This document shows positions 1 to 40,829 of a stretch of 40,829 nt of DNA, one piece after another. The notes under the pieces were generated by a model, which was given only the letters and a program-made list of their open reading frames with translations, was not told where the DNA came from and did no database searches. Numbering within the stretch: the first letter of the stretch is position 1; every line of letters starts with the position of its first letter. The DNA is taken from contig LFSF01000031.1 of NCBI GenBank assembly GCA_001512665.1, forward strand, positions 50,918 to 91,746, read 5' to 3'. The stretch is from Clostridiales bacterium DTU073 (GTDB lineage: Bacteria; Bacillota; Peptococcia; DRI-13; DTU073). A program made the translations under genes and the position numbers.

Positions 1-4
1 CATA

Positions 5-19
5 AATTTAATGAAAATT
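5..19. promoter_or_regulatory. Candidate CodY box upstream of Flp pilin gene
   Basis: The 15 bases AATTTAATGAAAATT match the CodY consensus AATTTTCWGAAAATT at 13 of 15 positions. They end a few bases before the pilin ribosome-binding site. CodY itself is encoded at 8007-8750, downstream of the same locus. The AT-rich background makes chance matches possible, and the promoter lies outside the window, so repression of the pilus by CodY is an inference. Confidence 0.45.
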
Positions 20-38
20 AAACGAGGAGGGATTTACA

Positions 39-245
39 ATGTTAACAGCTTTAAAACGTTTGGTAAAAGAAGAACAAGGACAAGGGATGGCAGAATACGG
101 ACTTATTTTAGCTTTAGTAGCTGTAGTAGTTATCGGTGCTTTAGTGTTCTTGGGCCCGGCTATTGCCGAAAAGTTTAGAGGTGTAACCGAAACACTAGAA
201 AAAACACCGGAAGATTTAATGAAGGAAGCCGGAGGTGGAGAGTAA
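39..245 (+). CDS. flp: Flp/Fap-type IVb pilin
   Basis: A 68-residue major pilin of a Tad (tight adherence) pilus. It has a short basic leader (about residues 1-15) and then the processing site G|QGMAEYGL. Glu at +5 and Tyr at +6 after the cleaved Gly are hallmarks of the Flp family. A hydrophobic helix (about residues 22-42) follows, then a short charged tail. The size is normal for Flp. The start ATG follows a strong GAGGAGGG ribosome-binding site. The prepilin peptidase that would cleave it is the next gene. A terminator directly downstream suggests the pilin is made in excess of the assembly proteins. Confidence 0.93.
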   Translation: MLTALKRLVKEEQGQGMAEYGLILALVAVVVIGALVFLGPAIAEKFRGVTETLEKTPEDLMKEAGGGE

Positions 246-280
246 GCTAGCTTCTTACTCTAGCCACTGCAGGGAGGCTG

Positions 281-314
281 AGCCCTACTTATCTTTAAGT
301 AGGGCTTATTTTCC
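281..314 (+). terminator. Rho-independent terminator after pilin gene
   Basis: A perfect 11-bp stem (AGCCCTACTTA paired with TAAGTAGGGCT, 4-base loop) is followed by TATTTT. It lies 36 bp after the pilin stop. Partial read-through would give high pilin and lower machinery expression. Confidence 0.8.
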
Positions 315-358
315 CTTCAGCGGTGTTACCGATGCGGGCGAGCATTAAACGGAGATCG

Positions 359-397
359 AGCTGAAAATTAAGGTAATTCAGCTTTTATATATTTTTA
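359..397 (+). terminator. Second terminator-like hairpin before prepilin peptidase
   Basis: AGCTGAA (359-365) pairs with TTCAGCT (377-383), with additional imperfect AT pairing inside, and runs into TTTTATATATTTTT. With the 281-314 hairpin it forms a double barrier between pilin and the rest of the locus. The roughly 190-bp spacer (246-438) contains no gene. A weak promoter in the AT-rich stretch at 385-410 is possible but not clear. Confidence 0.5.
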
Positions 398-438
398 TAT
401 ATAGATAATTTTTAAATGGTGTTAAAGGGGGGATTCTG

Positions 439-987
439 ATGAGAGCATTGGAGATGATTAATTCCACATGGTTTATGGAGCTGCTCTTATTAGGTATCCT
501 TATTATTTGTTGTTATACAGATCTTAAAGAACGTAAGATTTTAAATACTGTTGTCTTACCGGCTATGGTAGTTGCTTTGTTTCTGCAATTCATCCAAAAA
601 GGAGGCACAGGAATACTTAGTTGGGCGTTAGGAACTTTAGCAGGAATAGCCTTGTTGTTTATCCCTTTTGCCTTGGGAGGAATAGGTGCCGGTGATGTTA
701 AGCTTTTGGGTGTAATCGGGTCTTTTAAAGGTGCCGCTTTTGCCTTTAAAGTGTTTCTGATAGCGGCGATCATAGGTGGGATTATTTCCTTTATTTTATT
801 ATTGAAGGAAAAACGGTTACGTCAATCATTAGTGAATATTGGTATGGCCTTGAAGGTTTTTCTGCTTTCGTGTTTTCGAATTTTTAATCTAAATAAGCTT
901 GATCAAGAAAATGTTGTAGCTATTCCATACGGGATCGCGATTGCGTTAGGCGCAATCGTTTGTCTGGCAGGTGGTTGGTTATGTTGA
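439..987 (+). CDS. tadV: Prepilin peptidase, A24 family (CpaA/TadV)
   Basis: A 182-residue polytopic membrane aspartic protease that cleaves the leader of Flp pilin and pseudopilins at the inner face of the membrane. The two catalytic aspartates are visible: one in YTDLKERKI (about residue 28) and one in the GxGD motif GAGDVKLLG (about residue 80). It has about six hydrophobic segments and lacks the N-terminal zinc/methylase domain of PilD, as usual for the short Tad form. The ATG follows AAAGGGGGG. The 3' end overlaps the next gene by 7 bases, implying translational coupling. Confidence 0.92.
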   Translation: MRALEMINSTWFMELLLLGILIICCYTDLKERKILNTVVLPAMVVALFLQFIQKGGTGILSWALGTLAGIALLFIPFALGGIGAGDVKLLGVIGSFKGAAFAFKVFLIAAIIGGIISFILLLKEKRLRQSLVNIGMALKVFLLSCFRIFNLNKLDQENVVAIPYGIAIALGAIVCLAGGWLC

Positions 988-1385
988 GGAAGATAATTAA
1001 ACGGAAAAAAGGACAAGGATTAGTGGAAATGGCGATAGTTCTTCCGCTACTGTTATTAATCCTTTTTGGGATTATAGAGTTTGGACGGGTGATGGGTGCC
1101 GGAATTATGGTGACCCATGTAGCCAGAGATGGTGCCCGTTATGGTGTGGTAGGTGCTACGGATAGTGAAATAATCAACAGAATTCAGACGAAATCCGGAG
1201 CTGTTCTTTATGACCCTAACGATCCCTCAAAACTAACCATAGACATTATCAGAACAGGGCCGGCGAGAGGCGGAGATATTGAGGTTAAGGTTTCTTATGC
1301 AGTGGATTTATATATTCCCTTAATTTCCAGTATTACGGGAAACCCAATTATAGTGCACGGTAGCTCTGTAATGAGGGTGGAATAA
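981..1385 (+). CDS. tadE: TadE-family pseudopilin
   Basis: About 134 residues from ATG 981, which overlaps the stop of tadV. A TTG at 960 would lengthen it but lies inside tadV and lacks a good ribosome-binding site. After a basic leader the sequence GQGLVEMAIVLPLLLLILFG is the TadE signature: a prepilin-like site with Glu at +5 and a transmembrane helix ending in IEFGR. The rest is a small extracytoplasmic domain. TadE proteins are minor pilins needed for Flp assembly or anchoring. Confidence 0.88.
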   Translation: MLRKIIKRKKGQGLVEMAIVLPLLLLILFGIIEFGRVMGAGIMVTHVARDGARYGVVGATDSEIINRIQTKSGAVLYDPNDPSKLTIDIIRTGPARGGDIEVKVSYAVDLYIPLISSITGNPIIVHGSSVMRVE

Positions 1386-1406
1386 AGAAAAAGGGGGTTG
1401 ACCGCC

Positions 1407-2345
1407 ATGTTTCTCTGTGTAATTAGACAAAAACTTAGCGAGAAAAGCGGAGCGGTTGTTGTTCTGGTTGTATTTGCCCTTACGGCCTTGTTAGGGGCAA
1501 CCGCCTTAGTAATAGATGCAGGTATGGTTTATCATCGAAATGTACAGCTATCTAATGCGGTGGATGCAGCTGCCCTTGCCGCGATTCAAGCACTTCCCGG
1601 TGCTCCTGCTTTGGCGCAGTCCTTGGCTGAGTGTTATGCCCTCAAAAATGGTGTTTCTGCTGATAATTTAAATATTGAAATATCCGAAGATAACCATGAG
1701 ATTAAGGTTGAAGCGAAAAGTACAGTAAACCATTTATTTGCTCAAATTTTAGGTATAAACTCCACAGATGTGGTGAAAAGTGCAGGTGCTAAAATAGGAA
1801 ATTTATCGGCTGTATCGGGTGCTGTCCCCTTTAGTATTGAAGCACAGGAACTTATTTATAACGAGGAATATGTTTTGAAATCTGGTTCGGGAGGAGGTAA
1901 AGGTGGGGGAGGACAGCATACCGGTTGGTTTGGCGCCTTACGGCTGGGAGGCAACGGTGCTAGTAATTATGAAAAGAATATTAAGAACGGTTATCAAAAG
2001 GAGATTGCTATTGGGGACCTTTTGGAAGTAGAAAATGGAAATATGTCCGGTCCGACTACGCGTGGGGTAAACTATCGCATTGCTCAATGCCAACATACTC
2101 CGGCTTGTACTAGTGCCAGCTATGTGGAGACGTGTCCACGTTTGGTGACGATTCCTGTTGTTGAACCCTGTGGTAAAAAAACGGTTAAAGTAAAAGGCTT
2201 TGCCAAATTCTTTTTAGAACGGGTAGACGGACAGGGCAATCAAAATAACGTTTGGGGGACCTTCGTACAGTTACATACGATTGGCGAAATGACCGAAGAC
2301 GAAGAAGCGGATTATGGCATCTATGTTTCACGTTTAAGTTATTAA
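1407..2345 (+). CDS. tadG: TadG-like pilus assembly protein
   Basis: About 312 residues from ATG 1407, which sits about 9 bases after AAGGGGG. A TTG at 1398 abuts the ribosome-binding site and is less likely. The N-terminus has a single hydrophobic helix (GAVVVLVVFALTALLGATAL) followed by VIDAGMVYHRNVQLSNAVDAAALAA. That is the putative Flp pilus-assembly TadE/G-like motif. The middle contains a glycine-rich linker (about residues 155-170). The distal part has four or more cysteines (around 220-260) that could form disulfides outside the cell. The C-terminal two thirds is not recognisable. Its position between tadE and cpaB fits a surface-exposed Tad component. Confidence 0.8.
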   Translation: MFLCVIRQKLSEKSGAVVVLVVFALTALLGATALVIDAGMVYHRNVQLSNAVDAAALAAIQALPGAPALAQSLAECYALKNGVSADNLNIEISEDNHEIKVEAKSTVNHLFAQILGINSTDVVKSAGAKIGNLSAVSGAVPFSIEAQELIYNEEYVLKSGSGGGKGGGGQHTGWFGALRLGGNGASNYEKNIKNGYQKEIAIGDLLEVENGNMSGPTTRGVNYRIAQCQHTPACTSASYVETCPRLVTIPVVEPCGKKTVKVKGFAKFFLERVDGQGNQNNVWGTFVQLHTIGEMTEDEEADYGIYVSRLSY

Positions 2346-2361
2346 TCTGGAGGTGAAATTT

Positions 2362-3072
2362 TTGAAGAATAAATGGATCTATATTTTGGCTATATTTTTT
2401 GGTTTGCTCACAACCTATTTTATTTATGAGTTTTTAATCACGGTAGAAAAAAAGGTGACACATGATTTGACGGAGGAAGTTGTTGTTTTGGCCCATGATA
2501 TAACACCGAAGACACTACTGACCAGAGACATGCTCACCAAAAAGCATTTACCCGCTGAATATATTCATCCGGATGCGATCAGAACTTTAGATGATGCTTT
2601 AGGTTGTATCAGTTTGACTCCTTTTGTTGAAGGTGAACAGCTTTTGAAGAGTAAGATTGCCGCTAAAGGAGATGTAAAAAACGGACTTGCATATCTTATC
2701 CCGGTGGGGGAAAGAGCGATGACGATTGCGGTGGATGATGTAAGCGGTGTGGCCGGATTGCTAAAGCCCGGGGACCGAGTTGATGTAGCTTCGGTGATGG
2801 GACTACCGGATTCATCAGATGTAGAAACGATGTCTTCATTAATTGTGCTGCAGGATATTGTGGTTTTGGCTGTAGGGAAAAACATTAGTGAAAACAGTAG
2901 TAAAAATACAGAGAACAGTAGTAAAACAGTTACTTTGGCAGTAACTGTAGAAGAAGCACAACGCTTGCTTTTGGCAAATCAAAAGGGAATTATTCGGCTC
3001 TTGTTACGTTCGCCTGTGGACAATAGTATTGTTAAGACTAATCCGTTTGAAGCACAAGACTTTGTTCAATAG
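2362..3072 (+). CDS. cpaB: Flp pilus assembly protein CpaB (SAF domain)
   Basis: About 236 residues. TTG 2362 lies 8 bases after TGGAGG, whereas the GTG at 2353 is inside the ribosome-binding site. An N-terminal transmembrane helix is followed by a SAF-like domain (VVVLAHDITPKTLLTRDMLTKKHLP) and then the RcpC/CpaB region (YLIPVGERAMTIAVDDVSGVAGLLKPGDRVDV), both typical of CpaB. In Gram-negatives CpaB works with the secretin. No secretin gene is present here, consistent with a monoderm Tad system in which CpaB probably shapes the cell-wall passage. Confidence 0.88.
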   Translation: MKNKWIYILAIFFGLLTTYFIYEFLITVEKKVTHDLTEEVVVLAHDITPKTLLTRDMLTKKHLPAEYIHPDAIRTLDDALGCISLTPFVEGEQLLKSKIAAKGDVKNGLAYLIPVGERAMTIAVDDVSGVAGLLKPGDRVDVASVMGLPDSSDVETMSSLIVLQDIVVLAVGKNISENSSKNTENSSKTVTLAVTVEEAQRLLLANQKGIIRLLLRSPVDNSIVKTNPFEAQDFVQ

Positions 3073-3083
3073 GAGGATGAACG

Positions 3084-4292
3084 ATGGAATTAATTCGTGT
3101 TTTAATTGTAGATGATAACGATGACACCAGAAGAAATATCTGTCAGATGCTTTCATTTGATGAACAGATTGTTGTTGTTGGCGAAGCAAATGACGGGGTA
3201 GAAGCTGTGCAAAAGGCTCAGGATCTACAGCCGAATGTAGTGTTAATGGATATCAATTTGCCCGGCTTAGATGGTTTTAGTGCCACCGAAAAAATTACTA
3301 CGGATGTACCAGGAACGGCGGTAGTTGTCACTAGTGCGCAAGGTGAAAAAGAATATTTACGCAAGGCCATGATGGTAGGTGCGCGCGATTTTTTAGTAAA
3401 ACCATTGCGTAAAGAAGATTTAATTAATACGATTAAGAATGTTTTTAAGATAGAAAATAAGAGAACCGGACAAAATGATATCAAAAAGATGCCGCGAAAA
3501 AGTGAGGTAATTACAGTTTTCGGTACAAAAGGCGGGGTAGGAAAGACTACTATTGCTGTTAATCTGGCTGTTTATTTAGCGAAATGCAAGCAGAAGGTGG
3601 TTCTTTTAGATTTTGATTTACAATTTGGCGACATCTCCATTTTTTTAAATCTTTATCCTCGGCGTACTATTTCTGAATTGACGCAAGAAGGAGACGCTTG
3701 GGATATGGAGCTTTTAGAAAGTTATTTGCTCCCTCATATATCAGGAGTAAAAGCTCTTCCTGCTCCATCTCGACCTGAGTATGCGGAATTGGTTATGTCA
3801 GGTCATATCGAGGAGATTATTAACCTACTTAAAGACCATTATGATTATATTGTGATTGATACTTCTCCTTTCTTTAATGATACTAACCTGACTGCTTTGG
3901 ATTTGTCGACCCAGATTTTATTGGTGTTGGCCATGGATTTAGCTACCATCAAGAATGTTAAATTAAGTCTGGAATTATTAGAATCATTACAGCATTTAAA
4001 TAAAACAAAATTGATTCTTAACCGGGCTTCGGATGATATGGGGATTACCATTGCTGATGCTGAAGAGACCTTGAATTTTCTGGTAGCCGGACATATTCCC
4101 AGTGAAGGGAAAATTGTGGTACCGGCACTTAATGAAGGGATTCCTTTTGTTTTATCGCATCCTACGGCTAAAGTTAGTAAAGCGATACAAGAGGTTGGCA
4201 ATTTAGTGCTTAAAGATAACGGTTATCAGGAAGATTTACGGATTAAACAAAATAAAAACTTCTTCACTCGTTTGTTTAACAGAGGTGATTAA
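3084..4292 (+). CDS. cpaE: CpaE-like ATPase with N-terminal receiver domain
   Basis: 402 residues in two domains. Residues 1-120 are a response-regulator receiver with the acidic pair D10/D11, phospho-acceptor D56 in VLMDINLP, T83 and K106, so it looks phosphorylatable. Residues 142-400 are a MinD/ParA-type ATPase with the deviant Walker A KGGVGKTT (149-156), FDLQFGD and VIDTSP motifs. CpaE positions the Tad machine at its cellular site. The intact receiver suggests that phosphorylation could control localisation or activity. No partner histidine kinase is in the window. The gene starts 11 bp after cpaB and ends 2 bp before cpaF. Confidence 0.9.
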   Translation: MELIRVLIVDDNDDTRRNICQMLSFDEQIVVVGEANDGVEAVQKAQDLQPNVVLMDINLPGLDGFSATEKITTDVPGTAVVVTSAQGEKEYLRKAMMVGARDFLVKPLRKEDLINTIKNVFKIENKRTGQNDIKKMPRKSEVITVFGTKGGVGKTTIAVNLAVYLAKCKQKVVLLDFDLQFGDISIFLNLYPRRTISELTQEGDAWDMELLESYLLPHISGVKALPAPSRPEYAELVMSGHIEEIINLLKDHYDYIVIDTSPFFNDTNLTALDLSTQILLVLAMDLATIKNVKLSLELLESLQHLNKTKLILNRASDDMGITIADAEETLNFLVAGHIPSEGKIVVPALNEGIPFVLSHPTAKVSKAIQEVGNLVLKDNGYQEDLRIKQNKNFFTRLFNRGD

Positions 4293-4294
4293 AG

Positions 4295-5662
4295 GTGTCT
4301 TTATTAAAGCGCTTAGAAAAGGAAAGAGAAGGGCAGTTAAAAGTTGAGGCAGAAAATCTGCCGCCGTCAGCAAAACAACAGAACGTCCAAGATCCGTATC
4401 GTGCTTTAAAAATAAAGGTACATCAAGAAGTAATTGAATTATTAGACCTTGAATTGAAGAATAAAAAAGACAAGTTTGCTGTTTTAAAGGGCGAAGATTA
4501 TGTGCAAAGGGTAGAAGAATTAGTTAATGTGATTGTAGAAAGGGAGGCAGGCAGTCTTCTTCGTGCGGAACGGCAAAAAATCACGATGGAAATTATGGAT
4601 GAAGTAGTGGGTTTTGGACCGATTGAGCCTTTAATCAGGAATCCGGAAATTTCGGAAATTATGGTTAATGGTCCAAACCAGGTTTTTGTGGAACGTCGGG
4701 GTAAATTAGAAAAAACCGATGTAGTTTTCCGTGATGAGAAGCATGTTTTGCATATTATTGATAAAATTGTTTCTCCCTTAGGACGGCGTATTGATGAATC
4801 GATGCCGATGGTGGATGCACGGCTTCCTGATGGTTCCAGAGTAAATGCGATTATTCCCCCTTTATCCTTGGTGGGGCCGGTGATTACCATTAGAAAATTT
4901 TCCAAGGATCCGTTAACTATTCATGATTTAATAAGATTTGGTACTTTAACCCCGCAAATGGCTACTTTTTTAGAAGCTTGTGTCAAAGGTCGTTTGAATA
5001 TTATTATTTCCGGGGGTACGGGTAGTGGTAAAACCAGTACTCTTAATGTGCTTTCTTCTTTTATTCCGGAAACGGAAAGGATTGTAACTATTGAAGACGC
5101 TGCGGAATTACAATTGCGTCAGGAACATGTGATTACTTTGGAGAGTAGACCGCCTAATATTGAAGGGAAGGGTGCTATTACGATTAGAGATTTGGTGCGC
5201 AATGCTTTGCGGATGCGTCCGGAAAGAATAATTGTGGGAGAGGTTCGTTCCGGAGAGGCATTGGATATGCTGCAAGCTATGAATACCGGTCATGATGGTT
5301 CTCTTACTACCGGACATGCCAACTCACCTCGCGATATTCTTTCACGTTTGGAAACTATGGTGATGATGGCGGGGATGGAATTACCTGTGCGAGCTATTCG
5401 GGAACAAATGGCTTCGGCTTTTGACCTGATTGTCCAGCAAAACCGTTTTAAAGATGGTAGTCGTAAAATAACTCATCTTACGGAAGTTGTAGGGATGGAA
5501 GGTGACGTAATTACCTTGCAGGATATTTTTGTGTATAAGACAGAAGGTTTGGATAAGTATAACAGGGTAAGAGGTACTTTTAAAGCAACAGGGATTAAAC
5601 CGCGGTTCATGGAAAAATTGGCTGCAGCGGGTATTGGTGTTCCGGATGATATTTTTATTTAG
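4295..5662 (+). CDS. cpaF: Tad pilus assembly/secretion ATPase CpaF (TadA)
   Basis: A 455-residue hexameric traffic ATPase that powers pilin extension or retraction. GTG start 2 bp after cpaE, with AGAGGTGAT as ribosome-binding site. It has an N-terminal helical region and the N2-type domain (EIMVNGPNQVFVERRGK). The RecA-like core carries Walker A GGTGSGKT (about residues 240-247), an Asp box near TIEDAAELQL, and the Walker B/His-box region RIIVGEVRSGEALDMLQAMNTGHDG. Length and motifs are standard for the TadA/CpaF family. Confidence 0.96.
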   Translation: MSLLKRLEKEREGQLKVEAENLPPSAKQQNVQDPYRALKIKVHQEVIELLDLELKNKKDKFAVLKGEDYVQRVEELVNVIVEREAGSLLRAERQKITMEIMDEVVGFGPIEPLIRNPEISEIMVNGPNQVFVERRGKLEKTDVVFRDEKHVLHIIDKIVSPLGRRIDESMPMVDARLPDGSRVNAIIPPLSLVGPVITIRKFSKDPLTIHDLIRFGTLTPQMATFLEACVKGRLNIIISGGTGSGKTSTLNVLSSFIPETERIVTIEDAAELQLRQEHVITLESRPPNIEGKGAITIRDLVRNALRMRPERIIVGEVRSGEALDMLQAMNTGHDGSLTTGHANSPRDILSRLETMVMMAGMELPVRAIREQMASAFDLIVQQNRFKDGSRKITHLTEVVGMEGDVITLQDIFVYKTEGLDKYNRVRGTFKATGIKPRFMEKLAAAGIGVPDDIFI

Positions 5663-5673
5663 GAGGGGGTGGC

Positions 5674-6642
5674 ATGAATATTTTTCTGATTTGTGCGTGC
5701 TGTTTTCTTACGGCTTTTTGCCTTTTTCTGGCTTTTACAGGTTCTTTTGTGCAGGACCAAAAGAAAGTTCAGTCAAGGATGCAGAGTTTAAAAAATGTTT
5801 CCAAACAGAAAGATAACCAGGCCAGAGAAAGTGGCCAAATTTTTCGCGGTGCAGAAAAAATTATCAATTTGTTCGGAAAAATTTTAGAAAGTCGTGGGAT
5901 TATTAAACCTCTTGAAGAAAAGATGCTGAAAGCCAGTCTCCCCTTACGCGGGGAAGAATATTTAACTTTGTGGCTATTAAGTACAGTTGTCCCCGGTTTT
6001 TTACTTTTTCTAGTGACTAGAAATTTTATTTTAGGCTTAGTTCTATGTATTGTTGGATTTTTTGTTCCTCCTTTTTTAGTGAAGAGGGCCGAACAACAGA
6101 AAGTGAAGAAGTTTAATCAACAGTTGGTTGATGCTCTGTCTATTATTTCTAATTCTCTGCGTGCGGGATACAGTTTTATGCAGGCCATAGAATTGGTTAG
6201 TAAGGAGATGCCTGACCCGATCCGTAAAGAGTTTAGACGGACTTTTCGGGAAATAAGCTTAGGTACACCTCTGGAGGAGGCGTTAAATAAATTAGGGCAA
6301 CGGGTAGAAAGTGATGATTTGGAGTTAATTATTACTGCAGTTTTAATTCAGCGACAGATTGGTGGCAATTTAGCTGAAATTATGGATAATATTTCGGATA
6401 CGATTAGAGATAGAATTCGGATTAAAGGAGAAATCAAGGCATTAACGGCACAAGGAAGGCTTTCCGGGATTGTAATCGGTTTTATTCCACTTTTTTTAAT
6501 TGGGATAATGTTATTGTTAAATCCGGAGTATTTATTGCCTTTGTTTAAGTCTTCTTTGGGTTTATTAATGCTTAGTATTGGAATTATTGGGGAAATCATC
6601 GGAGTAATCATTATTAAGAAGATTGTTTCTATTGATTATTGA
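5674..6642 (+). CDS. tadB: Tad inner-membrane platform protein TadB
   Basis: 322 residues, with ATG just after AGGAGGGGGTGGC. An N-terminal helix, a pair of helices near residues 105-135 and two C-terminal helices flank a type II secretion F (GspF) domain (about 165-290). Typical features are the LVDALSIISNSLRAGYSFMQAIE and RQIGGNLAEIMDNISDTIRDR segments. It should form, with TadC, the membrane platform contacted by CpaF. The gene follows cpaF by 11 bp. Confidence 0.93.
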   Translation: MNIFLICACCFLTAFCLFLAFTGSFVQDQKKVQSRMQSLKNVSKQKDNQARESGQIFRGAEKIINLFGKILESRGIIKPLEEKMLKASLPLRGEEYLTLWLLSTVVPGFLLFLVTRNFILGLVLCIVGFFVPPFLVKRAEQQKVKKFNQQLVDALSIISNSLRAGYSFMQAIELVSKEMPDPIRKEFRRTFREISLGTPLEEALNKLGQRVESDDLELIITAVLIQRQIGGNLAEIMDNISDTIRDRIRIKGEIKALTAQGRLSGIVIGFIPLFLIGIMLLLNPEYLLPLFKSSLGLLMLSIGIIGEIIGVIIIKKIVSIDY

Positions 6643-6679
6643 TTATTAGTGAGGGAAATTTATTAGTGAGGAGAATAAA

Positions 6680-7615
6680 ATGATGGCGAAAGTGCTTTTT
6701 TCCACATTTATTTTTTCTATACTGTTGGCGATTGCTTTTATCAACAGTCAGTTTCGTGCCAAAAATATTCTCTTAAAACGGCTACAAAAGGTAGTTATGA
6801 GTCAGGCTGCACAAAAAAAGCTGGAAGAGGACGAGCTTAGTAAACCGTTTTCCGAAAGAGTGATTAGGCCTCTGCTGATTAGGATTTCCCAAATTATAGT
6901 AAAACTTATCCCGATGAAAAGTCGTGAAAAATTACAGCGTGAATTACAGTATGCCGGTAATCCTTGGAATTTGAAACCTCAGGAATTTCAAGCACTGCAG
7001 TATGGGGTAATTATCCTCTTGTTTTTAGGTGGGTGGTTTTTAGCTTTGTTGGCGGGGAAACCGGCTTTTGTGCAGCTTTTTCTGGCACTAACCGGTGGAA
7101 TTTTGGGCGCTTTAACCGGAAAATTTTATTTAAGTTCTTTGATCAGCCGCAGACAGGCAGCCATTCAAAAGGAACTTCCCGAGGTTTTGGATTTGCTTAC
7201 GGTGAGTGTTGATGCCGGTTTAGGTTTTGATTCGGCGTTAATGCGTGTGGTGGAAAAGTCTTCAGGTGAGTTAAGTAATGAACTGCGTAAAACCTTACAA
7301 GAAATACAAATGGGTAAAACGAGACGGGAAGCTTTGAGGGATTTAGGTCAACGCACAGGAGTAGAAGACTTATTGACTTTTGTTGGCTCGATGATCCAGG
7401 CAGATCAATTGGGTGTTTCTATTAGTAAGGTCATCCGGACTCAGGCTGACCAGATGCGTTTAAAAAGACGGCAACGTATTGAAGAAAAAGCTATGAAGGC
7501 TCCGGTTAAAATGCTGATTCCCTTAGTTCTGTTTATTTTCCCCAGTATTTTTATTGTTTTATTAGGTCCGGCTATTCTGCAGATGATTAAGGCTTTTACA
7601 GGGGGAGGGATGTAA
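6680..7615 (+). CDS. tadC: Tad inner-membrane platform protein TadC
   Basis: 311 residues, a GspF-domain paralogue of TadB. The core PEVLDLLTVSVDAGLGFDSALMRV and QADQLGVSISKVIRTQADQMRLKRRQR is characteristic of TadC. It has an N-terminal transmembrane helix, a helix pair near residues 110-150 and a C-terminal hydrophobic pair. The ribosome-binding site is GTGAGGAG. It closes the assembly genes of the locus. Confidence 0.92.
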   Translation: MMAKVLFSTFIFSILLAIAFINSQFRAKNILLKRLQKVVMSQAAQKKLEEDELSKPFSERVIRPLLIRISQIIVKLIPMKSREKLQRELQYAGNPWNLKPQEFQALQYGVIILLFLGGWFLALLAGKPAFVQLFLALTGGILGALTGKFYLSSLISRRQAAIQKELPEVLDLLTVSVDAGLGFDSALMRVVEKSSGELSNELRKTLQEIQMGKTRREALRDLGQRTGVEDLLTFVGSMIQADQLGVSISKVIRTQADQMRLKRRQRIEEKAMKAPVKMLIPLVLFIFPSIFIVLLGPAILQMIKAFTGGGM

Positions 7616-7619
7616 ACTG

Positions 7620-7970
7620 TTGGTAACTGTGAAGAAAGATGAAGAAATAATTGGCAACCGTATTAAGGTTGCTAATACTTTTTTTACCCGTTTAGTTGGT
7701 TTGTTAGGGAAAAAAACGTTACAGGAAGGGGAAGGGTTATTATTAATTCCTTGTCGGCAAATTCATACTTATTTGATGTCTATGCCATTGGACGTGCTAT
7801 TTCTCAATAAAAAAGGAGAGATTCTAGACCTTTATCCGGAAATGGCTCCGGGGCGTTTGTCGTCTTTGGTGAAAGAAGGTTATCAAGTTCTGGAATTGCC
7901 GTCAGGTACAATTAGATTAAAAAAATTAAAAAAAGGCGATTGTTTGGAAATAATTTGGGAATACTACTAA
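7620..7970 (+). CDS. DUF192 family protein
   Basis: 116 residues, TTG start 4 bp after tadC with GGGGGAGGGATG as ribosome-binding site. The family-typical segments are visible: RLVGLLGKKTL, GEGLLLIPCRQIHTYLMSMPLDVLFLNKKGEILD, and a C-terminal VLELPSG turn followed by KKGD. DUF192 has no established biochemical role. Members are often found next to Tad/type IV pilus genes in Clostridia. The tight linkage suggests co-transcription with the pilus locus, but function is unknown. There is no signal peptide, so it is probably cytoplasmic. Confidence 0.85.
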   Translation: MVTVKKDEEIIGNRIKVANTFFTRLVGLLGKKTLQEGEGLLLIPCRQIHTYLMSMPLDVLFLNKKGEILDLYPEMAPGRLSSLVKEGYQVLELPSGTIRLKKLKKGDCLEIIWEYY

Positions 7971-8006
7971 CAACAACCTAAATTTTACCAAATAGGAGGA
8001 ATTTAA

Positions 8007-8750
8007 ATGGAAATGCAGTTGTTGTTAGAAAAGACCAGAGTATTACACCAATTATTGCAGAAGTCGGCGGGACAAATGCTGGACTATAACACCATAGCGC
8101 TGGAGATATCCCGTTTGTTGGATGCCAGTGTGTATATCGCCGACAAAAGAGGAAATTTACTAGGGAAAGGAGAGTTAATCAGTATTCGTGGTGGATTATT
8201 TCCGGAAGAAGAGCTGATGAAAGGTCAGTTTTCGGAAAACAGTCGTCAATGGTTCTTTGGCTTTGCCCATACGGAAGTGAATGTTGTTCCTAAAGGTACG
8301 AATTATTATTGCATTTTGACACCCGTGATGGGCGGTGGCGAAAGAATGGGAACAATTATTTATGCCCGGGAAGAGAAACCTTTCAGCCCTGCGGAAACAA
8401 TCTTAGCAGAATATGGAGCTAATGTAACCGGAACACAGATTTTAAGAAAGGTCAACCAGCGGATGGAAAATGAAGTCCGTAAGAAAACTGTTGTGCAGTT
8501 AGCTTTAGAGGTACTCTCTTATTCGGAATTAGAAGCGGTAAAGTATATTTTTAATGAAATCGAAGGTTCAGAGGGTTTCCTTGTGGCCAGTAAATTAGCG
8601 GAAGAATACAAGCTGACACGTTCAGTAATTGTCAATGCTTTGCGAAAGCTGGAAAGTGCGGGTGTAATTGATGCACGTTCTTTAGGGATGAAAGGAACAT
8701 ATATCAAGGTCTTAAATGATTATCTGTATGAACAGTTAGCGCAGATTTAA
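8007..8750 (+). CDS. codY: GTP- and branched-chain amino acid-sensing repressor CodY
   Basis: A 247-residue global nutrient regulator. The N-terminal GAF domain (about 1-155) binds isoleucine/valine and contains the expected LLDASVYIADKRGNLLG segment. The C-terminal winged helix-turn-helix is nearly canonical: ASKLAEEYKLTRSVIVNALR (about residues 196-215), then a KLESAGVIDARSLGMKGTYI stretch. The ribosome-binding site is AGGAGG. A promoter is not obvious in the 36-bp gap after the DUF192 gene, so it may be read from the pilus operon. A strong terminator follows. Placement beside pilus and flagellar genes fits CodY's known control of motility and surface functions in Bacillota. Confidence 0.97.
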   Translation: MEMQLLLEKTRVLHQLLQKSAGQMLDYNTIALEISRLLDASVYIADKRGNLLGKGELISIRGGLFPEEELMKGQFSENSRQWFFGFAHTEVNVVPKGTNYYCILTPVMGGGERMGTIIYAREEKPFSPAETILAEYGANVTGTQILRKVNQRMENEVRKKTVVQLALEVLSYSELEAVKYIFNEIEGSEGFLVASKLAEEYKLTRSVIVNALRKLESAGVIDARSLGMKGTYIKVLNDYLYEQLAQI

Positions 8751-8834
8751 TTTCGTTCATCTCTTTTGAATAAGAGGGCTTTAACAAAGTTTTGTAGTAT
8801 ATAAATTTGCTTTATTCGAAAAACAGTATTTGAT

Positions 8835-8893
8835 AAAAGCAACTAGAGTTCAGATGGAGTTTTACTCCAGCTGAACTCTAGTTGCTTTTATTC
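8835..8893. terminator. Very long hairpin terminator after codY
   Basis: AAAAGCAACTAGAGTTCAG (8835-8853) pairs perfectly with 8871-8889. After one A/G mismatch the stem continues 6 bp (TGGAGT/ACTCCA) to a 3-base loop. The A-run on the left and T-run on the right could make it work in both directions, although the flanking genes both read rightward. This lies in the 302-bp gap 8751-9052, which contains no gene. Confidence 0.8.
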
Positions 8894-8971
8894 AGGAGCT
8901 TATACCGCATATCTATCTGGGAGTGTTAGTAAAGTTGTTGAGATAAATTAGTGTAGCATTTTGGGATTGTG

Positions 8972-8991
8972 TCGATATTGGTCGATATCGA
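8972..8991. promoter_or_regulatory. TCGATAT...ATATCGA dyad upstream of comFC
   Basis: A 7-bp inverted repeat separated by 6 bases. The same stretch contains GTCGATAT twice in direct orientation (8971-8978 and 8981-8988). That octamer resembles the sigma-D -10 element GCCGATAT, but no TAAA box is correctly spaced from either copy. It could be an operator or part of a promoter for comFC-yvyF. Confidence 0.3.
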
Positions 8992-9082
8992 TAGTTAAAA
9001 AGATTAGAAAAAAGGGAAAAGGCATAATAAGTCGAATATTAATAACTAGTAGTTGGTAGAGACTGGAGATGTTAAGCGCAAG

Positions 9083-9874
9083 ATGAAAGGGCAAGCTTGG
9101 TGGAATGCTATTTTAAATATATTTTTTCCGGAAAACGGAATTTGTCTTTTTTGTTTACAAAAAGAGAAGAGTGCTGAATACATGGGGATATGCACTGAGT
9201 GTGCTGATAAGATTTTGGAGATTAGTGAAAATGAAAAAGTGTGTCCGACTTGTGGCTATTTTACAGGTGGACAGGAATGCCCAAATTGTCGGAACTTGCA
9301 ATTTGGAACTTTCGCAGTGGGTTCTGTAGTTCCGTATGAAGGAATGTTTAGAGAATTAATTCATGATTTGAAATATAACGGTAGGGAAGAATTAGCTCGT
9401 CCTCTGGGATATTTAATGGCACGACGCGTGAAGAGACTAGGGATGGCCAGAAATATACGGGCAGTAGTTCCTGTACCTTTATATTACAGTAGGGAAGAAG
9501 AACGTGGTTTTAACCAGAGTTTACTGCTTGCTAAAGCTATAGCTGAGGATTTAGGGAAGCCTTTATGGTCTGAGGCGTTGTCGAGAGAACATTTCCATCA
9601 GCCCCAAATGCTCTTAACCAGGGAAGAACGCTTGAAGAATATTATGGGTGCATTTAAGTATTCATCTGATCAGCAATTATCCGGAAAGGCCATTTTGTTA
9701 GTAGATGATATTATTACCACAGGTGCTACATTACGTGCCTGTGCAGATGTTTTACGACAGGCTGGTGCAGAACAAGTATATGGGATTACTTGGGCTGGGG
9801 GATATAATGTTAAGCTGTTAGAGCGGATTGCCGGCAGTTGGTTTTATCGGGAAAGGATTAAAGAGAAAAAATAA
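9083..9874 (+). CDS. comFC: ComF family protein (phosphoribosyltransferase-like)
   Basis: About 263 residues from ATG 9083. A TTG at 9053 would add 10 residues, but neither start has a strong ribosome-binding site. It has an N-terminal zinc-finger-like region with CLFC, CTEC, CPTC and CPNC pairs (about residues 17-70). A PRTase-type domain follows with VVPVPL, ERGFNQSLLLAKAIA and the PRPP loop LLVDDIITTGATL (about 205-217). ComFC is a late competence protein needed for DNA uptake or recombination in B. subtilis. The helicase partner ComFA is not adjacent. The order comFC-yvyF-flgM is that of B. subtilis. Confidence 0.88.
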   Translation: MKGQAWWNAILNIFFPENGICLFCLQKEKSAEYMGICTECADKILEISENEKVCPTCGYFTGGQECPNCRNLQFGTFAVGSVVPYEGMFRELIHDLKYNGREELARPLGYLMARRVKRLGMARNIRAVVPVPLYYSREEERGFNQSLLLAKAIAEDLGKPLWSEALSREHFHQPQMLLTREERLKNIMGAFKYSSDQQLSGKAILLVDDIITTGATLRACADVLRQAGAEQVYGITWAGGYNVKLLERIAGSWFYRERIKEKK

Positions 9875-9911
9875 AGCGATGAAATATTATTCTTGATGAG
9901 GTGAGAATTTT

Positions 9912-10358
9912 ATGAGTATAAAAAACTGTCCGGAATGCGGTAAAATCTTTAATTTTGTCAGGACAAACCTTTGCCCGGAATGTCAGGAAAAAGAAGAACA
10001 AATTTTTCGTGTTATTCGCAATTATATTTCTCAACATCCAGGTGTTTCGGTTATTGATGTAAGTAGGGAAACGGGTATAAGTGAAGATAAGGTGTTGCGC
10101 TTTCTAAGACAAGGCCGTCTTTCGATTAGCGGAGAAAAACATATAAAACTTGAATGTGAGCTTTGTGGAAGGTTTGTTTCCGGAGGACGCTATTGTCCGG
10201 CTTGTCAGAAAAAGTTGACCGCCGGTCTGAAAAAAATTGTTGAGGAAGAAAATAGAAAGGCTTTAGAAAAGAGACGAGCTGACAATAGTGAAGGATCGTC
10301 TAAGGGTATCCAGATGCATACTGCAAACCTTTGGCAAAATAAGAGGAAGAATAAGTAG
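9912..10358 (+). CDS. yvyF: YvyF-like flagellar-operon protein (zinc ribbon, HTH)
   Basis: 148 residues. An N-terminal zinc ribbon (CPEC...CPEC, residues 6-24), a central helix-turn-helix-like segment (VIDVSRETGISEDKVLRFLRQG), a second cysteine set (CELC...CPAC, about 78-97) and a basic tail. This architecture and the position between comFC and flgM match the TIGR03826/YvyF family found in flagellar operons. The precise function is unsettled; a regulatory role is plausible from the HTH. The ribosome-binding site is GAGGTGAG. Confidence 0.82.
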   Translation: MSIKNCPECGKIFNFVRTNLCPECQEKEEQIFRVIRNYISQHPGVSVIDVSRETGISEDKVLRFLRQGRLSISGEKHIKLECELCGRFVSGGRYCPACQKKLTAGLKKIVEEENRKALEKRRADNSEGSSKGIQMHTANLWQNKRKNK

Positions 10359-10429
10359 AAATGGATAAAAATACGGAGAAAACAGAAGCAAATGGGAGCT
10401 AAAGCTTAAATTTGGCAAAATATTGCTAT

Positions 10430-10456
10430 TAACAAAAGAAGATATTTGCTCGAAAT
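10430..10456 (+). promoter_or_regulatory. Possible sigma-D promoter upstream of flgM
   Basis: TAAC at 10430-10433, 15 bases, then CTCGAAAT, compared with TAAA-N15-GCCGATAT. The match is partial (3/4 and 5/8). It lies about 50 bp before flgM, where a sigma-D promoter is expected from other Bacillota. Confidence 0.3.
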
Positions 10457-10503
10457 AGAAAGTAGAGCGATTGTTATGTTTTTTTAGATTGAGGTGATCA
10501 AGG

Positions 10504-10794
10504 ATGCGGATTATCAATCAACCTATGCCGGGAGTTACCAAAGCTTATAACCAACATAATAAGGAAAATGGTATCGCTAAAACGGAAAGAAATAACCAAC
10601 AGGATAAAATAAATATTTCTCATGAAGCACAGTTTTTTAATATTGCTAAAGCCGCTTTAAAACAGCTTCCTGAGGTTGATGAGCGTAAATTGGAAGAATT
10701 AAAGCAGTCGATTAATAATGGAACTTATGAAATAAAGAACCAAGAACTGATAGAGAAGATTTTGGAGGAAAGTTTTTTTAAACATCGTTTTTAA
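10504..10794 (+). CDS. flgM: Anti-sigma-D factor FlgM
   Basis: A 96-residue cytoplasmic inhibitor of the flagellar sigma factor. The N-terminus (MRIINQP) and disordered polar region (residues 10-40) precede the conserved sigma-binding part: DKINISHEAQ, then the two helices around PEVDERKLEELKQSINNGTYEI and a final helix. GAGGTGATC precedes the ATG. FlgM is released when hook assembly finishes, switching on late genes such as the flagellins here. Confidence 0.93.
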   Translation: MRIINQPMPGVTKAYNQHNKENGIAKTERNNQQDKINISHEAQFFNIAKAALKQLPEVDERKLEELKQSINNGTYEIKNQELIEKILEESFFKHRF

Positions 10795-10806
10795 AGAGGT
10801 GTGATT

Positions 10807-11295
10807 ATGAAATCCACATGTCAGGAATTAATCGAGATTCTTAGCGCACAAATGGAGATTTATCATCAGTTATTGGAATTAGCGGCTCAAAAGCGCGAAC
10901 ATCTGATTAAGGGGAGAATTGACGAACTTAATGAGGTGACTAAGCAGGAGGAGTTGCATATTTTGCAGCTTGGCAAGTTAGAGGAAAAGCGGGAAAATTG
11001 TTTTTTGCAACTAGCGGATTTAGGAGGATTTGACCAGAACTGCTCTTTACAAGAGGTGCTACCCCAATTGCCTGAAGAGGAGCAGAATAAACTGGGACAA
11101 ATTCAGGAAAGCTTTGCCGGGATTATTAAAAAGTTGGCAGATTTGAATCAAGAAAATACCAGTTTAATTCAACAATCATTACGCTTTATTAATTTTACGG
11201 TTGATGTTCTGAACCAGCAGTCAAAGCCGCTTTATAATGCGGAAAAAGAGGTAAAAATAAAGCAGTTGAATAATCTTCTCGATAAGAAAGTTTGA
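10807..11295 (+). CDS. flgN: Flagellar export chaperone FlgN
   Basis: About 162 residues from ATG 10807, 5-7 bases after AGAGGTG. The upstream GTG 10801 overlaps that site. It is an all-helical, Glu/Gln-rich coiled-coil protein (LSAQMEIYHQLLELAAQKREHLIKGR...) of the FlgN_like family. It lies directly before its expected clients, the hook-filament junction proteins FlgK and FlgL. Length is normal. Confidence 0.9.
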   Translation: MKSTCQELIEILSAQMEIYHQLLELAAQKREHLIKGRIDELNEVTKQEELHILQLGKLEEKRENCFLQLADLGGFDQNCSLQEVLPQLPEEEQNKLGQIQESFAGIIKKLADLNQENTSLIQQSLRFINFTVDVLNQQSKPLYNAEKEVKIKQLNNLLDKKV

Positions 11296-11352
11296 TTGCT
11301 GGCTTTATATAAACTTGATATATAAATGTTTGATTAATTTAGGGGTGATTTT

Positions 11353-12801
11353 ATGCGCTCTACTTTTTCTGGTTTATATACGGGTTATAGTGGTCTAGCC
11401 GCACAACAAAGAGCCTTAGATGTTACGGGGCATAATGTGGCGAATGCTAATACACAGGGTTATACGAGACAAGATGTGATCATGCAGGCTGCTCAAGCTA
11501 TGAAAACCGTAGACGGTTATGTGGGAACCGGTGTTAATATTGCTGAGCTTAGGCGGGTAAAGGATCAGTTTATTGATATCCAGATGCGTACGGAAAATAA
11601 GGCTTTGGGCGAATGGGAAGTAAAAGCGGATATCTTAAGTAAATTAGAAGTGATTTTTAATGAACCTTCAGAAACGAGTTTACGTTCCGTTTTGGATCAA
11701 TTCTGGGAATCATGGCAGACCCTTTCTAAAAATCCTGAAGGTGTAGCAGCGCGCACAACAGTGATGCAAAGGGGTGTTAGTTTAACTAATACTTTTAATC
11801 ATTTAGCAGCGCAATTTTTTGATTTACAGGTAGATATCAATAAGAGTATAGAAACTAAAGTAAGTGAAATCAATTCTATTGCTTATCAACTCCGTGATAT
11901 TAATGCCCAGATTATTAAAGCGGAAGCCGCGGGTCATAAAGCTAATGATTTGCGCGACAGGAGAGAACTCCTTTTAGAAGGACTTGCCAAGTTAGTAAAT
12001 ATAGATGTAGTGGAGGATGAATTAGGGGCAGTTAATGTGACCATTGGGGGCAGATTTTTAGTTGCCCGGACTAATGTTTCTCTAATGCGTTTTGTCGATA
12101 ATACTGCGGATCCTATGAAAGCAAAGATAGAATGGTATGATGCCTATTCTCATGTTTCCCAGGGTGATGTAAATATAAACGGTGGGGAAATAAAGGGATA
12201 TTTGGATATGCGCGATCAGGTTATCACCAATTATCATGGCAAGTTATCTGAATTAGCCCAAAGGATTGCAGAGGAAGTAAATGCCTTGCATCAAGTGGGT
12301 TATGGGTTAGATGGGACTACAGGTCTTGATTTTTTTGTCATGGATGATGCGGGCCCGGATTTTACCGCAAAAAACATTCGGGTGAACCAAGCTATTATTG
12401 ATAATCTGAATCTTATTGCGGCGGCTGGGGAGAAAAACCCGGATCCATTAGCCGATCCTCCGGTGTTTCAAGGTGACGGGAGTAATGCTTTGCTTCTGGC
12501 TCAACTAAAAAACAAGCTGACGATGTCTGTAGGTACAGCAAGTTTTGATGATTTTTACCGTTCTACTTTGAGTCAACTAGGTATCGAAGGACAAGAGGCT
12601 TCGCAGATGGTAGATAATAGGAATTCTTTGATTGAGCAATTGGTTAACCGGCGAGCGGCAGTTTCCGGTGTTTCTTTAGATGAAGAAATGACAAATATGA
12701 TTAGATTTCAGCACGCTTATTCTGCTTCAGCCCGGGTAATCAATATTATGGATGAAATGTTAGATCTTATTGTCAATAGGCTCGGTTTAATTGGACGTTA
12801 G
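11353..12801 (+). CDS. flgK: Flagellar hook-associated protein 1, FlgK
   Basis: 482 residues. The N-terminal rod/hook signature is SGLYTGYSGLAAQQRALDVT then GHNVANANTQGYTRQ. The C-terminal D0 helix (MIRFQHAYSASARVINIMDEMLDLIVNRLG) is likewise typical. The central region with NALHQVGYGLDGTTGLDFF is a FlgK hallmark. It forms the hook-filament junction with FlgL. The ribosome-binding site is AGGGGTGAT, and the gene follows flgN by 57 bp. Confidence 0.97.
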   Translation: MRSTFSGLYTGYSGLAAQQRALDVTGHNVANANTQGYTRQDVIMQAAQAMKTVDGYVGTGVNIAELRRVKDQFIDIQMRTENKALGEWEVKADILSKLEVIFNEPSETSLRSVLDQFWESWQTLSKNPEGVAARTTVMQRGVSLTNTFNHLAAQFFDLQVDINKSIETKVSEINSIAYQLRDINAQIIKAEAAGHKANDLRDRRELLLEGLAKLVNIDVVEDELGAVNVTIGGRFLVARTNVSLMRFVDNTADPMKAKIEWYDAYSHVSQGDVNINGGEIKGYLDMRDQVITNYHGKLSELAQRIAEEVNALHQVGYGLDGTTGLDFFVMDDAGPDFTAKNIRVNQAIIDNLNLIAAAGEKNPDPLADPPVFQGDGSNALLLAQLKNKLTMSVGTASFDDFYRSTLSQLGIEGQEASQMVDNRNSLIEQLVNRRAAVSGVSLDEEMTNMIRFQHAYSASARVINIMDEMLDLIVNRLGLIGR

Positions 12802-12815
12802 GAGGTGTCTGAACA

Positions 12816-13688
12816 GTGCGAATCACCAATAGTGTCTTAACAAACAATTTAAAAAACAATTTATCCAGAAATATTCGGATATTGGAAAGGATTCAGACGC
12901 AGTTAAGCACGGGTAGGCGGATCAACAAACCATCGGAAAATCCTACCGGGATTGTTGAAAGCTTACGGCTGTCCACACGACTCAGGGAAAACGCTATGTT
13001 TCAACAGAACGTTGAAGATGCTAAAAGTTGGCTGACTACTACTGATGAGGCCTTGGCTAGTTTAACAACGGCCTTGCAAAGAGTTTATGAGTTGACAGTA
13101 GAAGGAGCCAATGGCACGTTTGATACCGAAGAACGTGAAGCCATTTGTGCTGAGGTAAAAGAAATTATCAACGAGATTGGAGTAATTGCCAATACTACCC
13201 ATGGTGACCGTTATATCTTCGGTGGGACGAATACGATGCAAAAACCTTATGATGCAGGGGTCTGGCAGCACAATACGAAATTTATTAATTATGAAATCGG
13301 AGTCGGGGTAGAGATTCCCATTAATTTAACGGCACAAGAGGTGTTTGTTGATTCCGGGGTCTTTACCGCTTTACAAAATATCGTTACATATTTAGAAAAT
13401 AATGATACTCAGGCTTTAAGTGAAAATGCGATAGGTCCATTACAGGATTCCATCGATCAAGTTCTCGCCTGTAGATCTAAAGTTGGAGCTAGTGTGAATC
13501 GTTTGGAGATGACCAAAGCCCGTTTGGAAGAGCAGGAAATAAACTTTAGCAATTTGCAGGCTGAAGTAGACGGGGTTGATCCGGCCTGGGTCATAATGCA
13601 GTTGAAGGAACAGGAAAATGTTTATCGTGCCTCTTTGTCTGTGGGTGCACGGGTAATAATGCCGACGCTGGTTGATTTTCTACGTTAA
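12816..13688 (+). CDS. flgL: Flagellar hook-associated protein 3, FlgL
   Basis: 290 residues with a GTG start after GGAGGTG. The N-terminal flagellin-like domain (MRITNSVLTNNLKNNLSRNI, LSTGRRINKPSENPTGIVESLRL) and the C-terminal LKEQENVYRASLSVGARVIMPTLVDFLR identify FlgL rather than flagellin. It forms the distal junction layer on which filament grows. It is separated from flgK by 14 bp. A repeat element starts within 10 bp of its stop codon. Confidence 0.95.
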   Translation: MRITNSVLTNNLKNNLSRNIRILERIQTQLSTGRRINKPSENPTGIVESLRLSTRLRENAMFQQNVEDAKSWLTTTDEALASLTTALQRVYELTVEGANGTFDTEEREAICAEVKEIINEIGVIANTTHGDRYIFGGTNTMQKPYDAGVWQHNTKFINYEIGVGVEIPINLTAQEVFVDSGVFTALQNIVTYLENNDTQALSENAIGPLQDSIDQVLACRSKVGASVNRLEMTKARLEEQEINFSNLQAEVDGVDPAWVIMQLKEQENVYRASLSVGARVIMPTLVDFLR

Positions 13689-13693
13689 AGAAT

Positions 13694-13844
13694 GTGGCAG
13701 GATGTGGTAAGGTGGCAGGGGGCGTTCAGGTGGCATGGGGACGTTTCATCTGCCACATTTTCAAATTTTAAGTTGTTTTAAAAAATGTGGCAGATGAAAC
13801 GTCCCCATGCCACCTGAACGCCGGAGAAACGTCGCTCCCTGCCA
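13694..13844. repeat. Nested GTGGCA/TGCCAC inverted-repeat element (copy A)
   Basis: The core is a perfect 41-bp inverted repeat: 13721-13761 and 13782-13822, with a 20-base AT-rich loop. The inner unit begins GTGGCATGGGGACGTTTC and ends with its complement. It sits inside an outer pair, GTGGCAGGG (left) and CCCTGCCA (right, 13837-13844). The outer arms' GTTCAG/CTGAAC tips flank the inner unit, as if one element had inserted into the loop of another. Two further partial starts (GTGGCAGG, GTGGTAAG) lie to the left. The arms and loop resemble copy D at 33599. Confidence 0.85.
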
Positions 13845-13848
13845 GCTT

Positions 13849-13881
13849 GAACCCCCCATCTTTTATAAGTGGGGGAGGTTC
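13849..13881 (+). promoter_or_regulatory. Hairpin just upstream of yviE ribosome-binding site
   Basis: GAACCCCCCA pairs with TGGGGGAGGTTC apart from a bulge, with the loop at about 13859-13869. The 3' arm ends 3 bases before the AAGGAGGTGAGG ribosome-binding site. It has no T-run, so it is not an obvious terminator. It may insulate yviE translation from the repeat element upstream or stabilise the processed mRNA end. Confidence 0.4.
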
Positions 13882-13899
13882 ACAAGGAGGTGAGGGCGG

Positions 13900-14460
13900 A
13901 TGTCACTGCAAATCCGTACAACTCCATTTATCTTGGGAATGCGTAGTGTTCCGGGGGCCCTAGAGATAAGGCAACCCCGGGGAGAATTTAAAATGAAGCA
14001 GCAAAAGATTAAAATGGTGGTGGAACAGGAGCTACCTAAAGTTTTAATTGATCAATCCCGTTGCTTTGCCGAATGTGGTATTAAAAATCCTGAGGAAATG
14101 ACAAGGGATAGTGCTAATTTAGCACGTCAACGAGCCTTGGAATATACCGGTCGGATGGCTGAGGAGGGGGACCGTTTAGCTCGCATTGAGCAAAGTGGAC
14201 CGAAGGGTTCAATTATTGGCGAACTTGCTTTGGAAAGAATAGAATTGGCCAATAGCGCTGAAAGGAATATTGCTTTCATTCCGCAAAGTCGGCCGGAGTT
14301 TGAGGTAACGGGCAGTTTGAGTATTGATTGGCAAATTGAGAAAGGTTTTATTGAATACATACCACGTTATCCGCAAATCAGCTATCGGCCAAGTCAATTA
14401 GAGATATATGTACAGCAATATGGGAAAATAGAATTTCATTATCTTGATGAAAAAGCTTGA
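13900..14460 (+). CDS. yviE: YviE-like protein (DUF6470)
   Basis: 186 residues. It starts LQIRTTPFILGM and contains PRGEFKMKQQKIKMVVEQELPKVLIDQSRCFAECG. It then has an alpha-helical middle with repeated ALEYTGRMAEEGDRLARIE-type segments, and a beta-rich C-terminus (YIPRYPQISYRPSQLEIYV). Position between flgL and fliW and length (B. subtilis YviE is about 190 residues) support assignment to the YviE/DUF6470 family. Function is unknown; it is conserved only in flagellar clusters of Bacillota. Confidence 0.8.
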   Translation: MSLQIRTTPFILGMRSVPGALEIRQPRGEFKMKQQKIKMVVEQELPKVLIDQSRCFAECGIKNPEEMTRDSANLARQRALEYTGRMAEEGDRLARIEQSGPKGSIIGELALERIELANSAERNIAFIPQSRPEFEVTGSLSIDWQIEKGFIEYIPRYPQISYRPSQLEIYVQQYGKIEFHYLDEKA

Positions 14461-14509
14461 GAAATAATAAAAAAAGAAAAGTTAATCAGCAAGAAAGGGA
14501 TGTTGGGTA

Positions 14510-15019
14510 ATGCAAATTGAAACTAAAAATTTTGGGGCAATAGAAGTTCAGGAGGATCAAGTGCTTACCTTTGCTCAGGGACTGTATGCTTTTGAAGAAA
14601 AAAAGCGTTATGTTCTGTTAGAAAATGAAGATCCGGAGAACCCTTTGTGGTGGTTGCAATCACTTGATGACCCGAATTTAGTTTTTGTTTTAATTAATCC
14701 TTTTCTCTTTAAACCGGACTATGAGTTTGATTTGTCTGATGAAGATGTAGAAGAGCTTGGTATACAAAAACTCGAAGAAGTAGTTGTTTTTAGTCTTGTC
14801 GTCATCCCTGATGATATAAAAAAAATGACGGCGAATCTGCTCGCTCCGTTAATTATCAATGCCACTACTAAAAAAGGTAAACAAATTGTTTTATTGAATA
14901 AGAATTATTCTACGAAGCATTTGATTTTGGAGGAGTTGCAGAAAATCAAAAAAGGCGAAAAGCAGAAGTCAATAAAGGAGGGGAGCAGTTATGTTAGTTC
15001 TGACCAGAAAAAAGAATGA
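14510..15019 (+). CDS. fliW: Flagellar assembly factor FliW
   Basis: A 169-residue cytoplasmic protein that binds either flagellin or CsrA. When flagellin accumulates, FliW is titrated and CsrA is free to repress hag translation. Family landmarks are [29 protein letters not shown], the [22 protein letters not shown] segment, and [21 protein letters not shown]. It ends inside csrA (29-base overlap), so FliW and CsrA are translationally coupled. Confidence 0.96.
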
Positions 15020-15233
15020 AAGTATTATGGTGGGTGATGATATCGAAATCGTACTTTTGGAGATAAATGCTAACCAAGTGCGTATAGGTGTGAGAGCTCC
15101 CAAAGAATACGCTGTTTTTCGTAAAGAAATCTTTCTGGAAATTCAGGAGGAGAATATTAAAGCTGCTCAACAAGCCCAGTTGATAAATAATCTAGCTGCT
15201 GAAGTGAAAGAGCTTTTCCAGGCACAGGATTAA
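14991..15233 (+). CDS. csrA: Carbon storage/translational regulator CsrA
   Basis: An 80-residue dimeric RNA-binding protein. [20 protein letters not shown] and the [15 protein letters not shown] region carry the conserved GGA-binding residues (R6, and V/A/R/E near 40-47). The C-terminal helix extends to about residue 78 with a Gln/Ala-rich segment, where FliW binds in Bacillota. The ATG is preceded by AAAGGAGGGG inside fliW. Its presumed targets, the two hag leaders, lie immediately downstream. Confidence 0.96.
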
Positions 15234-15287
15234 AGTAGAGATAGGGTATGAAGGATTATAGTTATTTAAATTATTTATGAAAAAGGC

Positions 15288-15315
15288 TAAACTTTTTGTA
15301 ATTGCTTTCCGATAT
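15288..15315 (+). promoter_or_regulatory. Sigma-D promoter for first flagellin gene
   Basis: TAAA (15288-15291), 16 bases, then TCCGATAT (15308-15315). This matches the sigma-D/sigma-28 consensus TAAA-N15-GCCGATAT at 4/4 and 7/8, and leaves a leader of about 90 bases before the hag ATG. Confidence 0.8.
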
Positions 15316-15361
15316 AGTTAGTGGAAGAAATAAATTATATAAGAGCTCTATATAATTAATA

Positions 15362-15407
15362 TTTTTTCTTCAAGGATGAAGAAAAAAATAAAAATTCAAG
15401 GAGGAGA
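15362..15407 (+). promoter_or_regulatory. CsrA-binding leader of first flagellin gene
   Basis: TTTTTTCTTCA (15362-15372) and TGAAGAAAAAA (15377-15387) form a perfect 11-bp stem closing the tetraloop AGGA, which exposes the GGA core recognised by CsrA. A second GGA lies in the AAGGAGGAGAG ribosome-binding site just before the ATG. The two-site arrangement is that of the B. subtilis hag leader. Confidence 0.75.
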
Positions 15408-15412
15408 GAAAA

Positions 15413-16561
15413 ATGAGGATTAACCACAACATCGCGGCGTTAAATACATATCGTCAATTGACGATTAATAACGCCAGTGGCTCCAAGGCGATTGAAAAAT
15501 TGTCTTCGGGCTTAAGGATCAACAGAGCTGGTGATGATGCGGCAGGTTTGGCGATCAGTGAAAAGATGAGAGGGCAGATCCGTGGGTTGGAGATGGCTTC
15601 CAAGAACGCGCAAGACGGTGTTTCCTTGATTCAGACGGCAGAAGGTGCCCTCAATGAAACACACAGTATTTTACAGAGAATGAGGGAACTGGCTGTGCAG
15701 GCAGCTAACGACACCAATGATGATACAGACCGTCAACAATTACAGGAAGAAGTCAATGCTTTAATTGATGAAATCGATCGAATCGCTAACGCTACGGAAT
15801 TCAACAACATGACCTTGCTTAATGGGGATTTGGCCATAAAACTAACGGGTAGTTTTACTAATGTATCGTATCTTGAACCTATCGAAATTGAGGACCTTGG
15901 CACTTTTACAGATGGTGCAACAGTTTCTGTAACGCAAGCAACAACTATTACTGAAGGTGCATTTGACAGTATAAAATTTACAGTACAGGTAGGCACAGAG
16001 ACAGCAAATATCACTTTTTCGAAAGATGATTTGACTAATGGCAAAATCACCGGAGAAGTAAAGATAGGTGAGGCTAAATTTGTATTGACTGTAAAGGATG
16101 CGACTGGTTTACTCGCCTTGACTTCAGCTCCTTCTGGTGAAGGCACAGATAATTTTACTATTGATGACAACTCCCTGATCTTCCATATTGGGGCTAATCA
16201 AGGCCAGAATCTGAAAATGGCCATTAATGATTTGACCGCCAAGGCTCTAAAGGTTGATTCAATAGACATTACTACTCAGGCTAATGCGGATGCTGCCATT
16301 GCTACAATCCAAGCTGCCATTGATGAAGTCTCCTTACAACGTTCCAAACTGGGTGCCGCCCAGAACCGTCTCGAACATACCATCGCTAACTTGGGTACAG
16401 CGGCGGAGAACTTGACGGCGGCAGAATCCCGGATTCGTGATGTGGATATGGCTAAAGAAATCATGGAATTCACCAAGACTGCTATTCTTACTCAGGCTGC
16501 TCAGGCTATGTTGGCTCAGGCCAACTTACAGCCCCAGGGAGTGTTACAGTTACTGCAATAA
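15413..16561 (+). CDS. hag: Flagellin (first of two tandem copies)
   Basis: A 382-residue flagellar filament subunit. The N-terminal D0/D1 domain (1-about 140) includes MRINHNIAALNTYRQLTINN, LSSGLRINRAGDDAAGLAIS and MRGQIRGLEMASKNAQDGVS. The C-terminal D1/D0 (about 300-382) includes SKLGAAQNRLEHTIANLGTA and the ending QAMLAQANLQPQGVLQLLQ. The roughly 160-residue middle is beta-rich, Thr/Ser-rich and unlike the second copy except in its scaffold. Expression should depend on sigma-D and on CsrA release by FliW. Confidence 0.97.
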   Translation: MRINHNIAALNTYRQLTINNASGSKAIEKLSSGLRINRAGDDAAGLAISEKMRGQIRGLEMASKNAQDGVSLIQTAEGALNETHSILQRMRELAVQAANDTNDDTDRQQLQEEVNALIDEIDRIANATEFNNMTLLNGDLAIKLTGSFTNVSYLEPIEIEDLGTFTDGATVSVTQATTITEGAFDSIKFTVQVGTETANITFSKDDLTNGKITGEVKIGEAKFVLTVKDATGLLALTSAPSGEGTDNFTIDDNSLIFHIGANQGQNLKMAINDLTAKALKVDSIDITTQANADAAIATIQAAIDEVSLQRSKLGAAQNRLEHTIANLGTAAENLTAAESRIRDVDMAKEIMEFTKTAILTQAAQAMLAQANLQPQGVLQLLQ

Positions 16562-16593
16562 AATTCAAGTTATTCAGATAAATCCGTTTCACC

Positions 16594-16639
16594 ATAAAGG
16601 CACGAATAATGGCAGGACCCCTATTAATTCGACCTTTAT
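16594..16639 (+). other. Stem-loop between the two flagellin genes
   Basis: ATAAAGG (16594-16600) pairs with CCTTTAT (16633-16639), with GAAT/ATTC pairing further in. There is no T-run directly after it, so it may be a weak terminator or a processing/stability element in a two-flagellin transcript. I see no good sigma-D promoter for the second copy. Confidence 0.35.
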
Positions 16640-16649
16640 TTGAAGACCC

Positions 16650-16692
16650 TTTCTTCAAGGAGGAAGAAAAAATAAGAATTCAAGGAGGAGAG
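16650..16692 (+). promoter_or_regulatory. CsrA-binding leader of second flagellin gene
   Basis: TTTCTTC (16650-16656) pairs with GAAGAAA (16663-16669) around the loop AAGGAG, again exposing GGA. An AAGGAGGAGAG ribosome-binding site follows, with a second GGA. The stem is shorter and the loop larger than in the first leader. Confidence 0.68.
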
Positions 16693-16696
16693 AAAA

Positions 16697-17881
16697 ATGA
16701 GAATTAACCACAACATCGCGGCGTTAAACACGTATCGTCAGTTGACGATCAACAACGCTAATGGCTCTAAGGCCATTGAAAAATTGTCATCGGGCTTAAG
16801 AATTAACAGAGCCGGTGACGATGCGGCCGGCTTGGCCATCAGTGAAAAGATGAGAGGCCAGATCCGTGGGTTGGAAATGGCTTCGAAAAACGCGCAAGAT
16901 GGTGTTTCCTTGATTCAGACCGCAGAAGGTGCTCTTAATGAGACACATAGTATCCTGCAAAGGATGAGAGAACTGGCGGTGCAGGCAGCTAACGACACCA
17001 ATAATACCACGGACCGTCAACAATTACAGGAAGAAGTCAATGCTTTAATTGAGGAAATTGATCGAATTGGTAACGCAACGGAATTCAACAACATGAAATT
17101 ACTTAATGGGGAATCGGGGGCTAAAAAACTAACGGGTAGTATTGTAAATGCCGCGAATCTTCAATCTATTACACCTAAAGATTTGAGTACTTTCAATTTA
17201 GATAATGGTACTAACGTTAGTGTGAAGCAAGAAACAACTTTTACAAAAGATAGCGATGATAAATGGGATTTTACTAGCATAACTTTTACAGTAACTGTTG
17301 GTGCAACTAGTCAAGCAGTATCTTTTAGTGAATCAGATTTATCGAGTGGCACAACTACCAAAGACGTAGCGGTAGATGGTACTACATTTGAGGTGAGTGT
17401 AAAGGATGCGAGTGCTTTATTAGCACTGACTGATCAAGATTCGGATATTGGAGCAGAATCAGCCGCAGATACCTTCACTGTTACAAGTAGCTCCTTGACC
17501 TTCCATATTGGGGCTAATAATGCTCAGAATCTGAAAATGTCCATTAATGACATGAGAGCAGAAGCTTTAGGCGTTAATACGGTAGACATAACTACTCAGA
17601 CTGGTGCAGATGCTGCCATTACTACAATTCAAAACGCTATTGATACTGTCTCTACACAGCGTTCCAAGCTGGGTGCTGCGCAGAACCGTCTGGAGCACAC
17701 CATCGCTAACCTGGGTACGGCCGCTGAGAACCTGAGTGCGGCAGAATCCCGGATCCGTGATGTGGACATGGCCAAAGAGATTATGGAATTCACCAAGACT
17801 TCCATACTTACTCAGGCTGCTCAGGCGATGTTGGCTCAGGCTAACCAACAACCGCAAGGTGTGTTGCAGTTACTCCGGTAG
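16697..17881 (+). CDS. hag: Flagellin (second of two tandem copies)
   Basis: A 394-residue filament protein. Residues 1-135 and the last 90 are nearly identical to the first copy. The centre (about 140-300) has diverged, with different Asp/Thr/Ser-rich beta segments and a 12-residue longer total length. The DNA of the ends differs mainly at synonymous positions, with some longer identical blocks such as the stretch beginning GACCGTCAACAATTACAGGA in both. That pattern suggests purifying selection plus occasional gene conversion. A composite filament or alternative filament surface is plausible. Confidence 0.97.
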   Translation: MRINHNIAALNTYRQLTINNANGSKAIEKLSSGLRINRAGDDAAGLAISEKMRGQIRGLEMASKNAQDGVSLIQTAEGALNETHSILQRMRELAVQAANDTNNTTDRQQLQEEVNALIEEIDRIGNATEFNNMKLLNGESGAKKLTGSIVNAANLQSITPKDLSTFNLDNGTNVSVKQETTFTKDSDDKWDFTSITFTVTVGATSQAVSFSESDLSSGTTTKDVAVDGTTFEVSVKDASALLALTDQDSDIGAESAADTFTVTSSSLTFHIGANNAQNLKMSINDMRAEALGVNTVDITTQTGADAAITTIQNAIDTVSTQRSKLGAAQNRLEHTIANLGTAAENLSAAESRIRDVDMAKEIMEFTKTSILTQAAQAMLAQANQQPQGVLQLLR

Positions 17882-17901
17882 AAATGTAATTCTGGTGTTA
17901 C

Positions 17902-18051
17902 ATGTGGCAGGGGGACGTTTCACTTGCCACATTACAGGGGACTTTCTGCATAATAAGATGGGGGCATTCGGCTATATGCCGTGTGCCCTCATTTCTATGT
18001 GTGTCTCTAGACCTTTTGTAATGTGGCAAGTGAAACGTCCCCCTGCCACAT
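17902..18051. repeat. GTGGCA/TGCCAC inverted-repeat element (copy B)
   Basis: Perfect 35-bp inverted repeats, 17902-17936 and 18017-18051, flank an 80-base interior. The interior contains its own hairpin (ATGGGGGCA...TGCCCTCAT enclosing GGC/GCC). The arms share GTGGCAGGGGGACGTTTC with the other copies. It begins 20 bp after the second flagellin stop codon. The 354-bp gap 17882-18235 contains this element, a sigma-D-like promoter and no gene. Confidence 0.85.
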
Positions 18052-18168
18052 TTGAGTCGGGGTGTAGTAAATTTCCCGATTCATTTTTTATTTTATTAAT
18101 TTAGAGAAAGTTTTGGCAGGTTTTAGGGAATAAATGGCGAAAAATAACATATTAAGAGTAAATAAGGC

Positions 18169-18196
18169 TAAATTATTTTCCGTTTTTGTTCGATAT
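18169..18196 (+). promoter_or_regulatory. Sigma-D promoter for flaG-fliD
   Basis: TAAA (18169-18172), 16 bases, TTCGATAT (18189-18196). It has the same spacing and the same flanking GGC...AG bases as the first flagellin promoter. It lies 40 bp before the flaG start. Confidence 0.65.
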
Positions 18197-18235
18197 AGAT
18201 AATAGAGAATAATGTGCGGAAAGTGGGGGAAAAAA

Positions 18236-18616
18236 ATGCGTGTCGAAAATAGCGTTGCTACGACTAATGTAGTAAATACTCCGACAAAAGAGCAATCTTT
18301 AGTGACTAAAAAGGAACAACTACCTACCCCGACAGAACAAAGAGCTGATTCTCTTTCTCACCAAGATAGAATTGAGGCAAGGCGAGAACAAGAGATTTCA
18401 GAAGAAGAAGTAATTGAAGCAATAGAAAAGGCCAATGTAAAATTTCAATTTTATAATACGCATCTGGAGTTTTCAATTCATGAAAAAACGAAAGAGATTA
18501 TGGTCAAAGTTTATCGGGATGATGAGGTTATTCGTGAAATACCTCCGGAAAAAATCCTGGATATGGTTGCTCATATGTTAGAACTAGCCGGTTTACTCGT
18601 TGATGAAACTGTTTAA
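18236..18616 (+). CDS. flaG: Flagellar protein FlaG
   Basis: About 126 residues from ATG 18236, 6 bases after GTGGGGGA. An in-frame ATG at 18212 lacks a ribosome-binding site. The N-terminal half is polar and probably disordered. The C-terminal half is the FlaG domain: NVKFQFYNTHLEFSIHEKTK, EIMVKVYRDDEVIREIPPEKILDMVA. It is the YvyC equivalent in the hag-flaG-fliD-fliS order. FlaG influences filament length in several species; its mechanism is not known. Confidence 0.9.
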   Translation: MRVENSVATTNVVNTPTKEQSLVTKKEQLPTPTEQRADSLSHQDRIEARREQEISEEEVIEAIEKANVKFQFYNTHLEFSIHEKTKEIMVKVYRDDEVIREIPPEKILDMVAHMLELAGLLVDETV

Positions 18617-18679
18617 AGAAATGTTAAAGGAATACTTTTACTAATTAATAGCTCTTTTAAAAGTAGAGAGGTGATAGTG

Positions 18680-20380
18680 ATGAGTAGTCTGCGTATAGGT
18701 GGTCTGGCCTCGGGCATGGATATTGATCAGCTTGTTGCGGATATGATGAAGGCCGAGCGAAAAAGAGTAGATGTGGTGGAGCAAAACAAAACCCTATTGC
18801 AGTGGCGTCAGGAAAGTTATCAGAATTTGAACAGGCTGGTAGCGAATTTTATTCTTGATTCCAAAAAGAGTTTGGGTTTATCGCAAACTACTACTTCAGG
18901 GACTTTGTTTAATACCAGTGTTAATAGTCTGGATTGGGTGAAAACCGCTTCAGTAAGTAACAGCTCTATCGCCAATGTTAAGGCTTATTCCGGAGCCGTG
19001 CAAGGTACATATGATTTAAAGGTGATTCGACTGGCTAGTAATTGGTCCGCTGCCAGCAGTGAGACTATCTCCGTAGGTGAGCGTATAGATAATTTGGTGG
19101 AGCAGTTTGGATTATCAGCTGATGATACACTTGATTTTACGATTACTACAGATCAAGGTTCTGTAAATATTAATAAGACTAATTTAGAATTTGTTTCCAT
19201 ACATGATATCGTTAATGAAATCAACCAGGCTGATATTGGAGTCAAGGCTGTTTATGATTATAATTTGGATCGCTTTTTCCTACAGACAATTCAGACAGGG
19301 GCTAATAGTACCATTTCGATTATTGATAACAGCACCCTTACCAGTGGCGGCAAATTTATTACCGGCAGCGAAAATAAATTAAAACTACAATATGTGGATG
19401 CAGAGGGTGTTTCTCAGGACTTGCTTGATAACACGACTTATGCCGGGGAGGACGCGCTCATTGATTTTGGTGCAGCGAAAGGGATAACCCAAAGTACCAA
19501 TACAGTTTTAGTTAATAATTTGACGATAACCTTGAAGGAAACAGGGACAACTACGATTAAGGTAGATACTAATGTTAGCGGGATTTATGAAAAGGTTACA
19601 GCTTTTGTGGAGCAATATAATGAGATGATCGATAAGCTCAATGCGGAATTAAGTGCCAAACGCTATAGCGATTATAAGCCCCTAACAGATGAGCAACGGG
19701 AAGAGATGAGCGAGAAGCAGATTGAAATGTGGGAAGAAAAAGCGAAGAGTGGGTTGCTGAAGAATGATATGTTATTAGAAAAAATGTTGCGCTCCATGCG
19801 TGAAGGATTATATGAAGCAGTAGCTGGTGTAACCGGAAAATATAATCATTTAACTAATATAGGAATAAGTACTGAGGGTTATGCCAGTGGTTCGCGGGGT
19901 GGTAAATTAGTTATCGATTCTGTGAAACTAACGCAGGCGATTGAAAAAGATGCTGATAGTGTCATGGAACTTTTATTTAAAACACCGGATCGTAGTTTAG
20001 CGTTGAAGTCTGAAAGCCAATTGACGGCAGAGGAGCTTAAGGAGAAGAGAAGTCAGAGTGGCTTGATAACTCGTTTATATGATAATGCAATCGCCGCGAT
20101 GAAGGATGTGATTAATCGGGCAGGAACCGGTAATGATACGGAACTATATCGTAATGTCAGTTCTACAATGCTGATTGATTTTGTCTCAGATTATGGCAGT
20201 ATCAGTAATATAGAACGTGATATTAAGCGCCTTAATAACCGTATAGATACACTTAATCAATATCTGATGAAGAGAGAGACCCAGTATTGGAATCAGTTTA
20301 TGGCGATGGAAAAAGCGCTTAATCAAATGAATCAGCAGAGTGCCTGGTTGGCTCAACAGTTTGGAGGAGGCGGCTTTTAA
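18680..20380 (+). CDS. fliD: Flagellar filament cap protein FliD (HAP2)
   Basis: About 566 residues from ATG 18680, 6 bases after AGAGAGGTG; the GTG at 18671 is part of that site. The N-terminus SSLRIGGLASGMDIDQLVAD and the early WRQESYQNLN are FliD_N hallmarks. The C-terminal coiled coil (IERDIKRLNNRIDTLNQYLMKRETQYWNQFMAMEKALNQMN) is FliD_C. It caps the growing filament and folds incoming flagellin. Confidence 0.96.
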   Translation: MSSLRIGGLASGMDIDQLVADMMKAERKRVDVVEQNKTLLQWRQESYQNLNRLVANFILDSKKSLGLSQTTTSGTLFNTSVNSLDWVKTASVSNSSIANVKAYSGAVQGTYDLKVIRLASNWSAASSETISVGERIDNLVEQFGLSADDTLDFTITTDQGSVNINKTNLEFVSIHDIVNEINQADIGVKAVYDYNLDRFFLQTIQTGANSTISIIDNSTLTSGGKFITGSENKLKLQYVDAEGVSQDLLDNTTYAGEDALIDFGAAKGITQSTNTVLVNNLTITLKETGTTTIKVDTNVSGIYEKVTAFVEQYNEMIDKLNAELSAKRYSDYKPLTDEQREEMSEKQIEMWEEKAKSGLLKNDMLLEKMLRSMREGLYEAVAGVTGKYNHLTNIGISTEGYASGSRGGKLVIDSVKLTQAIEKDADSVMELLFKTPDRSLALKSESQLTAEELKEKRSQSGLITRLYDNAIAAMKDVINRAGTGNDTELYRNVSSTMLIDFVSDYGSISNIERDIKRLNNRIDTLNQYLMKRETQYWNQFMAMEKALNQMNQQSAWLAQQFGGGGF

Positions 20381-20489
20381 AGTTAAAGGCTGTTTTAGAA
20401 GTTAGAGGTTGTTTTAGAAGTTAAAATAAATTAAAGAAAAAGAATTTCAGTTTAATTTCAGTTTAAAAAGAGAAAGGTGTTGAGAAAAA

Positions 20490-20909
20490 TTGACGATGTC
20501 TAATCCATATCAATTTCAGCAATACCAACAACAACAGGTGTTTACTGCACCACCCGATAAGCTTTTATTAATGCTTTTTGATGGGGCGATTCGTTTTTGT
20601 AAGTTAGCCAAAAAGGCGTTAGCGAATAATAATATTGAAGAGAGTCATCGTTATTTAACAAAGGCCGAGGATATCCTGGTAGAATTAATGACTTCTTTAA
20701 ATATGGATTATGAATTTTCTTCCAATCTTTATTCTTTATATGATTATTTATATAGACAATTAGTAGAAGCTAATTTGAAAAAAGATGAGGCACCGCTAGA
20801 TGAAGTTTTGGAATTTTTAACAGAACTCCGGCAGACATGGGCTGAGGTAGCGGCAAAAGCCAGGGAATCCAGAAAAATTGTCGTAGGTGGTGGGGGTCTT
20901 GAAGGGTAA
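20490..20909 (+). CDS. fliS: Flagellin export chaperone FliS
   Basis: 139 residues. TTG start about 10 bases after AAAGGTG; an ATG at 20496 (2 codons later) is an alternative. The family core NPYQFQQYQQQQVFTAPPDKLLLMLFDGAIRFCKLA and the helical bundle with YLTKAEDILVELMTSLNMDYE are clear. It binds the flagellin C-terminus and prevents premature polymerisation; the clients are both upstream flagellins. Confidence 0.95.
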   Translation: MTMSNPYQFQQYQQQQVFTAPPDKLLLMLFDGAIRFCKLAKKALANNNIEESHRYLTKAEDILVELMTSLNMDYEFSSNLYSLYDYLYRQLVEANLKKDEAPLDEVLEFLTELRQTWAEVAAKARESRKIVVGGGGLEG

Positions 20910-21402
20910 TATTTTAAACCTTGTGTTTAAACGTATGGCAGAAGGTTATGAAGAACAGGTGCCTTCTTATGAAAAAATGTTGGAATTGGCTAAAGAACAG
21001 CAGGCTGTTTTAGCACAGGAAGAGGTAGACATAGATAAGCTTTTAAAGTTAATAGATCAACGCCAGGAGCTTATTGTTCTCTTAAGTAAGATGAATGAAG
21101 GGCTTGCTTCTCTTAAAGAAGAAATAAAAGAAGCTTTAGAAATTGATGAATTTAACATGAGTAAAATTAAAAATGAGTTATCCGGACCGGGCGTAGAAGC
21201 ATTATCTGCCGCCTTAGACAAATTAGGCCGAATCCTCACAGCAATTAAAGAGTTTGACCAGGAAAATGAGAAGGCTTTACGGCAAAAAATGCAACAAACT
21301 CAAGAACAGTTGCAAATTCTGCAAAATCAAAAGAAAGTCGATAAAGCATATCAATCGGACCCTATTGTTGATGAAGGTGTTTTTATAGATTATTCTAAGT
21401 AA
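20899..21402 (+). CDS. FliT-position flagellar chaperone-like protein
   Basis: About 167 residues, overlapping the fliS 3' end. TTG 20899 follows TAGGTGG; GTG 20887 or 20890 are alternatives. It is an all-helical, Glu/Lys/Gln-rich protein. It has a YEKMLELAKEQQAVLAQEEVDIDKLLKLIDQRQELI segment resembling the FlgN/FliT fold (clients bind to a helical hairpin), a second helical hairpin and a short tail. No strong signature is visible. Its position immediately after fliS is that of fliT, the FliD chaperone, in B. subtilis, so that role is inferred. Confidence 0.7.
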   Translation: MKGNILNLVFKRMAEGYEEQVPSYEKMLELAKEQQAVLAQEEVDIDKLLKLIDQRQELIVLLSKMNEGLASLKEEIKEALEIDEFNMSKIKNELSGPGVEALSAALDKLGRILTAIKEFDQENEKALRQKMQQTQEQLQILQNQKKVDKAYQSDPIVDEGVFIDYSK

Positions 21403-21435
21403 GGATTAAATCTTTAAGATTTGGTCCTTTTTTTT
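21401..21435 (+). terminator. Terminator of the flagellar cluster
   Basis: AAGGATTAAATC pairs with GATTTGGTCCTT (two G-U pairs), with a short loop and a run of eight T. It starts at the last codon of the FliT-like gene. Confidence 0.85.
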
Positions 21436-21442
21436 GTGGTCA

Positions 21443-21482
21443 ACTTTTTAAATTTAATTGTCATTAAAAAAATTTAAAAAGT
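21443..21482. repeat. Perfect AT-rich dyad in the ABC-transporter upstream region
   Basis: ACTTTTTAAATTT (21443-21455) and its exact complement (21470-21482) are separated by 14 bases. It lies directly after the flagellar terminator in the gene-free 430-bp gap 21403-21832. It may be a second terminator, read in either direction, or a protein-binding site. Confidence 0.5.
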
Positions 21483-21567
21483 GGTGTTTTTCTCTAAAGA
21501 AGACATTTATTTTTTTGTCAAGAGAAATAACAGAAAATATTAGTAAAAAAACTTTTTTGGTATAAAA

Positions 21568-21628
21568 ATATCCACATGAATATATGCTTAGATGTGAGTT
21601 GTTAACAGAGTTACTCACATTATCCACA
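21568..21628. promoter_or_regulatory. DnaA-box pair flanking a dyad
   Basis: TTATCCACA at 21620-21628 is a perfect DnaA box. ATATCCACA at 21568-21576 differs at one base. Between and touching them is the dyad ATGTGAGT...ACTCACAT. All lie on the same strand in a very AT-rich stretch. A perfect 9-mer can arise by chance; the pairing and position make DnaA binding worth testing. Confidence 0.45.
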
Positions 21629-21748
21629 GATTTTTGCGGAAAAAAAGGATGGTTTTTTTACGTAAATTGTTCGTGAAGAGGAAAAATTTTGTACTTCTGG
21701 TATGGACGAGTTGTATAATAATTTATATTTTTGTAGTTTGACTGCCTA

Positions 21749-21777
21749 TTGCTTAAATATTTGTGTGCATGTATAAT
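21749..21777 (+). promoter_or_regulatory. Sigma-A promoter of the amino-acid transporter operon
   Basis: TTGCTT (21749-21754), exactly 17 bases, then TATAAT (21772-21777). The -10 is perfect and the -35 matches 4 of 6. The leader to the ATG is about 50 bases. Confidence 0.7.
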
Positions 21778-21832
21778 ATTTTTATTAGTAAATATTAATA
21801 AATATACAAGAGATGTTTAGGGAGGTAATGGA

Positions 21833-22657
21833 ATGAACAGAAGAAGTAAGCTGGGGCAGATAGCTTTAGCGGTATTATTGGTGTTGGGTTTAATGTTGAC
21901 AGTGGTTGCTTGTGGCAACAGTGAACAAAGTAACAACGAGGGAAATGAAGCGGAGAAGCCTGTTGTTTATAAGGTGGGTACCGAACCAACTTTTGCTCCT
22001 TTTGAGTACAAGGATATAGAAACAGATGAAATTACCGGCTTTGATATTGATTTGATTAAAGCAATTGCTGAAGTAAGTGGTTTTGAAGTTGAGATTCAGG
22101 GTATGGGCTTTGACGCTCTGATTCCGGCTTTACAAGGCGGGACTATTGATATTGTTGCTTCCGGAATGACCATTGATGAGGAGAGAAGCAAGCAGGTTGA
22201 TTTTACTGCACCTTATGTTAATTCCGGATTGGCTTTGGCTGTAGCTGTTAATAATGAAGAAATTAATTCTGTAGAAGATTTACAGGGGAAAACGGTGGCC
22301 GTACAAATTGGAACAACAGGTGCTAAGAAAGCGAATGCCTTAAAAGATGAAGGTATTGTTAAAAAGGTGCTTACTTATGATACTATCGATGTTTTGATGG
22401 CTGAATTAACAAAAGGGACAGCCGATGCTGTGATTAATGACTTGCCGGTAACTCAGGAATTTATTAATAAAGGTCATCATGAGATTAAAATTGTGGGTGA
22501 ACCTTTAGATAGTGAACAGTATGGTTTCGCTGTAGCTAAAGGGAAAACCGAGTTGCTGGAAAAGCTTAATTCCGGTTTACAGACTGTGATGGAAAACGGT
22601 ACCTATGCTGAGCTCTTAGAAAAATACAATCTTCCTGAAAATGCTTGGCCTAAGTAA
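21833..22657 (+). CDS. Polar amino-acid ABC transporter substrate-binding lipoprotein
   Basis: 274 residues. A lipoprotein signal peptide ends in VVACGNSE (Cys about residue 23), so it is membrane-anchored outside the cell. The SBP_bac_3 fold is clear: YKVGTEPTFAPFEYKD, GFDIDLIKAIAEVSGFEVEI, MGFDALIPALQGGTIDIVASGMTID, and the C-terminal LEKYNLPENAW. The ligand is probably glutamine, arginine or a related polar amino acid; the exact substrate cannot be read from sequence. The ribosome-binding site is GGGAGG. Confidence 0.93.
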   Translation: MNRRSKLGQIALAVLLVLGLMLTVVACGNSEQSNNEGNEAEKPVVYKVGTEPTFAPFEYKDIETDEITGFDIDLIKAIAEVSGFEVEIQGMGFDALIPALQGGTIDIVASGMTIDEERSKQVDFTAPYVNSGLALAVAVNNEEINSVEDLQGKTVAVQIGTTGAKKANALKDEGIVKKVLTYDTIDVLMAELTKGTADAVINDLPVTQEFINKGHHEIKIVGEPLDSEQYGFAVAKGKTELLEKLNSGLQTVMENGTYAELLEKYNLPENAWPK

Positions 22658-22713
22658 TTTTGCTTTAGCTAATTATTTCAGGCAGTTGGGCAGGGATTAG
22701 GTTTTAAGTGAAG

Positions 22714-22761
22714 AATAATTAACGGCGTAACGTCTTTAGTTACGCCGTAATTATGTTTTTT
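22714..22761 (+). terminator. Intercistronic hairpin between binding protein and permease
   Basis: ATAATTAACGGCGTAAC pairs with GTTACGCCGTAATTAT apart from one bulged A, with a 7-base loop, then GTTTTTT. It probably works as a partial terminator that leaves the binding protein more abundant than the membrane and ATPase subunits, a common arrangement. Confidence 0.75.
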
Positions 22762-22815
22762 GGCGGCAATATTTCTGGAATAGTGGGGTGATGCGTTATC
22801 ATTGATTTTCAGGAA

Positions 22816-23484
22816 ATGTTCATCAAAGCTCTGCCATATCTGTTTACGGGAGCTGTTTATACGATTTGGATAACGGCTATCGCGGTATCTTTGGGGGTAA
22901 TTATTGGGGTATTTATGGGTATGGCCCGTATCTCCGGTAATATTATTTTAAGAGGTTTTGCTAGAGTTTATATCGATTGTATTCGCGGTACTCCTTTATT
23001 AGTACAGATTTTGATTATTTATATAGGTTTACCTAATCTTTTGCATATCTTAACCGGGAACCAGATGCCGATTAATGTCTATGTGGCGGGAATTGCCGCT
23101 TGTGGACTTAACTCCGGGGCTTATGTGGCGGAAATAGTCAGAGCCGGAATTCAATCAATTGCACGTGGTCAGACGGAAGCAGCCCGTTCTTTAGGTATGA
23201 CGCAGGCTCAGACAATGCGTTATATTATTTTACCGCAAGCGATAAAAAGGGTAATTCCTCCTTTAGGCAATGAATTTATTGCGATGTTGAAAGATACTTC
23301 TTTGTTATCGGTAATTGGGGTAGAAGAGCTTACGCGCAAAGGACAATTGTTTATTGCAGTTACCTATGCTCCTTTCCCGGTCTACCTTGGTATATTATTG
23401 ATATATTTAGCGATGACCTTAAGTATTTCCCAATTGGTAGCTTATGCAGAAAGGAGGCTGGCTGTTAGTGATCGAAGTAACTGA
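22816..23484 (+). CDS. Polar amino-acid ABC transporter permease
   Basis: 222 residues from ATG 22816. The His/Glu/Gln/Arg/opine family permease core is visible: [40 protein letters not shown], the EAA loop [35 protein letters not shown], and [15 protein letters not shown]. The ATG has almost no spacing from a usable ribosome-binding site. The good site GGGGTGAT (22785-22792) points instead to ATC 22798 or ATT 22801 as start, which would add 5-6 residues. About five membrane helices. Confidence 0.93.
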
Positions 23485-24190
23485 TTTATATAAATCCTTT
23501 GGTAAGCTACAGGTATTGCGAGGGATTACTACGAGGATTGAAGAAAAAGAAGTTGTGGTAGTTATCGGTCCGTCCGGTTCCGGGAAAAGTACATTTTTGC
23601 GTTGTTTGAACCTTTTGGAAGTGCCTACTTCGGGGGAAATAGTAATCAATAACGTTTCGGTAACCGACCCGCAAACGGATATTAACAAATTGCGTGCTGA
23701 GGTGGGCATGGTTTTTCAACATTTTAATCTTTTTCCGCATAAAACGGTTTTAGAGAATATTACTCTGGCGCCGCAGAAAGTAAGAGGTTTGTCCCGTGCG
23801 GAAGCAGAGGAAAGAGCTTATGGTTTGCTGGAAAAAATCGGTTTAGCTGAAAAAGCTCAAGTCTATCCTGATTCACTTTCGGGCGGTCAGCAGCAAAGGG
23901 TGGCCATTGCCCGTGCATTGGCGATGCAACCGCGGGTGATGCTATTTGATGAACCGACTTCGGCTTTAGATCCTGAGATGGTAGGAGAGGTTTTAGCGGT
24001 GATGAAGGATTTGCCCAAGGAAGGGATCACCATGGTAGTGGTAACCCATGAAATGGGTTTTGCCAGGGAAGTGGGGGATAGGGTTTTATTTATGGATGAA
24101 GGACAGATTATCGAGGAAGGTAGTCCGGAAAATATTTTTCAAAATGCACAGCATGATCGAACGAAAACATTCCTCAGTAAAATATTGTGA
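23468..24190 (+). CDS. Polar amino-acid ABC transporter ATP-binding protein
   Basis: About 240 residues from GTG 23468, 11 bases after AAAGGAGG. An ATG at 23444 lies before that site. It overlaps the permease gene by 17 bases. Walker [11 protein letters not shown]-loop [12 protein letters not shown], signature LSGGQQQR, Walker [12 protein letters not shown] and H-loop VVTHEMGFA are all intact. It is GlnQ-like. It energises the adjacent permease. A repeat element begins 8 bp after its stop. Confidence 0.96.
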
Positions 24191-24197
24191 GCCATTT

Positions 24198-24536
24198 GTG
24201 GCAGGGGAACGTTGTGGCAGGGCGACGGTTGTGGCAGGGGGACGTTTCGTCTGCCACATTTTAGTAGTTGGGTCACGTTTTAGCCAAATGTAACCTCCAG
24301 ACTCCGTATGACTGAAAGGAATCGAGCTCACTCATCCTTGGGTTCGGGCTATGCATGACTATGTGGGGCTCCCCATCCCCACTTTGGGTAGCTGCCCTCA
24401 CCGCTGCGTCTTCCCTCGCTCTTTTGAATAATGGTCATAAAGTCGTTCTGGAGGTAACATTTTGCAGGAACGTTTCTCTTATAAATTTAGAGTGGATTTT
24501 TGTTAGAATGTGGCAAAGGAAACGTCCCCCTGCCAC
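24198..24536. repeat. GTGGCA/TGCCAC inverted-repeat element with large interior (copy C)
   Basis: Left arm GTGGCAGGGGGACGTTTC onward (24231-24260) and right arm ending 24536 match at 28 of 30 positions as inverted repeats. Two truncated left-arm copies precede the full one, at 24198 and 24214, giving a tandem array with 16- and 17-base periods. The interior of about 245 bp contains a second, different inverted repeat. The gene-free gap 24191-24682 (492 bp) is made up of this element and the csp promoter region. Confidence 0.8.
24286..24462. repeat. Second inverted-repeat element nested inside copy C
   Basis: AAATGTAACCTCCAGA (24286-24301) and TCTGGAGGTAACATTT (24447-24462) are inverted repeats matching 15 of 16. 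Just inside, TATGAC and GTCATA (about 24307 and 24433) extend the symmetry. The roughly 145-base interior is GC-richer than its surroundings and contains GTGGGG...CCCCAC. No convincing ORF. It looks like another non-autonomous mobile element or a structured RNA. Confidence 0.5.
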
Positions 24537-24600
24537 GATGCCCCCCTCGTCACATAAATCTGGATATTATAAAACATTTGTTTATATAGCTTGCTTTTGT

Positions 24601-24629
24601 TTGACTTCGCCAGAAAGTGGTGTTACAAT
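24601..24629 (+). promoter_or_regulatory. Sigma-A promoter of cold-shock gene
   Basis: TTGACT (24601-24606), exactly 17 bases, TACAAT (24624-24629). Five of six bases match in each box. Confidence 0.82.
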
Positions 24630-24630
24630 A

Positions 24631-24658
24631 ATCTGAGCGGGATTATTTCTGCTCAGAT
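24631..24658 (+). promoter_or_regulatory. ATCTGAGC...GCTCAGAT dyad at the csp transcription start
   Basis: A perfect 8-bp inverted repeat with a 12-base loop, starting two bases after the -10 box, so the expected +1 (about 24635-24637) falls inside the left arm. It could be an operator at the start site. If transcription begins slightly earlier, it could be a 5' mRNA hairpin of the kind that matters for cold-shock mRNAs. Confidence 0.5.
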
Positions 24659-24682
24659 ACATTTTTAGGAGGAATGTTTTTA

Positions 24683-24880
24683 ATGCAAGGAAAAGTAAAA
24701 TGGTTCAACAAAGAAAAAGGCTACGGGTTTATCGAAAGGGAAGACGGGAATGACGTATTTGTACACTTCTCTGCAATTCAGGAGGAAGGCTTTAAAACAC
24801 TCTATGAAGGCGATGTTGTAGAGTTTGAAATTGTTGAAGGCCCGAAGGGTCTGCAAGCTGCCAATGTTTGCAAGGCTTAA
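24683..24880 (+). CDS. csp: Cold-shock protein, CspA family
   Basis: 65 residues from ATG 24683, 10 bases after AGGAGG. The ATG at 24674 is only one base from that site. The complete OB-fold contains RNP1 (KGYGFIER) and RNP2 (DVFVHFSAI). It is a nucleic-acid chaperone that melts RNA structure after cold shock or in growth. Length is exactly typical. Monocistronic, with its own promoter and terminator. Confidence 0.97.
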
Positions 24881-24901
24881 AAAGAATAACAGAGAGAAAT
24901 T

Positions 24902-24931
24902 CCCCGGTATTAAATACCGGGGTTTTTGTTT
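24902..24931 (+). terminator. Terminator of cold-shock gene
   Basis: CCCCGGTAT (24902-24910) pairs perfectly with ATACCGGGG (24914-24922) over a 3-base loop, followed by TTTTTGTTTT. Confidence 0.9.
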
Positions 24932-25024
24932 TCTATATTTCCTGCAGGATTTTATTAAAAGGGGGTAGAATAATTACTAGACAAATATTAAGTATAGATC
25001 TTAAAGATAGAGAGGAGGAAGGAA

Positions 25025-25558
25025 ATGAAGATTCAATTTAGAGGTAAAAATATTCAAGTGACTAATGCCTTAAAGGAGCATTTGGAGAAGAAAATAGGTA
25101 AGTTAGATAAGTATTTTGATAATCCTCCAGAAGCTACTGTTACCTTGTCGGTTGAGAAGGATCGTCACCGTGTGGAAGTAACAATTCCTTTGAATGGTTT
25201 TATCTTAAGAGGCGAAGAAGAATCATTTGATATGTATTCTTCTGTGGATCAAGTCCTAGATAAGTTAGAAAAACAGATGGAAAAGTATAAGACACGCTTA
25301 AGCAGACAAAACAAAGGTCTTAGCATTAAAGATATAGCAGCAAATTCTGTAGAGAAAACATGGGAAGAAGATGAGGGACCGCGTTTGGTACGTACCAAGC
25401 GATTTGCCATGAAGCCCATGTCGGTTGAAGAAGCGATTATGCAGATGAATCTTCTCGGACACAGCTTTTTCGTTTTTACTAATGCGGATACAGAAGAGGT
25501 AAATGTGGTTTATCGTCGTAATGATGGTAATTATGGAGTGATTGAAAGGGAAGTATAA
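25025..25558 (+). CDS. hpf: Ribosome hibernation-promoting factor, long form (HPF/YvyD)
   Basis: 177 residues. The N-terminal S30AE domain (1-about 100: MKIQFRGKNIQVTNALKEHLEKKIGKLDKYF) binds the 30S subunit. The C-terminal domain (about 120-177: RLVRTKRFAMKPMSVEEAIMQMNLLGHSFFVFTN) dimerises and joins two 70S ribosomes into 100S. The long form is typical of Bacillota. Strong AGAGAGGAGG ribosome-binding site. Its place between the fliT region and secA matches B. subtilis yvyD. Confidence 0.96.
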   Translation: MKIQFRGKNIQVTNALKEHLEKKIGKLDKYFDNPPEATVTLSVEKDRHRVEVTIPLNGFILRGEEESFDMYSSVDQVLDKLEKQMEKYKTRLSRQNKGLSIKDIAANSVEKTWEEDEGPRLVRTKRFAMKPMSVEEAIMQMNLLGHSFFVFTNADTEEVNVVYRRNDGNYGVIEREV

Positions 25559-25612
25559 AACTTCCAAATAATGTAAAATAGCTGCAAATTACATAAAAAA
25601 CAAGGTAAATAG

Positions 25613-25640
25613 AAGACGGGAGTCAGTTCTCCCGTCTTTT
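25613..25640 (+). terminator. Terminator of hpf
   Basis: AAGACGGGAG (25613-25622) pairs with CTCCCGTCTT (25629-25638) over a 6-base loop, ending in TTTT. Confidence 0.88.
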
Positions 25641-25645
25641 AACAT

Positions 25646-25674
25646 TTGACAAAGAAATAGCAAGAGGATAAACT
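25646..25674 (+). promoter_or_regulatory. Sigma-A promoter of LTA-synthase-like gene
   Basis: TTGACA (25646-25651), exactly 17 bases, TAAACT (25669-25674). The -35 is perfect. It lies about 65 bp before the ATG. Confidence 0.7.
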
Positions 25675-25738
25675 GAAAAACGATTAAGAAAAAGTGCCTA
25701 ATGTGTTTTTAGACTTAACTAAGCGGGGGTTTAAATAG

Positions 25739-27874
25739 ATGACAGGAAGGAAGTTATATCTATATATTTTAAAGTTTATCCTGTTACCACTTGCTTTGTT
25801 GTTCATTACGGAATTAGTACAACGGGGCAGTATTTCTTCTGTATTAGAATGGCCATTTCTTCAGCCGGCGGAATTTTTCGTCAGCTATTTGCTGGTGTGG
25901 AGTTTCTTGGTTATTTTACTGGCTTTAACTAACCGTATTAAGCTCTCCTTTTTTGTTTTATTAGCTATTTCTTTGCTCTTTGCTTTGATTAGCAATACGA
26001 AACAGAAATTTTTGGGGGAGCCGTTATTGCCGTGGGATTTTGTTTTAGGGAAAGAAACTACAAATATTATTTATTATTTTTCCGATTTTATTAATTTTAA
26101 GTTGATCGTTTTTTTTGTGGGGCTTGTTGTGTTGGGCGTGGTCTTATTTCGCTATGTGCCTTCTGAGCAAAAACTTAGTGGTCATAGTATGAAATTTAGA
26201 GTGCTTTTGTTTATCCTTGCAGTGGTCATGATTAGTTCCGTATATGCCAACAAACCGCTTCCGCTTAAGCAAGCTTTAGATCTTAAATGTATTACTTGGG
26301 ATCAAAAATTGAATAACTCGATGAATGGTTTGTATTTAGCTTTTTTGAGTAATATACAATGGCTTTCTATTGAGCAGCCGTCTAATTATTGGGAGGAGAG
26401 CATTACCGCTCTTGTTGAAAAATATGGGTCTATAGACAGTGTCCCGGCAGATGGTTCTTCGGTCGATAAACCAAATACGGTTAAACCTAATATCATTATG
26501 ATTATGAATGAAGCTTTTTGGGATCCTACGCTTTTACCGGGGGTAACCTTTAATCAAGATCCTTTGCCTTTTGTTCGTTCTTTACAGAAGAAAAATGCTG
26601 TGGGTTCGCTGTTAGTCCCGGTATATGGAGGCGCTACGGTTAATACTGAATTCGAGGCTCTTACAGGACATTCGACGAGTTTTCTGCCGGGAGGGTCAGT
26701 TGCCTATTCTCAGCATGTTCGTAGACCACTGGAATCTTTAGCCAGCATTTTAGCTAATCAGGGTTATACATCAACAGCAATTCATTCTTATCATAATTGG
26801 TTTTATCGGAGAGATGAGGTTTATCATCATTTAGGTTTTCACAAATTTATCAGTAGTGAATTCTTTGTTGAGCCTGAGTTAAAACGTTATTATATTAGTG
26901 ACCAAGAGGTTTCTCGATTGATTATTGAGGAGTCGCAAAAAGCAGAGCAAGAAAACAAACCCCTCTTTGTTTTTGCGGTAACGATGCAGAATCATGGACC
27001 TTATGTTGTAGGTTATGAGCAGGAACAGATTAAGGTTGAAGGTGACATCTCTGCTGAGGCGAAAAGGATTTTGGAGATTTATGCGCAAGGTGTGGCTGAT
27101 TCTGATCAATCCTTACAGATGCTGGTAGAGTATTTTGCTCAAAGTGACAGACCGACGATTATTGTGTTTTTCGGTGACCATTTGCCGGCTTTAGGTGAGG
27201 ATTATCAAGTTTATCGGGAGACCGGTTATTTTGATGGTGATTTAAGTAGCTATGAGAAATATAAAAAGATGCATACTGTTCCGTTGGTGATTTGGAGTAA
27301 TTATTTGCCGGATCTGGGGAAAGATTTAAAACTTACCACTCCCTTTATTACACCTTATCTTTTACATCAAACAGGATTGCAAGGTTCTTTTTATACTGAT
27401 TATTTATATGCTTTATCGCAAAGCTTCCCCGAATTGCCCAGCCGTTCATATTATTGGCATGCAGGGATAGATAGCAGTCTTTTAGAGGATTATCAATTAT
27501 TACAGTATGATCTTCTTTTTGGAAAGAGTTATCTTTATCAGGGAAAAATGCCGTCGATTAAGCAGGAGGGGTATTTTTTAGGTAAGGAAAAAATGGAGTT
27601 AAAATCTGCCTATGTACGAGAAGGAGACAAGGGGGAATCCTCACCATGGATTCTGGAAGCAAGCGGCAAGAATTTTACCCCTGCCAGTCAAATCTATGTA
27701 AATGATAAACCCCTGGAAACCAAGTTTGAGGATGAAAATCGTTTGACGGCAGTTGTCTCGGAAAAGGTTGTTAATCAGCCGAACGAAATAACTGTGCAAG
27801 TAAAGCTCGTCGATTCTTTGAACGTTATCATTGCTGAGACTAATTGCACAATATTAAAGAAGATGTTAAAATGA
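25739..27874 (+). CDS. LTA synthase family sulfatase-fold phosphoglycerol transferase
   Basis: 711 residues. About five N-terminal membrane helices (10-175) precede an extracytoplasmic sulfatase-fold domain (about 250-560). Its active-site pieces are intact: the metal ligand Glu in IIMIMNEAFWD, the nucleophile Thr in GGATVNTEFEALTG, His in VTMQNHGPY, and Asp-His in VFFGDHLPALG. It should transfer glycerol phosphate from phosphatidylglycerol to a lipoteichoic-acid or related polymer. An extra C-terminal region (about 600-711) contains an IPT/TIG-like stretch (GKNFTPASQIYVNDKPLET) absent from the core synthases. The ribosome-binding site is GCGGGGG. Confidence 0.85.
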   Translation: MTGRKLYLYILKFILLPLALLFITELVQRGSISSVLEWPFLQPAEFFVSYLLVWSFLVILLALTNRIKLSFFVLLAISLLFALISNTKQKFLGEPLLPWDFVLGKETTNIIYYFSDFINFKLIVFFVGLVVLGVVLFRYVPSEQKLSGHSMKFRVLLFILAVVMISSVYANKPLPLKQALDLKCITWDQKLNNSMNGLYLAFLSNIQWLSIEQPSNYWEESITALVEKYGSIDSVPADGSSVDKPNTVKPNIIMIMNEAFWDPTLLPGVTFNQDPLPFVRSLQKKNAVGSLLVPVYGGATVNTEFEALTGHSTSFLPGGSVAYSQHVRRPLESLASILANQGYTSTAIHSYHNWFYRRDEVYHHLGFHKFISSEFFVEPELKRYYISDQEVSRLIIEESQKAEQENKPLFVFAVTMQNHGPYVVGYEQEQIKVEGDISAEAKRILEIYAQGVADSDQSLQMLVEYFAQSDRPTIIVFFGDHLPALGEDYQVYRETGYFDGDLSSYEKYKKMHTVPLVIWSNYLPDLGKDLKLTTPFITPYLLHQTGLQGSFYTDYLYALSQSFPELPSRSYYWHAGIDSSLLEDYQLLQYDLLFGKSYLYQGKMPSIKQEGYFLGKEKMELKSAYVREGDKGESSPWILEASGKNFTPASQIYVNDKPLETKFEDENRLTAVVSEKVVNQPNEITVQVKLVDSLNVIIAETNCTILKKMLK

Positions 27875-27930
27875 GAAGATGAGAAAGTTTTGCCATTTAT
27901 TTGAAGGTTTTAGAAAGCAGGTGTTGGCAG

Positions 27931-30600
27931 ATGGCATGGGAGTTTTTGAAAAACCTTTTAGATATAAATGCTAAAGAAATAAAGCGTTTAAGTAAAAAGG
28001 TAGAGGAGATTAATGCTTTAGAGCCGGAGATTAAGGCTTTAAGTGATCAGCAGTTAAAAGCTAAAACTCTAGAGTTTAAAGAACGGTTGGCTGCGGGGGA
28101 AACAGTTGATGATTTGCTCTGTGAGGCTTTTGCGGTGGTACGTGAGGCTTCCAGACGTGTTTTAGGCTTGCGCCATTTTGATGTACAGTTGATCGGTGGT
28201 ATGGTTCTCCACAAGGGGAATATTGCGGAGATGAAAACCGGTGAAGGGAAGACTTTGGTGGCCACTTTACCGGCTTATCTTAATGCGCTTTCGGGTAAAG
28301 GTGTGCATATTGTTACGGTCAATGATTATTTGGCTAAACGTGATAGTGAATGGATGGGCCAAATTTATAAATTTTTGGGTTTATCCGTAGGTTTAATCGT
28401 GCATGGCTTAGATTTTGCCGCAAGGAAAGCGGCATATGCTGCAGACATAACCTATGGTACGAATAATGAATTCGGTTTTGACTATTTGCGTGATAATATG
28501 GTTTCCCATCCAGAACATCTGGTGCAGAGAGAACTTCATTATGCGATTGTAGACGAAGTTGACAGTATTTTGATTGATGAAGCACGTACTCCGTTAATTA
28601 TTTCGGGAGCAGGTGATAAGCCGAAAGATTTGTATCGGCAAGTTGCGCAGATTATTCCGCGTTTAAAAAGAGAAGTAGATTATAATGTTGACGAAAAGGC
28701 CAAGTCTGTTACATTGACCGAACAAGGTATTGATAAGGTTGAACAAATGCTGGGAATTGAAAACCTTTATGATCCGGAGAATATTGAGATGAGTCATCAT
28801 GTTAATCAGGCGCTCCATGCTCATGCCTTGATGAAGCGGGACGTGGATTATGTGGTGAAAGACGGACAGATTATTATTGTAGATGAATTTACCGGACGCT
28901 TGATGTATGGTCGTCGGTACAGTGAGGGGCTGCATCAGATGATTGAGGCGAAGGAAGGAGTTACCATTGAGAAAGAATCTCAGACTTTAGCAACGATAAC
29001 CTTCCAGAATTATTTCCGGATGTATGAGAAATTGTCAGGAATGACAGGTACAGCGGTAACCGAAGAAGAGGAATTCAGAAAGATTTATAAATTGGATGTG
29101 ACGGTTATTCCCACGAATAAGCCTTTAATTCGTGTGGACTTGCCGGATATGATTTACAGGACACAAAAGGGTAAATTTAATGCGGTCGTTGAGCAAATTG
29201 CTCAACGGCATGAAAAAGGGCAGCCTGTTTTAGTAGGTACCATCTCAATAGAAAACTCCGAATTATTGAGCAAGCTCTTGCGGCAAAGGGGTATTCCCCA
29301 TCAAGTTTTAAATGCGAAGTATCATGATTTGGAAGCGCAAATTGTTGCTCAGGCAGGAAGAAAAGGTGCAGTGACTGTCTCCACAAACATGGCCGGTCGT
29401 GGTACGGACATTATTCTGGGGGGCAACCCTGCTTTTATGGCGCGGCAAGAGATGTTGAAGCGGGGTTATGCTTCGGCTTTGATTGAAGAGGCCGCCAGTA
29501 TTAGTCAGGTTGATGACGAAGAGGTTTTGCAAGCAAGAGAAGTCTATAATCAACTTTTAGAAGAAAAAAAGAAGGAAACAGAACAGGAGCATAATGAGGT
29601 TGTAGCTCTGGGTGGTTTGCATATTATTGGCACGGAGCGGCATGAGAGTCGCCGTATTGATAATCAGCTCAGAGGTCGTGCGGGACGTCAGGGCGACCCG
29701 GGCTCCAGTCAGTTTTTCATTTCTTTGGAAGATGATTTGATGCGCCTATTTGGGGCCGAGAATATTATGGGCTTAATGGATAAACTAGGCATGGATGACA
29801 GTATGCCGATAGAGAATAATATGATTACCAGGGCGATTGAAAATGCGCAGCGCAGAGTAGAATCCCGCAACTTTGATATTCGGAAAAATGTACTTGAATA
29901 TGATGATGTAATGAACATGCAGAGAGAAGTGATTTATCAGCAACGCCGTAGTGTGCTGATGGGAGAAGACTTGAAGGAAAATATCTCTGAAATGATTAAG
30001 CGGGTGGTAACAAGAACAATAGATGCTTATACGGGAGGTAGTATTTATCCGGAGGAATGGGATTTAAAAAGTCTTGTGGAGCAAGCACAGCGACTTTTCT
30101 TACCTAAATTTAAGCTTAATCCGGAAGAACTGGCTAAAATGAGCGAAGAGGAGGTTCGTGACCTTCTTTTGGAAAAAGCATATGCCGGTTATGAGGAGAG
30201 AGAAAAAGAGCTTGGTCCGGAGAATATGCGCGAATTGGAGCGCCTGGTCACATTACGTGTTGTTGATGAAAAATGGATGGGGCACCTTGATGCTATGGAT
30301 CAGTTACGACAGGGCATTGGGCTCAGAGCATATGGGCAGAGAGATCCATTGGTGGAGTATAAATATGAAGCTTATGATATGTTCAATATGATGGTGGAGG
30401 AAATTCAGGAAGATATTGTCAGATATATTTATCATGTATCGGTAATGGAAAGACCAAAAGAGCGTCAGGATTTGGTAGAAAACCGTGCAGAGGGGGGCGA
30501 GGTTAAAAAACAGCCCAGACGAGTGGAGAAAGTAGGTAGAAATGACCTTTGTCCTTGTGGCAGTGGGAAAAAATATAAAAAATGTTGTGGTAAAGATTAG
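27931..30600 (+). CDS. secA: Preprotein translocase ATPase SecA
   Basis: About 889 residues from ATG 27931, 8 bases after GCAGGTG; a TTG at 27901 would add 10 residues. Walker A region [20 protein letters not shown], the DEAD-like [17 protein letters not shown], the second RecA domain with [14 protein letters not shown] and [18 protein letters not shown], and the helical wing and scaffold regions are present. The C-terminal zinc motif is complete: [13 protein letters not shown]. It drives Sec export. Upstream of prfB, as in B. subtilis. Confidence 0.98.
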
Positions 30601-30610
30601 GGGGAAGAGA

Positions 30611-31739
30611 ATGATTGTAGATTTGAATCGAGATTGGGAGCGGGAATTGAAGGGGCTTAAGGATAGATGTATTGAATTAGGGAGGTCTCTTTGACGTCGC
30701 TGCTCAAGAAGAAAAGATTAAGGAACTGGAAGAAAAAATGTCTGCTCCCGGTTTTTGGGATGACCCACAAGAGGCGCAAAAGGTAGCGCAGAGGGTGACG
30801 GTTTTAAAAAACAAGCTGCAGGATTATATTAAACTACAAAAGAATTTAGAGGATGTAGAGGTACTTTATGAGCTTGGTCAGGCGGAAGAGGAATATTTAG
30901 TTGAAGCAGAGCAAGCTTTAAAGCAAGTAGTTAAAGACCTTGAGGAAATGGAGTTACAGCTTCTTTTTCAAGACAAATATGATCATAATAATGCGATTTT
31001 ATCTTTACATGCAGGCGCCGGGGGTACGGAGTCTCAGGATTGGACAATGATGCTGATGCGTATGTACACCAGATGGGCTGAGCAAAAGGGGTTTGGCTTA
31101 GAAACCCTGGATTTTCTTGCCGGTGAAGAAGCCGGAGTGAAAAGTGCTACTCTACTGATTAAAGGAGATAATGCTTATGGGATGTTGAAGGCTGAAAAAG
31201 GGGTACATCGTTTGGTGCGAATTTCCCCCTTTGATGCTTCGGGACGTCGGCATACTTCTTTTTCGGCGGTAGATGTTCTTCCGGAAGTGAGTGATGATGA
31301 TTCGGAAGGAATTGTTCTCAACTGGGACGAAATAAAGGTTGATACCTACCGTTCTAGTGGCGCAGGTGGACAACATGTCAATAAAACTGATTCTGCGGTA
31401 AGAATGACGCACCGACCCACGGGAATTGTAGTGCAGTGTCAGAACGAACGGTCGCAGATTGCCAATAGACTTTCCTGTGAAAAAATCCTTAAAGCTAAGC
31501 TTTTGGAGTTGAAACGACAGGAACAGGAAAAAGAGCTGGCAGATTTGCGAGGTGACCAGCAGGAAATTGGTTGGGGAAGTCAGATTCGGTCATATGTGTT
31601 TCATCCGTATAGTATGGTCAAAGATCATCGAACAGATGTGGAAATAGGTAATGTAAACAGTGTCATGGATGGAGAAATAGATCCTTTTATTGACGCTTAT
31701 TTACGTATGCTGGCTGCTCAAAGGCAGTGTGAAAAATAG
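30611..31739 (+). CDS. prfB: Peptide chain release factor 2 (programmed +1 frameshift)
   Basis: A release factor for UGA/UAA stops, about 375 residues when the frameshift occurs. The first 27 codons ([20 protein letters not shown]...) start at ATG 30611 and reach CTT TGA at 30689-30694. Reading then slips +1 into GAC GTC ([15 protein letters not shown]) and continues to TAG 31739. The recognition motif SPF ([15 protein letters not shown]) and the catalytic GGQ ([17 protein letters not shown]) are intact. Annotating only the open frame from ATG 30738 would lose the N-terminus. It starts 11 bp after secA. Confidence 0.97.
30679..30695 (+). other. prfB programmed frameshift site
   Basis: The internal Shine-Dalgarno-like AGGGAGG, a 3-base spacer TCT, then CTT TGA C. 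The layout equals the classical AGGGGG-UAU-CUU-UGA-C site. Slow termination at UGA when RF2 is scarce lets the peptidyl-tRNA slip by one base. Confidence 0.93.
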
Positions 31740-31805
31740 ATCAAGGCTAATACACGTAATTGAATATCAGGAAAATGGTGAGAAACGTTAGGAGGAAAAT
31801 TATAG

Positions 31806-32627
31806 ATGGAAAAAACAATTGATCAACACAAATTGGAGGAACAGGCAAAACAATTACGACGGGATATTGTGACGATGTTAGCCGAGGCCGGGTCCGGACA
31901 TCCCGGTGGCTCTCTTTCAGCTACGGAAATTGTGACCTATCTCTACTTTGAGGAAATGCAGGTTGATCCGCAAAATCCTTCCTGGTCAGACAGAGATCGT
32001 TTCGTTTTGAGTAAAGGTCATGCAGCCCCTGTATTATATGCAGCTTTAGCCGGTAGGGGGTTCTTTCCGCGGGAGCAACTTTTACAGGTAAGAAAAATCA
32101 ATGCTCCTTTACAAGGCCATCCGGATATGAATAAGGTGCCCGGTGTGGATATGTCTACCGGTTCGCTGGGACAAGGTATTTCTACGGCTGTGGGCATGGC
32201 GTTAGCCGGGAAATTGGACAAGAAAGATTATCGTGTTTTTGTCCTTTTGGGTGATGGTGAAGTAGAAGAGGGACAAGTTTGGGAAGCGGCGATGGCTGCA
32301 GCCCATTATAAGTTGGATAATATGATTGTTTTTTTAGATCATAATGGCTTACAGATTGACGGACCTATTACTGAAGTTATGTCACCGGAGCCGCTGGAGG
32401 ATAAATTTAGAGCCTTTGGTTGGCATGTGCAGAGGATTGACGGTCATTCCTTTAGTGAAATTGCGGTGGCTATAGAAACGGCTAAAAAGGTTGTAGATAA
32501 ACCGGCTATAATTATCGCCGATACGGTCAAAGGAAAAGGTGTTTCTTTTATGGAAAATCAATTGGATTGGCATGGTAATGCTCCTACCCGGGAACAGTCA
32601 GAAAAAGCTTTAGCGGAGCTTTGTTAG
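31806..32627 (+). CDS. Transketolase, N-terminal subunit
   Basis: 273 residues, the thiamine-diphosphate-binding half of a two-gene transketolase. Landmarks are SGHPGGSLSATEIVTYLYF, DRFVLSKGHAAPVLYAAL, STGSLGQGISTAVGMALAGK and the ThDP/Mg motif GDGEVEEGQVWEAAMAAAHYKLDN. It interconverts pentose-phosphate sugars in the cytoplasm. The ribosome-binding site is AGGAGG. It ends just before the C-terminal subunit gene. The split form is common in anaerobic Bacillota and archaea. Confidence 0.95.
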   Translation: MEKTIDQHKLEEQAKQLRRDIVTMLAEAGSGHPGGSLSATEIVTYLYFEEMQVDPQNPSWSDRDRFVLSKGHAAPVLYAALAGRGFFPREQLLQVRKINAPLQGHPDMNKVPGVDMSTGSLGQGISTAVGMALAGKLDKKDYRVFVLLGDGEVEEGQVWEAAMAAAHYKLDNMIVFLDHNGLQIDGPITEVMSPEPLEDKFRAFGWHVQRIDGHSFSEIAVAIETAKKVVDKPAIIIADTVKGKGVSFMENQLDWHGNAPTREQSEKALAELC

Positions 32628-32638
32628 GAGAGGGGATG

Positions 32639-33580
32639 ATGATTATGGAAAAGATGGCAACACGGGAAGGTTACGGCAAGGCTTTGGCTAAATTAGGTGC
32701 TGAATATCCTGATATAGTAGTATTGGATGCTGATTTAGCTAAGTCTACAAAGTCTTATGAGTTTTGTAAGCATTATCCGGAACGGTTTTTTAATATGGGT
32801 ATCGCTGAGCAAAATCTAATGGGTACGGCGGCGGGTTTAGCGGCTTCCGGTAAAATTGTCTTTGCCAGTACTTTTGCGATTTTTGCTACAGGACGAGCCT
32901 TTGAACAGATTCGCAATTCTATTGCTTACCCCAATCTAAATGTGAAGATTGCTGCCAGTCATGCCGGTTTAACGGTAGGGGGAGACGGTGCTACACATCA
33001 GGCGATAGTTGATATATCGATTATGCGTTCTTTGCCTAATATGACAGTAATCGCTCCGGCAGACGGGATAGAAGCTGAGAAAGCAGTTATGGCTGCTGTT
33101 CAATATGAAGGGCCGGTATATATTCGCTTAGGACGTTCGGCAGTACCGGTGATTTATGGTGAGGAGCATGAGTTTAAGATTGGCAAAGCTTCTCAACTTC
33201 GCGATGGACAAGATGTTACTATTTTCGCCTGTGGGATTATGGTTAAGGAAAGCTTGCAGGCTGCTGAGGAATTAGCCGGTGAAGGGATTTCGGTGCGTGT
33301 AATCAACATGGCGACAATAAAACCGCTGGATGAAGAGGCGATTATCCGAGCAGCTAAGGAAACGGGAGCTATTGTGACTGCGGAAGAGCATAGTATTATT
33401 GGCGGTTTGGGCAGTGCGGTAGCTGAAGTTTTGGTAGAAAATGCACCGGTACCTTTGGTGCGAGTTGGAGTTAAAGATACCTTCGGTGAGTCCGGTGAAC
33501 CTGATGAATTATTGGAGAAGTATGGGCTTACGGTAAAAGAAATTAAGGAAGCAGTTTATAAGGTGATAAAGAAAAAATAG
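32639..33580 (+). CDS. Transketolase, C-terminal subunit
   Basis: About 313 residues from ATG 32639 (ATG 32645 also possible), after GGAGAGGGG. The pyrimidine-binding domain has the catalytic Glu in GIAEQNLMGTAAGLAASG. The C-terminal transketolase domain (VTIFACGIMVKESLQAAEELAGEGISVRVINMATIKPLDEEAI) is complete. Together with the preceding gene it makes a full enzyme. An inverted-repeat element begins 19 bp after the stop. Confidence 0.95.
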   Translation: MIMEKMATREGYGKALAKLGAEYPDIVVLDADLAKSTKSYEFCKHYPERFFNMGIAEQNLMGTAAGLAASGKIVFASTFAIFATGRAFEQIRNSIAYPNLNVKIAASHAGLTVGGDGATHQAIVDISIMRSLPNMTVIAPADGIEAEKAVMAAVQYEGPVYIRLGRSAVPVIYGEEHEFKIGKASQLRDGQDVTIFACGIMVKESLQAAEELAGEGISVRVINMATIKPLDEEAIIRAAKETGAIVTAEEHSIIGGLGSAVAEVLVENAPVPLVRVGVKDTFGESGEPDELLEKYGLTVKEIKEAVYKVIKKK

Positions 33581-33598
33581 AATGGAAAGACACTGTGT

Positions 33599-33699
33599 GT
33601 GGCATGGGGACGTTTCTCCTGCCACATTCTCAAATTCTAAGTTTGTTTCATAAAAATGTGGCAGGAGAAACGTCCCCATGCCACGTCCCCCTGCCACAT
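33599..33699. repeat. GTGGCA/TGCCAC inverted-repeat element (copy D)
   Basis: A perfect 30-bp inverted repeat (33599-33628 and 33655-33684) around a 26-base AT-rich loop. The arm sequence and loop (TCAAATT-TAAGTT) closely match the inner unit of copy A 20 kb away, so the two are recent relatives. An extra right half-arm (GTCCCCCTGCCACAT, 33685-33699) follows, again suggesting insertion next to or inside a pre-existing copy. Confidence 0.85.
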
Positions 33700-33727
33700 C
33701 GTCTTTTCCGCGAAGGAGAAGGTGTGT

Positions 33728-33786
33728 TTCTGCAGGGAGGTAAATTTTTGCAGGGGGAGAATCTACTGTGATTTTGCAGGGATTCT
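33728..33786 (+). repeat. TGCAGGG direct repeats and weak terminator before ftsE
   Basis: TGCAGGG occurs three times on the + strand (33731, 33749, 33775), each preceded by a T-run. The last overlaps a 6-bp hairpin arm (AGAATC 33758-33763 with GATTCT 33781-33786) followed by seven T, a weak terminator shape. A related TTTCCTGCAGGATTTT lies upstream of hpf (about 24938). The role is unknown. The gap 33581-33878 otherwise holds copy D and presumably the ftsE promoter. Confidence 0.45.
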
Positions 33787-33878
33787 TTTTTTATTGTCGA
33801 AATAAAAGTATGTTGTGGAGAATTGGAACTTTTTTTGTATATTAAAGTCTAGAAAAGTATGGCAGTTGGGGTGGTAGA

Positions 33879-34559
33879 ATGATTCAGATTTTTAATGTTT
33901 CTAAAACATATAAAGGTGAAGTTACAGTACAAGCCCTGAAAAATATCAGTTTACATATAAAAAGAGGAGAATTCGTTTTTTTAGTAGGTCCCAGTGGAGC
34001 AGGCAAGTCTACTCTGACACGGTTATTAATTAGGGAAGAGCTGCCTACAGAAGGACAAATTATGGTTAACGGAAAAAGCCTTTTGAGATTAAGAAAAAGA
34101 GAAATCCCTTATTATCGCCGAAAAATCGGCTTTATTTTTCAGGATTTCCGTTTATTGATGGATAGAACTGTTTATGAAAATGTAGCCTTTGCGATGGAAG
34201 CAATGGAGTTTCCCCGGAACGAGGTCAAGGAAAAAGTGCCGGCTGTTTTGGAAATGGTGGGTTTACAAGATAAAATTAATGCTTATCCTCATCAGCTTTC
34301 CGGTGGTCAGCAGCAGCGAATCTGTATAGCCCGGGCTATTGTGAATAATCCTCTGATGATTATTGCTGATGAACCTACTGGAAATTTAGACCCGGATACT
34401 TCTTGGGAAGTAATGAATATTTTACAGGCGATTAATAAAAGGGGTACTACGGTAATTGTGGCTACACATGACCGAGAAAGTGTTAACAGATTACAGAAAC
34501 GTGTTATAGCCCTTGCTAATGGTCGCATTGTTCGCGACGAGGAAAGGGGCGGATATTAA
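33879..34559 (+). CDS. ftsE: Cell-division ATP-binding protein FtsE
   Basis: 226 residues. MIQIFNVSKTYKGEVTVQAL, Walker A GPSGAGKST, signature LSGGQQQR and Walker B IIADEPTGNLDPDTS are intact. It pairs with FtsX to form a membrane complex that activates peptidoglycan hydrolases. It is a mechanotransmission ABC system, not a transporter. The stop codon abuts the ftsX start. Confidence 0.97.
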   Translation: MIQIFNVSKTYKGEVTVQALKNISLHIKRGEFVFLVGPSGAGKSTLTRLLIREELPTEGQIMVNGKSLLRLRKREIPYYRRKIGFIFQDFRLLMDRTVYENVAFAMEAMEFPRNEVKEKVPAVLEMVGLQDKINAYPHQLSGGQQQRICIARAIVNNPLMIIADEPTGNLDPDTSWEVMNILQAINKRGTTVIVATHDRESVNRLQKRVIALANGRIVRDEERGGY

Positions 34560-35447
34560 TTGAGACTCAGTAGTTTGGAGTATGCGTTTAGAGATGCTTT
34601 TCGTTCTATGAAAAGAAATAAAGTAATGTGTCTGGCAGCTATAGCTACGGTAGCAGTGTCTTTGCTTATTTTAGGTTGTGCTTGGTTATTGGTTCTGAAT
34701 TCAGAGCATATGGCGAGTGTGATGGAATCTGAGTTGGAGATTAATGCTTATCTTCGCTCGGAAATAACTAGGGAAGATGCGCTTAATTTAAAACGAAAAT
34801 TTGAAGCTATTGGTGGGGTTGCGCAGGTTACTTTTATTTCTAAGGAGGAAGGGCTGAAAAATTTACAGGAACGTTTTGATGAAGACACCAATATTTTAGA
34901 GGCTTTAGGGGGAAACAATCCACTTCCGGATATGTATCGTGTTAAGGCAAAGATAGCGGATGATGTTCCGCGGATTGCTATGGAGGTTGAAAAAATCCCT
35001 GAGGTAGAGAATGTTCGTTATGGTCAGGGCGTAGTGGAAAAATTGCTTGCTCTAACTAATTGGCTGAGGACAGTGGGCGTTGTTGTTGTCTTGGTAATTG
35101 GTTTGGCAGCGGTATTTTTAATTGCAACTAGTATTAGGCTTACAGTTTTTGCGCGGCGGCGGGAGATTGGCATAATGAAATTAGTGGGTGCCACTGATTG
35201 GTATATTCGTTGGCCCTTTTTTCTGGAAGGGTTGATTGTTGGTTTTGTAGGGGCAGTATTAGCTGTACTTTCTTTACACTTCTTTTATTCCAGACTTGTC
35301 CACAATGTTATCTTGACCGTAAACTTTTTACCAATCTTAAATGATCTAAGTATTATTGTTCATGTTTATAAATGGCTTCTTTTTATCGGAACTTTTTTAG
35401 GTGCTGTAGGTAGTGCTATTAGTCTGCGACGCTTTTTGAAAGTATAA
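34560..35447 (+). CDS. ftsX: Cell-division membrane protein FtsX
   Basis: 295 residues, TTG start immediately after the ftsE stop. One N-terminal helix, an extracellular loop domain (about 50-165: [45 protein letters not shown]) and three C-terminal helices carrying the [19 protein letters not shown] signature. The loop should contact the hydrolase encoded next. The ribosome-binding site (GAGGAAAGGGGCGG) lies within ftsE. Confidence 0.96.
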
Positions 35448-35488
35448 GGAAAAGAAGAAGGGTTAAGCAGGGAAAGGGGGTGCGCTTG

Positions 35489-36646
35489 GTGAAAAAATAT
35501 GGCCACTGTAATTTTTTGATTTGGGGAGCGGCAGTTTTGTTGATTCTTTTAGCACAGCCTCTTTTGGCTACGTCAGATGCAGAGATAGATAAAAAGATGG
35601 AAGAATTGCAAGAAATTAACGAAGCTATTGAGAAGTTTGAAAAGTTGTATGAACAAAAGCAAAAAGAAGAGCGTCAGGTTTTGGGACAGATTCGGCAATT
35701 GGAAAATGAGCTTAATGTTTTAGATCAAGATGTGCAAAACCTTTCAGTCCAAATAGAGCAGGTAGAAAAGCTATTGGAGAAAGCTAAGAAGGATGTGGAA
35801 AAAACTGTTGCTTTAATAGATGAAAGGACAGGGTATTTTAACAATCGGTTGAAGGAGATTTATCAACAAGGTCAGATTAGTTTTTTAAGTGTGGTTTTGG
35901 ACGCAACTAGTTTTACGGATTTTCTGACTAGGTTTGATTTTATGCTCAAAATTGCTGAGAATGATGTGCAGAAGCTTAAGGAATTAGAACAGCTAAGAAA
36001 GAGTTTCCTAGAAAAGGAAGCTGACCTCCAGGAGAAGTCCTATCGTTTTAAAAATCTCCGATCGCAAAAGGAAAATAAGCAGCGCCAAATGGAGTTGCAG
36101 TCCCGGCAAAAAGATAATTTGTTAAGGTCTATTCAGCAACAAAAAGATGAATATGAACGTTCCATAAAGGAATTGGATGAAGTTCGGAAGAGTTTAGATA
36201 GATTTATCAGGGAATGGCAGGCAAAACATCAGGTAGCATATATGGGTTCAGGAAAAATGGGCTGGCCTTTACCCGGATTTAGCAGGATTTCTTCTCCTTT
36301 TGGACCGAGAGTTCATCCGATTTTTAAAACCAAAAGCTTTCATGCAGCGATAGATATACCAGCTCCCACAGGGACAAATGTTTTGGCTTCGGAAAACGGC
36401 AAGGTTATTTTTGTAGGAAATAATGGGGGTTACGGGCAGGCTATTATTCTTGATCATGGTGGGGGCATTTCCACGCAGTATTCTCACTTGAGTGCCTATT
36501 TAGTTAAAGTAGGTGATTTTGTCTTGAAAGGTGATCCTATCGGCAAAGTTGGTAGTACCGGGTGGAGTACAGGACCACACCTTGACTTTATTATTCGTGT
36601 TAACGGGGAACCTCAAAATCCACTGAATTATGTTACGCCTAAATAA
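35489..36646 (+). CDS. EnvC/PcsB-like M23 murein hydrolase or activator
   Basis: About 385 residues from GTG 35489, 8 bases after AAAGGGGG; GTG 35480 lies inside that site. A signal peptide ends near LLATSDAE. A long coiled coil (about 35-245) follows, then an M23/LytM domain (about 260-385) with [36 protein letters not shown] and STGPHLDF. The coiled coil is the FtsX-interacting type, as in EnvC and PcsB. The usual HxH pair reads HLD, so the third zinc ligand is Asp rather than His. This variant occurs in other M23 proteins, so activity cannot be excluded. Confidence 0.9.
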
Positions 36647-36669
36647 TTATGAGTAGAGGTAGCGGTGGC

Positions 36670-36715
36670 GGGTGGCATGGGGAAATGTGGCAGGAGAAAC
36701 GTCCCCATGCCACCC
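36670..36715. repeat. Truncated GTGGCA/TGCCAC element (copy E)
   Basis: GGGTGGCATGGGG (36670-36682) and CCCCATGCCACCC (36703-36715) are perfect 13-bp inverted repeats. The 20 bases between are the inner part of a right arm (ATGTGGCAGGAGAAACGT), so most of the left arm and loop are deleted. It begins 24 bp after the M23 gene stop. Confidence 0.75.
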
Positions 36716-36734
36716 TTCCTCATGCTTAAGAAAC

Positions 36735-36788
36735 AAAAAAGCAAGGGAAAGTTTTAAAGTTAATGAAAAATTATCCCTTGCTTTTTTT
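36735..36788 (+). terminator. Terminator of the ftsEX-hydrolase operon
   Basis: AAAAAAGCAAGGGA (36735-36748) pairs with TCCCTTGCTTTTTTT (from 36774), with an AT-rich loop of about 25 bases. The T-run follows directly. Confidence 0.8.
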
Positions 36789-36816
36789 CTTGTATTCTCA
36801 TGATTATTATTATAAT
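36788..36816 (+). promoter_or_regulatory. Possible promoter of ctpA
   Basis: TATAAT at 36811-36816 is a perfect -10. The -35 is poor (TCTTGT with a 17-base spacer, or TTGTAT with 15). It lies just after the upstream terminator and about 60 bp before ctpA. Confidence 0.4.
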
Positions 36817-36878
36817 ATGGGAATACATATAAATGTAGATGATGCCATACGATTTTCGACTAGTAGAGGTGAAAGAGC

Positions 36879-38021
36879 TTGTTTGTAAAAAATAAAACCC
36901 TAAGAAATATATTTATTGTTTTAACCATTTTCAGCTTTTTGATTACAGGAATGGTGGGGATATTATTTGCAACAAATTATCAAAATATCGGTAAATTATT
37001 GCAGGTAATGGCAATCATTAAAACTCAATACCTAGAGGATGTTCCTATAAAGCAGCTTATGGCAGGTGCTGTCCGCGGTATGGTAGATTCCTTGAATGAC
37101 CCTTATTCGGTATATATGGATCAAGAAGAATTTCAGGAATTTCGTCAGCACATTGAAGGTTCTATCGGAGGGATCGGTATATTTGTTAGTGTTCAGGAGG
37201 ATAAATTTGTCGTGTACTCGGTAATCGAGGGTACTCCAGCCAGTAGAGCCGGGCTGAAAAAAGGAGATATCATTTATAAGGTAAATAATGTCTTAGCGAG
37301 TGAAATGGATGTTGATGAAACAGTAGCGAAAATGCGCGGAGAGCCCGGGACAACGGTGAAGGTAAGTGTAGTTAGAGAAGGTAGTATTAAAGATTTTACG
37401 GTAGTTCGGGATGTAATTGATATTCCCACCGTGGAAAGCGAAGTACTTTCGGATAAAATTGGTTATCTGCGACTTAATCTTTTCGCCAGTAATTCTGATG
37501 AAGCTTTAGTGGAACACCTGGACAAATTAAAGCAGGAAAAAATAGAAGGACTGATTCTGGATTTGCGGGATAACCCGGGAGGCGACTTGGAATCAGCAAT
37601 CAATATCTCACGATTTTTTTTACCTGAGGGTCCGGTAGTTTATATTGTGGATAATAAAGGACGCATGAAAAGTATGGATAATAATCAGCCAGAAGAATTA
37701 GGGATTCCTTTAGTTGTGTTAATTAACGAGGGAAGTGCCAGTGCCTCTGAAGTTTTGGCCGGAGCAATTAAAGATACTAATTCGGGAATTTTGATTGGAG
37801 AAAAAACTTATGGTAAAGCTTTAGTGCAGGTGCTTATTCAGATGAGAGGCAAAGATGCTTTGAAATTGACTACTGCAAAATATTTAACCCCGAATAAAAA
37901 TGATATTCAGGCGAAAGGAATAGAACCGGACATTAAAGTAAGTCTTACAGCGGAAGATAAAGAGGATACACAATTAAAGAAAGCCTTGGACGTTTTAGAG
38001 AAACAACTCAGGTCGCAATGA
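36879..38021 (+). CDS. ctpA: S41 C-terminal processing peptidase (CtpA/CtpB type)
   Basis: 380 residues, TTG start after AGAGGTG. An N-terminal membrane helix anchors it outside the cell. A PDZ domain (about 95-180: GGIGIFVSVQEDKFVVYSVIEG, SRAGLKKGDIIYKVNN) precedes the S41 protease core with LDLRDNPGGDLESAINIS. The catalytic Ser lies in NEGSASASEVLAGAIKD and Lys in GEKTYGKALVQ. B. subtilis CtpB sits in the same place after ftsX and cleaves regulators during sporulation. The substrate here is unknown. Confidence 0.95.
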   Translation: MFVKNKTLRNIFIVLTIFSFLITGMVGILFATNYQNIGKLLQVMAIIKTQYLEDVPIKQLMAGAVRGMVDSLNDPYSVYMDQEEFQEFRQHIEGSIGGIGIFVSVQEDKFVVYSVIEGTPASRAGLKKGDIIYKVNNVLASEMDVDETVAKMRGEPGTTVKVSVVREGSIKDFTVVRDVIDIPTVESEVLSDKIGYLRLNLFASNSDEALVEHLDKLKQEKIEGLILDLRDNPGGDLESAINISRFFLPEGPVVYIVDNKGRMKSMDNNQPEELGIPLVVLINEGSASASEVLAGAIKDTNSGILIGEKTYGKALVQVLIQMRGKDALKLTTAKYLTPNKNDIQAKGIEPDIKVSLTAEDKEDTQLKKALDVLEKQLRSQ

Positions 38022-38066
38022 TTAAGCTGTTTAATATTAATACTCATTTTGGGGGAGAAGGAGAAA

Positions 38067-39329
38067 ATGTTTCCGATCTCAGAGTTTTTACCTTTGGTCT
38101 TAAAAAGTTTTTTATCTGCTTTTGGAAATATTATTTTTTGGATTCCCTTTTTTATTGTAGCGTTATTATATAAAAAAATGACAAAAGCGACCCGTTATTT
38201 ATTCGCGACGCCGGGGGAATCCCCCTGGCGTCTTACGCTTATGACGAGCTTTTTTGGTATTGTAGGTGGTTTTTTTGGTAGTTGCTTATTAATTTTTATA
38301 GGTATTTCAGTTCACGAAATCGGAGGATTTTATTTACTTTTTACAGCGTTGCTTCTTATGCTTATTCAGCAGCGTTTTTTGTGTTTTGCTTATGCCGGCG
38401 GAGTTCTTTCTTTATGTTACTTGCTTTTTGGTTTTCCGATAATTAGTGTGCCTCACGTGATGGCTTTAGTTGCTGTATTGCACTTATTGGAGGCTCTGCT
38501 TATTTATTTAACGGGAAGTATTTATGCTCTCCCTATCTATGTGGCCACGAAAGAAGGTAGAGTTGTCGGCGGTTATAATTTGCAAAAGTTTTGGCCGATG
38601 CCCTTGGTGTTACTTTTCGCCGGTGTTTATCCGGATCCACAAATTATCAAAGGTGTTGTAAGTATGCCTGATTGGTGGCCGCTGCTTAAACCGGGGCTCT
38701 CTGCTCTGGAAGGGGAGATCGTTTATAGTCTTATAGCTATACCTGCTATTTTGGGTTATGGGGATATTGCTCTTTCTGCAACTCCTCGTGAAAAGACCCG
38801 TATTGCTGCATGGGAGCTTGCCGGTTATAGCGTGCTTTTACTCTTTTTAGCAATAGGGGCCGGTTATTATCCTTTTTTGGCTTATCCGGCAGCGCTTTTT
38901 GGTCCATTAGGACACGAGTTTGTTATTTATTTGGGACAGAAGCGTGAAGCGTGTAGAGAACCGATCTTTGTCCTATCGGCAAATGGAGTAAAGTTGCTTT
39001 ATGTGCAGAGAAAGAGTCCTTTAGCTAAAGTTGGCGTTAAGGCGGGAGATATTCTTTTGACGATAAATGGGGTAGCGGTTCATGAGAATAATGAAATAAA
39101 AGCAATAATGGAGGGGCTTCCGGAGGGGCTGAGGAAGGTAGAGTTGGAATATCTTGCGGTTGCTACGGGAAAGCAGCATAAGGTTTTGGTGGAGTTAGAT
39201 GATGTAGTGAATTCCCGTGGCTATATTCCGGTACCCAGTTGGCATACCAGTGCCTATCTGCAGGTTGCCACTTCAGTCAGTTTGCTCAAAAAATGGTGGA
39301 GAAAATTGCGTCAAAAATTGAAAAAGTAG
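38067..39329 (+). CDS. MinJ-like polytopic membrane protein with PDZ domain
   Basis: About 420 residues from ATG 38067, 5 bases after GGAGAAGGAG; a TTG at 38049 is inside that site. About seven to eight hydrophobic helices (residues 10-290) are followed by a cytoplasmic or peripheral PDZ domain (about 305-385: VQRKSPLAKVGVKAGDILLTINGVAVHENNEI) and a basic tail. Architecture and position after ftsEX-ctp match B. subtilis MinJ, which bridges DivIVA and MinD at the division site. Sequence identity to MinJ cannot be judged here, so the assignment rests on layout. Confidence 0.78.
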   Translation: MFPISEFLPLVLKSFLSAFGNIIFWIPFFIVALLYKKMTKATRYLFATPGESPWRLTLMTSFFGIVGGFFGSCLLIFIGISVHEIGGFYLLFTALLLMLIQQRFLCFAYAGGVLSLCYLLFGFPIISVPHVMALVAVLHLLEALLIYLTGSIYALPIYVATKEGRVVGGYNLQKFWPMPLVLLFAGVYPDPQIIKGVVSMPDWWPLLKPGLSALEGEIVYSLIAIPAILGYGDIALSATPREKTRIAAWELAGYSVLLLFLAIGAGYYPFLAYPAALFGPLGHEFVIYLGQKREACREPIFVLSANGVKLLYVQRKSPLAKVGVKAGDILLTINGVAVHENNEIKAIMEGLPEGLRKVELEYLAVATGKQHKVLVELDDVVNSRGYIPVPSWHTSAYLQVATSVSLLKKWWRKLRQKLKK

Positions 39330-39340
39330 AATAATTAGGT

Positions 39341-39369
39341 TTTACATTTATTGGTTATTGTGGTAAAAT
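39341..39369 (+). promoter_or_regulatory. Sigma-A promoter of the unknown paralogue cluster
   Basis: TTTACA (39341-39346), exactly 17 bases, TAAAAT (39364-39369). Each box has one mismatch. It shows that the cluster starting at 39422 is a transcription unit separate from the minJ-like gene. Confidence 0.7.
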
Positions 39370-39421
39370 ATTATTTATTCTTTGTAAACTTTACATAATT
39401 GTATTTAGGGGGAAGTTGGTA

Positions 39422-39601
39422 ATGATAAAGAAGAATGCTTTAGTACAAAAATTTAAAGAGTGGTTAAATAAGCAATTACCGACCTTAAAAGAACAAGAAG
39501 TATTATTTAAAAATGTTTTCAGTTTGGTGGAAAAGAAGGAAACGGACAAATTTGTTAAGAAAGCACTTCACGTGGTTTGGGGGAAAGATCATGAGAAATA
39601 G
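39422..39601 (+). CDS. Small protein, first member of unknown paralogous family
   Basis: 59 residues from ATG 39422, 9 bases after AGGGGG. I do not recognise it. It is basic, helical and without a signal or membrane segment. Its core EVLFKNVFSLVEKKETDKFV aligns with the N-terminal RLFKDLFKIVVAYE of the gene at 40335 and with RQLFRGLYKIVKV of the gene at 39591. So it resembles a free-standing N-terminal module of the larger proteins. It overlaps the next gene by 11 bases, implying coupled translation and balanced amounts. Confidence 0.7.
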   Translation: MIKKNALVQKFKEWLNKQLPTLKEQEVLFKNVFSLVEKKETDKFVKKALHVVWGKDHEK

Positions 39602-40304
39602 ACAATTATTTCGGGGTTTATATAAAATCGTAAAAGTTAATGTAAGTGATCCAAATATGCAAGAAATAATGAACGATAAAGTGAATGATTTAGTTAAGGG
39701 TACCTCTACGCAAAATCCAACGGTTAAAGCAAAGTTGTTAGCGAAATATGGAGTTAAGGATTTAGATGAAGCAATGGTAAAAATAGTTGGAGAAATAAAT
39801 TATCTTTATAATCCGTACAGTACACCTGAAGAAAAGTGGATTGATTTACAGGCAAATTATTTAGAATATAGTTTTAACAATTGTAAGGTGAGAGAAATAT
39901 TAAATACTATGGAGAAAATCTCTAGATTTGAAGGTTTTAATACAGAGAAATTATGTCATCTTGATGATAAATTGCTAAAAAAACAACAGCAACTTGGTGA
40001 AGCTGTGGACAAGTATAGAATAGATGTGTTTAATCTGGGTCATAAAGTTTTTAATGTAGGTCAGAGAGAAAGGCTGCAAACGAATTTTGAGGAAAGATGG
40101 CATCATCTTAAAGGTTTATTAGATGATAAACAAAAAGAATTAGAAAAAATTGAGGAATTATTGTGTCGGATAAATGAAGTTGATCGTGAGATCAGATTCC
40201 GTAAGGGCATGGCTTTAAGGCTAAATTTTAGGGAGCAAAAGGAATTTGAAAAGAGTAGAAAAGGTAGTTGGCGGAGTCTTGATTATAGGCAAGACAGATT
40301 TTAA
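39591..40304 (+). CDS. Unknown protein, second member of paralogous family
   Basis: About 237 residues from ATG 39591, after GGGGGAAAG; the same frame is open upstream to 39513 but without a ribosome-binding site. No family recognised. It has an N-terminal LFRGLYKIV motif (6-14). A helical core carries KAKLLAKYGVKDLDEAM and INYLYNPYSTPEEKWIDLQA (70-89). A long charged coiled coil (about 105-205) and a very basic tail follow. No membrane segment or signal, so probably cytoplasmic; the basic C-terminus could bind nucleic acid or the membrane. The core aligns without gaps to the gene at 40335. Confidence 0.75.
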   Translation: MRNRQLFRGLYKIVKVNVSDPNMQEIMNDKVNDLVKGTSTQNPTVKAKLLAKYGVKDLDEAMVKIVGEINYLYNPYSTPEEKWIDLQANYLEYSFNNCKVREILNTMEKISRFEGFNTEKLCHLDDKLLKKQQQLGEAVDKYRIDVFNLGHKVFNVGQRERLQTNFEERWHHLKGLLDDKQKELEKIEELLCRINEVDREIRFRKGMALRLNFREQKEFEKSRKGSWRSLDYRQDRF

Positions 40305-40334
40305 TTATTCGATTTATTATGGAGGGGAGCAGTA

Positions 40335-40829
40335 GTGAGGTTGTTAAGAAGCAAGTTAGAGCATATAAAAACATATCTGCAGGTAAGCAGAGGCAATAAC
40401 CGATTATTTAAAGACCTTTTTAAAATTGTGGTTGCTTATGAAGCTAATCAACAAAAACAGGAGGAGCTAATCAGGGAAATAAAAGATTTAATGAAATTAG
40501 TGCAATTGGATTCTATAGAAAAGTTAGAACCGTCCTCAAATAATGCGCAAATAAGAGCACATTTATTAAAAAAATATAATGCCAAAAATGCCGGTGAAGC
40601 CTTAGCAAAAGTTATCCCTTTTATTAATAATCAATATAATCCCTGTATAACTCCGGGTGAAATGCAGCTTGATTTGCAATCTTGTTTTTTAGCGTATTGT
40701 CATAATAATCAAAACGTTATAGAGAAGTTGCGTTCTTTGGAAGCAAACTCAAAGATTCAAGGTCATGAAACACAGCATATAGAACAACTTTATGAGAGAT
40801 TGCATAAGGAAGAAATTGAGTTGAGGGAG
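40335..40829 (+). CDS. Unknown protein, third member of paralogous family (partial)
   Basis: GTG 40335 lies 7 bases after GGAGGGG. The frame is open for 165 codons to the window end, so the C-terminus is missing. N-terminal residues 1-57 contain NNRLFKDLFKIVVAYE. Then come HLLKKYNAKNAGEALAKVIP (77-96) and INNQYNPCITPGEMQLDLQS (97-116). These match the preceding protein's LLAKY, YNP, TPEE and DLQ positions in register. A charged coiled coil begins near 125. The gene starts 30 bp after the second member, so the three look like one operon that continues beyond the window. Confidence 0.72.
   Translation, partial: MRLLRSKLEHIKTYLQVSRGNNRLFKDLFKIVVAYEANQQKQEELIREIKDLMKLVQLDSIEKLEPSSNNAQIRAHLLKKYNAKNAGEALAKVIPFINNQYNPCITPGEMQLDLQSCFLAYCHNNQNVIEKLRSLEANSKIQGHETQHIEQLYERLHKEEIELRE

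Follow-up and report, generated by a model that had tools for sequence, protein, structure and literature searches.

The DNA analyzed here, a window of 40,829 nucleotides from contig LFSF01000031.1 of Clostridiales bacterium DTU073, ends in three consecutive genes that follow a conserved set of division genes. The locus raises the question of what these genes encode, how far their relatives extend and whether their position points to a function.

Three genes at the end of the window

The three open reading frames that had been described at the end of the window are real. The first two overlap by 11 bases and the third starts after a 30-base gap (Table 1). The products of the two large genes share 34% identity over 145 columns, with one 10-residue gap followed by a gap-free alignment of the last 95 residues. 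The elements LLxKY, INxxYNP, TPxE and DLQ are all present in this alignment, as the earlier note had reported. Both products match the family HMM, the 237-aa protein as part of the profile and the product of the third gene as a sequence left out of it. Judged from their alignment, the two genes are paralogs and both are members of the family. An LFK motif proposed to define a three-gene family did not hold up, since the second gene has LFR and the wider family does not keep the motif.

The 59-aa ORF had been read as a member made up of the N-terminal module alone. It showed no meaningful BLAST match to either large window gene and had no relative in any other genome carrying the family. Its score with the family HMM was 9.7 bits, which ranked third among the ORF itself and 1000 shuffles, and the match was in the correct N-terminal register. 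The ORF may be a truncated copy of the family; register and rank give weak support to an N-terminal fragment. A frameshift origin of this ORF and the 237-aa gene was ruled out, because an LF[KR] stretch occurs in both and a partial copy fits better. Of the sigma-A promoter that had been assigned to the genes the motif itself was found, but promoter-like sites are just slightly more frequent than chance would give (13 versus 8.1 expected in shuffles), and the putative promoter is only suggestive.

The window ends inside the third gene because of an 80-N assembly gap (L003 3749-3828), after which the gene resumes and encodes the C-terminus ...DYLSAR. It is followed by a strong hairpin terminator, uvrB and uvrA, in that order, and therefore the further members that might have been expected past position 40829 do not occur at this locus. 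The terminator (L003 3985-4072) has a AAAACGCTC...GAGCGTTTT stem and resembles terminators at the same place in genomes G006 and G002. Its loop contains a long inner hairpin, TGTATTGTCCCC...GGGGGGCAGTACA, which is present as a single copy in the genome and looks like two abutting insertion-sequence ends.

Table 1. Positions of features in the window and arrangement of family genes (in brackets) in the carrier genomes
Feature	Position	Strand	Evidence or arrangement
CtpB-like S41 protease with PDZ domain (context)	36879..38021	+	
Membrane protein with C-terminal PDZ domain (non-family context)	38049..39329	+	Pfam PDZ_6; synteny
Putative sigma-A promoter	39341..39369	+	TTTACA-17-TAAAAT, TG before second hexamer; 10/12 matches
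59-aa ORF, possibly truncated N-terminal family copy	39422..39601	+	ORF; weak HMM score
237-aa family member, predicted all-helical	39591..40304	+	BLASTP E 4e-23 to next gene; HMM 185 bits
Third gene, family member, at least 165 aa in window	40335..40829 (open)	+	HMM 107 bits
Palindromic repeat	window about 13712-13814, 17904-18049, 24213-24561, 33599-33699; L037 6009-6066, 7200-7257		
Slot in G000			PDZ-[59 aa]-[237]-[third]-uvrB
Slot in G006			PDZ-[a][b]-uvrB-[c][d]-uvrA
Slot in G005			PcsB-[a][b]-ctpB-PDZ-[c][d][e]-uvrB
G002			[x]-uvrB, contig end

Distribution, placement and evolution of the family

Searches of 100 relatives with single proteins gave extra copies in the genome of origin and in three others of its taxonomic family, which was sampled by seven genomes. 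A profile of 18 sequences detected five copies in the genome of origin (G000), eight in G005, four in G006 and one in G002. A looser pass of the profile added a ninth G005 copy, C34, as well as a fragment of the C6 copy that is read in another frame, and a tail profile found a further G005 copy (C74) at a contig edge, bringing the G005 total to 9-10. Copy numbers are lower bounds because the carrier assemblies are fragmented. The C6 copy (L035 7770-8602, minus strand), with its N-terminal part in another frame, is by its reading frames either a pseudogene or a sequencing error.

With the 18-sequence profile no family copy was found in the remainder of the class, represented by 46 genomes, or in a 398-genome spread of the phylum. 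Viral contigs, phages and plasmids yielded no member, and a search of a genome-contig collection returned two contigs, both from carriers already found. A weak match in G007 (E 0.005, calculated per genome like all genome-search E-values) fell within a cluster of flagellar genes and was attributed to chance. The literature gave nothing on the carrier genomes or on the PDZ-uvrB locus. The carriers grouped together in a UvrB tree, apart from G004 (G003 was not placed), and in a CtpB plus PDZ tree calculated without G002, apart from G001 and G004.

The gene order ftsE-ftsX-PcsB-like hydrolase-ctpB-PDZ protein-uvrB-uvrA recurs in relatives, some contigs ending early. Synteny identifies the PDZ gene as the conserved left border of a variable slot. 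The PDZ gene directly adjoins uvrB in G009 and G001, while the slot contains a HEPN/nucleotidyltransferase pair in G004 (L078 2162-2879) and hydrogenase genes in G007. This slot between the conserved division genes and uvrBA is the commonest site of the family (Table 1), and the remaining copies are scattered among unrelated genes.

Well-supported pairs in the protein tree joined members of different genomes, namely C31/G005_a (100/100), C6/G006_d (98/94), G006_b/G005_e (97/97) and G006_c/G002 (96/96), whereas the two window genes were paired with each other (91/72), beside G005_c. In some of these pairs, for example C31/G005_a and C6/G006_d, the partners occupy different places. The supported cross-genome pairs, some of them at different places, imply that duplication predates the split of the genomes and that moves or losses occurred later. 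Copy C31 is flanked on both sides by a dispersed palindromic repeat in direct orientation. This REP-like repeat, GTGGCAGGGGGACGTTTCATTTGCCACATT..., has 88 matching stretches in the genome and also occurs in the window. Elsewhere in the window are tandem flagellin genes (15413-16561 and 16697-17881) with a divergent middle and nearly identical ends.

The family evolves faster than its surroundings. In the three closest cross-genome pairs, one of which contains the C6 copy with its N-terminal part now in another frame, dN/dS was 0.27-0.32, with synonymous changes near saturation in some pairs. The neighboring genes gave 0.06-0.08 (uvrB) and 0.10 (PDZ gene). The same family pairs were 51-60% identical compared to 87-91% for UvrB, and the family bodies evolve 3-5 times faster than neighboring genes. 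These values show that the members are maintained protein genes under purifying selection, with a constraint that is weaker or more variable than that on their neighbors.

Predicted fold and conserved ends

Single-chain AlphaFold models were calculated from an 18-row alignment. The 237-aa protein gave a mean pLDDT of 89.8 and a pTM of 0.80, and a typical 283-aa member 89.3 and 0.81. Both models are all-helical; the 237-aa protein has a last helix of great length, and the final residues are disordered in the 283-aa member. The best conserved stretch (IN..YN, then T...KW..L) maps to a helix-loop-helix corner in the models, a position more suggestive of a structural cap than of an active site. 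The members have no membrane segment, as had been stated before, the best 19-residue Kyte-Doolittle window being at most 1.05 in all of them. No signal, membrane or surface feature was seen that would support the surface-linked complex proposed in the earlier note.

Pfam, NCBIfam, PHROGs and PADLOC searches with each window gene and the 18 members gave only single-member matches at chance level, those to the PADLOC anti-phage defense profiles lying near E 0.009. Domain support for the defense or toxin-like array that had been considered is thus absent. A PDB profile search gave nothing below E 0.15, and Foldseek with the two good models found no significant match in the PDB (best E 0.13 and 0.19) or among viral structures (best E 0.034). 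These searches, together with Pfam, revealed no sequence or fold similarity to PspA/ESCRT-III or BAR-like scaffolds. The proposal of an unrecognised paralogous family, helical and with clearly similar large genes, was borne out for a family wider than first thought. The data show an undescribed, multi-copy family of soluble proteins, predicted to be all-helical and, in the genomes searched, restricted to one small clade of uncultured Clostridia, which has been duplicated, relocated and partly decayed.

In about half of the members the last helix closes with SAQxLRxE or a close variant, after which comes a variable linker. No clear form is present in C49, G005_b, C100 and both window genes; SAQxLRxE marks a subset and did not serve to define the family. 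The terminal residue is Arg in 13 of 20 members; when the last three residues are considered, 19 of 20 contain an Arg, including the window genes, which end in DRF and SAR. The G002 member ends in GNK. Among 173 other long ORFs of carrier and related genomes the frequencies are 9% for the last residue and 21% for the last three. The corresponding binomial P values of 1e-9 and 2e-12 are overstated because the copies are related, and the pattern was spotted after the sequences had been seen. The tail Arg is encoded by five different Arg codons, an indication that the protein and not the DNA is under selection. A tail-only profile returned family members and chance-level matches, but no unrelated protein with the same tail. 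At the other end, many members start with M-G/S, then bulky hydrophobic residues and K-K. Several members do not have this pattern, among them the 237-aa window protein, which is without the N-terminal leader of typical members.

Possible functions of the family

We tentatively propose, at clearly less than an even chance, that the members are cytoplasmic helical scaffolds or adaptors with divergent bodies, the tails of which would dock to a common partner. The fast-evolving helical body would bind member-specific targets, whereas the conserved tail, comprising the SAQxLRxE helix end, a disordered linker and an Arg at or near the end, would connect the members to one partner. In many members the amphipathic N-terminal stretch may touch the membrane. 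This docking proposal is based on the paralogy of the window pair and the occurrence of the family in four related genomes, with as many as about ten copies in one genome, on the confident helical models with a disordered tail, on the dN/dS and identity values, and on the SAQxLRxE element, the Arg enrichment with its five codons and the N-terminal pattern with its hydrophobic moments. The members without a clear SAQxLRxE, the GNK end in G002, the tail profile that finds only the family, the overstated tail statistics and the members without the N-terminal pattern count against it. A quite improbable extension is that a cell would contain up to ten interchangeable, fast-evolving helical proteins with a C-terminal tag read by one receptor, for which an export, protease-adaptor or compartment-docking machine would be a candidate.

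The position of the genes suggests an alternative, which we consider unlikely, in which the slot copies are accessory envelope or division proteins that are expressed with, and modulate, FtsEX, the PcsB-like hydrolase, CtpB and the PDZ protein, for example by binding of the family C-terminus to a PDZ domain. Copies indeed lie beside the division genes, mostly on the same strand, in G000, G005 and G006, the carriers with contigs that reach there, and in G005 two copies separate the PcsB-like gene from ctpB. However, the division genes are also present in sister genomes that lack the family or whose slot holds unrelated genes, other copies are far from division genes, and several copies likely have their own promoters and terminators. 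The usual PDZ ligand is a hydrophobic C-terminus, which makes a C-terminal Arg atypical.

The slot could also be an insertion site for a mobile, conflict-type family (defense, toxin-antitoxin-like or selfish genes), to which we likewise assign a small chance. The varying number of copies, the differing locations of well-supported orthologs, the partial copies and the fast evolution would fit such a family, as would the HEPN/nucleotidyltransferase pair in the same slot of G004 and the direct repeats around C31. On the other hand, no PADLOC, Pfam or phage-family match is common to more than one member, viral contigs, phages and plasmids contain none, no transposase regularly adjoins the copies, and the family is confined to one clade and under purifying selection. 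That the proteins are a known helical scaffold family, such as PspA-like or BAR-like, diverged past sequence detection is the least probable alternative: the predicted all-helical fold with long helices would agree with it, and the N-terminal MGFW..FKK of some members presumably resembles PspA-type amphipathic helices, a lead only, but neither the PDB profile nor the Foldseek searches reached significance and no Pfam family is common to two members.

If the tail of the proposed adaptors is a real docking tag, a small Clostridia genome would encode one receptor for many fast-evolving clients. Even without such a tag, the family is a clear case of orphan genes that were expanded and redistributed around a conserved division and repair locus in one clade. 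Like other taxonomically restricted paralogous families it has no detectable relatives outside its clade, includes divergent and partial copies and evolves fast; it differs from them in the unusually high copy number for genomes of 1.3-1.7 Mb and in the conserved C-terminal signature. As in other variable slots beside a conserved operon, the borders (the PDZ gene and uvrB) are kept while the contents change among relatives, but the slot of the carriers is repeatedly filled by one family that is also found far away. With coiled-coil membrane scaffolds of the PspA/Vipp1 type the proteins would share an all-helical structure, the lack of a membrane segment and possibly an N-terminal amphipathic helix, whereas they match these scaffolds in neither sequence nor fold and end in a conserved tail of their own.
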